Made by a program: the position numbers and the translations under genes. Shown one piece after another: positions 1-64,000 of a stretch of 64,000 nt of DNA. Below the pieces are notes generated by a model, which was not told the DNA's origin, did not search any database, and was given only the letters and a program-made list of their open reading frames with translations. Position 1 is the stretch's first letter, and each line of letters starts with the position of its first letter. The stretch is from Rhodococcus opacus (GTDB lineage: Bacteria; Actinomycetota; Actinomycetes; Mycobacteriales; Mycobacteriaceae). The stretch lies in assembly GCF_012396235.1 (NCBI RefSeq), contig NZ_JAAXPA010000031.1:1-64000 (forward strand), read 5' to 3'.

Positions 1-545
1 CTCCCCCGCGGCCGGCGCCCGCCCCGCCGAAGGCCGCACCGCAGCGGGTGCTGCCGCCCCAGCAGAGCGCGCCGCAGCGCGTCCCCGCGGCGCAGCAGCC
101 CACGAAGAAGCACGGCAAGGCGTGGCTGTTCGCCGCGATCGCCGCCAGCGTCATCGTCGTCGCCGCCATCGCGGTCGCCGGTGTGATCGTCTACAACAAC
201 AACCAGGCCGAGAACTCCCCCGAGGCCCAGGTGCAGGGAACGATCGACACGTTCGTCGCGGCACTCACCCAGGGCGACCTGGCGACGCTGCGCACCAGCA
301 CCTGCGGCAGCCTCGCCGAGTACTACCAGGGCCTCTCGGATCAGGATTTCGCCGAGGTCCACCAGGTCGCCGTCACGCAGCAGAACATTCCCGTGGTCGG
401 CGGCGTCGACGCCGTGCAGATCACCGGCGACACCGCCATCGCCCAGGTGAAGGCCCACACCGCCGCCAACCCCGGCGAGCAGTCGTGGCGCACGTTCAAC
501 CTCGAGAAGGTCGACGGCACCTGGAAGATCTGCGACCCCCGATAA
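1..545 (+). CDS. Membrane-anchored protein with Pro/Ala-rich N-terminus (5' end outside window)
   Basis: The frame is open to the left edge of the window, so the true start lies upstream; the GTG at 48 is probably internal. The visible part has a Pro/Ala/Gln-rich cytoplasmic segment, one hydrophobic helix (roughly residues 26-48 counted from the GTG at 48) and an extracytoplasmic domain of about 110 residues with one Cys near its start and one near the C-terminus (ending ICDPR), possibly a disulfide. The domain resembles the small NTF2/DUF4878-like folds often found behind such anchors, but this is a weak impression. Position beside fba matches the Rv0361-type membrane protein of mycobacteria. 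Function unknown. It converges on fba with a long hairpin between. Confidence 0.75.
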   Translation, partial: PPRPAPAPPKAAPQRVLPPQQSAPQRVPAAQQPTKKHGKAWLFAAIAASVIVVAAIAVAGVIVYNNNQAENSPEAQVQGTIDTFVAALTQGDLATLRTSTCGSLAEYYQGLSDQDFAEVHQVAVTQQNIPVVGGVDAVQITGDTAIAQVKAHTAANPGEQSWRTFNLEKVDGTWKICDPR

Positions 546-552
546 ACGACTG

Positions 553-590
553 TGCGCCTTTCCGGTAGCGGTGGCTACCGGAAAGGCGCA
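553..590. terminator. Bidirectional hairpin terminator between the membrane protein and fba
   Basis: A perfect 17-bp inverted repeat (553-569 with 574-590, arm core CGCCTTTCCGGTAGC) with a 4-nt loop sits just after the stop at 545 and just before the fba stop at 605. The long stem without a clear U tract is typical of actinobacterial terminators and would serve both converging genes. Confidence 0.85.
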
Positions 591-604
591 CGAGCGCGAA
601 GCGC

Positions 605-1639
605 CTATCCCGAGACGGAACGTCCCGCGGACTTGAGGTCGTTGCAGGCCTCGACGACGCGGGCAGCCATGCCGGCCTCGGCCTTCTTCAGGTAGCTGCG
701 CGGGTCGTAGACCTTCTTGTTGCCGACCTCGCCGTCGACCTTCAGCACGCCGTCGTAGTTGCTGAACATGTGGCCCACGATCGGACGGGTGAACGCGTAC
801 TGGGTGTCGGTGTCGACGTTCATCTTGACGACGCCGTAGTTCAGCGCAGCCTCGATCTCCGACTTCAGCGAGCCCGATCCACCGTGGAAGACGAAGTCGA
901 ACGGCTGCGAGCTCTCGGGCAGCCCCAGCTTGGCGGCGGCGACCTTCTGGCCGGTCTCGAGCACCTCGGGACGCAGCTTGACGTTGCCCGGCTTGTAGAC
1001 GCCGTGCACGTTGCCGAACGTCGCGGCCAGCAGGTACTTGCCGTTCTCGCCGGTGCCGAGGGCGTCGACGGTCTTCTCGAAGTCCTCGGGCGAGGTGTAC
1101 AGCTTGTCGTTGATCTCGGCTTCCACGCCGTCCTCTTCGCCACCGACGACGCCGATCTCGACCTCGAGGATGATGTTGGCGGCCTTCGCCTTCGCGAGGA
1201 GTTCCTTGGCGATCTCCAGGTTCTCGTCGATCGGGACAGCCGAACCGTCCCACATGTGGGACTGGAACAGCGGGTTGCGGCCCGCCTCGACGCGCTGCCG
1301 CGAGATCTCCAGCAGCGGGCGGACGAACGTGTCGAGCTTGTCCTTGGGGCAGTGGTCGGTGTGCAGGGCGATCGTGACGTCGTACTTGGCAGCGATCACG
1401 TGCGCGAACTCGGCGAGCGCGACCGCGCCGGTCACCATGTCCTTGACGCCCAGGCCCGAACCGAACTCGGCGCCACCGGTCGAGAACTGGATGATGCCGT
1501 CACTGCCGGCGTCCGCGAAGCCCTTGATGGCGGCGTTGATGGTTTCGGAAGAAGTGCAGTTGATGGCGGGGAAGGCAAAGGAGTGCTCCTTGGCCCGACC
1601 AAGCATCTCGGCGTAGACCTCGGGAGTCGCGATTGGCAC
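605..1639 (-). CDS. fba: Class II fructose-1,6-bisphosphate aldolase
   Basis: Zinc-dependent cytosolic aldolase that interconverts fructose-1,6-bisphosphate with DHAP and glyceraldehyde-3-phosphate in glycolysis and gluconeogenesis. The 344-residue product has full family length. Visible hallmarks are HTDHC (93-97) with a zinc-ligand His, the acidic EVEIGVVGGEEDGV segment, the FHGGSGS phosphate-binding loop and NVDTDTQYAFT near the C-terminus. Start is GTG at 1639, preceded by GGAGG about 9 nt upstream. It is divergent from the dedA-like gene at 1844, with a 204-bp shared promoter region. The fba/DedA/GH76 neighbourhood matches Rv0363c-Rv0365c of M. tuberculosis. Confidence 0.97.
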   Translation of the reverse strand: MPIATPEVYAEMLGRAKEHSFAFPAINCTSSETINAAIKGFADAGSDGIIQFSTGGAEFGSGLGVKDMVTGAVALAEFAHVIAAKYDVTIALHTDHCPKDKLDTFVRPLLEISRQRVEAGRNPLFQSHMWDGSAVPIDENLEIAKELLAKAKAANIILEVEIGVVGGEEDGVEAEINDKLYTSPEDFEKTVDALGTGENGKYLLAATFGNVHGVYKPGNVKLRPEVLETGQKVAAAKLGLPESSQPFDFVFHGGSGSLKSEIEAALNYGVVKMNVDTDTQYAFTRPIVGHMFSNYDGVLKVDGEVGNKKVYDPRSYLKKAEAGMAARVVEACNDLKSAGRSVSG

Positions 1640-1843
1640 GGCGGCAGTCCTCCATTAAGAGTCGATTTCGGCGCGCGCGATCAGCGCAGCGCGCGATGTG
1701 GTCCTAGCAGTATGGCAATACCGGTAGCGTACGTCTCCCGGTGGCTGTCGCGGCACCCCGTTTCGGCAGGCCCACGACCCGGCCGAAACTCCATGACCTG
1801 CAGTATTCCGTCAGTCGGGGAATACGCCGGTACGCTGAGGGCC

Positions 1844-2575
1844 GTGATTGTGCAGGCAGCATCGGATTCCGTGACCAACCTCGCGTTGTTGCCGGGATTC
1901 CTCGACCCGGTGAACCTCCTCAACTCCTTCGGCACGTGGGTGCTCGTCGGACTTCTCCTGGTCGTCTTCATCGAGTCGGGATTGCTGTTCCCCCTGCTCC
2001 CCGGCGACTCGCTTCTCTTCACCGCGGGACTCATCGCGGCGTCGAAGTCGACGGAGATCGAACCGTTCGCCCCCATCTGGGCGCTACTGGTTCTGATCCC
2101 CATCGCCGCGATCCTCGGCGACCAGGTGGGCTTCTTCATCGGCAGCAAGGGCGGTACCGCCCTGTTCAAGCACGACGACGCGCGGTTCTTCAAGAAGAAG
2201 TACATCGACGAGTCGCACGCCTTCTTCGAGAAGCACGGCCCGATCACCATCATCCTGGCCCGCTTCGTTCCGATCGTGCGCACGTTCGCGCCGGTCGTCG
2301 CGGGCGCGTCACGGATGAAGTACTCGCTGTTCCTGACGTACAACATCGTGGGCGGCATCCTGTGGGGCGCCGGCGTCACGCTGCTCGGCTACCTGCTCGG
2401 TCAGATCGAGTTCATCCGCGACAACGTCGACATCATCTTCCTGCTGATCGTCTTCGTGTCCGTCCTTCCGATCATCCTCGAGGTGGGCAAGCGCGTCGTG
2501 AAGTCGCGGCAGAGCGCGGGCGCCACGACCGAGGACGCGCAGCCGGTCACCACACCCACCGATCCGACCTCCTGA
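1844..2575 (+). CDS. DedA family (VTT-domain) membrane protein 1
   Basis: Multi-pass inner-membrane protein of the DedA/SNARE-associated family; members are linked to lipid-carrier flipping and membrane homeostasis. Visible features are FxPLLPGDSLLF near residue 50, the re-entrant-loop motif ARFVPIVRTFAPVVAG near residue 150, and several hydrophobic helices, followed by a polar Thr/Pro tail. Two in-frame GTGs compete as start: 1844, and 1850, which is better spaced (9 nt) from TGAGG at 1836-1840; the product is 243 or 241 residues. The frame is also open much further upstream, antisense to fba, which is a GC-rich artefact. A second DedA gene follows 24 bp downstream, so they probably form an operon. 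Confidence 0.92.
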   Translation: MIVQAASDSVTNLALLPGFLDPVNLLNSFGTWVLVGLLLVVFIESGLLFPLLPGDSLLFTAGLIAASKSTEIEPFAPIWALLVLIPIAAILGDQVGFFIGSKGGTALFKHDDARFFKKKYIDESHAFFEKHGPITIILARFVPIVRTFAPVVAGASRMKYSLFLTYNIVGGILWGAGVTLLGYLLGQIEFIRDNVDIIFLLIVFVSVLPIILEVGKRVVKSRQSAGATTEDAQPVTTPTDPTS

Positions 2576-2599
2576 AGCCGATCGAGTAGCGCACTGACG

Positions 2600-3261
2600 A
2601 TGGTCACCACGGCAGCAGGCACCTTCGGGCCTCTCGTCTCGGCCGGCCCAGCGCTGGTCTGGATCGTCGTCCTCGCGTTCGTGTTCATCGAGTGCGCGGT
2701 GATCCTGGGCCTGTTCCTGCCCGGCGACTCGATGCTGATCACCGCCGGAATCGTGCTGGCCAACCATGCGTCGGGCGCCGGCCACGTGTGGGCGTTGTCG
2801 GTCGGCGCGATGATCGCCGCCATCTGCGGAAACCAGGTGGGCTACGTCATCGGTCACCGCACCGGCAACCGCATCCTCGCCCGCAAGGGCGGGAAGTATC
2901 TCAACTACACCAACCTGCACAAGGTCAACGTCCTGCTGGAGAAGCACGGCTTCTGGGCGGTCCTCATCGCCCGCTGGATTCCGTGGGTCCGCACCTTGTG
3001 CCCGCTGGTCGCCGGTGCGGCCAAGATGAACCACACCAAGTACACGATGGCCAGCACCATCGGCGCCATCTTCTGGGCACCCGTCCTGCTGCTCATCGGC
3101 TTCTACTTCGGCTCTTTCCTGGACCGGGTGTCGTGGCTGATGCCGGCCGTGCTCGCCGGGATGGTCGCGCTGCTGGTGATCGGCACCGTGCTCGGGGTGT
3201 GGCACTACCGGCAGGAGATGGCGCGGCCGCCCGAAGAAGTGGCCGTCGAAGAAGTTCTGGA

Positions 3262-3265
<4 letters not shown>
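2600..3265 (+). CDS. DedA family (VTT-domain) membrane protein 2
   Basis: Second DedA paralogue (221 aa) directly downstream of the first and presumably co-transcribed. It carries the same landmarks: [11 protein letters not shown] near residue 37, a [13 protein letters not shown] segment, and [16 protein letters not shown] near residue 130, where the conserved Arg-Thr pair of the VTT domain is kept. Hydrophobic helices fill most of the sequence and a short acidic tail ends it. Tandem DedA genes suggest either a hetero-oligomer or two substrates; neither can be decided from sequence. Its stop overlaps the stop of the convergent CobW gene by 4 bp, so no terminator fits between them. Confidence 0.92.
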
Positions 3266-4398
<1,133 letters not shown>

Positions 4399-4405
4399 CC
4401 CGAAA

Positions 4406-4420
4406 TGATAACTGTTTTCA
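4406..4420 (-). promoter_or_regulatory. Zur-box-like operator upstream of the CobW gene
   Basis: TGATAACTGTTTTCA is a 7-1-7 inverted repeat (arms TGATAAC and TGAAAAC, 6 of 7 identical), the architecture of actinobacterial Zur boxes. It lies 8 bp upstream of the CobW ATG. On the minus strand TATCAT (4410-4405) sits 6 nt before the ATG, as expected for the -10 of a leaderless transcript. A bound repressor would therefore cover the -10. Zur assignment is inferred from consensus and target family. Confidence 0.65.
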
Positions 4421-4442
4421 TTAAGCCCGAGGCCCCGGGCTC

Positions 4443-4487
4443 CCGATGTCACATCCGTCCACTCGAACTGAACGGATGCGACATCGG
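4443..4487. terminator. Hairpin terminator (CCGATGTC-family arms) downstream of the flavin monooxygenase
   Basis: A 16-bp inverted repeat with one mismatch (4443-4458 with 4472-4487) and a 13-nt loop, lying just after the monooxygenase stop at 4516 on the minus strand. The outer arm CCGATGTC recurs in the hairpin at 36849-36893, suggesting a genome-wide terminator family. Confidence 0.75.
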
Positions 4488-4515
4488 ACGCGAGCGGGAC
4501 GCCGGCGTGCGCGTC

Positions 4516-5871
4516 CTACAGCGCGACGGCGCCGGACGTGTCCGCGTACTGGCTCTCGGGGCGGGGCAGACCGAAGTGGTCGCGCAGTGTGGCGCCCGAG
4601 TACTCGGTGCGGAACAGCCCGCGCTCCTGCAGGATCGGGACCACCTTCTCCGCGAACACCTCGAGACCGCCCGGGTAGTACGGCGGCATGACGTTGAAAC
4701 CGTCCGCCGCGCCCTGCGTGAACCATTCCTCGATGGTGTCGGCCACCTGCACCGGCGTCCCGACGACGACCCGGTGCCCGCGCGCACCGGCGAGACGGTG
4801 CAGCAATCCGCGCAGGGTCGGGTTCTCCCGCTCGACGATCCCGGCGATCACCTGCAGGCGACTCTGCTGGTTGTCCGTGACGTCGCCGGCGTCCCCGAAC
4901 AGTCCGGCAGGCACGGGGGCGTCGAGATCGAGGTGGCGCACGCTCGAACCCGTGAGGCTCTCGAGCTGAGCGAGCCCGTACTCGGGCGACGTGAGTTCGT
5001 TGAACTCCCGCTCCAGGTCGCGGGCCTCGGCCTCGGTGTCGCCGAGGAACGGGCTGATGCCGGGCAGGATCTTCACGTGATCGGGGTTGCGACCGTACTG
5101 CGTCGCGCGCTGCTTGACGTCCGCGTAGAACGCCTGCCCGTCGGACAGCCGCTGGTGCGCGGTGAAGATGGCCTCGGCGTACTGGCCCGCGAACGCGCGA
5201 CCCTCGTTGGACGCACCCGCCTGCACCAGCACCGGGTGTCCCTGCGGGGAGCGTGGCGCGTTGAACGGTCCCCGCACCCCGAGGTGGCGCCCCACGTAGT
5301 TGATCTCGTGGATCTTCGACGGGTCCGCGTAGATGCCTGCGGTTCTGTCGATCAGGATGGCGTCGTCTTCCCAGCTGTCCCACAGCTTGACGGTCGCGTC
5401 GACGAACTCCCGCGCCCGCGCGTAGCGGTCGGCGTGATCGGGGTGGCCGGCCAGCCCGAAGTTGGCGGCCGCCAGGTCGGTTCCGGTGGTCACGATGTTC
5501 CAGCCGGCCCGGCCACGGGAGATGTGGTCGAGGGACGCGAACAGCCGCGCCAGATTGTAGGGCTCGAAGTACGTCGTGGACGCGGTCGCGATCAGGCCGA
5601 TCCGGTCGGTGGCGGTCGCGATGGCGGTCAGCAGCGTGATGGGTTCGAGTGCTCCGGCGGCGCCGTGCTCGACGTCGCTGCGCAGGGCCGGACCGTCGGC
5701 GAAGAAGATCGCGTCCAGCTTCGCCGCCTCTGCGGTCCGCGCGATGTCCTGGAAGTAGGAGACGTCGTACAGCCGCTCGGGCGTCGTGAGCGGGTGGCGC
5801 CACGCCGACTCGTGGTGCCCGGCCGGGTAGATGAACGCATTGAGACTCAGCTGCCGCTGTTGATCTGACAT
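4516..5871 (-). CDS. NtaA/SnaA/DszA-type FMN-dependent monooxygenase (luciferase-like)
   Basis: Flavin-dependent class C monooxygenase of the nitrilotriacetate/dibenzothiophene-sulfone monooxygenase group. It would use FMNH2 from a separate reductase to oxidise a small N- or S-containing substrate. The 451 residues match family length. Landmarks are LNAFIYPAGHHESAWRHP at the N-terminus, ISRGRAGWNIVTT near residue 120, a VQAGAS(N)EGRAFA segment near 225 (family: QAGxSxxGxxxA), and the C-terminal PYYPGGLEVFAEKVVPILQ. No reductase or transporter adjoins, so the substrate is unknown. A small palindrome (5878-5888) lies just upstream; no clear ribosome site precedes the ATG. Confidence 0.88.
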   Translation of the reverse strand: MSDQQRQLSLNAFIYPAGHHESAWRHPLTTPERLYDVSYFQDIARTAEAAKLDAIFFADGPALRSDVEHGAAGALEPITLLTAIATATDRIGLIATASTTYFEPYNLARLFASLDHISRGRAGWNIVTTGTDLAAANFGLAGHPDHADRYARAREFVDATVKLWDSWEDDAILIDRTAGIYADPSKIHEINYVGRHLGVRGPFNAPRSPQGHPVLVQAGASNEGRAFAGQYAEAIFTAHQRLSDGQAFYADVKQRATQYGRNPDHVKILPGISPFLGDTEAEARDLEREFNELTSPEYGLAQLESLTGSSVRHLDLDAPVPAGLFGDAGDVTDNQQSRLQVIAGIVERENPTLRGLLHRLAGARGHRVVVGTPVQVADTIEEWFTQGAADGFNVMPPYYPGGLEVFAEKVVPILQERGLFRTEYSGATLRDHFGLPRPESQYADTSGAVAL

Positions 5872-5877
5872 AACGTA

Positions 5878-5888
5878 CTGTCTAACAG
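5878..5888. promoter_or_regulatory. Small palindrome upstream of the flavin monooxygenase
   Basis: CTGT-CTA-ACAG forms 4-bp perfect arms around 3 nt, centred 12 bp upstream of the ATG at 5871. It is short and may be chance, but its position would overlap the core promoter of a short-leader transcript. Regulator unknown. Confidence 0.3.
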
Positions 5889-5938
5889 CGCCGAATCGAG
5901 GGCGATACGGTTAAGTTTCGCGTGATTCGAACCGCACC

Positions 5939-7057
5939 CTATCGCCGCGGATACCCCGCGGCGGAGACCATGTGCGCGGCCTCCATCAGCATCCAGCCGC
6001 CGAGTTGGACGGACATGTCGCGTTCCGGGATCCCGGACGACCGCACGGTGCCCCCGGTGAACGTGGCGATTCCCCCGCCCATCCCCGGCAGCTGCGCCTG
6101 CTTGGTCCAGTCGTGGCCGAACAGCGGCTGCCCCTCGATCTGCAGGCGGTTCTCCCAGGCCGATTCCGCGGAGGTCAGCACGAGCTGGGCGGCGATCTCC
6201 CGGGCCCGGATGTCGGCGGGCGACTCCCAGGGCAGCATCACCGCGGTCAACGCCAGATACCGCGCGAGGATCCCGTTGAACAGGCCGCCGTCTCCACCAC
6301 CGCCGCCGTCGATGACGCCGTGGGGTGCGAGATGCTCGTCGATGGCGTCAACCAGCCGATGGGTCCGGTTGCGGTGCCGCGGCGAACCGAGGCGCACGGC
6401 GAGTTCGGTTTCGAGGCCGAGCACGACGCCCTGACAGTACGAGTAGACGTTCCTTTCGATTTCACCGCCCGGGTGGATGCCGTCGACGATCAGGTTGGTG
6501 TGCACGTCCCGCAGCGTGTCGTCGATCCAGTCGGCCGTGGCCTGGGCGCGCCACAGCTTTCCGGTGCGGGCCAGCATGATCCCGGCGGGTCCGTTGGCGG
6601 GCGCGTTGTAGAAGTTCGAGCCCTTCCGCCAGGGGATGCCGCCTCCGGCTTCGGGCGCCCAGGCGTCGAACAACTGGGATTCGAGCACCTGCACCGCACT
6701 TCTGTTGTCTATGAAGTGCATTCGCTGGGCGCGCTCGAGGGCGATCCCCAGCCAGGCCATGTCGTCGTAATAGTTGTTGGTCCAGCCCGACAGGTTCCGC
6801 AGACGGTGGCTGCGCGCCAGTTTCACGATGCGACGGCGACGGCGCGGCGTGGGGTCGCGTTCGAGCGCGTCCACGGCGCAGTCGAGCAGGTGTGCCTGCC
6901 ACCAGTAGTGCCAGCTGAGGAACAGTCGCTCGCGCCGGACCGGCGGCCAGGCGACGACGCCCAGGGCGGTGCCCGGTAGCGCCCACAGCCGGCGAAGGTG
7001 CCTGCTCACCACCGCTTCTTCAGCGGCGTCCGCGCGCGCCGACCACGAGTCCTGCAT
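5939..7057 (-). CDS. Glycoside hydrolase family 76-like protein (alpha-1,6-mannanase fold)
   Basis: A 372-residue protein with the all-helical (alpha/alpha)6 signature of GH76. The segment GWTNNYYDDMAWLGIALERA near residue 95 contains the paired Asp (YDDMAW) that serve as nucleophile and acid/base in GH76 endo-alpha-1,6-mannanases. SNFYNAPANGPAGIMLAR and DGGGGGDGGLFNGILARYL also fit the family. No signal peptide is seen, so it is either cytoplasmic or exported by another route. In mycolata, alpha-1,6-mannan is the backbone of lipomannan and lipoarabinomannan, so a role in mannan turnover is plausible. Position near fba and DedA matches Rv0365c. Catalytic activity is not proved by sequence. 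Confidence 0.8.
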   Translation of the reverse strand: MQDSWSARADAAEEAVVSRHLRRLWALPGTALGVVAWPPVRRERLFLSWHYWWQAHLLDCAVDALERDPTPRRRRRIVKLARSHRLRNLSGWTNNYYDDMAWLGIALERAQRMHFIDNRSAVQVLESQLFDAWAPEAGGGIPWRKGSNFYNAPANGPAGIMLARTGKLWRAQATADWIDDTLRDVHTNLIVDGIHPGGEIERNVYSYCQGVVLGLETELAVRLGSPRHRNRTHRLVDAIDEHLAPHGVIDGGGGGDGGLFNGILARYLALTAVMLPWESPADIRAREIAAQLVLTSAESAWENRLQIEGQPLFGHDWTKQAQLPGMGGGIATFTGGTVRSSGIPERDMSVQLGGWMLMEAAHMVSAAGYPRR

Positions 7058-7091
7058 AAGAGTTGATCTTGCCTATTCGCCGGGGGTTCCG

Positions 7092-7778
7092 CTACCAGGC
7101 GCGGTCGAGGTCGGCGTGCTGACGCACCCACGCGTGCATGGCGATTCCCGCGGCGACGCCCGCGTTGATGCTGCGGGTGGAACCGAACTGGGCGATCGAC
7201 ACCGTCATCGCCGCAACCTCTTTCGCCTGGTCCGTGACTCCCGGCCCCTCCTGGCCGAACAGGAGCACGCAGTCGCGGGGCAGACTCGCCGTCTCGAGCG
7301 GGACGGATCCGGGCGTGTTGTCGACGGCCACGATGGTGAGACCCCGCTCACGTGCGAACTCGACGAGGCCGTCGACGTCCGAATGGTGCAGGACGTGCTG
7401 GTACCGATCGGTGACCATGGCCCCGCGGCGGTTCCAGCGTCGACGTCCCACGATGTGGACCGCGGCGGCGGCGAACGCGTTGGCGGTGCGCACCACCGTC
7501 CCGATGTTGGCGTCGTGCCCGAAGTTCTCGATGGCCACGTGCAGCGGGTGGCGACGGCTGTCGATGTCCGCGACGATCGCTTCCCGCGTCCAGTACCGGT
7601 AGGCGTCGACCACGTTGCGGCGATCGCCGCCGGCCAGCAGTTCGGGGTCGTACCGCGGGTCGGCAGGGACCGGGGTGTCGTGTTCCTCGGTCCACGGACC
7701 GACGCCGTTCGGGTTGTCCCCCCATTCGGTGGGACCCGCCTCGGCGACTTCGACCTGGCCGGTCTCGACTCCGCTCAC
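7092..7778 (-). CDS. SpoU/TrmH family RNA 2'-O-ribose methyltransferase
   Basis: SPOUT-fold, SAM-dependent rRNA or tRNA 2'-O-methyltransferase of 228 residues. The three SpoU motifs are present: NIGTVVRTANAF (motif 1), LLFGQEGPGV (motif 2) and SINAGVAAGIAM (motif 3), which build the SAM-binding trefoil knot. The N-terminal 70 residues are polar with a WGDNPNGVGPW segment. GTG at 7778 is chosen because it lies just past the stop of the upstream lipoprotein gene (7783) and keeps all conserved residues; its ribosome site is weak. The order relative to pyrE and clpB recalls Rv0380c, but here about 9 kb of other genes lie between trmH-like and pyrE. Target nucleotide unknown. Confidence 0.9.
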   Translation of the reverse strand: MSGVETGQVEVAEAGPTEWGDNPNGVGPWTEEHDTPVPADPRYDPELLAGGDRRNVVDAYRYWTREAIVADIDSRRHPLHVAIENFGHDANIGTVVRTANAFAAAAVHIVGRRRWNRRGAMVTDRYQHVLHHSDVDGLVEFARERGLTIVAVDNTPGSVPLETASLPRDCVLLFGQEGPGVTDQAKEVAAMTVSIAQFGSTRSINAGVAAGIAMHAWVRQHADLDRAW

Positions 7779-7782
7779 GATG

Positions 7783-8382
7783 TCAGAACGTCTTGTTCGA
7801 ATCGGGAGCGACGGTGAAGCCGTGCGACGTCTCGTCGTTGGTGCACGTGACGGCCGTGGCCGTGGTGCTGCACGTGTAACCGAGCTTGGACAGCTTCGCT
7901 CCGGCGGGCAGGGCCGCGTCCGGTTCGTCGCCGCCCGACGTGTAGACGAGGCCACCGGCGCACATGAACGACGCCTCGCCGTCGTTCTCGACGCGAATGC
8001 CGTGTCCCCAGTCGACCATGCAGTCGGCCGGGCGCGGCGGCACCGGGCTCGTAGACCCCTGGCATCCGGCCTCGGTACGGTTCGGCAGCTTGATGATGCC
8101 GCATTGGAACCCGCCGTCCGGGGACGTGAAGAAGTACGACTCGTTGTGCTCGTAGGGGACGTCCACGAGCGTCGTGGTCGGTGCTTCCGTCGTCGTGGGC
8201 GGCGGCGCAATCGTCGTGGTGGTGGTCGTCGGCGGAACCGTGGTCGTGGTGGTGGTCACAGGAGCCGCGACAGTCGTCGTGGACGTCGGCGGAGCCACCG
8301 CGTCCGAAGACCCACCACACCCTGCGAGCATCATGGCCGAGCCAATGCTCAGACACACCAACGACACCCGACGCCACGCCAT
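7783..8382 (-). CDS. Secreted lipoprotein with Thr-rich stalk
   Basis: A 199-residue lipoprotein. The signal peptide begins MAWRRVSLVCLS and ends in the lipobox LAGC, so it would be lipid-anchored outside the membrane. A stalk of about 45 residues made almost wholly of Thr, Pro, Val and Ala (residues about 28-72) follows, a likely O-mannosylation region. The globular C-terminal domain of about 125 residues has five Cys (FQCGIIK, EAGCQG, ADCMV, FMCAGG, YTCSTT), probably forming disulfides. ATG at 8382 is preceded by GGAGGTG 5 nt upstream, which decides it over an upstream Met. Only 4 bp separate its stop from the methyltransferase start. Function unknown. Confidence 0.85.
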   Translation of the reverse strand: MAWRRVSLVCLSIGSAMMLAGCGGSSDAVAPPTSTTTVAAPVTTTTTTVPPTTTTTTIAPPPTTTEAPTTTLVDVPYEHNESYFFTSPDGGFQCGIIKLPNRTEAGCQGSTSPVPPRPADCMVDWGHGIRVENDGEASFMCAGGLVYTSGGDEPDAALPAGAKLSKLGYTCSTTATAVTCTNDETSHGFTVAPDSNKTF

Positions 8383-8495
8383 ACGGCCACCTCCACACAT
8401 GCTTACCTGCTGCCGACACTGCACTCTAACGGCAGTGCGGCGGCGGGGCCGCTTCGGCGAGGCCGGACGGGCTAATCTGGAGGTGGAGGCAATCG

Positions 8496-8942
8496 ATGAA
8501 TCATCAGCGCATCGTGCGGACGGTCTGCTTCGTCACGGTCGGCTACGTCATCGTCCTCGCCGTCTGGCTGGGATGGTTGATCGAGCACACCCCGCCGGCC
8601 ACCATCCCGTACCAGATCATGGGATTGGTCGCCGCCTTCGGTTCGGCGCTGGGATTCGGGATGATGGCGGCCGAACGGCCCAGCCGCGCCGACCGCCAAC
8701 TCGAACGGCACGGACTCGAAGGCTGGGCCCGCATCGAGCACGTCACACCGCTGCGCCGCACTCCCGACAACGGGGAGCTCACCGAACTGGACCTCCGGCT
8801 GACCGTGCCCGGATCGGAGAGTTACGCCGGACGCGTCGTCTACGAGGTGCGGCGGGAGAACGCGACACGCTTCCTGCCCGGCGAGACGATCACCATCCTC
8901 GTGGACCCGAAGGACCGGGACCACATCATGCTCTGCCCGTGA
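8496..8942 (+). CDS. Small membrane protein with two N-terminal helices and DUF3592-like domain
   Basis: A 148-residue protein with two transmembrane helices (roughly 8-28 and 38-57) separated by a short extracytoplasmic loop. A soluble domain of about 85 residues follows, containing GWARIEHVTPLRRTPDNGEL and a C-terminal TITILVDPKDRDHIML. The pattern of helices followed by a beta-rich domain ending in V-D-P-x-D is seen in DUF3592-like membrane proteins. A strong GGAGGTGGAGG ribosome site precedes the ATG. Its 3' end overlaps the convergent YhhN gene by 17 bp. Function unknown. Confidence 0.75.
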   Translation: MNHQRIVRTVCFVTVGYVIVLAVWLGWLIEHTPPATIPYQIMGLVAAFGSALGFGMMAAERPSRADRQLERHGLEGWARIEHVTPLRRTPDNGELTELDLRLTVPGSESYAGRVVYEVRRENATRFLPGETITILVDPKDRDHIMLCP

Positions 8943-9654
8943 TCCGGCGACGCCCGAGCGCGAGCATCCCCTCGACGAGCAGCAACTGGGCCGCCGCGTA
9001 GCTGGCGAGGACCACGCCTTCCGCCACAGCCCTCCCCCGCTCGCCCCGGATGAACAAGCGCCGCAACACGATCAGACCGTCGGAGGCGGTGAACAGCATC
9101 CCGCCCGCACCGAGCCAGCTGCGACGGTCGGTTCCCGGCACCGCCACATTCGCGACGACGTCCGCGCCGGGTGCGAGAGACGGATCGGCCGACAGGGTCG
9201 ACGTGGTGCCGAGCAGCGACCCGTACGCAGTCAACGGCGCGGCGACCTCCTTCGCCCGCCCGCGCAGCAGTGCCGCCGCGCCTGCCCAACCGGCGAGCCG
9301 GGGAAGCAATGCGGGCGCGGTGGGCCGGGCGCCCCGGCGCAGCAGCAGCGCGGAATAGCCGACCTGCATGACGGCGAACGAGGACGCGCCGCGCACGAGA
9401 CGGGCGTCGTCGTCGGGATCGATCATGAAGACGTCACCCACGGTCGCGGCCGTGAGACCGGCGAGGAGGAGCGCGACGTCGGCCGGATCCGTGTCTGCAC
9501 GCCGCCGCAGGACACGGGCGGCGAGCGCGGGTGCGATCAGTGGTTTCGCGGCCTGCTGCAACCGTTCACGCCCGGTGACGGCCCCGACGACGGTGGCCAG
9601 CGTCGCACCGGCGAACACCGCATGCTCGACACCCCAGTTGTTCTTCGACTTCAC
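8926..9654 (-). CDS. YhhN/TMEM86 family membrane protein (lysoplasmalogenase-like)
   Basis: A 242-residue, highly hydrophobic protein with about eight predicted helices. The family landmarks are an early Lys-Pro (AAKPLIAPALAARVL), AATVGDVFMI with the conserved Gly-Asp, and the late ASDGLIVLRRLF segment, matching the conserved Asp-rich polar residues of YhhN/TMEM86 proteins. Characterised relatives hydrolyse the vinyl-ether bond of lysoplasmalogens; in bacteria the role is mostly unproven. GTG at 9654 is preceded by GGAGG 7 nt upstream, so the open frame upstream of it is not used. It is divergent from the TetR gene at 9757. Confidence 0.8.
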   Translation of the reverse strand: MKSKNNWGVEHAVFAGATLATVVGAVTGRERLQQAAKPLIAPALAARVLRRRADTDPADVALLLAGLTAATVGDVFMIDPDDDARLVRGASSFAVMQVGYSALLLRRGARPTAPALLPRLAGWAGAAALLRGRAKEVAAPLTAYGSLLGTTSTLSADPSLAPGADVVANVAVPGTDRRSWLGAGGMLFTASDGLIVLRRLFIRGERGRAVAEGVVLASYAAAQLLLVEGMLALGRRRITGRA

Positions 9655-9705
9655 GTCTTCCTCCCACACTTGCGGACGTGCCGAGGTTACCGGCCCGAAA
9701 AGTGG

Positions 9706-9734
9706 TTGACTCGAGAGTGGACGCGACGGATAAT
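9706..9734 (+). promoter_or_regulatory. Sigma70-like promoter with overlapping palindrome for the TetR gene
   Basis: TTGACT (9706-9711) and GATAAT (9729-9734) are spaced by exactly 17 bp, a near-ideal housekeeping promoter, 23 bp before the TetR ATG. The -10 lies inside CGGAT-A-ATCCG (9727-9737), a perfect 5-bp-arm palindrome that could be an autoregulatory operator. Operator function is an inference. Confidence 0.65.
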
Positions 9735-9756
9735 CCGCGATTGTGAGGCACAGGTG

Positions 9757-10398
9757 ATGGCAAAACAGGCGCGCGCGGCAGCCACCCGCCATCAGGTACT
9801 CGAGGGTGCGGCACTGAGCTTCGAGAAGCTCGGGTACGGCGGCGCGAGCCTGAGCGGAATCCTCTCCTATGCCGATGTGACCAAGGGCGCCTTGTACTTT
9901 CATTTCGAGTCCAAGGAAGCGCTCGCCTGGGCGGTGATCAAGGAACAGCACGCCATGGCGATGCTGGCGGCGCAGCGAGTGCTCGCGACGGCGCAGTCAC
10001 CGATGGAAGCGATCCTGTTGTGCGCCAAGGAGATGGCGCGCCAGTTGCTGACCGAGCCCATCGTGCGAGCGGGTGTGCGACTCACCCTGGAACTCGGTAC
10101 GTCCCGCGGCCCGGCCACCGACCCCTACATCGACTGGACCGACACCCTCGTCGCACTCGCAGGCAAGGCGCGGGAGGCAGGAGAACTGCGCGCGACCGTC
10201 GACCCCGCGGCACTCGCCCGGTTCCTGGTCAGTTCGTTCACCGGCATGCAGTTGGTGTCCGAGGCGCTGACCGGACGTTCCGACCTGTACGAGCGCCTGG
10301 CCGACATGTGGGCGTTGCTCCTGCCCTCGATCGCGTCGCCGGACATGTTGCCCCGGCTACTCGAACTCGCGGCACTGCGCGACGACGTCGCATCCTGA
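9757..10398 (+). CDS. TetR regulator of the gamma-butyrolactone receptor (ArpA/ScbR) type
   Basis: A 213-residue TetR-family repressor. The N-terminal helix-turn-helix (about residues 8-55) reads like the ScbR/ArpA class: MAKQARAAATRHQVLEGA, then VTKGALYFHFESKEALA with the hallmark KGALYFHF. Unlike most TetR proteins, the C-terminal half also matches the receptor class (RAGVRLTLELGTSRGPATDP, FTGMQLVSEAL, LLPSIASPDML). Such proteins bind diffusible butyrolactones or related furans and release DNA. No butyrolactone synthase (AfsA) gene is nearby. It is divergent from the YhhN gene and may control it and itself. Ligand unknown. Confidence 0.85.
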   Translation: MAKQARAAATRHQVLEGAALSFEKLGYGGASLSGILSYADVTKGALYFHFESKEALAWAVIKEQHAMAMLAAQRVLATAQSPMEAILLCAKEMARQLLTEPIVRAGVRLTLELGTSRGPATDPYIDWTDTLVALAGKAREAGELRATVDPAALARFLVSSFTGMQLVSEALTGRSDLYERLADMWALLLPSIASPDMLPRLLELAALRDDVAS

Positions 10399-10402
10399 CG
10401 AA

Positions 10403-10696
10403 TCAGACGCCGCCGGGAGTGGGCTCGGGAGTGTCCGGCGCCGGATGCGGCAGATCGAGAGGCTGCGACTGCGTCGGCACCGTCTGGACGACGGCGATCC
10501 GCGCGCCGTCCGGGATGGCATCGACCGAGCAGATCGTTCCGAAGATGCCGAGCCCGCCGAACAACGCGAGCAGGCCGTAGGCCAGGAACGTCGACGTCCG
10601 TTCGACGGCGGATCGCGGTTCGCGTTCCGCTGCCACCGTGGGGCGCCGCGCGTAGACGGTGCCTCGCTCTCGGGGAATTCGGGTGAGTTCAGCCAT
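10403..10696 (-). CDS. Small single-pass membrane protein
   Basis: A 97-residue protein with a basic N-terminus, one transmembrane helix (about residues 36-56, FLAYGLLALFGGLGIFGTIC) and an external Pro-rich tail (DLPHPAPDTPEPTPGG). ATG at 10696 is preceded by AAGGG about 8 nt upstream. It converges on the TetR gene with 4 bp between stops and is divergent from benE. No family recognised; the coding call rests on the signal-anchor layout, ribosome site and lack of any competing gene. Confidence 0.6.
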   Translation of the reverse strand: MAELTRIPRERGTVYARRPTVAAEREPRSAVERTSTFLAYGLLALFGGLGIFGTICSVDAIPDGARIAVVQTVPTQSQPLDLPHPAPDTPEPTPGGV

Positions 10697-10873
10697 GTGG
10701 CCCTTCTTCGCATGGTTCGTCGGTGCGGGGTGGTGTCGGGTCGACGCCTTCGAGTCTGTCGCGATGGCGCCCGAGTGTCGTTCACCCCAGGGATGGAAAG
10801 CACCCCACCCAGGGTTCGACGGCCCGCCGTGCAGCCCCGGGACGCGAGTGGTTATGATCCAGACCACACCCGG

Positions 10874-10914
10874 AATGTACGCATTGCGGGAGCCATGTCC
10901 GCTCTGCGTACATT
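10874..10914. promoter_or_regulatory. Interrupted palindrome in the benE leader
   Basis: Arms AATGTACGCA (10874-10883) and TGCGTACATT (10905-10914) are perfect inverted repeats. Inside them, after a symmetric 2-nt interruption, a further GCGG/CCGC pair encloses a 9-nt loop. The structure ends 26 bp before the benE ATG. It may be a paired operator for an aromatic-acid regulator or an RNA hairpin in the leader. Confidence 0.55.
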
Positions 10915-10940
10915 ATGACCCCCCCGAGCAGGAAGGCCTC

Positions 10941-12209
10941 ATGACGACCACCGAGGAACCGACCCGCAGCGAAGACGTGCAGACCCGCCCCCCTCGCTTC
11001 GAGAGACCACCGTGGCCGCCCGTGGGCCCGCGCCGCCTGATCGGCGACCTCGGCGGGACCTACGCCGCCAACGGTCTGATCGGGCTGATCTTCTCCGCGA
11101 CGGGTCCCGTCGCCGTGATCCTGGCCGCCGGCTCCGCGGGCGGACTGTCGCCCCAGCAGATGGCGTCGTGGATCTTCGGTGTCTTCTTCCTCAACGGAAT
11201 CCTGACCGCCCTCGCCAGCTGGCTGTACCGCCAGCCGCTCGCGTTCTTCTGGACGATCCCCGGCACGATCATCGTCGGCGGCTCGCTCACCCACCTGTCG
11301 TGGCCGGAAGTGCTCGGCGCGTTTCTGGTGACCGGGCTCCTGATCCTCGCCCTCGGCCTGACCGGGCGGGTACGTCAGGTCATGGCGATGCTCCCGATGC
11401 CGATCGTCATGGCCATGGTGGCCGGCGTCTTCCTGAAGTTCGGCACCGACCTCGTCCACGCCGTGGGAACCGATGCGGCCGTGGCCGTTCCGATGGTCGT
11501 CGTCTTCGTCGCCCTCGCGTCCCGCGCCGCGTTCGGCCGGTGGATGCCACCGATCCTCGGCGCACTGCTCGTCGGGGCGGCGGCGGTCGCGGTCACCGGC
11601 CGCTTCCACCCGACCGGTTCGAGTACATCGTGGATCGCGGCACCGATGTTCCAGGCGCCGCAGTTCACCTGGCAGGCGATCACCGAACTGGTCGTGCCGT
11701 TGGCGATCACGGTCATCGTCGTGCAGAACGGTCAGGGCGCGGCCGTGCTGACGTCTGCCGGCCACAAGCCGCCGATGAACGTCGGCACCGTGCTGTGCGG
11801 GGCCTGGTCCCTCGCCACCTCCGTCGTCGGAGCCGTCTCGACGTGCCTGACGGGCCCGACCAACGCCCTGCTGGTGGCGTCGGGGCAGCGCACCAGGCAG
11901 TACACGGCGGCCGTCGTCTGCGGGCTGCTCGCCATGGTCGTCGGCCTGTTCGCGCCGCTGTTCGTTCAGCTGATGCTGGCCACCCCGGTCGCGTTCGTCG
12001 CGACGCTCGGCGGACTCGCGATGCTCCGCGCGCTGCAGGGTTCGTTCGTCGCCGCGTTCAGCTCCCGGCACACACTCGGCGCGCTCGTGACCTTCCTCGT
12101 GACCGTGTCGAACGTGCAGTTCCTCAACGTCGGGGCTGCGTTCTGGGGGCTGCTCGCCGGACTGCTCGTGTCCCGGGTGATGGAATCGGGTGATTTCCGG
12201 AAGGGATGA
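10941..12209 (+). CDS. benE: Benzoate/H+ symporter BenE
   Basis: A 422-residue inner-membrane transporter of the BenE family, expected to import benzoate or a related aromatic acid by proton symport. It has about 12 hydrophobic helices after a polar N-terminal 35 residues. Family-like segments include GTYAANGLIGLIFSATGPVA, PIVMAMVAGVFLKFG, VVQNGQGAAVL and TGPTNALLVASG. ATG at 10941 follows GGAAGG closely; the open frame upstream is not used. No ben/cat catabolic genes are in the window, so it is either a stand-alone transporter or regulated in trans. The leader holds a 41-bp interrupted palindrome. It converges on the DUF1992 gene with a 4-bp gap. Confidence 0.92.
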   Translation: MTTTEEPTRSEDVQTRPPRFERPPWPPVGPRRLIGDLGGTYAANGLIGLIFSATGPVAVILAAGSAGGLSPQQMASWIFGVFFLNGILTALASWLYRQPLAFFWTIPGTIIVGGSLTHLSWPEVLGAFLVTGLLILALGLTGRVRQVMAMLPMPIVMAMVAGVFLKFGTDLVHAVGTDAAVAVPMVVVFVALASRAAFGRWMPPILGALLVGAAAVAVTGRFHPTGSSTSWIAAPMFQAPQFTWQAITELVVPLAITVIVVQNGQGAAVLTSAGHKPPMNVGTVLCGAWSLATSVVGAVSTCLTGPTNALLVASGQRTRQYTAAVVCGLLAMVVGLFAPLFVQLMLATPVAFVATLGGLAMLRALQGSFVAAFSSRHTLGALVTFLVTVSNVQFLNVGAAFWGLLAGLLVSRVMESGDFRKG

Positions 12210-12213
12210 TCCG

Positions 12214-12708
12214 TCACCGTTTCCGTCGCCACCATCGTCTGCCGGCCCGGGGCGGATCGTCGGGTTCCGGGGTCGCCGTCACCGGCGGCTTCCGCGCCGG
12301 CCGGTTCTGCTGCCGCCAGGTCGCGACGACCTCGTTCGCGTCGACCGGGCTGACCGGGATCCGTGGGCCGGAGGGTGCCCGCAACCAGGCGACGATCTGC
12401 AGGTTGAGCTGGGCCACCACGTCCCGCACCGACTGCTCCGACGGCAGCCCACGGATCGTGTCGGGCAACCGCTCGATCTCCTTCCGCAGCTGCAGCGGCG
12501 TCGGGAGCAGCGAATCGGTGGGCAGATTCTCGCGCCGGAGATAGTTCTTCACCCACCACAGTTCGTCGTCGACATCGCCTGCCGGAATCGGTTTACCCGA
12601 GCCGGGGAGATCGTCGAAGTCGCCGCGCTCCTGAGCCAGCCGGATCTGCTTGTCGATCCAGCTCTCGAAGCTCACCCCGGGAGGTTTGCGCTCGGTCACG
12701 GACGCCAT
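12214..12708 (-). CDS. DUF1992 (DnaJ-C28-like) protein
   Basis: A 164-residue cytosolic protein. The N-terminal 70 residues carry the DUF1992 signature SWIDKQIRLAQERGDFDDLPGSGKPI, here cited as its parts IRLAQERGDFDDLPG and GKPIP, which is shared with human DNAJC28 outside its J domain. The middle section is helical (LQLRKEIERLPDTIRGLPSE) and the C-terminus is Pro/Arg-rich and basic, ending in RRWWRRKR. The start ATG at 12708 is the first Met before the conserved region. Family function is unknown; no partner gene adjoins. Confidence 0.82.
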   Translation of the reverse strand: MASVTERKPPGVSFESWIDKQIRLAQERGDFDDLPGSGKPIPAGDVDDELWWVKNYLRRENLPTDSLLPTPLQLRKEIERLPDTIRGLPSEQSVRDVVAQLNLQIVAWLRAPSGPRIPVSPVDANEVVATWRQQNRPARKPPVTATPEPDDPPRAGRRWWRRKR

Positions 12709-12900
12709 TCTTCCAGGACCCGGTTCAGCCCGCCCCGGTGTCGGCTCCCGTGTAGAACGCGGTCGTGCGAACGCCGGCCGCGGTCGCGGTATCCTCCGGC
12801 GCCCCGAACGCGATGCTTGCGTGCAGGTACAGCCCCATGACCCCGAGTTCCCAGCCGACACCGGCCGCGCCTTCGCTTGCCAATGTGCATTCTTCGTTTT

Positions 12901-12921
12901 ACTGTGACACTGCGTCTCAGT
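12901..12921. promoter_or_regulatory. Operator-like inverted repeat upstream of the Baeyer-Villiger-type monooxygenase
   Basis: ACTGTGAC (12901-12908) and GTCTCAGT (12914-12921) are inverted repeats matching at 7 of 8 positions around 5 nt, 48 bp upstream of the monooxygenase ATG. The size and spacing suit a TetR-type dimer. The rest of the 260-bp gap (12709-12968) shows no gene I can support. Confidence 0.45.
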
Positions 12922-12968
12922 TAACTGGACCGGCGACGACGGTTCCCCATCCGCGCAGGGAAGAAGCC

Positions 12969-14516
12969 ATGACAGCGACAACCACTCAGCACGCCGCCGC
13001 ACCCGACGGCAGCGGAGAGGAGCGGCACCTGCGCGTCGTCGTGGTCGGCGCCGGACTGTCCGGGATTGCCGCAGCGGTCAAGCTCGAACGCGCGGGCATC
13101 ACGGACTTCGTCGTGCTGGAGAAGTCCGATCGTGTGGGGGGCGTGTGGCGCGAGAACACGTACCCCGGGTGCGGGGTCGACATCCCCGCCCCCGTGTACT
13201 CGTTCTCCTTCCACCCCAATCCGCGGTGGCGCAGCAACTTCGCCCTGCAACCGGAACTGCTGTCCTACATCGAGGACACCGTCGACACGTTCGGTCTGCA
13301 GTCCAGGATCTCGATGCAGACCGAACTCCGCGAAGCCGCCTGGTCCGACGAGCGCCGACGCTGGATCCTCGACACCAGCCGCGGCACGATCGTCGCCCAG
13401 CACGTGATCTTCGCGGCGGGCCCCATCACCGAACCGAGCACTCCTGCCGTACCCGGAATCGACGGCTTCGACGGCGACGTCTTCCACTCGGCCCGCTGGA
13501 ACCACGACGTCGACCTCACCGGGAAGAGGGTCGCCGTCGTGGGCACCGGCGCGTCCGCGGTGCAGTTCATCCCCGAGATCCAGCCGGACGTCGAGGAGTT
13601 GTACGTCTTCCAGCGCACCCCGGCCTGGGTGGTGCCGCGCCTGGACTTTCCGTTCCCCCGGATCGCCCAGTGGGTGTTCGCGCGGGTGCCCGCGGTGCAG
13701 CGCGCGTTCCGGCGGCTCCTCGACGTCATCCTGCGGACGCTCACTTCGGTGATGCGCCGCGAACGGACCGCCCGGCTCCTCAACCCCATCGGCACCCGTT
13801 GGCTGGCCAGGCAGGTACCGGACCCGGCACTTCGCGCGGCCCTGACACCGAACTTCACGCTGGGATGCAAACGCCTCCTGCTGTCCAACACGTATCTCCC
13901 GGCGCTGACGAAGAGCAACGTCGAGTTGATTCCGCACGCCCTCGCCGAGGTCGACGGACGCGTGGTCGTCGGAGCGGACGGCACCCGCCGCGAGGTCGAC
14001 GTCATCATCTTCGGCACCGGCTTCGACGTGAGTCATCCACCGATCGCGAACCGGATCCGCGGACGCGACGGAACACTGCTGTCGGAGAAGTGGTCGAAGA
14101 GCCCCGAGGCCTACCTGGCCACCACGACGCCCGGCGCACCGAACGCGTACATCATGCTCGGCCCGAACATTCTGGTGTACAACTCGTTTCTCGGACTGGC
14201 CGAGACCCAGCTCGACTACGTGATAGACGGACTCACCAAGGCGGAGCGGCAGGGCATCGAAGTACTCGAGGTACGCGATCGGCCGTTCCGCCGGTTCAAC
14301 GACGCGGTACAGAAGGGCCTGGAGCCGACCGTCTTCAACAACGGCGGATGCAGTAGCTACTACCTCGACGCCGACGGCAGGAACTTCGCCGCGTGGCCCT
14401 GGTCCACCGGTTCCCTGCGCCGTCGCCTCGCCCGGTTCGACCTCGAGAACTACGCCATCCGCCCGTACCGGACAGCGCAGCCCCCCGCCCTCCACCCCTC
14501 AGGAAAGTCACGATGA
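12969..14516 (+). CDS. Class B flavoprotein monooxygenase, Baeyer-Villiger type
   Basis: A 515-residue FAD- and NADPH-dependent monooxygenase. It has an N-terminal FAD-binding GAGLSG (about residue 26), then WRENTYPGCGVDIP, typical of Baeyer-Villiger enzymes. The fingerprint FxGxxxHxxxW appears as FDGDVFHSARW (about residue 170), followed by Asn rather than the usual Pro/Asp. The NADPH-binding VGTGASA and the late FGTGFDVSHP segment also fit. Such enzymes oxidise ketones to esters or hydroxylate hydrophobic substrates. The next gene, an SRPBCC protein, overlaps its stop (ATGA), so they form a coupled pair. An operator-like repeat lies upstream. Substrate unknown. Confidence 0.9.
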   Translation: MTATTTQHAAAPDGSGEERHLRVVVVGAGLSGIAAAVKLERAGITDFVVLEKSDRVGGVWRENTYPGCGVDIPAPVYSFSFHPNPRWRSNFALQPELLSYIEDTVDTFGLQSRISMQTELREAAWSDERRRWILDTSRGTIVAQHVIFAAGPITEPSTPAVPGIDGFDGDVFHSARWNHDVDLTGKRVAVVGTGASAVQFIPEIQPDVEELYVFQRTPAWVVPRLDFPFPRIAQWVFARVPAVQRAFRRLLDVILRTLTSVMRRERTARLLNPIGTRWLARQVPDPALRAALTPNFTLGCKRLLLSNTYLPALTKSNVELIPHALAEVDGRVVVGADGTRREVDVIIFGTGFDVSHPPIANRIRGRDGTLLSEKWSKSPEAYLATTTPGAPNAYIMLGPNILVYNSFLGLAETQLDYVIDGLTKAERQGIEVLEVRDRPFRRFNDAVQKGLEPTVFNNGGCSSYYLDADGRNFAAWPWSTGSLRRRLARFDLENYAIRPYRTAQPPALHPSGKSR

Positions 14517-14968
14517 TCGAGATCCATCACACCGCCCTCGCCTGCGCACCGGTCGCGGCCGCGTTCGACTACGTGGACGACTACCGCCACGTCCCGTCCT
14601 GGATGTTCGGGATCACGAAGTTCGATCCGATCGGCGACCACGACCAGGGCCTCGGCGCGGTCTACGACGCCGCGATGAAGGTCGGCCCCAAGACCCTCGA
14701 CTCCGTGGTGAAGGTCACCGGGTGGGAACGCAATTCGGTGATCGAGCTGGAATCGATCGACGGCCTGTACACCCATTCGCGGTGGCAGTTCGAGGCGGTC
14801 GGCGAAACCGAGACCCGCATGACGGTCGACTTCCGCTACGACCTGCCCGGCGGCCTCGCAGGTAAGGCGCTCGGCAAGCTCATCGAGCCGTTCGTCGCGC
14901 AGGCGATCCGCCACACCGACGCCACCCTGCGCCGCCAGGTCGAGCAGAGCGCGAAGCACTCGTCCTGA
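14513..14968 (+). CDS. SRPBCC (START/PYR1-like) ligand-binding protein
   Basis: A 151-residue protein of the SRPBCC superfamily. It begins IEIHHTALACAPVAAAFDYV, the usual first strand and helix, with DYRHVPSWMFGI, TRMTVDFRYDLPGG in the middle, and a long C-terminal helix (LIEPFVAQAIRHTDATLRRQVEQ). The fold makes a deep hydrophobic cavity, so it could hold the substrate or product of the monooxygenase encoded just upstream. The two genes overlap by 4 nt (ATGA), implying translational coupling. No catalytic residues can be assigned. Confidence 0.82.
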   Translation: MIEIHHTALACAPVAAAFDYVDDYRHVPSWMFGITKFDPIGDHDQGLGAVYDAAMKVGPKTLDSVVKVTGWERNSVIELESIDGLYTHSRWQFEAVGETETRMTVDFRYDLPGGLAGKALGKLIEPFVAQAIRHTDATLRRQVEQSAKHSS

Positions 14969-15050
14969 TCTTCGCGGCCCGCGCCCGTCGGGGCGGATGC
15001 GGGCCGTGAAGTACTTCGTCGGGTTTACATAGTTAGTTAGCCTAGGTAAT

Positions 15051-15503
15051 ATGTTTGACATGGACGACGACACGCGGCTGCAGAGCCTGCTCGTCGACTT
15101 GGTCACGAATTCTCACCGATTCACCAGGCTCGCGAGCTCCTTCGGATCCGAGGACCACCCCCGGCCGTGGACACGTGCCCTCGCCCTGCTCGACGACCAC
15201 GGCGAGCTACGCATCAGCGAGTTCGCCCGCATCGACCGCTGCTCCCAACCGTCCGCGACCGCCCTGCTCCAGAAGCTGGCCGATCGCGGATACGTTGCCC
15301 GCCGACCCGATCCGGAAGACGCCCGGGCCGTCCGAGTGTCCATCACGGACCTGGGCCGCGAATGGCTGACCGTGTCCCGCAACGAGATCGCGGGTGCACT
15401 CGCCCCGCACTTCGCGGACCTCGAGCCCGAGCAACTCGAACGACTGACGCAGGGCCTGTCGGAACTGCGTTCGATCGTCAAGTCGTCGGCCCGCTCATCC
15501 TGA
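15051..15503 (+). CDS. MarR-family transcriptional regulator
   Basis: A 150-residue MarR protein with a winged helix-turn-helix at about residues 45-110: ELRISEFARIDRCSQPSATALLQKL forms the recognition region, cited here as ISEFARIDRCSQPSATALL, followed by RGYVARRPDPEDARAVRVSIT, the wing with the conserved Asp-Arg pair. It lies 40 bp upstream of an MFS transporter gene and presumably represses the pair until a phenolic or drug-like ligand binds. The upstream region (15025-15050) is AT-rich with repeated TTAG units and a CCTAGG centre, a likely promoter/operator. The ATG at 15051 is preceded only by AGG. Confidence 0.9.
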   Translation: MFDMDDDTRLQSLLVDLVTNSHRFTRLASSFGSEDHPRPWTRALALLDDHGELRISEFARIDRCSQPSATALLQKLADRGYVARRPDPEDARAVRVSITDLGREWLTVSRNEIAGALAPHFADLEPEQLERLTQGLSELRSIVKSSARSS

Positions 15504-15543
15504 CAACCCATCCACACCCCGACGTACATCGAAGGAGGTGGCC

Positions 15544-16806
15544 GTGAGCACCACGACCGCAACCGTCACGAACAGCACACCCAGCGAGGCGCCACCGAGC
15601 CTCCTCCACCAGCCGAAATCGGTGTGGGCCGTCGCCTTCGCCAGCGTCATCGCGTTCATGGGCATCGGGCTCGTCGACCCCATCCTCAAGCCGATCGGCG
15701 AACAACTGGACGCGACGCCGTCCCAGGTGTCGCTGCTGTTCACCAGCTACATGCTGGTCACCGGTGTCGCGATGCTCATCACCGGCGTGGTGTCGAGCCG
15801 GATCGGCGCCAAGAAGACCCTCCTCACCGGCCTCGCCGTCATCGTCGTGTTCGCGGCGCTGGCAGGCAGCTCCGGCACCATCGGCCAGATCGTCGGCTTC
15901 CGTGCCGGCTGGGGACTGGGCAACGCCCTGTTCATCGCCACCGCGCTCGCCGCCATCGTCGGCGCGGCCAGCGGCGGCGTCGCGCGGGCCATCATCCTCT
16001 ACGAGGCCGCGCTGGGCATCGGCATCGCCGTCGGCCCGCTGGTCGGTGGTGTCCTCGGCAACATCAGCTGGCGCGCACCGTTCTTCGGCGTCGCAGCCCT
16101 GATGGCCGTCGCGTTCATCCTCATCGTCGTGATGCTGCCGGCCGCACCCAAGCCGGAGCACCGCACATCGATCGCCGCGCCGTTCCTCGCGTTGCGCCAC
16201 CGCGGTCTGCGCACCGTCGCGATCACCGCGCTGCTCTACAACTACGGCTTCTTCACCCTGCTCGCGTACACGCCGTTCCCGCTCGACATGGGCACGTACT
16301 CGATCGGATTCATCTTCTTCGGATGGGGTCTCGCGCTGGCCGTCGCGTCGGTGTTCCTCGCCCCACGGCTGCAGCGACGCTTCGGCACGCTGCCGATGAT
16401 GATGGTGGCCCTCGCGCTGTTCGCCCTCGACCTCGCCATGATGGCCGCGTTCACCGACAACAAGACCGTGCTCGTCGTCGGTGTCGTGCTCGCCGGACTC
16501 TTCCTCGGTGTCAACAACACGCTCATCACCGAGACCGTGATGATCTCCGCGCCCGTCGAGCGGTCGACGGCGTCCGCGGCGTACAGCTTCGTCCGCTTCG
16601 TCGGCGGCGCCGCCGCACCGTGGGTCGCGGGCAAGCTCGGTGAGAGCAACATCCACATGCCGTTCTGGGTCGGTGCCGTGTGCACCGCCGCCGCGATCAT
16701 CGTGCTCGCGACCGGACGGAAGGTCCTCGCCCACGTCGACGAGCACGATCCCGAACCGCACAGCGTCGAGGAGGCATTGGCCGTCACGGCCGCCGACGCC
16801 GACTGA
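15544..16806 (+). CDS. MFS efflux transporter
   Basis: A 420-residue, 12-helix major facilitator of the drug/arabinose exporter type. The helix-1/2 region FMGIGLVDPILKPIGEQLDA and the loop-2/3 motif SSRIGAKKTL are clear. GTG at 15544 is preferred over the in-frame GTG at 15538 because AAGGAGG (15532-15538) overlaps the latter and is 5 nt from the former. It follows the MarR gene in an apparent operon, so export of the MarR ligand is likely. The neighbouring monooxygenase/SRPBCC pair could make or modify that compound, but this is only proximity. Substrate unknown. Confidence 0.9.
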   Translation: MSTTTATVTNSTPSEAPPSLLHQPKSVWAVAFASVIAFMGIGLVDPILKPIGEQLDATPSQVSLLFTSYMLVTGVAMLITGVVSSRIGAKKTLLTGLAVIVVFAALAGSSGTIGQIVGFRAGWGLGNALFIATALAAIVGAASGGVARAIILYEAALGIGIAVGPLVGGVLGNISWRAPFFGVAALMAVAFILIVVMLPAAPKPEHRTSIAAPFLALRHRGLRTVAITALLYNYGFFTLLAYTPFPLDMGTYSIGFIFFGWGLALAVASVFLAPRLQRRFGTLPMMMVALALFALDLAMMAAFTDNKTVLVVGVVLAGLFLGVNNTLITETVMISAPVERSTASAAYSFVRFVGGAAAPWVAGKLGESNIHMPFWVGAVCTAAAIIVLATGRKVLAHVDEHDPEPHSVEEALAVTAADAD

Positions 16807-16813
16807 CCACCCC

Positions 16814-16859
16814 CATGTGAGTGGCGAAGTGTGCCTCCGCACACTTCGCCACTCACATG
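16814..16859. terminator. Bidirectional hairpin terminator (GTGAGTGGC family) between MFS gene and pyrE
   Basis: A perfect 20-bp stem (16814-16833 with 16840-16859) with a 6-nt loop, placed between the converging MFS and pyrE genes. The outer arm GTGAGTGGC is shared with the hairpin at 20208-20248. Confidence 0.9.
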
Positions 16860-16864
16860 TGCGG

Positions 16865-17395
16865 TCAGAGGTTCAGGTCGGGGAGGCCGAGGAGCGAACG
16901 GTACTCGAGACCCTCGGCCGCGATCACCTCGTCGGCACCGGTCGCGCGGTCGACGACGGTCGCGACACCGACGACGATCGCCCCGACGTCGCGCAACGCC
17001 TTCACCGCGGTGAGCGGAGAGTTGCCCGTGGTGGTGGTGTCCTCGACGACGAGGACACGCTTGCCGACGACGTCCGGTCCCTCGATCTGCCGCTGCATGC
17101 CGTGCGCCTTCGCGGCCTTGCGCACCACGAACGAATCGATCGGCCTGCCCGGGGCGTGCATCACGGCCATCGCCACCGGGTCGGCGCCCATCGTCAGTCC
17201 GCCGACGGCGTCGAAATCCCAGTCCGCCACCAGCTCACGCAGCAACTTCCCGATGAGCGGGCCCGCCTCGTGATGCAGCGTGGCGCGGCGAAGGTCCACG
17301 TAGTAGTCGGCTTCCTTGCCCGAAGACAACGTCACCTTGCCGTGCACAACTGCCAGCTCACGCACCAACGCGGCCAGATCCTCGCGATCGCTCAT
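16865..17395 (-). CDS. pyrE: Orotate phosphoribosyltransferase
   Basis: Joins orotate to PRPP to give OMP in pyrimidine synthesis. The 176 residues carry the type-I PRTase PRPP-binding motif VLVVEDTTTTGNS (about residues 116-128), preceded by the flexible-loop region VVRKAAKAHGMQRQIEG, and the N-terminal GKVTLSSGKEADYYVDLRRA, which binds orotate. ATG at 17395 is the first start that leaves the SDR gene free upstream by 20 bp. Its association with the Rv0383c-like and clpB genes is conserved with M. tuberculosis (Rv0382c-Rv0384c), although an SDR gene is inserted here. Confidence 0.95.
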   Translation of the reverse strand: MSDREDLAALVRELAVVHGKVTLSSGKEADYYVDLRRATLHHEAGPLIGKLLRELVADWDFDAVGGLTMGADPVAMAVMHAPGRPIDSFVVRKAAKAHGMQRQIEGPDVVGKRVLVVEDTTTTGNSPLTAVKALRDVGAIVVGVATVVDRATGADEVIAAEGLEYRSLLGLPDLNL

Positions 17396-17415
17396 GCCCG
17401 AAACCCTACCCACCT

Positions 17416-18210
17416 CTACGTGCGAGCACGCCCCCGGCCGAACACGTTGGTCAGCCGCCGGACCAGACTCTTCGGGACGAGGCGACCGGCCGTGGTCAGT
17501 ACCTTGTACTGAAGTCCGGGAATGCTCACGACCTTGCCGTCCTCGAGATCGGACAGCGACGCCGCGACCACCTGGTCGACGCTCAACCACATCGGCTTCG
17601 GAATCGAACTCATCTCGATGCCCGCGCGCTCGTGGAACTCGGTGCGGATGAAGCCCGGGCACAGCGCCTGGATCCGCACACCCGTGCCGCCCAGCCCGTT
17701 CGCCAGTCCCTCGGAGAACGAGATGACATACGCCTTGCTCGCCGAATAGGTCGATCCGCGCCCGGACAGCAGGCCGGCGACGCTCGCCACGTTGATGACG
17801 GTGCCGTTCGCCGACGCGATCATGGTGGGCAACGCCGCGCGGGTCAGTTGCATGACGGCGGTGACGTTCACGTCCAGCTGGGACTGCAACAGCTCCGGCG
17901 TCGCCGTCCAGAATTCGCCCGAAGTGCCGAATCCGGCGTTGTTGACCAGCACCTCGACACCCTTCCCGAGGCGCTGCGCCACTTCCTCGCGCCCGGATGC
18001 CGTGGCCAGATCGGCCTGCAGGATCTCGGACTCGGTGTCGAACAACGCCTTCATCTCGTCGGCGAGGGCCTGCAAGCGGGTTTCGTCACGCGCGACGAGC
18101 ACGAGGTCGTAACCGAGAGACGCGAATTTCCTCGCGAAACCGGCACCGAGCCCCGACGTCGGGCCGGTGACGAGAGCAACGGGTCGGGCGGAACTGGAGG
18201 GCGTCGACAT
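17416..18210 (-). CDS. Short-chain dehydrogenase/reductase
   Basis: A 264-residue classical SDR. The cofactor-binding TGPTSGLGAGFA (about residues 15-26) follows the TGxxxGxG rule, NNAGFG is the structural NNAG motif, and the catalytic Ser, Tyr and Lys are seen in NVASVAGLL and YSASKAYV. ARDETRL after the second strand suggests NADP(H) preference. The C-terminal 40 residues are basic and may bind membrane. It sits between pyrE and the Rv0383c-like gene in the same orientation, 20 bp from pyrE, and is probably co-transcribed. Substrate not predictable. Confidence 0.88.
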   Translation of the reverse strand: MSTPSSSARPVALVTGPTSGLGAGFARKFASLGYDLVLVARDETRLQALADEMKALFDTESEILQADLATASGREEVAQRLGKGVEVLVNNAGFGTSGEFWTATPELLQSQLDVNVTAVMQLTRAALPTMIASANGTVINVASVAGLLSGRGSTYSASKAYVISFSEGLANGLGGTGVRIQALCPGFIRTEFHERAGIEMSSIPKPMWLSVDQVVAASLSDLEDGKVVSIPGLQYKVLTTAGRLVPKSLVRRLTNVFGRGRART

Positions 18211-18277
18211 ACCGGTGACGGTAGCAAGGCGCTGCGCGCCTGTGCGCGGTTAGCGAGTCCCAGGACTCGTCACGCAC

Positions 18278-19090
18278 TCACGGGCGCGGAGCGCCGGGGG
18301 CCGGCGGCCGGGGAGCGCCGGGGGCCGGCGGGCGGGGAACGCCGGAGGTCTGCTGCCGGGGAGCGCCGGGAGCCGGCGGTCGGGGAGACGTCGGACGCTC
18401 GGGACGCGCCTCGGCGGGAGCGCCTTCGCGTAGTCGCGGGCGGCTCGGGTCGTGGTGGCCGCGGTCGAGTCCGCGCGGTTCGGTGACCGGGGGCAGGACG
18501 TGCAGGATGCCGGACAGCCGGGCGACGGCCTCGATGGCCGAATCCCATTCACGGCCGCTGCTGCCGATGGGCAGCGAACCGAGGGTCCACTCGCCTTCGC
18601 TCCACAGCATGTTCACATGCGGCGGCACCGACTCGGTGAACGCCACCATGCGCTGATCGCAGACCCTGCGGGCGATTTCGAGGTCGGTGGCGAACACGAC
18701 TCGCGGTCCGATGGCACCGAGGAGTTCGAGATCCGAATCCTTCGGCGGCGGGGTCGACTTGAGGCGCAGGTCGATGTCGACGTCCGAGCCCACCCGTCGG
18801 CGCACGGCGACGATGGTCGCGGTCTCCTCGAGGTCGAACAGAATGAACGACTCGCCCCGGCGTTCGCCCTTCACCACATCGATGGCGCTGAGGTACTCCT
18901 GCTTGGCCAGCGCGGCCCGATGGAACTGGCCGGGCAGCTTCTCTTCGACGTTGTCGTACGTGTAGCCCTGGGCCTTGGCCCAGATCTGCCGCACACGACC
19001 CGTCTGATCACGACGCGAGCGATCGAAATAGAGCAGCGCGCACGCGCCTGCGAGTGCGATCAACGCCAGTACGAACCACATTCCCGTCAT
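18278..19090 (-). CDS. Signal-anchored envelope protein with Pro/Ala-rich repeat tail (Rv0383c-like)
   Basis: A 270-residue protein. One N-terminal transmembrane helix (MTGMWFVLALIALAGACALL) is followed by a soluble domain of about 180 residues with AKAQGYTYDNVEEKLPGQFHRAAL and GESFILFDLEETATIVAVRR, which matches the M. tuberculosis Rv0383c context (directly beside clpB/pyrE). The last 60 residues are low complexity, with RPPAPGAP occurring three times and a variant copy (RQQTSGVP) between two of them. The coding DNA there is a string of near-identical GCGCCGGG-type units and may vary in length between strains. Function unknown. Confidence 0.82.
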   Translation of the reverse strand: MTGMWFVLALIALAGACALLYFDRSRRDQTGRVRQIWAKAQGYTYDNVEEKLPGQFHRAALAKQEYLSAIDVVKGERRGESFILFDLEETATIVAVRRRVGSDVDIDLRLKSTPPPKDSDLELLGAIGPRVVFATDLEIARRVCDQRMVAFTESVPPHVNMLWSEGEWTLGSLPIGSSGREWDSAIEAVARLSGILHVLPPVTEPRGLDRGHHDPSRPRLREGAPAEARPERPTSPRPPAPGAPRQQTSGVPRPPAPGAPRPPAPGAPRP

Positions 19091-19175
19091 CGGTGATCAG
19101 CCTAGCGAGTCGACGCCGTTACGAGGCGAAGCGGTACCCGGACACCCCGTGTCGGTTTTGCCCGGACCCATCGTC

Positions 19176-20111
19176 TCAGTTACCGCCGAGCTTCGGCAGC
19201 TCGGTGCTGATGATCGTCTCGGCCATCATCGTGCCGTTCTCGACCTTCGTTCCCTGCACCATCACGGTGAACCCGGGCTTCAGATCGGCGACCGTGGTGC
19301 CGTCGAGTGCGATCACATTGGTCTGCGCGTTGGTCTGGACCGTCAACTGGGAACCGCCGAGGGCGTCGAGGGTCAGAGTGGAGCCGTCGTTGGCGCTGAT
19401 CGTTCCGAACGCGGCGCCGGCAGCGCCGATGGCCTCGCCGATTCCGCCGGGGAGTTGATCGAGCGGCGACTCCGACGTGGTGGACGGCGGCGGGGTCGTC
19501 GTCTTCGGCGGCGCGGTGGCGGGCGGACGGGACGTGGTGGGGCCCGCCGCCGTGGTGCTCGAGGAATTGTTCGGCGCGGATGTGAAGAGGGCGACACCGA
19601 AGCCGATGACGGCGATCAGCAGCAGCGCGGCCGCGGTCGCGGCGATCCACGTGCCGATCCGGCGGGGTTTCTTCTCCTCGGGACTCTCGGCGACCGGCGC
19701 CTGGTACTGCGAGCCCGGGTACTGGGCGTTCGGGTACTGCCCCGTCGGATACCCGCCCTGGTACTGCTGGGCGTCGTACGTCGGATACGCCTGTGTGGCG
19801 TTCGGCGGCGGAGCCTGCGGGTCGTACCGCGGATCGTAGGTCGGGTAGGCCTGCGTCGGATTGGGCTGGTTCCGCCCGTACGCCGCGGTCGGATCGGACG
19901 TGTAGAACTGCTCGGTCGGTGTGCCTGCGGGGCCCATGTGCTCGGTGCGCTGCTCGGGCGATCCGAGATGCTCGGTCGGCTGGTCCCGCCGCGACCACGC
20001 CTGGGTGGGGTCCTCGTCACCAGCCCTCGACGCGGAATCGTCGGTGGTCCACGACTCCGTTCCGTCGTACGCGCGTTCCTGCGGGGTGCGCGGGTCGTCG
20101 GGGTTCGTCAT
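19176..20111 (-). CDS. Membrane-anchored protein with Tyr/Pro/Gln-rich cytoplasmic tail and DUF5666-like outer domain
   Basis: A 311-residue protein. The first 150 residues are disordered and rich in Thr, Pro, Tyr and Gln, with repeated QPTEHLG/QRTEHMG and TQAYPTYD units. One transmembrane helix follows (about 155-175, TWIAATAAALLLIAVIGFGVAL), then a Ser/Thr/Pro linker and a C-terminal beta domain of about 85 residues (ISANDGSTLTLDALGG ... VTLxxGTTVxxLKPGFTVMVQG) of the DUF5666 type. The cytoplasmic Thr/Tyr-rich tail looks like a substrate of mycobacterial-type Ser/Thr kinases. The ribosome site GGGAGGGG precedes ATG at 20111. Function unknown. Confidence 0.82.
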   Translation of the reverse strand: MTNPDDPRTPQERAYDGTESWTTDDSASRAGDEDPTQAWSRRDQPTEHLGSPEQRTEHMGPAGTPTEQFYTSDPTAAYGRNQPNPTQAYPTYDPRYDPQAPPPNATQAYPTYDAQQYQGGYPTGQYPNAQYPGSQYQAPVAESPEEKKPRRIGTWIAATAAALLLIAVIGFGVALFTSAPNNSSSTTAAGPTTSRPPATAPPKTTTPPPSTTSESPLDQLPGGIGEAIGAAGAAFGTISANDGSTLTLDALGGSQLTVQTNAQTNVIALDGTTVADLKPGFTVMVQGTKVENGTMMAETIISTELPKLGGN

Positions 20112-20207
20112 GATCGGCCCCTCCCTCGGGTTCGTCCGGCCGGTGTCCTGCGGCTACGGACGGTCCAGGGTAACGACGAAACTTAAGACGTCGCTGTGAA
20201 AACACAG

Positions 20208-20248
20208 GTGAGTGGCACGGCGTGCGGGAGCACACCGTGCCACTCACC
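20208..20248. terminator. Hairpin terminator (GTGAGTGGC family) downstream of clpB
   Basis: 14 bp (20208-20221 region with 20235-20248), one mismatch, then a further GTGC/GCAC pair and a 4-nt loop, directly after the clpB stop at 20256. The outer arm GGTGAGTGGC is shared with the hairpin at 16814-16859. Confidence 0.85.
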
Positions 20249-20255
20249 CGAGGGG

Positions 20256-22808
<2,553 letters not shown>

Positions 22809-22896
22809 TGTTCACCTCTTCTGGCGTTGTAGAGCGGTCCGCCGCCCGGGGCCGAGTGGCACGTGGCGACGCTGTCATCTTCTTAACGCGCGAAGG

Positions 22897-22917
22897 GTTG
22901 AGTCTGTTCCGCTCAAC
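22897..22917. promoter_or_regulatory. HAIR box (HspR operator) upstream of clpB
   Basis: Arms GTTGAGT (22897-22903) and GCTCAAC (22911-22917) separated by 7 nt match the HAIR layout (consensus arms CTTGAGT and ACTCAAG, 7-nt spacer) with two changes. On the minus strand TTGAGC could also be the -35. The HspR gene is in this window (36920-37327). Confidence 0.85.
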
Positions 22918-22944
22918 TTTGGAAATTTTCCGCTACACCCATTC

Positions 22945-22974
22945 TCTCGCCCCGCGACGGTTCGCGGGGCGAGA
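22945..22974. terminator. Hairpin terminator downstream of the mycolyltransferase-like esterase
   Basis: A perfect 13-bp GC-rich stem (22945-22957 with 22962-22974, arm TCTCGCCCCGCGA) with a 4-nt loop begins 2 bp after the esterase stop codon (22977). It insulates the clpB promoter region from the upstream esterase transcript. Confidence 0.88.
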
Positions 22975-22976
22975 TG

Positions 22977-24056
22977 TCAGGCCCCGATCGCGGCCGCCAT
23001 CGTCGGCCAGGATGCGGACAGGTCGTCGCGCCAGTACCCCCACGAGTGTGTGCCGACCGGCCGGAGATCGACCGTGGCCGGAATGTCCAGGGCGCGGAGT
23101 TTCTCCGCCAGCCGTATCGTGCAGTCGTTGGTGACGGCCTCGATGACACCACCCACCACGACCTGCGTCGCGAGGTTGCGACGGTCGCCGCCGACGGTCC
23201 GGGCGTCGAGGGTGTCGTACGGTCCCGGCAGCCCGCTGCCATTGGAGATGTAGAGGGTGGTCCCCCGGAGCTTCTCCGCGTTGACGTACGGATCGTTCGC
23301 GGCCCACAGCGGATCGTTGGCCGCACCCCACATGTTCTCGGGGTTGCCGCCGAAGTCCGACACCGTGATCTCGACGAACCGCCGCGCCACCGGGTCGCTC
23401 GTCATCGCGCACCCGCTGTACGCCCCGACGCTCTGATACAGCCCCGGCTTGGAGATCGCGAGGTTGAGGACGCTGGTGGCCGACATGGACAGCCCGGCGA
23501 TGGCGTTCTTCCCGGTCGTCTCGAGCGCGGAATCGACGATGGGTGACAGTTCCTTCGTCAGGAACGTCTGCCACTTGTTCCGCCCGAGCTCGGGGTCGTC
23601 CTGCTTCCAGTCCGCGTAGTAACTGGACTGGCCACCGAACGGGATGACCACGTTGACGTCCTTGTCGGAGAAGAACTTCTCGACGTCCGCCTTCTGCTCC
23701 CAGCCGAACTGCTCGGAGTTCCCCTCGACGCCGCCGAGCATGTAGACGGTGGGACGCTTCTCCGACGCGGCCCGGATGACCCGGACGGTGATGTCCTTGT
23801 CCATGGCGGTCGAGTGGACGGTGAAGTTCATCTGCGATTCGCCCACCGTGGTGACCTCGACCAACCGCGAACCGTCGGGCGCCTCGTCGGCCGAGATCGA
23901 CTCGATCGTCGTCCGGGGTTCGGCGGAGACGACGCCTCCGCCGCCGATCGCCGTCAGCGTCACGGCCGCCACGACAGCGGCGGCTCGGCGAACCCGGGCC
24001 GAACTGGGCATCCCCGGACGAAACCGACCCCGATCCCGCGCACCGCCAACTCTCAT
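22977..24056 (-). CDS. Secreted mycolyltransferase/esterase of the antigen 85 type
   Basis: A 359-residue exported alpha/beta hydrolase. The signal peptide is long, with [20 protein letters not shown] and likely cleavage after VVSA near residue 45. The nucleophile elbow is GLSMSA (Ser in GLSMS, about residue 180) and the late His lies in [13 protein letters not shown]; an acidic partner sits between. The early [18 protein letters not shown] and [20 protein letters not shown] segments are typical of corynebacterial-type mycolyltransferases (Cmt/Ag85), which move mycolates between trehalose mycolates and arabinogalactan. ATG at 24056 follows GAGGGG. A stop-adjacent hairpin ends the transcript. 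The lack of the fibronectin-binding region is normal for non-mycobacterial members. Confidence 0.88.
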
Positions 24057-24244
24057 GGGCCCCCCTCGGTAACACTGCCTGTTAACTGGATGCATCGTGC
24101 CTTGCCGGTGGTCACAGCTCAATAGCGACCCACCGAAATACCGGGGGCACACGCCGAACCGGCCGTTGCCGTAACCCGGGGTCCGCCCGCGGGACGGCTA
24201 GAATGCGGGTGTTCGAATCAGCAGGCACGGAGGCAGGGGACGGC

Positions 24245-25423
24245 TTGACACGAGATTGCCTCGATCCGCTCGTGATTTCGCGTCTGCGCGCCAGCTTTTC
24301 GTCGATCGTGTCCACCGAACACGGACGCAACCGGCTCACCACCACGTTCTACGCCACCCTGTTCGCCGAACACCCCGAATTCCGCGCGCTCTTCCCGCCT
24401 GCGCTGGATCAGCAGGGTCACCGCCTGTTCCAGGCACTGCAGTTCGTCATCGACAACCTCGACGACGAGGGCCGGGTCCTCGGTTTCCTCAGCCAGCTCG
24501 GCCGCGACCACCGCAAGTACGGCGTCGAGGGCAGGCACTACTTCGCGTCGGGCAATGCGCTGCTGGTCGCCGTGCAGAGTTCCTTCACCCAGGCCATCTG
24601 GACGCCCTCGCTGACCGCGGCCTGGACGGAACTGCTCGACCTCCTCCTCCACACGATGGCCGACGCCGCGGACACCGACGACCTGCCCGCCGCGTGGGGC
24701 GCCACCGTGGTCGATCACGAACGCCGCCTCGACGACCTCGCGATCGTCCGTCTCGAGACCGACTCCCCCATCCCCTACGGTGCGGGCCAGTACCTCAGCG
24801 TCCAGATCCCGCAGCGACCCCGGATGTGGCGGTACCTGTCGGCTGCCATCCCCGCCAACCCGTACGGCCAGCTCGAGTTCCACGTCCGCCGCGTGTCGGG
24901 TGGGTGGGTGAGCCCCGCCATCGTGAACGAGACGCAAGTGGGCGACCGCTGGCTGCTCAGCTCCCCGCTGGGCGGTCTCGAGGTCGACCGCGACAGCGGG
25001 CAGGACGTCCTGATGATCGGTTCGGGGACCGGCATCGCGCCGCTGCGCGCCCAGGTGATGGAAATGGCGATGCGGTCGAACAATCCGCGGGTCCACATGT
25101 TCGTGGGCGGCAAGTATCCGTGCGATCTGTACGACATCGAGACTCTGTGGCACCTGTCGCTGAGCAATCCGTGGCTGACCGTGGTTCCCGTGTCCGAGGA
25201 GGACGAGGACCCGTGGTGGCACACGATTCCCGCCCCGGAGGCGCCGCCGGGATTGCATCAACGACTCCAGGGGCAGCTCGGCCGCGTCGTCGCCCGGTTC
25301 GGGTCGTGGGCGGACCGGCAGATCCAGATCTCCGGTTCTCCGGCGATGATCAAGACCACCGTGTACGCGTTGCAGCGCGGCGGTACACCGCCCGAACTGA
25401 TCCGGCACGACCCCCTGATCTAG
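24245..25423 (+). CDS. Type II-like flavohemoglobin (globin + FAD/NAD reductase) 1
   Basis: A 392-residue fusion of an N-terminal globin (1-135) and a ferredoxin-reductase-like FAD/NAD module (150-392). The proximal heme His is probably His89 in LGRDHRKYGV. The FAD region reads RMWRYLSAA and the NAD region GSGTGIAP; the C-terminus is PELIRHDPLI. The modified flavin and heme pockets resemble the mycobacterial type II flavohemoglobins (Rv0385, next to clpB), not the nitric oxide dioxygenase Hmp. TTG at 24245 is chosen because the AGGCAGGGGA ribosome site precedes it and the length then matches Rv0385; the upstream ATG at 24203 overlaps a TAGAAT -10-like box. A stand-alone reductase follows 60 bp downstream. 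Confidence 0.88.
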   Translation: MTRDCLDPLVISRLRASFSSIVSTEHGRNRLTTTFYATLFAEHPEFRALFPPALDQQGHRLFQALQFVIDNLDDEGRVLGFLSQLGRDHRKYGVEGRHYFASGNALLVAVQSSFTQAIWTPSLTAAWTELLDLLLHTMADAADTDDLPAAWGATVVDHERRLDDLAIVRLETDSPIPYGAGQYLSVQIPQRPRMWRYLSAAIPANPYGQLEFHVRRVSGGWVSPAIVNETQVGDRWLLSSPLGGLEVDRDSGQDVLMIGSGTGIAPLRAQVMEMAMRSNNPRVHMFVGGKYPCDLYDIETLWHLSLSNPWLTVVPVSEEDEDPWWHTIPAPEAPPGLHQRLQGQLGRVVARFGSWADRQIQISGSPAMIKTTVYALQRGGTPPELIRHDPLI

Positions 25424-25483
25424 TCGCGCAGCCCGTCCCTGCCCATCCGCTATCCGGTTCGACCGTCGGGAGAGCATCACGCC

Positions 25484-26236
25484 ATGCAAGCCACGCAGAC
25501 CACCTGGACCAGCACTGTCGTCGAACATCACCGCCTGCGGCACGACCTCGCCGTGGTCCGCCTCGTCGGTGACTACGTCCCGTTCGCGCCGGGGCAATAC
25601 GTGGACGTGAGCGTGCCCCAGAACCCGCGGCTGCTGCGCAGACTCTCCCCCGCCCTGCCGCCGTCACTGGACGGCAAGCTTGAATTCCACGTCCGGACGG
25701 TGCCCGGTGGCTGGGTCAGCGGTGACATCATCACGGGGACCTCGCCCGGCGACCAGTGGCAGATTCTCGAACCGCGCGGCACGATGTCCGTCGACGAGGA
25801 CGGGCCGGATGTCATCATGGTCGCCGGCGGCACCGGCCTGGCCCCGTTCCGGTCGATCCTGCTGGACCTGTCGCGCAAGCCGAATCCGCCGCGGGTGTTC
25901 CTGTTCACGGGCGATCGGACTCCGCGCGATCTGTATGCGTCCGACATGCTCTACCTGCTGCTGCAGGATCTGCCGTGGCTCACCGTCATTCCGGTGGTGG
26001 AGAACGTCGTGAATCCGGACTGGACCGACGAATGGTACGAGCGCACCAGAGTGGACGTGGGGTTCACCGAGGACGACCTCATCGAGGGCTCGCTACCCGA
26101 CGTCGTGACGTCCTACGGCGCGTTCACCGAGCACCAGGTGCTGGTGTGCGGTTCGGCGGCGATGGTCCGCGCCACCCTCGACCGTCTCCGGGACACCGGG
26201 ACCCCCACGGAGAACATTCAGTTCGACCCGTACTGA
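25484..26236 (+). CDS. Stand-alone FAD/NAD reductase related to the flavohemoglobin reductase domain
   Basis: A 250-residue protein aligning over its whole length with the reductase halves of the two neighbouring flavohemoglobins but lacking any globin. The FAD-binding region is APGQYVDVSVPQNPRLLRRLSPA, here in parts APGQYVDVSVPQ and RLLRRLS, where the usual Tyr after Arg is Arg. The NAD region is AGGTGLAPFRS, and the C-terminus is PTENIQFDPY. Start ATG at 25484 follows GGGAGAG. It is probably co-transcribed with flavohemoglobin 1. It may feed electrons to a separate globin or other acceptor. Origin by duplication and loss of the globin is likely. Confidence 0.88.
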   Translation: MQATQTTWTSTVVEHHRLRHDLAVVRLVGDYVPFAPGQYVDVSVPQNPRLLRRLSPALPPSLDGKLEFHVRTVPGGWVSGDIITGTSPGDQWQILEPRGTMSVDEDGPDVIMVAGGTGLAPFRSILLDLSRKPNPPRVFLFTGDRTPRDLYASDMLYLLLQDLPWLTVIPVVENVVNPDWTDEWYERTRVDVGFTEDDLIEGSLPDVVTSYGAFTEHQVLVCGSAAMVRATLDRLRDTGTPTENIQFDPY

Positions 26237-26246
26237 GCCGTTCGGA

Positions 26247-27413
26247 TCAGTAGGACGGGTCGTGCCGGATGTTCTCCGGCGGAGTGCCCGCCGCGTGCAG
26301 CCGGAACTTGGTGGTGTTGATCATCGCCTCGGAGCCGACGAGCTGGATGTCGCGCTCGGCCCACGTCCCGAAGTCGGCGACGACCTGCCCGACCTTGCCG
26401 GTCAACCGGCGGTGCATGCCGGGCAACGCGGCGCTGCTCGGGCCGGTGTACCACCACGGGTCCTCGTCCTCCTCGGTGACCGGGACGACGGTCAGCCACG
26501 GATTCTGCTCCGCGAGTGCCCACAGGGTGCCCAGGTCGTAGAGGTCGCAGGGGTACCGCCCGGCGAAGAAGACGTGGACGCGGCGGTCCTGGCCGCGCTG
26601 CGACATCTGCAGGATTTGTGCTCGGAGCGGCGCGATTCCCGTCCCCGATCCGATCATGAGGATGTCGCGACCGTTGTCGTAGCGGACTCCCAGGTCGCCG
26701 AGCGGGGACCCGATCACCCACCGCTCGCCCACGAGTGTCTGGCTGACGATGGCGGGGCTGACCCAGCCGCCCGACACCCGTCGGACATGGAACTCGATGA
26801 TGCCCTGGTCGTTGGCGGGGTTCGCCGGCGACAGGTACCGCCACATCCGGGGACGCGACGGCACCTGCACGCTCACGTACTGACCGGCGGTGTAGGTCAT
26901 CGGCTCGTCGAGTTGCAGGCGGACGATCGACACGTCCTTGCGGACCTGGAGGTGCTCGATCACGGTCGCGCCCCACGCCGGCGGGCCGCTTGCGGCGTTG
27001 GCCGCGTCCATCATGGTGGCGGCGACGACCGAGAGGACGTCGCGCCAGGCCTGCTCGAGTTCGTCGGTCCACGGCTCGGTCGAGGGGAACTGCTCCACCG
27101 CGGCGATCAGGGAGTTGCCGACGGCGACGTAGTGCGCGTCCTCGATTCCGTACTTACGGTGGTCGCGGCCGAGCTGGGCGAGGTAGGCGAGGATCTGCCC
27201 GGATTCCTCCTCGAGCCGTTCGATCACGTACTGGACGGCGGAGATCAACCGGTCGCGTTGCACGTCCATGGCCGCGGGGAAGAAGTCCCGGGCGTCGGGA
27301 TACCGCGCGAACAGCAGGGCATAGAAGGACCGCGACAGAGTCTGGGGCCCGTCCGGCACCGCCGCGATAGCCTTGAAACTCGACCGGACCAGCGATATTG
27401 CCTGTGAATCCAC
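26247..27413 (-). CDS. Type II-like flavohemoglobin 2
   Basis: A 388-residue paralogue of the gene at 24245 with the same order: globin (1-135; LGRDHRKYGIEDAHY carries the likely proximal His), FAD module (RMWRYLSPA), NAD module (GSGTGIAPLRAQ) and C-terminal PPENIRHDPSY. It is transcribed towards the other two and its stop lies 10 bp from that of the reductase. GTG at 27413 has GAGGATGC as ribosome site. Characterised type II members bind heme and oxidise D-lactate-like substrates poorly linked to NO; whether that holds here is unknown. Confidence 0.88.
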   Translation of the reverse strand: MDSQAISLVRSSFKAIAAVPDGPQTLSRSFYALLFARYPDARDFFPAAMDVQRDRLISAVQYVIERLEEESGQILAYLAQLGRDHRKYGIEDAHYVAVGNSLIAAVEQFPSTEPWTDELEQAWRDVLSVVAATMMDAANAASGPPAWGATVIEHLQVRKDVSIVRLQLDEPMTYTAGQYVSVQVPSRPRMWRYLSPANPANDQGIIEFHVRRVSGGWVSPAIVSQTLVGERWVIGSPLGDLGVRYDNGRDILMIGSGTGIAPLRAQILQMSQRGQDRRVHVFFAGRYPCDLYDLGTLWALAEQNPWLTVVPVTEEDEDPWWYTGPSSAALPGMHRRLTGKVGQVVADFGTWAERDIQLVGSEAMINTTKFRLHAAGTPPENIRHDPSY

Positions 27414-27524
27414 CGCGCATCCTCGTCACCGACTGAACGCGGCCTCGCCGCGAAGTACTTGGGCAGACTATAGGCGCGGGCGCCACGCCGCAGACCAGGT
27501 CCCTTGTTTTCCGCCCTGGTCGTG

Positions 27525-29102
27525 CTATCCGACCGCTCGGTCTGCACTTTCCCAGTACCGGGAGCGCAGCGCCTTCTTGTCCAGTTTGCCGAGCGGGGTG
27601 AGCGGCAGCGTGTCGACGAAGTCGATCGATTTGGGGGCGTGCACCGATCCCTTCGCGGCCCGCACCCGTTCGACGAGTTCGGCGGCGTCGACCGTCTGCC
27701 CGGCCCGCAATACCACGCACGCCTTCACGGCCTCGCCCCACTTCTCGTCCGGAACGCCGACCACCGCGACCGAGCCGACGGCCGGATGCGCCGAGATGAC
27801 GTCCTCGATCTCCCGGGGGAACACGTTGAATCCGCCGGTGACGATCATGTCCTTCTTTCGGTCGACGATCGTCATGAATCCGTCTTTGTCCTTGCGTGCG
27901 ACGTCGCCTGTGTGCAGCCATCCCCCGCGGAAGGCCTCGGCGGTCTCGGCGGGCTTCTTCCAGTACCCCTTCATGACCAGCGGGCCGCGGACGCAGATCT
28001 CACCGAGCTCACCCTGGGGGACCTCGTTCAGGTCGTCGTCGAGCAGGGCGACGTTCAGCCAGGGCACGGGACGCCCGCACGTCGCGAGCCGGCTGGGATC
28101 GTCCGCCAGGTGCTCTTCCTTCCGCAGCACCGCGATGGTCATTCCGCATTCGGTCTGGCCGTAGAATTGGAAGAAGATCTGGCCGAACTTCTCGATGCCC
28201 TCCTTCAACCGGGCCGGCGACATCGCCGAGGCGCCGTAGAAAAGGGTCTGCAGGCTGGACACGTCCCGCTTCGGCAGGTCGGGGTGATCCATCAGCAGGT
28301 AGATCATGGTGGGGACGAGCATCGTGGCCGAGATCTTGTGCTTCTCGATCGCCTCGAGGACGGCACCGGGCTCGAACGCGGGCAACACGATCAGCGCGCC
28401 GCCACGCAGCAGGGTCGGGATGAAGAAGGCGGCGCCGGCGTGCGACAGCGGCGTGCAGATGAGGAAACGCGGTTCGTCGGGCCACTGCCACTCGGCCATC
28501 TGAATCTGGTTGAGCGTCGCGCCGGACTGGTAGGAGCCGACGACGCCCTTCGGCTTGCCGGTGGTGCCGCCGGTGTAGACCATGCTGCTGTTGTCGTCGG
28601 CGGCCACGTCCGCCGCCCGCAGGCGTTGCGGGGTGAAGTTCTCGGCGAGGGCGAGAATGTCGGTACCCACTTCGGACGGCCCCAACGACAACACGTTCTC
28701 GATCGACGGCGACTGCGCCACCAGTTCGGCGGCGCGCTCCTCGAAGGCGGTGGGATCGAAGATCAACGTCTGAATCTCGGCGTCCCCAACGATGTACAGA
28801 TGGTCGTCGAGCGAGCCCATCGGGTTCAGCGCGCTGGCGCGGCATCCGGAGATCATGGTGGCGCCCATGCTGATGAGCACTTCGGGCCTGTTCTTGGACA
28901 GCATGGCGGTGCTCGTGCCTTTACCGATTCCGAGTGAAGCCAGTGCCTGCGCAAAGCAACTGATCTGATCGCGCATCTCACCGCCGGTGAGGACGACGTC
29001 GCCGAGGTAGAGCGCCGGCTTGTCGGAGTTGCGTTCCAGTGCAGTGATGAGGAGGTCTGCAGCGAAGGCGGGTCGATGCAGATCTGCGAACTCGTCGGTC
29101 AT
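27525..29102 (-). CDS. Acyl-CoA synthetase / AMP-dependent ligase (FadD8-like)
   Basis: A 525-residue ANL-superfamily enzyme that activates a carboxylic acid as acyl-AMP and then acyl-CoA. The P-loop is YTGGTTGKPKGVV (about residue 172), then FYGQTECGM (A5 motif), GWLHTGDVARKDKDGF (A7) and the hinge/A8 DRKKDMIVTGGFNVFP. The catalytic Lys in PLTPLGKLDKKALR is present. The start at 29102 (MTDEF) is set by AAGGA 8 nt upstream. It is monocistronic, divergent from the CinA gene. Substrate is probably a fatty or aromatic acid but cannot be fixed from sequence. Confidence 0.93.
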   Translation of the reverse strand: MTDEFADLHRPAFAADLLITALERNSDKPALYLGDVVLTGGEMRDQISCFAQALASLGIGKGTSTAMLSKNRPEVLISMGATMISGCRASALNPMGSLDDHLYIVGDAEIQTLIFDPTAFEERAAELVAQSPSIENVLSLGPSEVGTDILALAENFTPQRLRAADVAADDNSSMVYTGGTTGKPKGVVGSYQSGATLNQIQMAEWQWPDEPRFLICTPLSHAGAAFFIPTLLRGGALIVLPAFEPGAVLEAIEKHKISATMLVPTMIYLLMDHPDLPKRDVSSLQTLFYGASAMSPARLKEGIEKFGQIFFQFYGQTECGMTIAVLRKEEHLADDPSRLATCGRPVPWLNVALLDDDLNEVPQGELGEICVRGPLVMKGYWKKPAETAEAFRGGWLHTGDVARKDKDGFMTIVDRKKDMIVTGGFNVFPREIEDVISAHPAVGSVAVVGVPDEKWGEAVKACVVLRAGQTVDAAELVERVRAAKGSVHAPKSIDFVDTLPLTPLGKLDKKALRSRYWESADRAVG

Positions 29103-29277
29103 CTGTAATCCTTCTACTCCCGCGACGCCGAGGCGCATTGGTCCGGCGGCCTGGATTTCCTGTGTCCTGGGTCACCGACACCCTAACCGGAAACCGGAAA
29201 AACTGAAACCTGTTCCACCTGGCTCGCGGGTGGCGACGGCAACTCCGCGCCGGAACACGTCCGATATCGTGAGGTCC

Positions 29278-29772
29278 ATGAGTCCGCAGGACCGAATCGC
29301 AAAACGGATCTCGACCGCGGCGCAGAGCGCGCACGTCTTCCTCGCCACGGCGGAATCCCTCACCGGCGGGCAGATCTCATGCATTCTCGGCGCCGCGCCC
29401 GCGTCCTCCGACTGGTACCGGGGCAGCGTGGTCGCGTATTCCAGCGAAGTGAAACACCGGGTGCTGAAGGTGCCGGACGGTCCCGTCGTCAGTGAGGCCA
29501 GTGCCCGCGCGATGGCAAGTGCGGTCGCGGAACTGCTCGGAGCCGACATCGCCGTCGCAGTGACCGGTGCGGGCGGCCCCGACCCCCAGGACGGGCAACC
29601 GCCGGGGACCGTCTGGTTCGGACTCTTCACCCACGGCCGCATCGACACCGAGATGCACCGATTCGACGGTGAACCGCAGGACGTCGTGACCGCAACGACC
29701 GACCGTGCCCTGGAACTGCTCGAGCAGGCGCTGACCTCCGCGCCCGGTCGAGTTCCTCCCCCTCTCGCATAG
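29278..29772 (+). CDS. CinA C-terminal domain protein (nicotinamide-nucleotide amidase, PncC-like)
   Basis: A 164-residue stand-alone CinA C-terminal domain. Conserved pieces are ATAESLTGGQIS with the catalytic Ser/Thr, SSDWYRGSVVAYSSEVK and AVTGAGGPDPQDGQPPGTVWFG. The family deamidates NMN to nicotinate mononucleotide in pyridine-nucleotide recycling. The N-terminal COG1058 domain of full CinA is absent, as in PncC. GAGG lies 4 nt before the ATG at 29278. It is divergent from fadD and followed by the ChaB operon after 58 bp. Confidence 0.9.
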   Translation: MSPQDRIAKRISTAAQSAHVFLATAESLTGGQISCILGAAPASSDWYRGSVVAYSSEVKHRVLKVPDGPVVSEASARAMASAVAELLGADIAVAVTGAGGPDPQDGQPPGTVWFGLFTHGRIDTEMHRFDGEPQDVVTATTDRALELLEQALTSAPGRVPPPLA

Positions 29773-29830
29773 ATCTCCGAGAGTCGGGTAATCGTCCGTG
29801 CGGGCACCTCTACACCCGAGGAGGATTTCC

Positions 29831-30238
29831 GTGCCGAAGACCACCGACAGCGGCAAGCCGAAGAAGCGCGAGCTCCCCGGGACGCTGAAGAAGTCGTCCG
29901 AGAAGGCGCAGCGCACGTTCGCCAAGGTGTACGACTCCGCAATGGACCAGTACGGGGACGAGGAACGGGCGCATCGCGTCGCGTACGACGCCCTCAAACA
30001 CAGCTACGAGAAGGTCGGGGACCACTGGGAGGCCAAGGACGAGAAGGGCCCCTCGGACGAGCGCGCGAAGAGCGGCGGCCCGAACGCGTCCGGTGAGACG
30101 GCAGAGGGCGTCGACGCCAACGCGAGCAAGGACCACCTCATGCACATCGCGCAGCGACTCGATCTACACGGCCGGTCCACCATGACCAAGGACGAACTCG
30201 TCGACGCGATCGAGAAGGCGAACCGGAGAGCCCGATGA
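29831..30238 (+). CDS. ChaB-domain protein
   Basis: A 135-residue, Lys/Glu/Asp-rich cytosolic protein. The first 75 residues are a ChaB domain (KSSEKAQRTFAKVYDSAMDQYGDEERAHRVAYDALKHSYEKVG in parts: AQRTFAKVYDSAM, HRVAYDALKHSYEK). The C-terminus (KDHLMHIAQRLDLHGRSTMTKDELVDAIEKANRR in parts: LMHIAQRLDLHG, KDELVDAIEKANRR) looks like a Rho-N/SAP-type nucleic-acid-binding helix pair. GTG at 29831 follows CGAGGAGG. Its stop overlaps the start of the ADH gene (ATGA). ChaB was named for cation transport but its role is unclear; in actinobacteria such genes often join stress loci. Confidence 0.85.
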   Translation: MPKTTDSGKPKKRELPGTLKKSSEKAQRTFAKVYDSAMDQYGDEERAHRVAYDALKHSYEKVGDHWEAKDEKGPSDERAKSGGPNASGETAEGVDANASKDHLMHIAQRLDLHGRSTMTKDELVDAIEKANRRAR

Positions 30239-31416
30239 GAGCCGTGACGTGGCAGGGCAAACGGAAGGTCAGCGTCGACACCGTTCCCGACCCGGTGATC
30301 GAACAGAAGACCGACGCTGTCGTCGAGATCACCACCACCAACATCTGCGGCTCCGACCTGCACCTGTACGAACTGCTCGGTGCGTTCATGAACGAGGGCG
30401 ACATCCTCGGCCACGAACCGATGGGCATCGTCCGCGAGGTGGGGTCCGAGGTGACCGACGTGAAGGTCGGCGACCGGGTGGTCATCCCGTTCCAGATATC
30501 CTGCGGCAGCTGCCACATGTGCGATCGGAAGCTGTTCACCCAGTGCGAGATCACCCAGATCCGGGACGAGGGCATGGGCGCGGCGCTGTTCGGCTATTCG
30601 AAACTGTACGGGAGCGTTCCCGGCGGCCAGGCCGAGTATCTTCGGGTGCCGCACGTGAAGAACACCCACATCACGGTTCCGGAGGGTCCACCGGATTCGC
30701 GCTTCGTGTATCTGTCCGACGTGCTGCCGACGGCATGGCAGGCCGTCGAGTACGCGGAGATACCCGACGGCGGTTCCGCCGTCGTTCTCGGGCTCGGACC
30801 GATCGGCGACATGGCGGCACGCATCGCCACGCACAAGGGTTTTCGGGTCATCGGCGTCGATCTCGTGCCCGAGCGGCTCGCCCGAGCGCGGGCGCGGCAG
30901 ATCGAGACGGTCGACCTGAACGACGCCGAGGGTGAACTCGGCGACGTGATCCGGGAGATGACCGACGGCCGCGGACCCGATTCCGTCATCGACGCCGTCG
31001 GCATGGAAGCGCACGGCTCCCCCGGCGCGAAACTCCTGCAGCAGATCACGTCGTACCTGCCCGATGCCATCGCGGCCCCGTTGATGTCGACGGCGGGAAT
31101 CGACCGGCTGCACGCGCTGTACTCGGCCATCGACATCGTGCGGCGCGGCGGCACCCTCTCGCTCATCGGGGTGTACGGAGGAATGGCGGACCCGATACCG
31201 ATGCTCACCCTGTTCGACAAGCAGATTCAGCTGCGGATGGGGCAAGCCAACGTGAAGCGGTGGGTGCCGGACATCCTGCCGTTGCTCACCGACGCCGACC
31301 CCCTGGGTGTCGACACGTTCGCCACTCACGAACTGCCACTGGACCACGCGCCGCACGCGTACGAGATCTTCCAGAAGAAGGAAGACGGCGCTGTGAAGAT
31401 TCTCCTGAAGCCGTGA
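30235..31416 (+). CDS. Zinc-dependent alcohol/formaldehyde-type dehydrogenase
   Basis: A 393-residue medium-chain dehydrogenase. The catalytic-zinc GHE motif is in GDILGHEPMGI and ICGSDLH has the first zinc Cys. The structural-zinc region CGSCHMCDRKLFTQC has the four-Cys lobe. VLGLGPIGDMAA is the NAD fold. It resembles glutathione-independent formaldehyde dehydrogenases by length and by the insert DAIAAPLM. It overlaps ChaB (ATGA) and the next oxidoreductase (TGATG), so three genes are translationally coupled. Substrate is probably an aldehyde or alcohol. Confidence 0.9.
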   Translation: MRAVTWQGKRKVSVDTVPDPVIEQKTDAVVEITTTNICGSDLHLYELLGAFMNEGDILGHEPMGIVREVGSEVTDVKVGDRVVIPFQISCGSCHMCDRKLFTQCEITQIRDEGMGAALFGYSKLYGSVPGGQAEYLRVPHVKNTHITVPEGPPDSRFVYLSDVLPTAWQAVEYAEIPDGGSAVVLGLGPIGDMAARIATHKGFRVIGVDLVPERLARARARQIETVDLNDAEGELGDVIREMTDGRGPDSVIDAVGMEAHGSPGAKLLQQITSYLPDAIAAPLMSTAGIDRLHALYSAIDIVRRGGTLSLIGVYGGMADPIPMLTLFDKQIQLRMGQANVKRWVPDILPLLTDADPLGVDTFATHELPLDHAPHAYEIFQKKEDGAVKILLKP

Positions 31417-32894
31417 TGTCTTCCCTCTGGCTCGATCACGTCGCCGGTCACCGCGGCGCGGTAACGGGGCGATCGTGGGACGAACGCGGACGGTACGACA
31501 CCGTGGTGGTGGGCGCGGGGGTGACCGGGCTGATCACCGGGTTACTGCTCGCCCGTGCGGGACAGCACGTCGCCGTCGTCGAAGCGCGAACCATCGGGGC
31601 CGTCACGACAGGGAACACCACGGGCAAGGTCAGTGTGCTACAAGGTACCCGGCTCGCCGAGATCGGCCGACGCCACGCGTCGCACATCCTGCGCTCGTAT
31701 GTCGAGGGAAACCTGGAAGGCCAGCAGTGGCTGCTCCGGTACTGCCACGACCGCGAGATTCCCGTCGGCACGGCACCGGATTTCACGTTCGCGCAGACCG
31801 AGTCCGGCGTCGACGCGGTGCGCGCCCAGTACACGGCCGCGCGATCGGCGGGCCTGCCCGTGCGACTCGTGCCCGAACTCGAGATACCGGTGCCCCACGT
31901 CGACGCCGTCACACTCGACGACCAGGCGTTCCTGGACCCGATGCCCGTTCTCCATGCGGTGGCCCGCGACCTGATCACACACGGCGGCGACGTGTTCGAG
32001 CACCGTCGTGTGACGTCGGTCCGGACGCTGGTGCGATTCCAGGTCCTGTCGACGCCGGACGGCGACATCGAAGCCCGCCGCGTGGTTCTCGCGACGGGAA
32101 CTCCGATCCTCGATCGCGGAGGATTCTTCGCCCGGCTGAAGGCGGAACGATCGTATGCGGCGGCGTTCCGGGTGCCGGGCGGTGCACCCGGGGGCATGTA
32201 CCTGACCGCCGATCAGCCCACCCGGTCGCTGCGCCCAGCCGAGGCCGGTCGTGTTCTGGTCGTCGGCGGCAACGGTCACGATGTCGGGCGAAGCACGTCG
32301 CCGCAGGCAGCGGTCGACGATCTACTGGCCTGGACCGGTCGTCATTTTCCCGGGGCGACGCCGACCCACCGCTGGTCGGCGCAGGACTACTCCTCGCTGA
32401 ACGCGCTCCCCTACGTCGGCCCACTGGTTCCCGGCAGTGACGGCATTCTCATCGCCACCGGCTACGGCAAGTGGGGTCTCTCGAACGGCGTCGCCGCCGG
32501 TCTCGTGCTCGCCGGACGCATTCTGGGTGGCCACATGCGGTGGGGTGAGGCATTCCAGAGCTATTCGCCGACGCAGCTTTTCGACCTTCCGGCGGCGGTG
32601 AAGGCGAACGGCGAGGTGGCGGTGGAGATGGTCGCGGGCTGGGGTGACGCGCTCGTGGGGCGGCAACGCGGGCAGGGCCGGGCACGCATCGTGCGAGAGG
32701 GACTGCTGCCCGTCGGCGAATACACCTCGGACGGTCACACCGAGCGTGTCTGCGCCGTCTGCCCGCACCTCGGTGGCGTGCTCCGCTGGAACGATGCGGA
32801 GGCTTCGTGGGACTGCCCGCTGCACGGGTCCCGATTCACTGCCGGCGGAACACTTCTCGAGGGCCCCGCAACCACCGATCTCCGACGACTCTGA
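31416..32894 (+). CDS. FAD oxidoreductase (DAO family) fused to a C-terminal Rieske domain
   Basis: A 492-residue fusion. The N-terminal FAD domain has VVVGAGVTGLITGLLLARAG (about residues 30-49) and TTGNTTGKVSVLQG, and the later GYGKWGLSNGVAAGLVLA is typical of DAO proteins. The last 60 residues are a Rieske [2Fe-2S] domain: CPHLGGVLRWND (Cys-x-His) and CPLHGSRF (Cys-x-x-His). Such fusions are thought to pass electrons between a small-molecule donor and the flavin. It is coupled to the ADH gene upstream by a 1-nt overlap. No signal peptide, so cytoplasmic. Substrate unknown. Confidence 0.9.
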   Translation: MSSLWLDHVAGHRGAVTGRSWDERGRYDTVVVGAGVTGLITGLLLARAGQHVAVVEARTIGAVTTGNTTGKVSVLQGTRLAEIGRRHASHILRSYVEGNLEGQQWLLRYCHDREIPVGTAPDFTFAQTESGVDAVRAQYTAARSAGLPVRLVPELEIPVPHVDAVTLDDQAFLDPMPVLHAVARDLITHGGDVFEHRRVTSVRTLVRFQVLSTPDGDIEARRVVLATGTPILDRGGFFARLKAERSYAAAFRVPGGAPGGMYLTADQPTRSLRPAEAGRVLVVGGNGHDVGRSTSPQAAVDDLLAWTGRHFPGATPTHRWSAQDYSSLNALPYVGPLVPGSDGILIATGYGKWGLSNGVAAGLVLAGRILGGHMRWGEAFQSYSPTQLFDLPAAVKANGEVAVEMVAGWGDALVGRQRGQGRARIVREGLLPVGEYTSDGHTERVCAVCPHLGGVLRWNDAEASWDCPLHGSRFTAGGTLLEGPATTDLRRL

Positions 32895-32963
32895 TTCCCA
32901 CCCGATTGGCTTCGGGCCGACCGGGTACCCGTCGCTTGTGTTCACCAGAGGAAGGAAGTGCCC

Positions 32964-33527
32964 ATGACATCGGCAGACACACTGCGCGGCCGGAAGGTCG
33001 CGATCCTGGCCACCGACGGGGTCGAGGAAGTCGAACTCGTCGAACCACGAAAGGCCGTGGAGGACGCCGGCGCGGAGGTTCGGCTGATCTCGTTGTCCCC
33101 CGGCAAGATCCAGGCCATGAACGCGGACGTGAACGCGGCAGGCACCTACGCCGTCGACGCCGTGGTCGGCGACGTGTCGGTCGCCGACTTCGACGCACTG
33201 ATCCTGCCCGGCGGCACCACGAACCCCGACCACCTTCGGATGGACGAGTCAGCCGTCGCCTTCGTCCGCGACTTCGTCGCTTCGGGCAAACCGGTGGGCG
33301 TGATCTGCCACGGACCGTGGACGTTGGTCGAGGCCGACGTCGTCCGCGGCCGCACTCTCACGTCGTATCCGAGCGTGCGCACCGACATCCGCAACGCCGG
33401 CGGAACCGTGGTCGACGAGGAAGTGGTGGTCGACAACGGATTGGTGTCGAGCCGCAACCCCGACGACCTGCCCGCGTTCTGCGCGAAGATCGTCGAGGAA
33501 TTCGCCGAGGGCCGTCACCCGCAGTGA
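32964..33527 (+). CDS. DJ-1/PfpI family protein (type 1 glutamine-amidotransferase fold)
   Basis: A 187-residue protein of the PfpI/YhbO kind. The nucleophilic Cys is in GVICHGPWTLVEA (about residue 114), with the acidic residue in TDGVEEVELVEP near residue 20 and LPGGTTNPDHLR upstream. Relatives are stress proteins linked to glyoxal detoxification or protease activity. ATG at 32964 follows AGGAAG. It is 69 bp from the Rieske gene and may extend that operon. Its stop touches the stop of the convergent DUF4383 gene. Confidence 0.9.
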   Translation: MTSADTLRGRKVAILATDGVEEVELVEPRKAVEDAGAEVRLISLSPGKIQAMNADVNAAGTYAVDAVVGDVSVADFDALILPGGTTNPDHLRMDESAVAFVRDFVASGKPVGVICHGPWTLVEADVVRGRTLTSYPSVRTDIRNAGGTVVDEEVVVDNGLVSSRNPDDLPAFCAKIVEEFAEGRHPQ

Positions 33528-34004
33528 CTAGTCCATCGGCGAGTGTGGTCGGGTCGGGTCCGTTGCGGGCGTCGACCCGACCCGCGCCGTGAAGAATCCG
33601 AGCGCGACCATTCCGGCGCCGAGTGCGAAGTGCAGCCAATTGTCGGCCGTGTTGACCGGCACGAAGTTCGCCGCACTGGCCTGGTCGATCACCAGTCCGT
33701 AGATCCACAGAACGAGATAGACCACACCGCCGACGATCAGGTACAGGCGCGCAGTCTGTACGGTCCGGGCGAATGCGATGCCGGCGACGCCGAAAATCAG
33801 GTGAACGAGGTTGTGCAGCACCGAAACCTGGAATATTCCCAGCAGTTTCGCACCCGAATGGTGCCCGGCGCCGCCGAGCAGATCGTAGTCGGTCGTGATG
33901 CCGGGAACGAAGCCCAGGATCCCGACCAGGAGGAATACCGCACCCACGACGAGCGCGGCGATCTGAACCGGCGACTTCGTCCGGGATGACTCGCGCGTAC
34001 CCAT
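33528..34004 (-). CDS. DUF4383 membrane protein
   Basis: A 158-residue integral membrane protein with four helices. Conserved stretches are VVGAVFLLVGILGFVPGITTD near the N-terminus, VSVLHNLVHLIFGVAGI in the middle (the HN..H pair is typical of DUF4383) and NWLHFALGAGMVALGFF near the end. Family function is unknown; members are common in actinobacterial stress regions. The ATG at 34004 is preceded by AAGGA. It converges on the DJ-1 gene with no gap. Confidence 0.85.
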   Translation of the reverse strand: MGTRESSRTKSPVQIAALVVGAVFLLVGILGFVPGITTDYDLLGGAGHHSGAKLLGIFQVSVLHNLVHLIFGVAGIAFARTVQTARLYLIVGGVVYLVLWIYGLVIDQASAANFVPVNTADNWLHFALGAGMVALGFFTARVGSTPATDPTRPHSPMD

Positions 34005-34076
34005 TGCTCTGCCCTTCCTTCGCGATCGACTGGTCCCCGATTACCCGTCAGCGAACACGTCAACCGCCCAGCGCCG

Positions 34077-35261
34077 TCAGCGGGAGTCCGGCACCGTCAC
34101 CACCACGCGGGTGCCCGATCCGGGTGAGGACGTGACGTCGAAGGTGCCGCCGAGGTTTTCGACCCGCACGATGTGCGACGCCAGCCCGATGTGCCCCTGC
34201 GCCACCCGTTCCGGGACGACGGCCGGATCGAAACCGGCGCCGTCGTCGGCGACCGTCAGCGTGGTCCGCCCGTCGGCGCGGGTGAGTGCGAATTCGATCG
34301 TCGTGGCACGGGCGTGTCTGGTCACGTTGGTGAGCAGTTCCCGCGCCACCCGGTAGAGCAGCTCCTGGCAGTCGGGGTGACCGACGTCGTCGAGGCTCAC
34401 CGACATCTCGAACCCCCGCCGGGCGTAGAGATCGGTGAGCTCGAGCAGCGCCGCGGTGAGGCCCAGCTGCGCGAGGACCTGCGGATGCAGTGTGGTGACC
34501 GTGGACCGCAGTTGCGCCGCGGTCTCGCGGAGGGCGGACTCGGCGGCGACGAGCATGTCGTCCGGGTTTCGCTCCAGGGCCTCCTCCACGTCCAGCCGGG
34601 CGGCCAGGACATTCTGCAGGGGCCCGTCGTGAAGGTCTTCGGCCAGTTGCCGTCGCTCGCGTTCCTCGGCGCCCATCGATTCGGCGATCAGCTGCCTGCG
34701 CACATCCATCAGCGAGATCACCGTCGCAGAGCGCCGGACCAGCACGTACGACAACGCCGTCGTCGCGGCCGCGAGCCACAACAGAAACCCGAAGTAGAGG
34801 TACACCTCGTCGGGGAAACCGACTGCGTCGTCGCGCTTGGAGTAGATGATCCACACCACCTGGTACCCGACGGCGGTACAAACCCCGACGATCGCCGTCA
34901 GACGCGGCCGGTACTGGAACGCCACCGAGATCGGCAGCAGGAAGAACACCGGCAGCAGCACCGACGTCGCGCCGCCCGAGGCGATACACAACGCCACCAC
35001 CGCGGTGACGTCCGCCGCGGTGGACACCCAGCCCGCCCACGGTCCGACGTCCCGCACCAGAACGAAGATCAGCCAGCCGAGCGCCAGAGCCGCATACCCG
35101 ATCAGCAGCCCGGCGAAGACGTCGGGTTTCCAGTGCACCACGCGGATCACCGGCCCGAGCAGCGCCATCAGCCCGATCAGCGGTAACCGGAGAATGGCGG
35201 TCACCCGGACGGCCTCGGTGCTGTAGCGACGGACTACGCGACTCTGGGACGGAAGCGGCAC
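34077..35261 (-). CDS. NarL-type sensor histidine kinase
   Basis: A 394-residue membrane sensor kinase. About six hydrophobic helices fill residues 20-180. The HisKA_3 dimerisation box is RRQLAEDLHDGPLQNVLAARL (His in EDLHDGPLQ), and the ATPase domain has the N box ELLTNVTRHA and G boxes DDGAGF and GHIGLASH. There is no periplasmic sensor domain, so the signal is probably sensed in or at the membrane. GTG at 35261 lies 1 bp after the regulator's stop, so the two are translationally coupled, with the regulator first. Confidence 0.92.
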   Translation of the reverse strand: MPLPSQSRVVRRYSTEAVRVTAILRLPLIGLMALLGPVIRVVHWKPDVFAGLLIGYAALALGWLIFVLVRDVGPWAGWVSTAADVTAVVALCIASGGATSVLLPVFFLLPISVAFQYRPRLTAIVGVCTAVGYQVVWIIYSKRDDAVGFPDEVYLYFGFLLWLAAATTALSYVLVRRSATVISLMDVRRQLIAESMGAEERERRQLAEDLHDGPLQNVLAARLDVEEALERNPDDMLVAAESALRETAAQLRSTVTTLHPQVLAQLGLTAALLELTDLYARRGFEMSVSLDDVGHPDCQELLYRVARELLTNVTRHARATTIEFALTRADGRTTLTVADDGAGFDPAVVPERVAQGHIGLASHIVRVENLGGTFDVTSSPGSGTRVVVTVPDSR

Positions 35262-35262
35262 G

Positions 35263-35898
35263 TCACTCCAGCAAGCCGCGTCGCATCGCCTCGGCCACCG
35301 CGGCCGCGCGGTCGCTCACCCCGAGCTTCTCGTAGAGGCGCTGGACATGGGTCTTGACCGTCGACGGTGCCAGATACAGCTCACCGGCGATCGTGGGAAT
35401 GCTCTGGCCGCGCGCAATGAGCGCCAGCACTTCCTTCTCCCGGCCGCTCAGCGCCGGCCCGACCGGTTCACTGCGACGACGCACCTCGCCGGCCAGTCCG
35501 ACGGCGAGGGAGGCGGGGAGGACGTCGCGGCCCTGAGCGCAGTCCAGGACGGCTTTCACGATCTCCGCCCGAGTGGACTCCTTGGGCAGGAACCCCGCCG
35601 CCCCCTCCTGCAACGCGTGGTAGACGATCGCGGACTCGTCGTGCGCCGACAGCAGCAACACCCGCGTGGCGAGTTCGGCTCGCCGGACGGCCGCCGCCAC
35701 CTGGGAACCGTCCAGCTCCGGCATCCGATAGTCGAGCAGTGCGACGTCGGGGGCGAGTTCGCGGATCAGGGCGAGCGCCGCCGCACCGTCGTCCGCCTCG
35801 CCGACCACCTCGATGTCGCCACTCGCCAGGAGCGCACGGACGACACCGTCCCGAAAGATCGGGTGGTCGTCGCCCACCACCACACGCACGGCGCTCAC
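35263..35898 (-). CDS. NarL/FixJ-family response regulator
   Basis: A 211-residue regulator. The receiver has GDDHPIFRDG (acidic pair), phospho-acceptor Asp in VALLDYRMPELDG (about residue 54), a Ser in LLLSAHDES and Lys in FLPKEST. A LuxR-type helix-turn-helix follows (LSGREKEVLALIARGQSIPTIAGEL, here as LSGREKEVLALIARGQS and LAPSTVKTHVQRLYEKL). GTG at 35898 is the first start before the receiver core; its ribosome site is weak and a start further upstream cannot be excluded. It forms a pair with the kinase downstream and is divergent from a small secreted protein gene, a plausible target. Confidence 0.92.
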   Translation of the reverse strand: MSAVRVVVGDDHPIFRDGVVRALLASGDIEVVGEADDGAAALALIRELAPDVALLDYRMPELDGSQVAAAVRRAELATRVLLLSAHDESAIVYHALQEGAAGFLPKESTRAEIVKAVLDCAQGRDVLPASLAVGLAGEVRRRSEPVGPALSGREKEVLALIARGQSIPTIAGELYLAPSTVKTHVQRLYEKLGVSDRAAAVAEAMRRGLLE

Positions 35899-36162
35899 GG
35901 CGCGGTCCGATGCGAAGCGACTCCGGCGAAGTCCATTGCTCACTTTCTCACGAGAGCAGGCCCGCGCGGAGCACTTCGCGGCGCCGGTGTCCCCCGATCG
36001 GTGGACACCGAATTCATCCCGCCCTCGGTCCTGTCGGTGGACAGACGACGGCGCACATTCGCGACATAGTTGGTGCACACCGGAAAACGGGGAGATCGGA
36101 AACCGAAACCCCCACGGCCCCAGACGTTCCCCCCGAAGTGTCACAACTCAGGAGAAGCCATC

Positions 36163-36639
36163 ATGCGCACCCTCGCCCGCCGCCGCGTCGCACTCTTCAT
36201 CGCACTGCCCGCCACCGCAGTGGCCGTCACCGGATTCGCCATCGCCGCAGCCGGTGTTGCCACCGCGGGCACGATGCCGACATCGGGACCCACGATCGCG
36301 ATGACGATCAGCAACGACACCGACCTGCCGATGGTCCTCGCGGGCTCGTCGAACCCCTACGGGCAGTGGATTCAGGCGCCGTCGGACTACCTCGCCCCGC
36401 ACAGCAGCCAGATCGTGAAGGCATTCTCCACCGATCCGAACGGCGTCGAGGTGGACGCCACCTACTCGCTCCCCGGTGGTGCCCAGGCCGTGTTCCGCGC
36501 CGACAACTACAGCAACACCACCGACGTGGACGGCACCCGCGTCGACGCCGACTACGGCCACGCCTACGGCATCAGCAGCTGGATCGACTCGGGCTACCCG
36601 AACATGAACGCCGGCTACCACCTGTACGGACACCCCTGA
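36163..36639 (+). CDS. Small secreted protein
   Basis: A 158-residue exported protein. The signal peptide (RTLARRRVALFIALPATA then a hydrophobic core) is likely cleaved near ATAGT (about residue 36). The mature 120 residues have no Cys and many Asn, Asp, Ser and Tyr: TISNDTDLPMVLAGSSNPYG and FRADNYSNTTDVDGTRVDAD suggest a beta-sandwich. It recalls small bacterial secreted beta proteins, but I cannot name a family. AGGAGAAG precedes the ATG. It is divergent from the two-component genes and 47 bp before a 48-residue ORF. Confidence 0.82.
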   Translation: MRTLARRRVALFIALPATAVAVTGFAIAAAGVATAGTMPTSGPTIAMTISNDTDLPMVLAGSSNPYGQWIQAPSDYLAPHSSQIVKAFSTDPNGVEVDATYSLPGGAQAVFRADNYSNTTDVDGTRVDADYGHAYGISSWIDSGYPNMNAGYHLYGHP

Positions 36640-36686
36640 CAGACGATCCCGACCATCCACCGAACACTCGAAGAAAGCCGGAGAAC

Positions 36687-36833
36687 ATGATCATGCACGT
36701 CACCGAGACCCCCACCCCCACCGTCTCCCGCACGATGTGGACCACCGAGGAGATCAAGGCACGTCTCGAGGAGATGAACATTCCGCGATCACGCACCCGC
36801 CGCGGGCCCCGCTGGGGCAACCGCGACCGATGA
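36687..36833 (+). CDS. 48-residue basic peptide downstream of the secreted protein
   Basis: A short ORF beginning MIMHVTETPT (start 36687, or the second ATG at 36693, which suits the GGAG at 36680-36683 better). It has a helical middle (TTEEIKARLEEMNIPRS) and a very basic tail RTRRGPRWGNRDR. Two ATGs and a ribosome site follow the upstream gene by 47 bp and a strong hairpin follows its stop, so it is probably the last gene of the transcript. No family recognised. Confidence 0.55.
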   Translation: MIMHVTETPTPTVSRTMWTTEEIKARLEEMNIPRSRTRRGPRWGNRDR

Positions 36834-36848
36834 GCCGGGGGTTGGGAC

Positions 36849-36893
36849 CCGATGTCGCACTGGTTCACTCCGACAGGACCAGTGCGACATCGG
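36849..36893. terminator. Bidirectional hairpin terminator (CCGATGTC family) between the small ORF and hspR
   Basis: A perfect 16-bp stem (36849-36864 with 36878-36893) with a 13-nt loop between converging genes. The arm CCGATGTCGCA repeats that of the hairpin at 4443-4487. Confidence 0.9.
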
Positions 36894-36919
36894 TTCGGTT
36901 CACCCGAGAGATCGCCGGG

Positions 36920-37327
36920 TCAGCGCTGGTGTCGCGGCTTCCACACGACGAGCGCATTGCTCCGCGGGATCGGCACCAGGTCGCGCCGGTAGCCGGCGTG
37001 AATCTTGGCGATCTCCTCGGCCAGCTCGCGAACCCGGTGCTGTAGAGCCTCCACCTGGTTGGTGAGTTCGATGATCCGCTTGATCCCGGCGAGGTTGACG
37101 CCCTCGTCCTGCGAGAGGCGCTGCACCTCACGGAGCAGCGCCACATCCCGCGGCGAGTACCGTCGCCCGCCACCGGACGTGCGGTGCGGGGTGACGAGAC
37201 CGAGCCGGTCGTAGTTGCGCAACGTCTGGGCGTGCATGCCGGCGAGTTCCGCGGCCACCGAGATCACGAAGATCTGGGCGTCCGGATCAACGGCGGTCTC
37301 GCGTGGATCCTGGGTCGTATCGCTCAT
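36920..37327 (-). CDS. hspR: HspR, MerR-family heat-shock repressor
   Basis: A 135-residue MerR-type repressor of the dnaK/clpB regulon. The helix-turn-helix reads VISVAAELAGMHAQTLRNYDRLGLV (parts: AAELAGMHAQTLRNY, DRLGLVTPHRT) with RRYSPRDVALL, followed by a coiled coil (EALQHRVRELAEEIAKIHAGY). It binds HAIR boxes with DnaK as co-repressor. The start at 37327 overlaps the dnaJ stop (ATGA). It is last in the operon dnaK-grpE-dnaJ-hspR, the classical autoregulated arrangement. HAIR-like boxes are visible upstream of dnaK and clpB in this same window. Confidence 0.95.
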   Translation of the reverse strand: MSDTTQDPRETAVDPDAQIFVISVAAELAGMHAQTLRNYDRLGLVTPHRTSGGGRRYSPRDVALLREVQRLSQDEGVNLAGIKRIIELTNQVEALQHRVRELAEEIAKIHAGYRRDLVPIPRSNALVVWKPRHQR

Positions 37328-38511
37328 CAGGCACCTGCCCACCCGGCCCTGGGATCGAATCCGCTGGCCTTCTCTGCTTCCAGATAGGTCTTCAGTGCTT
37401 CGGTGGCGGGGTCGTCGAGCTTCTGCGGAACGGCGACCTTGACCGTGACCAGCAGGTCACCGGCGCCACCCGCGCGCTTGGGAACGCCTCGGCCGCGTAC
37501 CCGCAGAACCCGGCCGTCGGCTGTGCCCGCCGGAATCTTCACACCGACGCGCCCCTCCAACGTGGGGACGGAGACCGTGGTTCCGAGCACGAGCTCACCG
37601 TAGCTGACGGGGACGACGAGGGTGAGGTCGTCGCCGTTGCGGCCGAACACCTTGTCGGGACGCACCCGGACCGTGACGAACAGGTCGCCGGACGGCGCGC
37701 CGCGCAGGCCCGCCTCCCCCTGGCCTGCCAGCCGGATCTTCTGTCCGTCGCTGACACCTGCGGGAACGCGGACGGTGATGGTGCGGGTCCGGTTGGTGAC
37801 GCCGTTGCCGTGGCACACCTCGCACGGCGAGTCGATGATCGAGCCGGTACCGCGGCAGTCGTCGCACGGCTCACTGAACCCGAACGCGCCCTGGTTTCGG
37901 CTGACGATTCCGGTCCCGTTGCAGCGCGGGCAGACTCGCGGGCTGGTTCCCGGCTTGGCACCGCTGCCGTGGCAGGTGGTGCACGGCGACGGACTGGTCA
38001 GCCGCAGCGGAACGGTGACGCCCAGCGTGGCTTCACGGAATTCGAGGGTCGTCTCCGTCTCGACGTCGCTGCCACGACGGGGACGGTTGGTCGTGCGGGT
38101 CGCGCCGCCACCACCGGCGCCGCGATTGAACAGGCCACCGAAGATGTCGCCGAGGCCGCCGTCACCGGCCGCCGCGCCGCCGCCACCGAACAGGTCGTTG
38201 ATGTCGAATCCGCCCTGGCCGAAACCGCCGGCTCCGGGGTTGAATCCGCCGCCGCCCTGACCGAAACCGCCGCTCGCGAACAGTCGCCGGGCCTCGTCGT
38301 ATTCCTTGCGCTTGGCAGGGTCCGAGAGCACGGCGTGTGCTTCGCTGACGGACTTGAAACGCTCCTCGGCCTTCGTGTCGCCGGGGTTCGCGTCGGGGTG
38401 AAGGTCGCGGGCGAGTTTGCGGTACGCCTTCTTGATCTCGTCCGCGGATGCGTGGGACGAGACGCCCAGCTCCTTGTAGAAGTCCTTTTCGATCCACTCC
38501 CGTTGGCTCAC
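37327..38511 (-). CDS. dnaJ: DnaJ co-chaperone
   Basis: A 394-residue type I DnaJ. The J domain (1-80) has HPD in [11 protein letters not shown]; the Gly/Phe-rich region (85-140) follows; then the zinc domain has four CxxCxGxG repeats ([32 protein letters not shown]); then the C-terminal substrate-binding barrels. It stimulates DnaK ATPase and delivers substrate. GTG at 38511 has GAGGAGGAG about 9 nt upstream. It sits between grpE (22-bp gap) and hspR (4-nt overlap) in the heat-shock operon. Confidence 0.97.
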
Positions 38512-38533
38512 TGGGCGTCTCCTCCTCTCGCTC

Positions 38534-39180
38534 TTACTCTTGTTCCGACTCGGCGGGCTTCGCCGCCTCGTCGGAGGTGTTCGCGCCGGCATCGCCGGCG
38601 CGATCGATCACAGCTACCATCGCATGCCGCAGGACGCGATCACCGAATTTGTAGCCCTTTCGCATCACCGTGCCGAGAACGGGGTCGTGACCCTCGCCCT
38701 CGTGCTGCACTGCCTCGTGCAGCGCCGGATCGAATGCGTCGCCCTCGGCACCGAACTCGCTCAGCCCGAGCGAGGTGAGGGTGCCGGTGAGCTTGTCTGC
38801 CACACCCTTCAGCGGCCCCGAGTCGAGGTCGCCGTGGCTGCGTGCACGGTCGAGGTCGTCCAGCACCGCGATGAGTTCACCGACGACGGACGCCTTGGCG
38901 TTCGCGATGTCGGCCTGCTTGTCGCGCTGGACGCGGCGGCGGTAATTGGCGTATTCCGCCTGCAGTCGCTGCAGGTCAGCGGTGCGCTCCGCCAACTCGT
39001 CCGTCTCCGGAGCTGCCGTGTCCGGCAGGTCCCCTTCGTCCACCGAGCCGGGCTGCGGGGCGGCAGCGGTGCCCGCGAGGGGCTCCACTACCGGCTCCGC
39101 GTCCCGTGTCCGACCGGTCTCGGGGTCGATCTTCCGCTTGTCCACGAAAGTGACCGGTTCCTGCTCGGTGTTGTCGGACG

Positions 39181-39184
<4 letters not shown>
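38534..39184 (-). CDS. grpE: GrpE nucleotide-exchange factor
   Basis: A 216-residue GrpE. The N-terminal 60 residues are disordered and acidic; the long helix ([20 protein letters not shown] in parts: [15 protein letters not shown]) is the dimer stalk; the beta domain contains [18 protein letters not shown] and [20 protein letters not shown], the conserved C-terminal signature. It releases ADP from DnaK. The GTG start at 39184 overlaps the dnaK stop (GTGA), giving translational coupling. Confidence 0.97.
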
Positions 39185-41025
<1,841 letters not shown>

Positions 41026-41095
41026 AGTGTTCCTCACTTTCGTTTTGCAGTCCTGTGGGCAGGTTTTTCATTACTGAACTGCGATGTTGGCGCTT

Positions 41096-41116
41096 AGTGA
41101 GCGCCCTCCGCTCAAG
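41096..41116. promoter_or_regulatory. HAIR-like box 1 upstream of dnaK
   Basis: Arms AGTGAGC (41096-41102) and GCTCAAG (41110-41116) with a 7-nt spacer. The right arm matches the HAIR consensus at 6 of 7 positions, the left at its TGAG core. It lies 71 bp upstream of the dnaK ATG. On the minus strand CTTGAGC could act as or near the -35. Confidence 0.75.
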
Positions 41117-41150
41117 TTTGCACTCCGACACCGTCGGGAGTCAATTCGAA

Positions 41151-41171
41151 CTTGAGTCTTGCACGCTCATG
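41151..41171. promoter_or_regulatory. HAIR-like box 2 upstream of dnaK
   Basis: Arms CTTGAGT (41151-41157, exact consensus) and GCTCATG (41165-41171, 5 of 7) with a 7-nt spacer. Its centre is 55 bp from that of box 1, about five helical turns, so two HspR units could bind on the same DNA face. Confidence 0.78.
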
Positions 41172-41310
41172 TTGTCGTAAGGCTCAACGGAGGGGTGCGG
41201 AGATTTGTTCCCGGATGCCCGCATTTTGTTCGGGCGCCGTGTTTCGGCGGCGTGCTTCGGGGCCGCCGACACGGACCCGCGCGTCGGCCCGCCACGGTAC
41301 GGCAGGTCGA

Positions 41311-41316
41311 TAGGAT
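41311..41316 (+). promoter_or_regulatory. -10 box for a probable leaderless transcript
   Basis: TAGGAT ends 6 nt before the GTG at 41323, with no Shine-Dalgarno between. This spacing puts the transcription start on the start codon itself, a common actinobacterial arrangement. Confidence 0.5.
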
Positions 41317-41322
41317 CGCAGC

Positions 41323-41889
41323 GTGACGACACCCGAACAGCCGCGACGCCGGCCGGAACCGCCGCGACCCGTACCGCCGCGTCCGGAGTTCGCGGTCACC
41401 CCGCTGCGCGCCACCCCCACCGATGCCACCCCGAAGGCGGTCGCGGTGTCACTGTCCGCCTGGGTGGGATCGTTCGTCGTTCTCGCCGGAATCGCCGGGG
41501 CCATCGCGCTCGACCTCGGCGCGGTCCGCGACGCCCTCGAGGCCTCGGTCGCCGCGGACAATCCCGGGGACTCCGCGACAGACATCACCGACACGGTGAA
41601 CCTGACGCTGATCGGCAGCGGCGCCATCGCCGTCGTCCTGATCCTCCTCGGACTGCTGGGGATACAACTTCTGCGCGCCCGGAAACCGGCGGGCCAGATC
41701 ACCCTCGCCGTCGTCGGCGTCCTCAGCGCCGCCGGCGGGGTGGGCCTGTGGACCCTGCTGTCCGACGCCGGTGACGCGACCGCCGGTGTGCTGCAATGGG
41801 CGCCGCTCGCCTACAGCGCCCTCGTCGCGGTGGGAGTGCTCGCCCTGTTCGCCCCCGGTGTGTCTCCGTGGCTGCGCCGGAACCGCTGA
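41323..41889 (+). CDS. Membrane protein with Pro/Arg-rich N-terminus and about four helices
   Basis: A 188-residue protein. The first 40 residues are Pro/Arg-rich (QPRRRPEPPRPVPPRPEF) and cytoplasmic. Hydrophobic helices lie at about 44-66, 96-116, 124-143 and 157-178. An acidic loop (AADNPGDSATDITDT) joins the first two. No family recognised. The gene probably has its own leaderless promoter (TAGGAT, 41311-41316) and is divergent from dnaK. Its stop is 6 bp from that of the acidic-repeat peptide gene. Function unknown. Confidence 0.75.
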   Translation: MTTPEQPRRRPEPPRPVPPRPEFAVTPLRATPTDATPKAVAVSLSAWVGSFVVLAGIAGAIALDLGAVRDALEASVAADNPGDSATDITDTVNLTLIGSGAIAVVLILLGLLGIQLLRARKPAGQITLAVVGVLSAAGGVGLWTLLSDAGDATAGVLQWAPLAYSALVAVGVLALFAPGVSPWLRRNR

Positions 41890-41895
41890 CCGGAC

Positions 41896-42156
41896 TCACA
41901 CCTGGCACGGATCGGTGCTGCCGTGGAACTCCGGGTCGGGGTCGTATTCTCGGTTGGACGTGCCCGAATACTCGGGATCGGGGTCGTACTCGTCGTTGGT
42001 CGTCCCCGTGAAGTCGGGGTCCGGGTCGTACTCGTCGTTGGTCGTGCCCTCGTAGGAGGAGTTGCAGGCCGGGTGGGCGGCAGCGGTCTGGGTCACGGAC
42101 GCGGCGCCGAACACGAGAGCCACGGCTGCCAGTGCGGTCATCGTCGTGCGGATCAT
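41896..42156 (-). CDS. Secreted 86-residue peptide with three 14-residue acidic repeats
   Basis: A signal peptide (TALAAVALVFGAASVTQTAAA, parts ALAAVALVFGAA and TQTAAAHP) with likely cleavage near AAA-HP at about residue 27 is followed by a mature part of about 59 residues. Residues 37-78 are three tandem 14-mers: GTTNDEYDPDPDFT, GTTNDEYDPDPEYS and GTSNREYDPDPEFH. Single Cys residues at 31 and 84 flank the array and could close it as a loop. The DPDPE/D core could bind Ca2+ or another cation. ATG at 42156 is chosen for AAGGA 7-8 nt upstream. No relative recognised. Confidence 0.72.
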   Translation of the reverse strand: MIRTTMTALAAVALVFGAASVTQTAAAHPACNSSYEGTTNDEYDPDPDFTGTTNDEYDPDPEYSGTSNREYDPDPEFHGSTDPCQV

Positions 42157-42226
42157 GATGATTCCTTTCATCGGTGGGCTGATCATCGGTGGGCTGGGCG
42201 GACCCAGAAGAGAGAACCGAGCGGGG

Positions 42227-42547
42227 TCACCCGTGTGCGGGCTGGTGGGGCATCGCGGGTTCGCCCGCGCCGATCCGGCTCGACCCGGCGACATCGGCGT
42301 GACGCGTCACCGTGGGGGTACCCAATTCGGGGCGCGCGACACCCGGCGCGAGCGGCGGAATCGTCAGGGCTCGCCGGAATTCCATCTGCCCGCCGGTGTC
42401 GCTCTCGGCGGCGGTCGAGGCGTACGCGAACGTGCCGACTCCCACCGTGACGGCGACGAGGACGGGCGACACCATGCCCCCGAGAACGCGAAGCCATACG
42501 CGTCGGCGGGAGGGCCGGGGTGCCGGTCCCGGAGAATCGAAGTTCAT
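42227..42547 (-). CDS. 106-residue signal-anchored protein; possible remnant of a secreted oxidase
   Basis: A short ORF with a basic start (MNFDSPGPAPRPSRRRVWL), one hydrophobic helix (about 20-43) and an external 60-residue part with FRRALTIPPLAPG. The phrase LTIPPLAP resembles the start of the mature part of some actinobacterial multicopper oxidases, yet all copper-binding His motifs are missing, so this may be a degraded fragment or an unrelated peptide. Start at 42547 is preceded by AAGGA. The acidic-repeat gene follows about 70 bp downstream on the same strand. Confidence 0.45.
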   Translation of the reverse strand: MNFDSPGPAPRPSRRRVWLRVLGGMVSPVLVAVTVGVGTFAYASTAAESDTGGQMEFRRALTIPPLAPGVARPELGTPTVTRHADVAGSSRIGAGEPAMPHQPAHG

Positions 42548-42679
42548 ACCGAGAATCCTTCGCGGCGCGCGCTTTCCACACATCCAGGAAGGCACCCAAC
42601 TTGGACCCCGAGAAAAACCCTGAGAAGGCCTTCCTAATGAGGACCGTTTCTGACCTCAATCGCTTCTACTCTTCTTCTC

Positions 42680-43222
42680 ATGACCACTTCGCAGAAGTCC
42701 CCCGCCACCGGTGAGCGCGCCGACCTCCTCCAGATCCTGCAGGAGCAGCGAGCCACCCTGTTGATCACGGTCCGCGGCATCGACGACGAACAGGCACGGC
42801 AGCGCTCGACCGTCAGCGACCTGACGCTCGGCGGACTGATCAAGCACGTGTCCCACACGGAAAAGCACTGGGTCGAAACCATTCTCGAACCCGACGAGAA
42901 CGCGGAGTTCGACATGGAGTGGGCGATGGAGAAGTACTACATGCGCGACGACGAAACCCTCGAGGGACTGCTCGCCGAGTACGCCGAGGTGGCCCGCGCG
43001 ACGGAGGCCGCCGTGGCCGGCCTCGACGACCTGGACGTGCTCGTCCCACTGCCCACCGCACCCTGGGCACCCGAGCGGCAGTGGTGGACGATCCGCCGCA
43101 CCCTGCTCCACATCATCCGGGAGACCGGCCACCATTCCGGTCACGCCGACATCATCCGGGAATCCCTCGACGGCGGAAACACCACCATGCAGATGGGCGC
43201 CGACGCGGGCATGGAGTTCTGA
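42680..43222 (+). CDS. DinB/DUF664 family protein
   Basis: A 180-residue cytosolic four-helix-bundle protein. The metal-binding His triad of the DinB fold is visible: GLIKHVSHTEKHW (first His, about residue 53-59) and RETGHHSGHADIIRE (two more His near residues 149-153). RRTLLHIIRETGHH is the typical helix-4 start. Actinobacterial relatives include thiol-dependent (mycothiol or bacillithiol) transferases, so it may be a thiol S-transferase, but the substrate is not predictable. It has its own promoter and is followed by a hairpin. Confidence 0.88.
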   Translation: MTTSQKSPATGERADLLQILQEQRATLLITVRGIDDEQARQRSTVSDLTLGGLIKHVSHTEKHWVETILEPDENAEFDMEWAMEKYYMRDDETLEGLLAEYAEVARATEAAVAGLDDLDVLVPLPTAPWAPERQWWTIRRTLLHIIRETGHHSGHADIIRESLDGGNTTMQMGADAGMEF

Positions 43223-43244
43223 CCCGCCCGGCGGAACAGACGAA

Positions 43245-43279
43245 AACACCTCACCGGGTTCGGGTTCCGGTGAGGTGTT
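43245..43279 (+). terminator. Hairpin terminator downstream of the DinB gene
   Basis: A 13-bp perfect stem (43245-43257 with 43267-43279, arm AACACCTCACCGG) and 9-nt loop, 22 bp after the stop, followed by a T-rich stretch. The remaining 43280-43415 shows nothing I can support as a gene. Confidence 0.85.
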
Positions 43280-43415
43280 CTCTTCATGTGGCGTTTTCGA
43301 GTGTTGACTTACCTCCTGCGGTTCAACTTTTGCCGACTGGTGAAGACCATGGTGCCGCGCTGCGGGGGCACCGGCTACCTACCCCAGGGTGAATCCTGCC
43401 CACCTGGTGCTGCGG

Positions 43416-45635
43416 CTACGCCTCCGCGGTGACCGAGAGCACGACCACGTCGTCGGGAAAGGACGCGGGTGTCTGCAGACCCACGACCGCGAGGGCCCGG
43501 CCCGTCATCGAGACGCCGAGTACCTCGCTCCCCGCGGACAGTCCGTCGGCTCGTCCACCCGGTGGCTGTACGTCGAACCACGCGGGCGGTTTCAGGCCCT
43601 CGTCCGGTGCACCGGCGAAGACGGGACGCACCCGATAGCGCCGGTCGGGGTCGAGCCCGGGCAGCGTGAACCTGCCCCGCGGTGACACCTCGGAGCGCCC
43701 CACGTACGCGAGGAAGAACAGCGCCTCCGCCCGGTCCGCTGCGACCGCACCGTAGACGAGCAGGGTCGGGTCGATCTCGTCGGCCCGCACCATCGTTCCG
43801 GTGTGCAGGAGTTCCCGGTGCCGCTTGTACAGGTCGATCCACACCGCGAGCTGTGCGTTCTCGTCGTCGGTGGCGGTCGCGAGATCCCACTCGATCCCGA
43901 GGTGCCCGTACAGCGCCGTCCCCGCCCGGAACGACAGGCGGTGGTACCGGCCCGTCGTATGGGAGATTCCGGACGCGATGTGCGAGCCCAGCAGTTCGGG
44001 GGGAAGCAGCTGCATCGTCCACCGGTTCATCTGCTGACGCTCGAGCGGATCGATGCAGTCCGAGACCCAGACGCGGTCGGTGCGCTCGAGGATGCCGAGG
44101 TCCACCCGCGCTCCGCCCGACGAGCAGGATTCGATCTCCAGTCCGGGGAAGCGGCGCTTCAGTTCGTCCATCAGCCGGTACGTCGCAAGGGTCTGGTCGT
44201 GGACGCCGGCGCGGCCGTGCGGTGCGGTACCGGCGTCGATCAGGTCGCGGTTGTGGTCCCACTTGATGTAGGCGATGTCGTACTCGGTGAGAATCGCGGA
44301 CATCCGCTCGAGGATGTGGTCGTACGCCTCGGGGATCCCCAGATTGAGCACCTGCTGGTTCCGCGACGGCACGGGCGTGCGCCCGCCGGTCGCCATGACC
44401 CACTCGGGATGCTCCCGGGCGAGGTCGGAATCGAGGTTGATCATCTCCGGTTCGAACCACAGGCCGAACTCCATGCCGAGGGAACGCACGTGATCGACGA
44501 GCGGATGCAGGCCGTTCGGCCACACCGTTTCGTCGACGTGCCAGTCCCCGAGGCCCGCCAGATCGTTGCGCCGGTACCTGAACCAGCCGTCGTCGAGCAC
44601 GTAACGCTCGACGCCGAGCTTCGCCGCGCGATCCGCCAGGTCCGTCAACCGGGCCAGGTCGTGGTCGAAGTAGACGGCCTCCCACACGTTGATCGTGACC
44701 GGGCGCGCGCGCCGCGGGTGCGTGGGGCGGGACCGGAGGTAGTCGTGGAAGCGATGCGCCTGGTCGTCGAGGCCGTCGCCGTAGGCGCCGTAGACCCAGG
44801 GCGTTTCGTAGCTCTCGCCGTCCGCGAGCCGTACCTCGCCCGGCAGGAGTAGTTCTCCGCCGCCGACCACCTGGAAACCGGTGAAGAGACGTTCGGCGTA
44901 GTGCCGGTGGTTGCCGCTGAACGCGACGTGGGTGCCCCACACTTCGCCGCGGCCGAACCCGAATCCGGGCACGCCGACGGAGAGCACCGTCGCGGCGTCC
45001 GGGCCGGTGCGTCCCTTCCGTCCTTCGCGTTCGTGGATGCCGACGGTCAGTTCACGGCGCTGCGGGATCCGTTCCTTCCCCCACCGGCCCGCGAAGTCGA
45101 GGATCTCGCGGGCCTGCGGTGGGACCGGGAACGCGAGCTGGAGGTCGTCGAGGACGTAGAAGGAGTCGCCCTCGTTCGTGACCTCGGCGCGCGTCCTCAG
45201 GAGGCCGCTCGGCAGCAGTTCGATGTCGAGGACCAGACCGAGATCGGCCACCGTGTCCTGCGCGGCGACCCGGACCGCGCCGGCACCGACCGCGACGAGT
45301 CCCGACCGGTGCTCGGCTCCGTCGACCGTGAGCGTGGTGGTCGTGAACAGCGGCGACCAGTCGGCGCCGTCCCGGTGCCCGGCGATCCCGGGCTTCCCCA
45401 CCCACCCGGTGTGGTGTTCGGGGAGTATCGACAGCCGCACCGGGAGATCGACCACGTTGCCCGCCGGGGGCTCGATGTTCGCCTGCGCCAGGGCTTCGAC
45501 GTCGGCGAGGGCGAGGTCGCCGAGCGCCGCACCCCAGTGCACGATCGCCGGCAACCGTCCCCCGGTGAGGTCCAGCACGATGGACACGCCGCCTGCGGTG
45601 AGGTGGACGTACGCGTGCGGTGGAGTTGCACTCAC
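43416..45635 (-). CDS. Alpha-galactosidase, glycoside hydrolase family 36
   Basis: A 739-residue cytoplasmic GH36 enzyme releasing galactose from alpha-galactosides such as melibiose or raffinose. A large N-terminal beta domain (1-320) is followed by the (beta/alpha)8 barrel: VLDDGWFRYRRNDLAGLGDW, the nucleophile Asp in YIKWDHNRD, and the acid/base Asp in VWVSDCIDPLER; ESCSSGGARVDLGILERTD lines the pocket. No signal peptide, so it acts on imported substrate. Its GTG start overlaps the stop of the upstream ABC permease (GTGA), placing it in the SBP-permease-permease-enzyme operon. Confidence 0.95.
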   Translation of the reverse strand: MSATPPHAYVHLTAGGVSIVLDLTGGRLPAIVHWGAALGDLALADVEALAQANIEPPAGNVVDLPVRLSILPEHHTGWVGKPGIAGHRDGADWSPLFTTTTLTVDGAEHRSGLVAVGAGAVRVAAQDTVADLGLVLDIELLPSGLLRTRAEVTNEGDSFYVLDDLQLAFPVPPQAREILDFAGRWGKERIPQRRELTVGIHEREGRKGRTGPDAATVLSVGVPGFGFGRGEVWGTHVAFSGNHRHYAERLFTGFQVVGGGELLLPGEVRLADGESYETPWVYGAYGDGLDDQAHRFHDYLRSRPTHPRRARPVTINVWEAVYFDHDLARLTDLADRAAKLGVERYVLDDGWFRYRRNDLAGLGDWHVDETVWPNGLHPLVDHVRSLGMEFGLWFEPEMINLDSDLAREHPEWVMATGGRTPVPSRNQQVLNLGIPEAYDHILERMSAILTEYDIAYIKWDHNRDLIDAGTAPHGRAGVHDQTLATYRLMDELKRRFPGLEIESCSSGGARVDLGILERTDRVWVSDCIDPLERQQMNRWTMQLLPPELLGSHIASGISHTTGRYHRLSFRAGTALYGHLGIEWDLATATDDENAQLAVWIDLYKRHRELLHTGTMVRADEIDPTLLVYGAVAADRAEALFFLAYVGRSEVSPRGRFTLPGLDPDRRYRVRPVFAGAPDEGLKPPAWFDVQPPGGRADGLSAGSEVLGVSMTGRALAVVGLQTPASFPDDVVVLSVTAEA

Positions 45636-46567
45636 TTGTTGGCTCCCATCGTCAGTCCGGAAACGAAATGCCGCTGCAGCGCCACGAATACGAGCACCGT
45701 CGGCAATGCGACGAGCACCGATCCGGCGGCGAGCAGGTTGGTGTCGGTGAAGAAGCTGCCCTGCAGATTCTGCAGCGCGGTGGTGACCGGCAGCTTGTCG
45801 CCGCTGACCATCAGCGCCAGTGCCCAGAAGAAGTCGTTGTAGATCCAGGTGATCATGAGCGTCGCGAGCGCGGCCAGGGCCGGACGGCACAGTGGGAGCA
45901 CCACCTGCCAGTACTGGCGGAACAGCCCGGCGCCGTCCACCGTCGCCGCCTCGAGCAGTTCCGGCGGGACCGTCTTCATGTAGTTGCTCAGCACGAACAC
46001 GCAGAACCCGGTCTGGAACGCGACGTGCACCAGGATCAGTCCCCAGTAGCTGTCGTAGAGCGAGCCCGACGAACTCATCCAGTACGGCAACGGAATCGCG
46101 TTGTACAGCCGGAACAACGGGGTCAGCAGCGTCTGCTGCGGCAGCAGATTGCCCGCGATGAACACCGCCAGCATGATCACGTTGAACTTCCACGGGAACC
46201 GGGCGAGCACGAACGCCGCCATCGACCCGATGAACAGGATCAGCAGCACCGCCGGGATGGTGATGAGCATCGAGTTGAGGAAGTAGTGCGGGATTCCGCC
46301 GACCTCCCACGACTCGGTGTAATTGCTGAGCGTGAAACCGCCGACCGACAGGTAGCCGTGGGTGAGGACGTAGTCGTAGTCGCGGAACGAGTTGTAGAGC
46401 GCCCACAGCAGCGGGAAGATCCACAGCAACGCCAGCGCCGTGAGAAGGAGATATATCGCCGCGTGCGCGGTACTCAGCCGGCGCCGGTTGGCCACCGCGG
46501 CCTTGTTGCGGGGCCCGGGCCGGTCGACGGGCGCACTGTGGTCGGCGAGGGGTGTCGTCATGGTCAT
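45632..46567 (-). CDS. ABC sugar transporter permease (MalG/MsmG-like)
   Basis: A 311-residue membrane permease of the carbohydrate CUT1 family. Six hydrophobic helices, with the conserved cytoplasmic EAA loop seen as ELLEAATVDGAGLFRQYWQVVLPL (parts: LLEAATVDGAGLF, YWQVVLPL), which docks the ATPase. The start at 46567 (MTMTTPL) overlaps the upstream permease stop (TGATG). The N-terminus is polar and carries about 25 residues before helix 1. The cognate ATPase is encoded in the opposite arm of the locus (54341). Confidence 0.93.
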   Translation of the reverse strand: MTMTTPLADHSAPVDRPGPRNKAAVANRRRLSTAHAAIYLLLTALALLWIFPLLWALYNSFRDYDYVLTHGYLSVGGFTLSNYTESWEVGGIPHYFLNSMLITIPAVLLILFIGSMAAFVLARFPWKFNVIMLAVFIAGNLLPQQTLLTPLFRLYNAIPLPYWMSSSGSLYDSYWGLILVHVAFQTGFCVFVLSNYMKTVPPELLEAATVDGAGLFRQYWQVVLPLCRPALAALATLMITWIYNDFFWALALMVSGDKLPVTTALQNLQGSFFTDTNLLAAGSVLVALPTVLVFVALQRHFVSGLTMGANK

Positions 46568-47490
46568 CAGTCGTCGCTCCGCATCACGATCCAGAGATAG
46601 AGGGCAATGAACACCAGCGAGATCACGAGCATGATCGTCGCCAGGGCCGAACCGAATCCGACCCGGCCCGCTTCGCCCACGACGTTGGCGGTGACGAGGG
46701 CGGAGATGAGTTCGAGTCCGTTGCGGCCCTTGTTGATCACCCACACGAGGTCGAAGGCGCGCAGGGCCTCGATGACGGTGATGACGATGATCAGCAGGTT
46801 GGTCGGCTTCATCAGGGGGAACACGATCCGGAAGAACGTGCGGATCGGGCCGGCGCCGTCCATGAGGGCTGCTTCGCGTACCGACGGGTCGATGGCTTTG
46901 AGACCGGCCAAGTACAGCAACATGATGTAGCCGGTGTGCCGCCAGCTCGCGGCGACCATGACGGCCCAGATGTTGACGTCGGGGTTGCCGAGCCAGTCGA
47001 CGTCCGTACCCAGGATGGTGTTGAGCACGCCGCCGTCGGTGGAGTAGATCAGCTGCCACACGAATCCGACGAGTGCCATCGACAACACCACGGGGATGTA
47101 GAAGATGCTCTGGTACAGCCGGCTTCCCTTCAGGCCCCGGTCGAGCAGGACGGCGAGGAAGATGCCGAGGATCGTCGGGAAGACGAACAGGAACGCCAGC
47201 CAGAGGACGTTGTTGTGGAGGGCCTGCTGGAACGGTGGGTACGCCTGGACGGCGTCGACGTAGTTCTGCGGGCCGATCCACTCGATGGTGGACGTGCCGC
47301 CGATGCCGTCCCAGCGTGCGAACGACAGGATCACCGTGAACACGGTGGGAATCCACACCAGCCCGATCACGATCGCGGCGGGTAGCCCGAGCATGACGGC
47401 GATGGTCCACCGGTCACCCCGGCTGCGCCGGACCTTCGGCGCCGGGATCCTGGGTTCGGCTCCGGCCTGGGGAGGAACTGTGCTGGTCAT
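46567..47490 (-). CDS. ABC sugar transporter permease (MalF/MsmF-like)
   Basis: A 307-residue CUT1 permease with about six helices and the EAA-type motif REAALMDGAGPIRTFFRIVFPLM (parts: REAALMDGAGPI, FRIVFPLM). A Gly/Trp-rich external loop (SFARWDGIGGTSTIEWIGPQNY, parts ARWDGIGG and EWIGPQNY) is typical. It follows the binding-protein gene and precedes the second permease, with overlapping stop and start codons, so all are made at similar levels. Expected to import an alpha- or beta-galactoside. Confidence 0.93.
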   Translation of the reverse strand: MTSTVPPQAGAEPRIPAPKVRRSRGDRWTIAVMLGLPAAIVIGLVWIPTVFTVILSFARWDGIGGTSTIEWIGPQNYVDAVQAYPPFQQALHNNVLWLAFLFVFPTILGIFLAVLLDRGLKGSRLYQSIFYIPVVLSMALVGFVWQLIYSTDGGVLNTILGTDVDWLGNPDVNIWAVMVAASWRHTGYIMLLYLAGLKAIDPSVREAALMDGAGPIRTFFRIVFPLMKPTNLLIIVITVIEALRAFDLVWVINKGRNGLELISALVTANVVGEAGRVGFGSALATIMLVISLVFIALYLWIVMRSDD

Positions 47491-47545
47491 GAATTCACCT
47501 GACCTGTCGGGACCGTGATGGTGGTCGTTGTCTTCTCGTGTGCTC

Positions 47546-48841
47546 TCATTGCCCGAACACCGCCGCCTTCTGACGCTCGATGCTGCGGACCAGGCCGTCG
47601 ACGTCGTTCGGGTTGCCCAGGAACTGCTGCATCGCCGGAATCATCACGACGGACGCGAAGTCGGGGCGGGTGTCCCGGTCGAGGAACTGGGTGATGGACC
47701 CCGCACCCTGGACGAGGGCGGCCGACTTCTGCACGAGCGGAGGGAAACTCGACAGATCGGCGTCACGGTGCGCGGGTATCGCCTGAGGGTCCTGCTTCGC
47801 GTACGCGACCGCGGCGTCGGCGCCGGTGAGGAAGGAGAGGAACTGCTGCGCGCCACCGAGGTTGCGCGGGTCCTTGCGCATCATGAATCCGTCCATGGGC
47901 GCCTCCACCGCCGAAGTGCCGACGGCGGAGTCGAGTTCGGGGAACGCGAAGAAGTCCAGATCCTCGCGGTCTGGCCCCGCGGGGAAGCTCTGTGCGACGA
48001 ACATGCCGGCCACCAGCATGCCGACCTCCTTGTTGAGGAGTGCCTGCTGCGCCTCGGACATCTTGCGGCCCAGCGGTTGCGGCTGGTGGAACGGCAGGAT
48101 CTCGCGCCACGTGTCGAACACCGACCGGACGCGGTTGTCGGTCCAGCTCACGTCGCCCGCGAGGAGGGAGCGGTGGAAGTCGACACCGTTGAGGCGCAGG
48201 TCGAGGTAGTCGAACGTGCCGAACGGCGGCCAGCCGTCGCGGACGCCGAATCCGATCGGGGTGAGTCCGTCGGCCTGCATGCGCTTGGACAGGGTCACCC
48301 ATTCGTCGAACGTCTTCGGCGGCGCGTAGCCGCGCTGCTGCCAGAGGCTGGGACGGTAGAACACGGCCCACGGGTAGTAGAAGAACGGGATCAGGTACTG
48401 CCGGCCGTCGGTTCCGGTGGACGCCTCGCGGAAACTGTCGCTGAAGCCGCTGCCGTGCGCTTGCCACACCGAGCTGACGTCGTCGACGAGTCCCTTGTCG
48501 GCGAAGTACTTCATGCGGTACCCCGACATCCAGGTGAAGACGTCGTCCGGGGTGCCCTGCAGGTAGTTGTTGACGTTCTCCTGGAACGAGGTGGAGTCGA
48601 CGGAGTTGATCCGCACGGCGCCGCCGGTTTGCTGCTGGAACATCCCGACGACGTCCTGGACGCCGAGTTTGGCGTTCTTGTCCGACAGCCGCGATCCGAG
48701 GGTGATCACGTGGGGGTCGACACCGCTCGTGCACCCGGACAGCAGGCCCGCCGTCGACAGGGCGCCCGCGGCGCCGAGCGCGGCCTTGAGAAAGGTGCGC
48801 CGGGAGGGTTGCCACGGGTGCGGCAGCTCGTTTCGGTTCAT
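47546..48841 (-). CDS. ABC sugar-binding lipoprotein (Tat-type signal)
   Basis: A 431-residue extracytoplasmic solute-binding protein of the CUT1 type. The N-terminus carries a twin-Arg motif RRTFLK followed by a hydrophobic core and lipobox LLSGC (Cys near residue 36), so it is probably a Tat-exported lipoprotein. The binding domain includes QGTPDDVFTWMSGYRM and FYYPWAVFYRPSLWQQRG, usual in sugar-binding proteins. Start at 48841 (MNRNELPHP) follows AAAGGG; an upstream in-frame start would cross the operator region. It heads the operon and probably sets substrate choice. Confidence 0.93.
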   Translation of the reverse strand: MNRNELPHPWQPSRRTFLKAALGAAGALSTAGLLSGCTSGVDPHVITLGSRLSDKNAKLGVQDVVGMFQQQTGGAVRINSVDSTSFQENVNNYLQGTPDDVFTWMSGYRMKYFADKGLVDDVSSVWQAHGSGFSDSFREASTGTDGRQYLIPFFYYPWAVFYRPSLWQQRGYAPPKTFDEWVTLSKRMQADGLTPIGFGVRDGWPPFGTFDYLDLRLNGVDFHRSLLAGDVSWTDNRVRSVFDTWREILPFHQPQPLGRKMSEAQQALLNKEVGMLVAGMFVAQSFPAGPDREDLDFFAFPELDSAVGTSAVEAPMDGFMMRKDPRNLGGAQQFLSFLTGADAAVAYAKQDPQAIPAHRDADLSSFPPLVQKSAALVQGAGSITQFLDRDTRPDFASVVMIPAMQQFLGNPNDVDGLVRSIERQKAAVFGQ

Positions 48842-48889
48842 GGTGCCCTTTTCGATTGAGTACCGGGGTGGTCGGAGTCGCTCACCACC

Positions 48890-48916
48890 TGATCGAAAAT
48901 CGAACAACTTCGATCA
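48890..48916. promoter_or_regulatory. DeoR-operator-like inverted repeat in the galactoside control region
   Basis: Perfect 8-bp arms TGATCGAA (48890-48897) and TTCGATCA (48909-48916) with 11 nt between; another CGAA lies inside. It is 49 bp upstream of the binding-protein ATG. The DeoR-family repressor encoded at 51166 is the natural candidate ligand; this is inference from proximity. Confidence 0.6.
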
Positions 48917-48938
48917 CTTTCGGGTGCTGTCGCCTCAC

Positions 48939-49020
48939 GCACTTACGTGATGCAGGTTACAAAATCACGCCGCACCGCGCATTGTCAACCAACCAGAAGC
49001 GCTTTCACCTGCGTAAGTGC
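48939..49020. promoter_or_regulatory. Inverted 9-bp repeats bracketing the shared galactoside promoter region
   Basis: GCACTTACG (48939-48947) and CGTAAGTGC (49012-49020) are inverted copies separated by 64 nt in the 225-bp intergenic region between the divergent operons. They could be paired sites for looping or two sites of one regulator. A LacI-type palindrome lies between them. Confidence 0.45.
48994..49007. promoter_or_regulatory. LacI-family-type palindrome in the galactoside control region
   Basis: CAGAAGCGCTTTCA has a perfect 8-bp core AAGCGCTT (48997-49004), the centre expected of LacI/GalR-family operators in actinobacterial sugar operons. No LacI-family gene is in the window, so the binder would act from elsewhere. 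Confidence 0.5.
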
Positions 49021-49066
49021 AGAAATGTTCATTCGTGTTGACTTTTGAACAGGGATCGGACAGATT

Positions 49067-51169
49067 GTGAGTATGCACACAGCGAGCGATTCCGGCGGGC
49101 GGCACCTGCGGTGGCCGACCCGGGGCATTTCCTTCGGCGGTGACTACAACCCCGAGCAGTGGCCGGAAGAGGTCTGGCAACGCGACGTCGAACTCATGCG
49201 CGAGGCTTGTGTCGACTTCGCCACCGTCGGCGTCTTCTCCTGGGCCCGGCTCCAGCCCACTCCGGACACGTGGGATTTCGGCTGGCTCGACCGCGTCCTC
49301 GACCTCCTGCACGACGGCGGCGTCCGCGTCGACCTGGCCACCGCGACCGCGTCCCCACCGCCGTGGCTCACGACCGCGCATCCCGAGGTCCGGCCCGTGG
49401 ACGAGCGTGGCTACCGGTACGAGATCGGCAGCAGGCAGACGTGGAGCCCGAGTTCCCCGATCTACCGCGACCGCTCCCTCGTCCTCGTCGAGAAGATGGC
49501 CACCCGATACGGCGGCCACCCCGCACTCGCGCTCTGGCACGTGTCGAACGAACTCGGCTGCCACAACTCACGCTGCTACTCCCCCGACAGCGCGCGGGCG
49601 TTCCGGCGGTGGCTGCAACGTCGCTACGGCGACCTCACCGAACTCAACCGGGCGTGGGGCACGACGTTCTGGAGCCAGCACTACAGCGACTGGAACGAAG
49701 TGGTGCCGCCCGCCGCGAGCACGACGTTCGGCAATCCCACGCATCTGCTGGACTGGCGCCGGTTCTGCTCGGACGCCCTCCTCGACCAGTACCTCGCCGA
49801 GCGGGAGGTGCTGCGGCGCATCACCCCCGACATCCCGGTCACCACCAACTTCATGGTGGGCATGGGCTCACCGCAGTCGCTCGCCGGCGACATGAACTAC
49901 GCGCAGTGGGCACCCGAACAGGACCTGGTGTCCACCGACCACTACCTGGTGGGGCCGGCGACGGGCGACGGCGCCACCCACCACCGGCTGTCGTTCTCGG
50001 CCGACCTGACGCGCGGTATCGCCGGCTCACGGCCGTGGCTGCTGATGGAACATTCGACGAGCGCCGTCAACTGGCAGCCGGTCAACCGGGCGAAGACACC
50101 CGGAGAGATGCTGCGCAACTCTCTCGCCCACGTCGCCCGCGGCGCGGACGGTATCGCCTTCTTCCAGTTCCGCGCATCCGACGCGGGTGCGGAGAAGTTC
50201 CATTCCGCCCTGGTTCCGCACGCGGGCACCGACTCCGCGCGATGGCGGGAAGTCGTCCAGCTCGGCGCCGTGCTGCGCCGCCTCGAACCGGTGGCCGGCA
50301 GCCGCGTCGAGGCCCCGGTGGGTGTGTTGTTCGACTGGGAGTCGCAGTGGGCGTGCGAGCAGGACGGGCACCCGTCCCGGTTGATGCAGCCCATGGCGAT
50401 CGCCGAACGCGCCCACCACGCCTTCTCCGGCGTCACGTGTGACGTGATCCCCGCGGACGCCGACCTGAGCCGGTACGCCGACCTGAGCCGGTACGCCGTG
50501 GTGGTCGTTCCGGCCGTGTACCTGTGCAGCGACGAGGACGCCGCGCGCATCGAGGCCGCGGCCCGCGCCGGCGCCCAGGTGCTGGTCACCGCATTCTCCG
50601 GGATCGCGGACCGCGACGATCACATCCGGCTCGGCGGCTACCCCGGGGCGTTCCGCGACCTGCTGGGTGTCCGCACCGAGGAGTTCTTCCCGCTCGGCGC
50701 GGACGAGACCGTCGCCCTCGACGACGGCACTGCGGCCCGCATCTGGACCGAGTATCTGACGGTGTCCGAGGACGTGGAGGTACTCGCCCGCCACACCGAG
50801 GGGCACCTCCAGGGTGTGCCCGCCCTCACCCGGCGTCCGGTCGGCGACGGCGCCGCCTGGTATCTCGCCACCGTCCCCGACACGCAGAGCTGGACGAGGA
50901 TCGCCGAAGCGATCTGCGCCGCAGCCGGTCTCGACCTCCACGCTGGGCAGCACGCCGACGTGGAGATCGTGCGCAGGCGGGGCGAGAACGGGTCGTGGCT
51001 GTTCGTCCTCAACCACACGACCGAGAAGGTGACCGTCGAGGTGTCCGGCACCGACCTCGTCACCGAACGGGTGGTCGACGGACCGCTCACGCTGGAACCC
51101 GGCAGCTGTGCTGTGATTCGCGAAGACAGCGCCGACACCGGCGCCCGGACCCGAAAGGCGGACGCATGA
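49067..51169 (+). CDS. Beta-galactosidase, glycoside hydrolase family 42
   Basis: A 700-residue cytoplasmic GH42 enzyme. The catalytic barrel has GGDYNPEQWPEEVWQRDV near the N-terminus, the acid/base Glu in LWHVSNELGCHNSRC (about residue 165) and the nucleophile Glu in WLLMEHSTSAVNWQ (about residue 328). A trimerisation domain and a C-terminal beta domain follow. Residues about 467-479 contain a tandem duplication (ADLSRY twice) caused by an 18-bp exact DNA repeat. Start GTG at 49067; an ATG at 49073 is also possible. It is first in the operon with the DeoR repressor, galT, galK, ABC ATPase and galE. Confidence 0.95.
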   Translation: MSMHTASDSGGRHLRWPTRGISFGGDYNPEQWPEEVWQRDVELMREACVDFATVGVFSWARLQPTPDTWDFGWLDRVLDLLHDGGVRVDLATATASPPPWLTTAHPEVRPVDERGYRYEIGSRQTWSPSSPIYRDRSLVLVEKMATRYGGHPALALWHVSNELGCHNSRCYSPDSARAFRRWLQRRYGDLTELNRAWGTTFWSQHYSDWNEVVPPAASTTFGNPTHLLDWRRFCSDALLDQYLAEREVLRRITPDIPVTTNFMVGMGSPQSLAGDMNYAQWAPEQDLVSTDHYLVGPATGDGATHHRLSFSADLTRGIAGSRPWLLMEHSTSAVNWQPVNRAKTPGEMLRNSLAHVARGADGIAFFQFRASDAGAEKFHSALVPHAGTDSARWREVVQLGAVLRRLEPVAGSRVEAPVGVLFDWESQWACEQDGHPSRLMQPMAIAERAHHAFSGVTCDVIPADADLSRYADLSRYAVVVVPAVYLCSDEDAARIEAAARAGAQVLVTAFSGIADRDDHIRLGGYPGAFRDLLGVRTEEFFPLGADETVALDDGTAARIWTEYLTVSEDVEVLARHTEGHLQGVPALTRRPVGDGAAWYLATVPDTQSWTRIAEAICAAAGLDLHAGQHADVEIVRRRGENGSWLFVLNHTTEKVTVEVSGTDLVTERVVDGPLTLEPGSCAVIREDSADTGARTRKADA
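50462..50497 (+). repeat. 18-bp exact tandem duplication inside the beta-galactosidase gene
   Basis: GACCTGAGCCGGTACGCC occurs twice in direct succession (50462-50479 and 50480-50497). It is in frame and adds six residues. Being exact at the DNA level, it looks recent. Confidence 0.95.
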
Positions 51170-51972
51170 TGCTCGCTCGTCAGCGCCAGCAGGTGATCCT
51201 CGACGAGGTCACCTCCCGCGGTGCGGTGAAGGTCGTCGACCTCGGCGCGACACTCGGGGTCTCCGACATGACCATCCGGCGCGACATCAACGAACTCGTC
51301 GAGCAGGGTCTCGTCGAGCGGGTGCACGGCGGGGTCACCCTGCCGCGGTCGGCGAGTGTGCACGAACCGGGGTTCTCGGCGAAGTCCGAACTCGACCGCG
51401 AGGCCAAGCAGGCCATCGCCCGCGCCGCCGCCCGGCTGGTGCGCCCGGGCACGTCGGTGGGCATCTCCGGCGGCACCACCACGCACGCCCTCGCCCGCGA
51501 ACTCCTCGACGTCCCCGACATCACCGTCGTCACCAATTCGCTGCCCGTCGCCGACGCGTTCCACGAGGGTGGCCGCGACGACCAGACCATCCTCCTGACC
51601 GGTGGTCAGCGCACGCCGTCCTTCGCTCTGGTCGGGCCGCTCACGGTCGCCGCGCTGCGCGGCATCCACGTGGACATGCTGTTCCTGGGGACGCACGGGA
51701 TGGGGATCGACTCGGGACTTACCTGCCCCAATTTGATGGAAGCACAGACCAATCAGGCGCTCGTCGCGTCGTCGCGGCGGGTCGTGGTGCTCGCCGACCA
51801 CACGAAGTGGGGTGTGACCGCGTTGGCGAACACGATCCCGCTGTCCGACGTCGACATCCTCATCACCGACGCCGGGCTCGAGCGCGCCGCCCAGGAATCT
51901 CTTGCCGACCACGTCGGCGATCTCGTGGTGACACGGGAGAACCGGGAAGGACTCGTCGATGACCGTGCGTGA
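51166..51972 (+). CDS. DeoR-family transcriptional repressor
   Basis: A 268-residue DeoR protein. The N-terminal helix-turn-helix is RQQVILDEVTSRGAVKVVDL then LGVSDMTIRRDINELVEQGLVERVHGG, the classical DeoR signature (part: SDMTIRRDINEL). The C-terminal DeoR sensor domain includes ISGGTTTHALARELLD and VVLADHTKWG, which bind phosphorylated sugars. Its start overlaps the beta-galactosidase stop (ATGA) and galT overlaps its 3' end by 14 nt. It likely controls the divergent locus through the TGATCGAA repeat, sensing a galactose or tagatose phosphate. Confidence 0.93.
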   Translation: MMLARQRQQVILDEVTSRGAVKVVDLGATLGVSDMTIRRDINELVEQGLVERVHGGVTLPRSASVHEPGFSAKSELDREAKQAIARAAARLVRPGTSVGISGGTTTHALARELLDVPDITVVTNSLPVADAFHEGGRDDQTILLTGGQRTPSFALVGPLTVAALRGIHVDMLFLGTHGMGIDSGLTCPNLMEAQTNQALVASSRRVVVLADHTKWGVTALANTIPLSDVDILITDAGLERAAQESLADHVGDLVVTRENREGLVDDRA

Positions 51973-53125
51973 CGAACAGGAGGCGCGGGAGACCGGCACA
52001 CGGCTCCGGATGCGCAAGACCCGGACGACCCTCGCGGACGGCCGCGAACTGATCTACTTCGACGACTCCGAGCCGTATGTGTCGGGCGGCGCCACCCGCG
52101 AGTTGGTGGATTCACGGCCGCTGCCGCCGGCGGTGTCGCAGTCGCAGATGCGCTTCGACGTGCTCACCGGGGAGTGGGTGGTCATCGCCGCCCAGCGGAT
52201 GGACCGCACGTTCCTGCCGCCGCCGGACGCGTCGCCGCTCGCCCCGAGCATGCCGGGCAAGGCGCCCACGGAGATTCCGGCCGACGACTACGACGTGGTG
52301 GTGTTCGAGAACCGCTTCCCGTCGCTGGCGACGGGCGCCGCCGAGCAGGACCTTCCGGACTGCGTCGACGGAGAAGCGTTGTGGCCGTTGGCACCGGGGG
52401 CGGGCAGGTGCGAGGTCGTGTGCTTCACCAGCAACCCGGATGCCGCGTTCTCCACCCTGAACGTCGACCGGGTCCGCACCGTCGTCGACGTCTGGGCCGA
52501 CCGCACCGCCGACCTGTCGGCGCTGCCGGGGGTCCGGCAGGTGTTCTGCTTCGAGAACCGGGGCAAGGAAATCGGCGTCACCCTGACCCATCCGCACGGG
52601 CAGATCTACGCCTACCCGTACCTGCCGCCCCGCACGGACGCGCTGATCCGGCGCTCCCGCGAGCACTTCGAGAGCACCGGGCGACTACTGCTCGCCGATG
52701 TCCTCGACGCCGAAACACGATCCGGCAGGCGCGTGGTCCTGGCCGCCGAGCACTGGACCGCATACGTTCCCGCCGCCTCGCGCTGGCCGCTGGAGGTGCA
52801 TCTCGCACCGCACCGCGACGTCCGTGACCTCACCGAACTGTCCGACGACGAGCGCGACGAACTCGCCCACGTCTATCTCGAACTGCTGCGCCGGGTCGAC
52901 CGGTTCTTCGACGGCGTCGACGCCGTGCCCTACATCGCCGCGTGGCACCAGGCGCCCGTCGGAGAGGACCGTCCGCTCGGACGCCTGCACCTGCAACTGT
53001 TCTCGATGATGCGTTCCCCCGGCCGGATGAAGTACCTGGCGGGATCCGAGTCCGGGATGGGGGCGTGGGTCAACGACACCACCCCCGAGCGCATCGCCGA
53101 CCGGCTGCGGGAGGTGGCGTCGTGA
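51959..53125 (+). CDS. galT: Galactose-1-phosphate uridylyltransferase
   Basis: A 388-residue Leloir-pathway enzyme that swaps UMP between UDP-glucose and galactose-1-phosphate. The active-site HPHGQ is seen in TLTHPHGQIYAYPY (about residue 210), where the second His is uridylylated. The N-terminal half has RFDVLTGEWVVIAAQRM and VVVFENRFPSL. It has an unusual N-terminal extension of about 40 residues (RRKTRTTLADGRELIYFDD-like, part TRTTLADGRELIYFDD), common in actinobacterial GalT. It overlaps deoR (14 nt) and galK (GTGA). Confidence 0.96.
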   Translation: MTVRDEQEARETGTRLRMRKTRTTLADGRELIYFDDSEPYVSGGATRELVDSRPLPPAVSQSQMRFDVLTGEWVVIAAQRMDRTFLPPPDASPLAPSMPGKAPTEIPADDYDVVVFENRFPSLATGAAEQDLPDCVDGEALWPLAPGAGRCEVVCFTSNPDAAFSTLNVDRVRTVVDVWADRTADLSALPGVRQVFCFENRGKEIGVTLTHPHGQIYAYPYLPPRTDALIRRSREHFESTGRLLLADVLDAETRSGRRVVLAAEHWTAYVPAASRWPLEVHLAPHRDVRDLTELSDDERDELAHVYLELLRRVDRFFDGVDAVPYIAAWHQAPVGEDRPLGRLHLQLFSMMRSPGRMKYLAGSESGMGAWVNDTTPERIADRLREVAS

Positions 53126-54312
53126 GTGCGCCGCAGTGGGTCACCCCCGTCGACCCCGACGCGGTCGCAGGTACCGCCGAGGCGATGTTCCGCAGCACGT
53201 TCGGCGGCGCCGCGGACGGCGTCTGGACTGCACCAGGCCGGGTCAACCTCATCGGTGAGCACGTCGACTACGCCGGCGGACTGGTACTGCCGTTCGCCCT
53301 CCCCTACGTGACCGTCGTCGCCGTCCGAGTACGCGACGACGGGATCCTGCACGCCGTGTCCACGCACACCGGCGAGTCCTGGCACGGTCCGCTCGACGAC
53401 GTCGCCCCGGGCCACCCGGCCGGCTGGGCCGCGTACGTCGCCGGGGTGGTGTGGGCGCTACGCCGGTCCGGACATCTCACGGCGGGAACCGGTTTCGACG
53501 TGGCGGTGCATTCGACGGTCCCCGTCGGCTCCGGGCTGTCGAGTTCGGCCGCGCTCGAGTGCGCGTTCGCGCTCGCCGTCGCCGACCTCGCCGGCCTGCC
53601 CACGGACGACTCCGGCCGCCGACAACTGATCACCGCGTCCATCCTCGCGGAGAACGAGATCGCCGGCGCGTCCACCGGCGGCATGGACCAGTCGGTCGCG
53701 ATGCTCGCCCGCCCCGGCCACGCCCTGCTCCTCGACTGCCGCGGCGGCGCGACCCGGCACGTTCCACTCGACTTCGACGCCGCAGGCGCCCGACTGGTCG
53801 TCATCGACACCAACGCGCCGCACCGGCTGGTCGACGGCCAGTACGGCAACCGGCGCGCCACCGTCGAGAAGGCCTGCGCCGACCTCGGCGTCGCCACCCT
53901 GCGCGACGTCGCCGACGTCGACGCGGCCGTCGCGGCGCTGAGTTCCCCGGCAGCGCAGCGGGTCCGGCACGTGCTCGGCGAGATCCATCGCGTCCGGGAG
54001 GTCGCCGACCTGCTCGACCGCGGCCGGATCACCGACATCGGCGACGCCCTGAACCGCTCGCACGCCTCGTTGCGCGACGACTACGAGGTCAGCTCCGTCG
54101 AACTCGACTCCGCCGTCGAGGCCGCCCTCGAGGCCGGCGCCTGGGGTGCGCGGATGACCGGTGGCGGCTTCGGCGGCTCCGCGATCGCCCTCGTTCCGGC
54201 CGACCGGATCGACGCCGTCGTCGAGAACGTCGCCCGACGCGCCGACACCGCCGGCCTGCCGGTCCCCCAGTTCCTGCACGCCGAGCCGTCGGGCTCGGCA
54301 CACCGACTCTGA
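53122..54312 (+). CDS. galK: Galactokinase
   Basis: A 396-residue GHMP kinase. The galactokinase signature GRVNLIGEHVDYAGG is near residue 34, the ATP loop PVGSGLSSSAALE near 135, and the late MTGGGFGGSAIAL near 350. It phosphorylates galactose at C1. The GTG start overlaps the galT stop (GTGA). The frame is also open upstream into galT but the conserved start rules that out. Followed after 28 bp by the ABC ATPase. Confidence 0.96.
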   Translation: MSAPQWVTPVDPDAVAGTAEAMFRSTFGGAADGVWTAPGRVNLIGEHVDYAGGLVLPFALPYVTVVAVRVRDDGILHAVSTHTGESWHGPLDDVAPGHPAGWAAYVAGVVWALRRSGHLTAGTGFDVAVHSTVPVGSGLSSSAALECAFALAVADLAGLPTDDSGRRQLITASILAENEIAGASTGGMDQSVAMLARPGHALLLDCRGGATRHVPLDFDAAGARLVVIDTNAPHRLVDGQYGNRRATVEKACADLGVATLRDVADVDAAVAALSSPAAQRVRHVLGEIHRVREVADLLDRGRITDIGDALNRSHASLRDDYEVSSVELDSAVEAALEAGAWGARMTGGGFGGSAIALVPADRIDAVVENVARRADTAGLPVPQFLHAEPSGSAHRL

Positions 54313-54340
54313 GATCCCCTTCCACGACCAGGAGAACACC

Positions 54341-55423
54341 ATGGCACGAGTCACGTACGACGCAGCCACCAAGATGTACCCCGGTTCCGATGTGCCGGCC
54401 GTCGATTCGCTGAACCTCGACATCGAGGACGGCGAATTCCTCGTCCTCGTCGGCCCCTCCGGGTGCGGCAAGTCGACGTCGCTGCGGATGCTGGCCGGTC
54501 TCGAGAACGTCGACTACGGTGCCATCCGCATCGGCGAACGCGACGTCACCGCCCTCGCACCGAAGGAACGGGACATCGCGATGGTGTTCCAGAACTACGC
54601 GCTGTACCCCCACATGACGGTCGCGAAGAACATGGGCTTCGCCCTCGAGATCGCCGGCATGGACAAGAGTGAGATCGGCCGCCGCGTCGAGGAGGCCGCG
54701 AAGATCCTCGATCTCGGCGACTACCTGAACCGCAAGCCGAAGGCACTCTCCGGTGGGCAGCGCCAGCGTGTCGCGATGGGCCGGGCGATCGTCCGCGACC
54801 CGCAGGTGTTCCTCATGGACGAACCGCTGTCGAACCTCGACGCGAAACTGCGGGTGCAGACCCGCACCCAGATCTCGCTGTTGCAGCGCCGGCTGGGCAC
54901 CACCACCGTGTACGTCACCCACGATCAGGTGGAGGCCATGACCATGGGCGACCGTGTGGCGGTCATGAAAGCGGGCATCCTGCAGCAGTGCGCGAGCCCG
55001 AAGACGCTGTACGAGAAGCCGGTCAACAGCTTCGTCGCCGGGTTCATCGGGTCGCCGGCCATGAACCTGTTCGAGGTCGACGTCGTGAACAGCGCCGCCC
55101 GGATCGGTTCGCTGTCGACGCCGATCGAGCGGTCGGTGCTGGGCGCCCTGGACACCGGCCGGGTCGTCGTCGGTGTCCGCCCGGAGGCGTGGACCGTGTC
55201 CGACCAGGGCACCACGGTGAAGGTCGATGTGGTCGAGGAACTCGGCGCGGACGCCTACATCTACGGGCGCATCGTCCGCGACGGCGAACTCGGCGGACAC
55301 GACATCGTCGCGCGCGTCGGCGACTCCGTCTCCCCGGCCAAGGGCGAGGTGATCCGGCTGGCACCGGACCGGGCTCGCCTGCACTACTTCTCGCCCACGA
55401 CAGGTGCGCGACTCGGCGACTGA
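54341..55423 (+). CDS. ABC sugar transporter ATPase (MsmK/UgpC type)
   Basis: A 360-residue ATPase. Walker [11 protein letters not shown] loop [14 protein letters not shown] signature [14 protein letters not shown] and Walker [14 protein letters not shown], followed by the regulatory TOBE/MalK-type C-terminal domain (residues 240-360, [10 protein letters not shown]). It energises CUT1 permeases; the two permeases of this locus (45632, 46567) are in the divergent arm and lack their own ATPase. GGAGAACACC precedes the ATG. Sitting between galK and galE is unusual for a transporter ATPase. Confidence 0.95.
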
Positions 55424-55461
55424 GCGAACCGAGCCCCCACCGCCGAACCGAAGGAACAACA

Positions 55462-56454
55462 GTGAAACTTCTCGTCACCGGCGGCGCCGGTTACGTCGGC
55501 AGCGTCTGCGCCCAGCGGCTGCTCGAGTGCGGCCACACGGTCGTGATTGTCGACGACCTGTCGACCGGTAACGCCGACGCGGTGCCGGCAGGAGCGGAGT
55601 TCGTCGAGGAGGACGTCGCGAGCGCAGCCGAACGGGTTCTCGGCGGCGCGGAGTTCGACGGCGTGCTGCATTTCGCCGCCCGCTCCCTCGTCGGCGAGTC
55701 GGTGGTGACGCCGGAGACGTACTGGAACGCCAACGTCGTCAAGACCCTGACCCTGCTCGAGGCGATGCGCTCGTCCGGTACCGGCCGGCTGGTGTTCTCC
55801 TCCACCGCAGCGACGTACGGCTCTCCGGAGTCCGTGCCGATCACCGAGGACGCACCGACCCGGCCGACCAACCCGTACGGTGCCACCAAACTGGCGATCG
55901 ACCACGCGATCACGTCGTACGCGGTCGCGCACGGGCTGGCGGCGTGCAGCCTGCGCTACTTCAACGTCGCGGGCGCGTACGCCGGACTCGGCGAGAACCG
56001 TCTCGTGGAAACACACCTGATCCCGCTGGTGCTGCAGGTCGCTGCCGGGCGACGGGACGAGATCTCGGTGTTCGGCACCGACTGGCCCACCCCGGACGGC
56101 ACCGCCGTCCGCGACTACATCCACATCCGCGACCTGGCAGAGGCGCATATCCTCGCGCTCGAATCGACCCGGCCCGGAACGCACCGCGTCTACAACCTCG
56201 GTACCGGCACCGGGTTCAGTGTGCGGGAGGTGATCTCGTCCTGCGAACGCGTGACGGGCCGAACTATCGCCACCCGGGACGCCCCGCGGCGCGCCGGCGA
56301 TCCGGCGGTGCTCGTCGCGTCCGGCGCACGTGTGCAGGCCGAACTGGGCTGGCGGCCGAGACACCCGGACCTCGATGAGATCGTGGCCGATGCGTGGACG
56401 TATCTGCAGTCGCTGGGCGCGCGGGAACGCTACCGTGGTGCAGTGCGGTCGTGA
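55462..56454 (+). CDS. galE: UDP-glucose 4-epimerase
   Basis: A 330-residue extended SDR. The NAD motif TGGAGYVGS is at the N-terminus, the catalytic Ser/Thr in FSSTAATYG and the YxxxK in [20 protein letters not shown] and [13 protein letters not shown] complete the GalE signature. It interconverts UDP-galactose and UDP-glucose, closing the Leloir cycle and supplying UDP-galactose for arabinogalactan. GTG at 55462 follows AAGGA. It is the last galactose gene; the DUF2252 gene starts 43 bp later. Confidence 0.96.
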
Positions 56455-56496
56455 CGAGGCGTGTGGCGCCCCGTGGACCGCGAGAAGGAGGCTGGT

Positions 56497-57816
56497 GTGG
56501 ACGTCGCCGATTCCACGAGGCAGGGTCGGATCGTGGAGGTCCTCGTCGAGGCCTTCGCCGATCTGATGGAGGCGGACCCGAGCGCGTTTCGCACGAAGTT
56601 CCGGAAGATGGCCGCCGATCCGTTCGCCTTCTTCCGGGGCAGCGCCTGCCTCTTCTACGACGATCTGCGTGACTTCGACGATCCGTGGGCGGACGAGCGC
56701 ACCGGCCGAGTGTGGATTCACGGCGATCTACACCTGGAGAATTTCGGCACGTACATGAACTCGGAGGGCACCCTCGTCTTCGACGTCAACGATTTCGACG
56801 AGGCGTACGTGGGGCCGTTCAGCTGGGATCTTCGTCGGTTCGTCGCGAGTCTCGCACTGATGGGCTGGCAGAAGGCCCTCCCCGAGAGCGATGTCCGGGC
56901 ACTCGCCGACACGTACCTGCGCAGCTATGTCGAGCACGTCCTGCACTACGTGCAGCGGGAAGCGGACGACGCGTACGCGCTGCGCCTGGACAATTCGCGC
57001 GGCGCCATCCAGGACCTGCTGCTGAGCGCGCGCCTCGCCACCCGGGTGGACCTGCTCGAGTCCGTCACGGTGATCGAGGACTACGACCGGCGTTTCCGGC
57101 GGGGCCGCGGTGTCCGCGAACTCGACGAGAAGGAACGCAGGACCGTGTGCGAGGCGCTGGACACGTACATCGAGAGGGTGCCCCGCAGCAAGCGATCCGC
57201 GCGACCGGTGTTCTACCGAGTCAAGGACGTGGTCGGGCGGAAGGGTTTCGGGATCGGCAGCGCCGGCCTCCCGGCGTACAACGTGCTCATCGAAGGGGCG
57301 ACCCAGGCGCTCGAGAACGACATCGTGCTCTCCCTCAAGCAGGGCAACGTCGCCGCACCGAGCCGCATCGTCGACGAACCCCGGGTCCGCGACTACTTCG
57401 AGCACGAAGGCCACCGCACGGTGGTGAGTCAGCGCGCGTTGCAGGTCCACACGGATCCGCTGCTCGGCTACACGGAGATCGGCGGCACCGGTTTCGTGGT
57501 CGCCGAACTCTCCCCGTACGAACTGGACCTCGACTGGTCGGATCTCACCGAACCGGAGGACATCGCGCCGGTGCTCGAAGACCTCGGCCGGGCCACGGCG
57601 AAGGTGCATTGCGTCTCCGACGAGGACAGCGACCAGACCCTCGTCACGTTCCAGACCGAGGACGCCATCCAGAACGTGGTCGACGGCAGGCTGGACGAGT
57701 TCGTCGGCGAGATCATCGACTTCGGCATCGCGTACGCCGAGGTGAGCCGCAAGGATCACCAGCTGTTCGTGAACGCCTTCCGGGAGGGCGAGATCGCGGG
57801 CGTCTCCGCGACGTAG
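56497..57816 (+). CDS. DUF2252 protein (kinase-like fold)
   Basis: A 439-residue cytosolic protein. A phosphotransferase-like catalytic loop is visible as WIHGDLHLENFG (about residue 75), followed by VFDVNDFDEAYVGP with the metal-binding Asp, and GPFSWDLRRFVASL. These match DUF2252, a family distantly related to aminoglycoside-phosphotransferase/protein kinases. GTG at 56497 is preferred over 56461 because AAGGAGG (56485-56491) precedes it by 6 nt. It may be co-transcribed with galE or have its own promoter. It converges on iniC-like with 5 bp between stops. Substrate unknown. Confidence 0.85.
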   Translation: MDVADSTRQGRIVEVLVEAFADLMEADPSAFRTKFRKMAADPFAFFRGSACLFYDDLRDFDDPWADERTGRVWIHGDLHLENFGTYMNSEGTLVFDVNDFDEAYVGPFSWDLRRFVASLALMGWQKALPESDVRALADTYLRSYVEHVLHYVQREADDAYALRLDNSRGAIQDLLLSARLATRVDLLESVTVIEDYDRRFRRGRGVRELDEKERRTVCEALDTYIERVPRSKRSARPVFYRVKDVVGRKGFGIGSAGLPAYNVLIEGATQALENDIVLSLKQGNVAAPSRIVDEPRVRDYFEHEGHRTVVSQRALQVHTDPLLGYTEIGGTGFVVAELSPYELDLDWSDLTEPEDIAPVLEDLGRATAKVHCVSDEDSDQTLVTFQTEDAIQNVVDGRLDEFVGEIIDFGIAYAEVSRKDHQLFVNAFREGEIAGVSAT

Positions 57817-57821
57817 CCGAA

Positions 57822-59318
57822 CTACAGACGGACGGTGTTCAGTTCCTCCAGAACACCTTCCGCGCTGCGGGCCGCGACGGTGCAGGCCCTCGCGGTGAAC
57901 TGGTCGAGCAACGGGTGGCGCGCCCGTTCGCGCCACTTCCGGACCGCGGCGAGGGCCCGCATCCGCTGCAACTCCACGGAGTCGTGGCCGTCGGTGCCCA
58001 ATCGTTCGGCGATCTGGATCCCGAATCCGCCGATCAGGCGTTGCAACTCGGCCACGTCGTCGGCGGGCAACCCCACGTCGGTGGACCGCAGCCGCCCGAG
58101 CAGCCGCAGTTCCTGGAAACCGTGCACGTCGGAGAGCAGCCGTTCGGCCGACATCAGGATCTCACCCGCACCCTGCACCGGATGTGCCGTGAGCACCCGC
58201 TTGAGTGCCACGAGTGCCGAATGGGTCTTCAACTGATCGGTCCGCTGCCCGAACTGGATGTCGATCACCTGACGCAATTCGTCGAGGCCGCTGCGTTCCA
58301 CCAGTTCCGCCGCCAGCGTCGGCGAGTCCTTGGTGCCCAACCGGATCAGGGTCACCGCCATCCGGATCCCGAAGAGCCCGAAGCGGTCTGCCAACTGAGC
58401 CCGCATCCGGGCGTCCACGGGAAGCGGACTGTCCTCACGCGCGAACCGGTCGGCCGACAGCATCGCCAGGTTCAGATCGTCCACCGGAACCTCGGCCAGA
58501 TGCTGGAACGCGCTGAACTCCGCCTGACGCATCGTGCGCGCGCCGAGCGCCAGCAGACCCGCGACGGGGACGACGGCCTGACACAGCCCGGTGCGCTCGA
58601 GCTCGCCCGCGAACCGGGACGCCACCTCCTTCGCGGACATCATGGCGTCCAGGCGTCCCGCCCCCACCTCGTCGGCCCGCGACACGACACCGACCACCCC
58701 GAGCGGTCCCGATTCGTCGCCCACGTGGTCGCCGATCTGACCGAGGAACTGGACGTCGGTCGCGTTGAGCGTGCGCAGCAGGTAGACCACGGCGTCGGCG
58801 CCGGACGCCTCGTTGTCGGGTGTGAGCATCTCGAGGGTGCGGGCCGAGACGTCCCGCGACAGTGAGGACGTGCCCGGGGTGTCGATGATCGTCGTGTGCG
58901 CCAGGGCGGACGACGGCCACTCCACGTCGAGGCGGTCCACCCGGTCGGCGGTGAGGTGGCCGAGGTCGAACGTGAGATGTCCGTCCCGGCGCAGCACCGG
59001 GACGTTGGCGGAACGCTGAGCGCCGCTGCCGTTGTCCGGCTGATACCAGGCCGTCACGGTGGGCGTCGACCCGCTCCGATACCAGGTGACGACGCGGGTG
59101 CACTCGGTCGCGTCGGTGGGCGCGATATCCTGCCCCACCAGGGAATTGAGCAGAGTGGACTTGCCGGCCTTCAGCGAACCGGCCAGGGCCACGCGCAGCG
59201 GTTGTTCCAGTCGCCGGGCACATTCGGTCAGCTGATCCCGAATCTCGGGTCTGCCCGCGTACAGCTGCCGGGCGGACGCGATGAGTGCCCGGGCCTCGTG
59301 AAGTGGAGCGGCCGTCAT
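57822..59318 (-). CDS. iniC: Dynamin-like GTPase, IniC-like
   Basis: A 498-residue dynamin-like GTPase. G1 GSLKAGKSTLLNSLVG near residue 48, G3 DTPGTSS and G4 SRADE are present; the rest is helical. M. tuberculosis IniC (493 aa) is similar in length and context. Its start overlaps the stop of the IniA-like gene (ATGA). Dynamin-like pairs usually form hetero-oligomers on membranes; here a role at the cell envelope is inferred from the ini link. Symbol by context and length, not by alignment. Confidence 0.85.
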   Translation of the reverse strand: MTAAPLHEARALIASARQLYAGRPEIRDQLTECARRLEQPLRVALAGSLKAGKSTLLNSLVGQDIAPTDATECTRVVTWYRSGSTPTVTAWYQPDNGSGAQRSANVPVLRRDGHLTFDLGHLTADRVDRLDVEWPSSALAHTTIIDTPGTSSLSRDVSARTLEMLTPDNEASGADAVVYLLRTLNATDVQFLGQIGDHVGDESGPLGVVGVVSRADEVGAGRLDAMMSAKEVASRFAGELERTGLCQAVVPVAGLLALGARTMRQAEFSAFQHLAEVPVDDLNLAMLSADRFAREDSPLPVDARMRAQLADRFGLFGIRMAVTLIRLGTKDSPTLAAELVERSGLDELRQVIDIQFGQRTDQLKTHSALVALKRVLTAHPVQGAGEILMSAERLLSDVHGFQELRLLGRLRSTDVGLPADDVAELQRLIGGFGIQIAERLGTDGHDSVELQRMRALAAVRKWRERARHPLLDQFTARACTVAARSAEGVLEELNTVRL

Positions 59319-61159
59319 GCCGTGACCGCTCCCGCGTCGCCTGCGACGAGTTGCGCGGCTTGCTGTTTCAGTTCGGATGCGACGTGGAGATCCTTTTCGA
59401 GCTGCGCGATCCGACGGGTCCGTTCGGTGGACTCGAGGTTCGCCGCCTCCTGCGCGCCGCGCAGCGAGTCGTTGATCGACCGCAGCGCCTGCTCGGCGAT
59501 CGCGCTGAAATGATCGCGCAGCAAGCGCTGGATCGACCGGAGCCGATCCTTCGACTCCTTGCCCACCTGGAAGCTGGCGTCGTCGGCGAACCGGCGGATC
59601 GCGGCCTTCGCCTCCGCACGCCGCTTCAGGATCCGGCTCTCCTTGTCTTCCCGGTACGCCTTGGTGCCGAGGAGGACTCCGGCGCCGATCGAGATCGGAT
59701 TGACCAGGGCCATCCCCATCATCGTGGTGATCAGACCGAACATGAGGACGCCGCCGTACGATCCGCGCATTCCGACGAGAACCTTCTGCGTGATGCCGAT
59801 GCGTCCGGCCTCGAGGTCCGCGAGCGAGGCCACCGGTTCGAGAACACCGTCGACGTTCGCGACGTCCAGGTGCGGCAGTTCGACGGCACCCGTCTCGGCG
59901 AAGTGCTGCGCCACCACCTCGGCCAGCCACAGCGCGCGGTCGTGGGCCCAGACGAAGTTGTCGCCGATCGCGGTGGCGAATTCCTGCTCGAGCCACTGGC
60001 CCAGCGCGTCCCAGTCCTTGCCGGGGTCGCCCTCGTCTACGGTCTCCTCCGCCTCACGGGTGACGCGGCGCAACCGGTCCCGGAGGTCGTGGTCGATGTC
60101 CGCGGCCAGGTCGGCGATGCCGTCGCCGAGCGTCTGCTGCCACAGCGACGTCTTCTTGTGCAGCTCCTCGGCGGCGGCCTTCGCCTTCTGCAGTTCGGCG
60201 ACCGCTGCGACGCCCTTCGCCGGATCACGCAGGGCGGCAAGCTCACTGCCGATCCCCAGGGTGAGATGCTCGGCCGCGGAGGACACGTCCAGCGACACGG
60301 CCCGCCGTGTGTTCGCCTCCGCCCGCGCCACCACCCGTTCGCGCAGGAACGCGTACAGGTCGACGAAACCGGATTCGGTGTTGAGTTCCTCGTCCTGCAG
60401 TCGCAGCGCGTGCGACCGCAGCACCGAGGAGATCGGGATCAGGGGAACGTCGAGACCGGCGCGCGCGAGGTGCCCGCGGTCGGCCTCGACGATCTCGCGC
60501 CAGTGCGGGTACAGGTCCGTCTTGCTGATCAGGCACGCCACCGACGGGCACAGGCTCGTGACCTGACGGATGAAACCGAGCTCCGGTTCGGTGAATTCCT
60601 GGCTGGCGTCGGAGAGAACGAACACGGCGTCCGACGCCGGAATCAGCCCGAGTGTGCTCGCGGCGTGCGGGTTGCCGGCGCCGCCCACGCCGGGTGTGTC
60701 GACCAGGACCAGACCGTCCGCGAGCAGCGGACTCGGGACGTTGACCTCCACCCGCAGCACCTCCCGGCCCTCGGCGCGGGGCGAGGCCGGCGTGATGCCG
60801 TTCAGCTCGTCGAGCGGAAGAGGAACCCGGATCGGGTCGGCGCCCGGATCGGCGAGGAGCAGTTCCGCCGACGCCGTCTCGGCGTTCTGGACGACGGTCG
60901 GGATCGCGGTGGTCTCGTCGTCACCCACCGAGCACACGGTGAGGTTGAGAAGGGAATTCACGAACTGGCTCTTGCCCTGCTTGAGCGGTCCGACCACCAC
61001 GATCCGCATCCGTGGGTCCTGCACCCGGGTCCGGGCCGAGTCCAGGCGCTGCGCCAGGTCGCCGCGCCCGAACCTCTTCGCCACGTCCAGGGCCTGCTCG
61101 AGCAACGCCGTCATCGACTGGGACCCGGCTGGACTCTTCTCGGCGGCTGCACTGTCCAT
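59315..61159 (-). CDS. iniA: Dynamin-like GTPase with membrane segment, IniA-like
   Basis: A 614-residue bacterial dynamin-like protein. G1 GPLKQGKSQFVNSLLN (about residue 58), G3 DTPGVGGAGNP and G4 SKTDLYPHW are clear. A hydrophobic stretch near residue 485 (GGVLMFGLITTMMGMALVNP) resembles the membrane-inserting loop of IniA. Long helical regions flank it. M. tuberculosis IniA is induced by isoniazid and ethambutol and remodels membrane. It is coupled to the IniC-like gene, and 170 bp downstream of the repeat protein with two hairpins between. Confidence 0.87.
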   Translation of the reverse strand: MDSAAAEKSPAGSQSMTALLEQALDVAKRFGRGDLAQRLDSARTRVQDPRMRIVVVGPLKQGKSQFVNSLLNLTVCSVGDDETTAIPTVVQNAETASAELLLADPGADPIRVPLPLDELNGITPASPRAEGREVLRVEVNVPSPLLADGLVLVDTPGVGGAGNPHAASTLGLIPASDAVFVLSDASQEFTEPELGFIRQVTSLCPSVACLISKTDLYPHWREIVEADRGHLARAGLDVPLIPISSVLRSHALRLQDEELNTESGFVDLYAFLRERVVARAEANTRRAVSLDVSSAAEHLTLGIGSELAALRDPAKGVAAVAELQKAKAAAEELHKKTSLWQQTLGDGIADLAADIDHDLRDRLRRVTREAEETVDEGDPGKDWDALGQWLEQEFATAIGDNFVWAHDRALWLAEVVAQHFAETGAVELPHLDVANVDGVLEPVASLADLEAGRIGITQKVLVGMRGSYGGVLMFGLITTMMGMALVNPISIGAGVLLGTKAYREDKESRILKRRAEAKAAIRRFADDASFQVGKESKDRLRSIQRLLRDHFSAIAEQALRSINDSLRGAQEAANLESTERTRRIAQLEKDLHVASELKQQAAQLVAGDAGAVTA

Positions 61160-61234
61160 GAGCTTCGTTGACCCGCAATTCTTCCGACCTCTGTGCGGAC
61201 ACCACGTTCAGTGCACCGACACCCGACTGTGAAA

Positions 61235-61265
61235 CAGCCCCGCACGCATAACGCGTCCGGGGCTG
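61235..61265. terminator. Weaker hairpin in the IniB-like/IniA-like gap
   Basis: CAGCCCCG (61235-61242) and CGGGGCTG (61258-61265) form an 8-bp stem with a 15-nt loop between the two genes. On the minus strand it would be read after the stronger hairpin. It may be a second terminator or part of the iniA leader. Confidence 0.5.
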
Positions 61266-61280
61266 ATTTCGTTACATCGT

Positions 61281-61325
61281 ACGGCGGTTCCGGCCGCCCC
61301 GTCTGGGGGATGCCGGAACCGCCGT
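61281..61325 (-). terminator. Hairpin directly after the repeat-protein gene
   Basis: A perfect 14-bp stem (61281-61294 with 61312-61325, arm ACGGCGGTTCCGGC) with a 17-nt loop begins 4 bp past the stop at 61330. It should end or attenuate transcription before the dynamin genes. Confidence 0.82.
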
Positions 61326-61329
61326 CTCA

Positions 61330-64000
61330 TCACGGCTCGAGGTGATCGACCACGTCCGTGACGTCGTGCGTCGTGGCCACCGAGGAGTCGGTGTCACCGA
61401 ACAGCGAGCCGTCGGTGTCCGCGTGCAGGCCCGAGTCGGCGCCGAACGCGTTGTCCGCGTCGATCGACGACCAGGTGTCGGCGCCGGTGTCGACGGCACC
61501 GCCCAGGGTGGACCCCAGTCCGCCTGCGATCGACCCGGTGGTGTCGGCCACGACCCCGCCGACCGCACCGAGGTCGGCCGCACCGTCCGTGGTCGCGTCC
61601 GCGTCGGCGGAACCGCCGGCCGACGCTCCACCGTCGACCGAACCACCGGCGGACGCTCCGCCGTCGACGGCACCGCCCACTGCGGCTCCACCGTCGACCG
61701 CTCCGCCGACCGCACCGTCGAGTGCGCCTCCGACCGAGGTGCCGAGCGATCCGAGGCCACCCACGCCACCGGACAATCCGGCGCCGAGGTCGGTGACCGC
61801 GTCGGTGGTGGCGTCCAGGCCACCGGTCAGACCGGCAGTGGCGTCGACCGCGCTGTCCAGGCCGCCTTCGACTCCACCGGCCACGTCGCCGCCGATTCCG
61901 GCCGCGGCATCCACGGTGCCGCCGAGACTTCCGCCGACATTCGCAGCCGTGTCCAGAGCGCCACCGACCGTGCCACCCAGATTGGCCGCCGTGTCCAGCG
62001 CGCCACCGAGATTCGCGTCCACGTTCGCACCGGCGTCGGCGACCGCGCCGACCGAGGCGCCGGCCTCACCCACCGCGTCGACGGCACCGCCGACGCTGCC
62101 GGTCAGTGCCGAGCCGAGGCCCGCACCGGTTTCGAAGATTCCACCCAGACCACCGGTGAGGCCGCTGGTCAGACCGGCGCCCAGGCCACCGGCCGTGTCC
62201 AGTCCGCCGACCAGGTTGGTTCCGAGGCTGCCGCCCAGGTCCGCTCCGGCGTCGGCAACCGCACCGACACCCGCCGCGACACCGGCACCGATGCCTGCCG
62301 CGGCGTCCGCGCCGCCTGCGACGCCGCCGCCGACCGCGCCGCCCACGTTGCCCGTGACGTCACTGCCCACGTCGAGCAGTCCGCCGAGCGCGCCGTCGAT
62401 GCCGCCCGTCAGGCCACCCGCGAGATCGGTGCCCGCGTCGAGCGCACCGTCCAGGGCGCCGCCCACGCCTGCTGCGGCGCCGAGTCCGAGGTCGGCGTCC
62501 AGAGCGGAGTCCAGATCGAGTCCGCCACCGGCCTCCAGAGCCGTCTCCAGTGCGGAACCGAGGGTCGCGCTGAGATCGCCGTCGGTTCCGAGGACGCCGC
62601 CGAGCGCGGTGCCCAGCGTGCTGCCGATGCTGCCCTCCGCGCCGAGAACGCTGTCGAGGTCGAGGGCGCCGCCGGTCTCCAGCGCACCGCCGAGCACTCC
62701 GCCGAGCGCCGCGCCGAGGTCGGCGCCCGCGCCGCCACCGACACCGAACGCACCGCCGAGCAGGCCGCCCAGGTCGGTAACGCCGCCGAGGTCGACTCCG
62801 CCGTCCGCGCCGAGCACCGCGTCGAGGGCCGCACCCAGACCGGCGGTGGCGTCACCGTCGACTCCGAGCACCCCGCCGAGCGCGCCACTGATGGTGGTGC
62901 CCAGGTCGGCGCCCGTGTCGAGGACACCGCCCAGCCCGAGGCCGCTCTCCAGGGCGCCGCCCAGGACCGTGCCCAGATTCGCGCCTGCCTCGCCACCCAG
63001 CCCGAGGGCTCCGCTCAGCGCCGTCGTCAGCTCCGACGTCAGTTCTCCGCCGAGACCGAGGTCGGCGCCCAGTCCGCCGTCCAACAGACCGCCCAGGTCG
63101 ATGTCCGTCACGCCGCCTGCGCCGAGCACGGCGTCGAGGGTGCTGCCCAGTTCCGCGGCCAGGCCGCCGTCCAGGCCGAGGGCTCCGCCGAGGACCGTGC
63201 CGAGTGCGGCGTCCAATCCCAGTCCGCTGTCGAGTGCGCCGGACAGGGCTCCGCCGAGGCCACCCTCCAGATCGAGGGCGCCGCCGAGCAGACCACCCAG
63301 GGCTCCACCGAGATCGCCGCTGACGTCACCGCCCGCGCCGAGGACGCCACCGAGGATGCCGCTCAGCGCGCCACCGAGGTCGCCGTCGGCACCGAGAACG
63401 GCGCCGAGGTCGAGGCCGCCACCGGCACCGAGAACGGCGTCCAGTGCGGTACCCAGACCGGCCGTGAGGTCGCCGCCGACTCCGAGTTCACCGCCGAGCA
63501 GTCCGCTCAGCGCACCGCCGAGGCTGCCGCCCGCACCGAGGATCGCGTCGAGGTCCAGTCCGCCGCCCAGGTCCGCGATCGAACCGAGGGTCGCGCCGAG
63601 TGCGCCACCGAGGTCTGCGCTGAGGTCGCCGCCCGCACCGAGGACGCCACCGAGTGCGCCACCGAGAACCGCGCCGAGGTCGGTGCCGAGGACTCCGCCG
63701 AGCGAGCCGGCGACGTCACCGAGCAGTTCACCGCCGAGCAGCCCTTCGAGGGTGGCGCCCAGTCCGCCGCCGGCGCCGATCGCCGCGTCGAGGGCACCGC
63801 CCAGCGCGCCACCGAGACCGGCGTCGACCCCGAGCACGCCGCCGAGGGTCGTTCCGAGCACCCCACCGAGGTCGAGGCCGCCACCGAGTCCGGCGAGGAT
63901 GTCACCGTCCAGGCTGCCACCGAGGTCGACGACGCTTCCGAGAGCGGCACCGAGAGCCGCACCCAGCTCGGCGCCCAGGTCGCCGCCGATCGACAGTGCG
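61330..64000 (-). CDS. Giant Gly/Ala/Leu/Asp repeat protein, IniB-like (5' end outside window)
   Basis: At least 889 residues are encoded and the frame is still open at the window edge, so the start lies beyond 64000. The sequence is almost entirely Gly, Ala, Leu, Val, Asp, Thr, Ser, with few Ile, Glu, Asn; I see no Lys, Arg or Cys, and Phe, Trp and His only in single spots. The upstream two-thirds repeats DLGGALGGVLGAGGDL-type units (about 18-20 residues, Leu every third or fourth position). The downstream third changes to GGALDTAANLGG, then 9-10-residue GGAVDGGAA units. The C-terminus is a non-repeat acidic tail ending DVVDHLEP. Placement before two dynamin-like genes and the Gly/Ala-rich nature fit IniB. 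Role probably envelope-associated; no enzyme motif. Confidence 0.85.
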   Translation of the reverse strand, partial: ALSIGGDLGAELGAALGAALGSVVDLGGSLDGDILAGLGGGLDLGGVLGTTLGGVLGVDAGLGGALGGALDAAIGAGGGLGATLEGLLGGELLGDVAGSLGGVLGTDLGAVLGGALGGVLGAGGDLSADLGGALGATLGSIADLGGGLDLDAILGAGGSLGGALSGLLGGELGVGGDLTAGLGTALDAVLGAGGGLDLGAVLGADGDLGGALSGILGGVLGAGGDVSGDLGGALGGLLGGALDLEGGLGGALSGALDSGLGLDAALGTVLGGALGLDGGLAAELGSTLDAVLGAGGVTDIDLGGLLDGGLGADLGLGGELTSELTTALSGALGLGGEAGANLGTVLGGALESGLGLGGVLDTGADLGTTISGALGGVLGVDGDATAGLGAALDAVLGADGGVDLGGVTDLGGLLGGAFGVGGGAGADLGAALGGVLGGALETGGALDLDSVLGAEGSIGSTLGTALGGVLGTDGDLSATLGSALETALEAGGGLDLDSALDADLGLGAAAGVGGALDGALDAGTDLAGGLTGGIDGALGGLLDVGSDVTGNVGGAVGGGVAGGADAAAGIGAGVAAGVGAVADAGADLGGSLGTNLVGGLDTAGGLGAGLTSGLTGGLGGIFETGAGLGSALTGSVGGAVDAVGEAGASVGAVADAGANVDANLGGALDTAANLGGTVGGALDTAANVGGSLGGTVDAAAGIGGDVAGGVEGGLDSAVDATAGLTGGLDATTDAVTDLGAGLSGGVGGLGSLGTSVGGALDGAVGGAVDGGAAVGGAVDGGASAGGSVDGGASAGGSADADATTDGAADLGAVGGVVADTTGSIAGGLGSTLGGAVDTGADTWSSIDADNAFGADSGLHADTDGSLFGDTDSSVATTHDVTDVVDHLEP

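Follow-up and report, generated by a model that had tools for sequence, protein, structure and literature searches.

An IniB-domain protein of Rhodococcus opacus with acidic residues on one sequence parity and almost no Lys, Arg or Cys

Introduction

The closest described system is the iniBAC operon of Mycobacterium. In the accessible parts of published accounts, IniA and IniC are described as dynamin-like proteins tied to vesicle release and drug stress, and IniB is called only a Gly-rich wall protein. IniA was reported to cut membranes weakly in vitro (PMC6715688), and normal vesicle release in M. tuberculosis needs IniA/IniC according to a review (PMC11077946). IniB of M. tuberculosis was reported in the cell wall (PMC7350357), and RNA data were reported to suggest much IniB per IniA/IniC (PMC5760070).

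Mycobacterium IniB (Rv0341) shares with the Rhodococcus protein analysed here the NF038175 domain, the position ahead of iniA-iniC and beside an IniR-like regulator gene, and an acidic, Gly/Ala-containing chain of variable length. Six IniB/IniB* proteins from three genomes read as Mycobacterium differed from it, since they contained Lys/Arg, showed no parity and were 173-348 aa long. The mycobacterial dynamin-like protein IniA corresponds to the partner gene downstream of iniB and is not itself the repeat protein. Among the literature matches listed (titles and abstract starts, with most subscription journals outside the coverage), the parity rule, the Lys/Arg/Cys taboo and the leader-like domain presented below were undescribed, and none tied IniB to NHLP or LigA. 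A literature search on the IniB N-terminal domain gave no match.

Results

The iniB gene and its reading frame

The stretch of DNA analysed, called the window here, comprised the first 64,000 nucleotides of a Rhodococcus opacus contig (NZ_JAAXPA010000031.1). Its end was occupied by the following features.

61330..64000, minus strand: iniB, residues 225-1113 and the stop codon (open frame, full gene, NCBIfam NF038175 on the N-terminus)
62380..64000, minus strand: Leu-rich repeat section, residues 225-764, built of L-x-small-x tetrads on which a longer period of about 18 residues is superimposed
61480..62379, minus strand: Val/Ala-richer part of the repeat, residues 765-1064, Asp/Glu parity unchanged
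61333..61479, minus strand: acidic C-terminal tail, residues 1065-1113
61441..61473, minus strand: WSSIDADNAFG, a copy of the Trp motif, residues 1067-1077 (alignment of relatives)

The minus strand of 61330-64000 was a single open frame of 889 residues that ran off the window. On the contig, which has 106,876 bases, it stayed open for 1,911 codons, beyond the ATG of iniB. The start was placed at contig position 64671, behind AGGAGA and 671 bases past the window edge, because the conserved MATNAVLDFILGLLRD begins there; this sequence stood at the start in the source genome, and 20 of the 20 genus relatives fetched had it there too, apart from D/E and G/S changes. The full-length IniB had 1,113 aa, a pI of 4.05 and a charge of about -127. 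Residues 5-53 matched NCBIfam IniB_NTERM (NF038175) with 74 bits against a cut-off of 40, over model positions 1-49 of 49, and a Pfam scan of IniB gave no family match. A whole-protein search of the source genome found iniB once only.

Two plus-strand frames of 886 and 881 aa were also open across the repeat. The minus frame was taken as the gene because of its conserved N-terminal domain, ribosome-binding site, dN/dS and orthologs, and an artefact or non-coding low complexity was ruled out by dN/dS, the orthologs and the control with the other frames.

By its sequence, the locus almost certainly encodes the IniB of a Rhodococcus iniBAC operon. The original prediction, made from the window only, had proposed a relationship to IniB ahead of a dynamin pair; it was borne out by the NF038175 match and the adjacent IniA and IniC, and the N-terminal domain that had been sought beyond position 64000 was present. 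The protein had also been called far longer than the IniB of M. tuberculosis. It is long, at 1,113 aa, but length alone is not new: the M. marinum iniB was given as 3,000 bp (PMC5760070), and IniBs of the relatives reached 1,885 aa. Frames of more than 2,249 aa with 25% Gly were observed in two Hoyosella loci (L187 and L190), where they ended just upstream of IniA and ran off the locus; these are perhaps the longest IniBs, with N-termini outside the loci.

The operon and its distribution

Downstream and upstream of iniB the following genes were located.

59315..61159, minus strand: iniA, dynamin-like GTPase, 614 aa (Pfam Dynamin_N, 52 bits; structure 6j72)
57822..59318, minus strand: iniC, dynamin-like GTPase, 498 aa (Pfam Dynamin_N, 46.5 bits)
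contig 65029-66852, outside the window, upstream of iniB and divergent: Hsp70-like gene; its product has a Pro/Ala-rich tail and, at residue 416, a hydrophobic stretch
contig 66860-68803, outside the window, upstream of iniB and divergent: IniR-like LuxR regulator (NF038181)
contig 68956-70119, outside the window, upstream of iniB and divergent: second Hsp70-like gene, similar to the first, no Pfam match

The iniB gene was the first of an operon with two dynamin-like GTPases, of which IniA was orthologous: it matched the M. smegmatis IniA structure 6j72 with an E value of 4e-186 over residues 19-606, and it was 100% identical to IniA of R. wratislaviensis NCTC13229. The iniC gene overlapped the end of iniA by 4 bases, and IniC was 25% identical to IniA.

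The IniR-like protein scored 484 bits against NF038181 over positions 186-824, below the 750-bit cut-off, with the N-terminal part of the model unmatched. Most of the N-terminal ATPase domain, which was placed at residues 24-247 in M. marinum IniR (PMC5760070), seems to be missing from the predicted protein. The gene trailed the Hsp70-like gene by a few bases, and the IniR-type gene of locus L034 had a longer open frame of 838 codons. Both Hsp70-like proteins (contig 65029-70119) possessed one hydrophobic stretch each and long low-complexity tails and were kept beside iniR; in M. smegmatis, a dnaK-like gene was reported to adjoin iniR (PMC5760070). Two further genes outside the window were likewise upstream of iniB and divergent, and one of them matched trypsin.

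The IniB domain was found in 21 of the 28 genomes of the genus, and an IniA ortholog was found in the same 21. The region was spanned by 20 of these 21 loci, all of which contained IniR, Hsp70-like, IniB, IniA and IniC genes (IniA/IniC of the source locus being counted from the window); the second Hsp70-like gene was present in 19 and was not seen in L038. In the wider family the domain occurred in 216 of 401 genomes and 20 of 31 genera, and in the order it occurred in 115 of 298 genomes. Among 20 order-level loci, some of which were cut by contig ends, IniA adjoined in 19, IniR in 17 and an Hsp70-like gene in 15. It was thereby shown that IniB is tightly linked to the dynamin pair IniA/IniC and the IniR-like regulator.

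In the iniB promoter (contig 64672-65028) two conserved ATCCCCTA-type boxes, with small variants, were observed in 16 of 16 aligned genus loci, and the 357 bp stretch between iniB and the Hsp70-like gene in the source genome carried three ATCCCC/GGGGAT. The ATCCCCTA-type boxes presumably resemble the MalT box.

Lack of Lys, Arg and Cys

The part of IniB within the window was composed mainly of Gly (279), Leu (154), Ala (148), Asp (90), Val (66), Thr (56), Ser (46) and Glu (18), with Lys, Arg and Cys all at zero. An open frame of at least 889 residues without visible Lys, Arg or Cys had been predicted, and the counts agreed. For the whole protein, the claim held for the repeat and for Lys; the N-terminal domain contained one Arg (R15) and two Cys.

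The same pattern was recorded in the relatives. All 21 IniBs of the genus, one of which was cut by a contig end, had no Lys and one Arg each, located in the N-terminal domain, and Lys, Arg and Cys were all absent after residue 64. In 38 genes of the family outside Mycobacterium, 33,294 codons after residue 64 contained one Arg, no Lys and no Cys. In these 38 genes 20,965 one-base steps would lead to Arg, a number exceeded only by that for Val; for scale, stop codons numbered 0 for 3,182 such steps. A further set of named relatives comprised 80 loci, of which 14 lacked an IniB (12 with a short upstream flank and two from Hoyosella with the frame off the locus). The remaining 66 proteins, whose counts are not independent of the genus set as the same species occur in both, had 12 Arg, one Lys and one Cys in 61,480 residues; eight Arg and the Cys came from the C-terminus of a single protein, L144. 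This Prescottella defluvii IniB carried an Arg-containing C-terminal stretch unlike that of the other relatives, which is probably due to a frameshift in the sequence or the gene. L144 was left out of the further counts since its end looked out of frame, and the other 65 relatives had four Arg, one Lys and no Cys in 60,747 codons after residue 64.

When the DNA of these 65 relatives was read in its five alternative frames, each contained between 5,806 and 24,273 Arg triplets; therefore, the avoidance of Lys, Arg and Cys acts on the protein. It is a maintained taboo of this one reading frame. The avoidance was weaker in other groups: seven Arg and nine Lys were counted in 1,169 codons after residue 64 of the six proteins taken to be from Mycobacterium, and Lys or Arg occurred after residue 64 in 18 of 21 order-level IniB-type proteins.

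Parity of acidic residues

Within residues 65-1098 of IniB, all 117 Asp/Glu shared one parity, and the opposite parity held 171 of the 181 Leu. The spacing between consecutive Asp/Glu was even in 116 of 116 cases, and 200 shuffles reached at most 0.59. On the greasy parity, Gly and Ala occupied 229 sites, each one base away from Asp or Glu, and acidic residues were absent from this parity before the last 13 residues.

Parity values were 85-100% for the 20 other proteins of the genus and 74-100% for 17 proteins of the family, which represented 12 other genera; phase switches, where counted, numbered 0-3. For the 66 named relatives the total was 4,683 of 5,079 (92%), or 76-100% per protein. In the proteins that kept the rule most strictly, 366 of 372 Asn, Gln and His residues had the acidic parity, and 107 of 110 Phe had the greasy one. 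Values of 26-67% were obtained for the six proteins taken to be from Mycobacterium, and 41-71% for the 21 order-level IniB-type proteins. The rule holds in 12 further genera and fails in Mycobacterium, the genus name being inferred, and in more distant IniBs.

Composition alone was rejected as the cause, since the maximum of 200 shuffles was 0.57-0.70 in the 36 non-Mycobacterium proteins shuffled (L079 and L084 were left out). In addition, the 21 other acidic IniB-type proteins reached only 41-71%, though they were lower in Gly.

Repeat period, length changes and selection

The number of Leu per 100 residues was 16-26 up to residue 764; the three blocks that followed had 12, 9 and 7, and Val rose from 3-9 to 11 after the same residue. 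The change from a Leu-type to a Val-type repeat in the last third and the regular spacing of Leu, both noted in the original prediction, were real; the spacing was 4 with an additional period near 18. Hydrophobic residues recurred at lags 4, 14, 18, 22, 32, 36 and 40, and spectral power peaked at 3.58 and 4.53, near the fifth and fourth harmonics of 18. The identity was 0.35 at lag 4 and 0.33 at lag 18, when 0.188 was expected.

Lag 18 exceeded a parity-preserving shuffle in 10 of the 10 groups tested (z 7-23), and lags 36 and 54 were clear in Nocardia and the group of the source strain. The length of a rung differs between groups, because lag 22 (and 44) was higher than 18 in Rhodococcoides and lag 14 equalled 18 in the R. 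erythropolis/globerulus group. Periods of 3, 5, 6, 9 and 16 were rejected by the lag analysis, with lag 16 at chance. An RTX nonapeptide beta-roll was discarded by an identity of 0.15 at lag 9, and a pentapeptide repeat or hexapeptide left-handed beta-helix by 0.15 at lag 5 and 0.19 at lag 6, against the same expectation.

The length of IniB varies, mostly in even steps. Between close orthologs 105 even and 32 odd indels were counted, in pairs that are not independent, and the commonest one was of 4 residues (48 of 137 gaps). All indels between the source IniB and the six nearest relatives shown were even. The median dN/dS was 0.092 over 58 ortholog pairs, with a range of 0.035-0.267 among the 40 pairs listed, which showed that IniB is under strong purifying selection.

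Terminal domains

The N-terminal domain was small and helical in a moderately confident model. By profile it was distantly similar to the leader of SonA (E 2.7e-4), and no match to Pfam or RiPP families was given by the source domain itself. The N-terminal domains of the relatives all stayed below the cut-offs, the best scores being 17.5 against 25.3 bits for LigA, 24.7 against 34 for TIGR04509 and 19.7 against 40 for NF038399. No Sec-type signal was seen by eye at the N-terminus. At the other end, W[STQ][SGDAN][IVL]D lay 43-75 residues from the terminus in 54 of 65 relatives, and in 33 of these it read WSS[IVL]D.

Discussion

We proposed that IniB is a size-variable acidic scaffold that works with IniA/IniC in envelope stress, a reading to which we would give slightly less than an even chance. 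The LigA/RiPP-leader-like N-terminal domain would dock IniB on a partner. The repeat would form a two-faced acidic strut, more likely of a beta type than helical, with the greasy face packed inward and the acidic face soluble and kept off anionic lipid, and the Trp tail may provide a second contact. Under envelope stress, many copies of IniB could scaffold or space the membrane-remodelling machine of IniA/IniC, or stiffen the envelope where it works. This was suggested because a scaffold or spacer for such a machine could be built from a domain for docking, a long acidic strut with two faces and a motif in the tail. More tentatively, the IniBs of Rhodococcus, Nocardia, Gordonia and Williamsia may constitute a new class of protein polymer: nearly free of Lys, Arg and Cys, locked in parity, with a RiPP-leader-type docking domain, mostly capped by a Trp motif, and serving as an acidic strut of the dynamin pair with about 19 to over 100 rungs of near 18 residues.

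The fold of the repeat was weighed against two other possibilities. AlphaFold2, run with an alignment of 13 of the 21 genus IniBs, gave a pLDDT of about 40 in the repeat, no strands and low-confidence helices, many of them 12-18 aa long. The solenoid of the original prediction, for instance a beta-solenoid with coils of 18 residues, may be the fold; at this pLDDT the model argues neither for nor against it. These helices, the hydrophobic lags of 4, 14, 18 and 22, the spectral peak at 3.58 and a weak PDB sequence match to a designed helical toroid (E 0.005) would agree with an alpha-helical array, in which helices of about 13 residues have a stripe of Leu spaced at i+4, with small residues facing away from it, and are joined by GAGGD-type loops; the parity would likewise be produced by a four-stripe helix in which Leu and small residues form opposite stripes and the other two are polar. 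However, about 30% of the repeat is Gly, with many GG pairs, and lags 3, 7 and 11 were negative. On a helical wheel of the 65 relatives, Asp/Glu made up 11.5% of the positions within 20 degrees of Leu (odd offsets) and only 2.1% at 160-200 degrees (even offsets), where the polar face would be. Thus, a plain amphipathic helix was rejected, and with it the long amphipathic fibre of the original prediction when taken as such a helix. Additionally, pairs of Asp/Glu at i+2, which would be adjacent on the same face of a strand, were depleted (z -9.1), and those at i+4 were not (z -0.4). We therefore consider the helical array unlikely and lean, from these residue patterns, towards an extended or beta-type repeat. 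The low pLDDT, the high Gly content and the length changes, most often by 4 residues, would also suit a largely disordered hydrophobic polyanion, which forms a condensate or brush that crowds the membrane for the dynamins and in which parity is a relic of tetrapeptide duplication. Such a chain is hard to reconcile with the low dN/dS, with Asp/Glu being kept off one parity though Gly/Ala there are one base away, and with a parity rule that holds between genera and a lag 18 above the parity-preserving shuffle; it was judged a little more doubtful still.

Two further readings concern the place and the fate of the protein. IniB could be an exported silk- or amyloid-like structural fibre that leaves the cell, assembles in the wall and reinforces or seals it, with IniA and IniC acting separately inside; the lack of Lys, Arg and Cys would then make it easier for the membrane potential to drive export and for the chain to fold outside. 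A Cys-free, net negative repeat with two-faced alternation and variable length is consistent with this, as is the report that M. tuberculosis IniB, besides its location in the wall, lowers dye uptake in M. smegmatis (PMC7350357). On the other hand, a Sec-type signal was not seen by eye, the N-terminal domain is similar to docking domains with a role inside cells, and in the genus taken to be Mycobacterium IniB is of another variant, so that we regard export as possible but rather improbable. The leader-like domain and the strict alternation of positions could instead point to a giant RiPP-like precursor, whose NHLP/LigA-type leader presents the repeat to an enzyme that modifies, for example, every second residue. 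A Pfam scan of 12 neighbouring proteins, two of which had no family, recognised no radical SAM or other peptide-modifying enzyme. No match to a PoyD-type epimerase or an NHLP peptide was obtained in the genome, in searches that were silent in every control genome too. This reading is very improbable.

IniB was also compared with known proteins. SonA, the borosin RiPP precursor with a LigA-type leader (7lts, 8t1s, 9ch7), and the NHLP-related peptides (TIGR04509) are similar to IniB below the curated cut-offs; in contrast to them, IniB has no recognised modifying enzyme nearby and about 1,000 residues in place of a short core. Bacterial ice nucleation proteins, for which a solenoid model was reported (PMC9418140), are beta-solenoids of 16-residue repeats and share with IniB a long repeat of even period and a possible in/out alternation. 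IniB differs from them in that lag 16 was at chance and lag 18 high, and AlphaFold2 gave no solenoid.

The parity rule, the near-total lack of Lys, Arg and Cys, the leader-like domain and the tail motif open IniB to direct tests. Since R15 is the only Arg and Lys is absent, digestion with trypsin is expected to release residues 16-1113 in one piece, and for the same reason standard tryptic proteomics would hardly detect the protein. An ordered strut, if the repeat turns out to form one, would represent a new fold open to design.

Several minor observations were made around the operon. Next to iniC, on the opposite strand, positions 51959-57816 of the window contained a DUF2252 gene and a run of the galT-galK-ABC ATPase-galE type. 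A second IniA-like protein, 49-51% identical, was present in 8 of 28 genomes of the genus and was not found in the source genome; in G026 its gene (G026:C16:13795-15192) was about 23 kb from iniA. Finally, the assembly titled Kitasatospora arboriphila NRRL B-24581 (L154) carried a Williamsia-like iniBAC, whose IniB shared 97.5% identity with its counterpart in W. muralis (L155); this suggests that this assembly is mislabelled.
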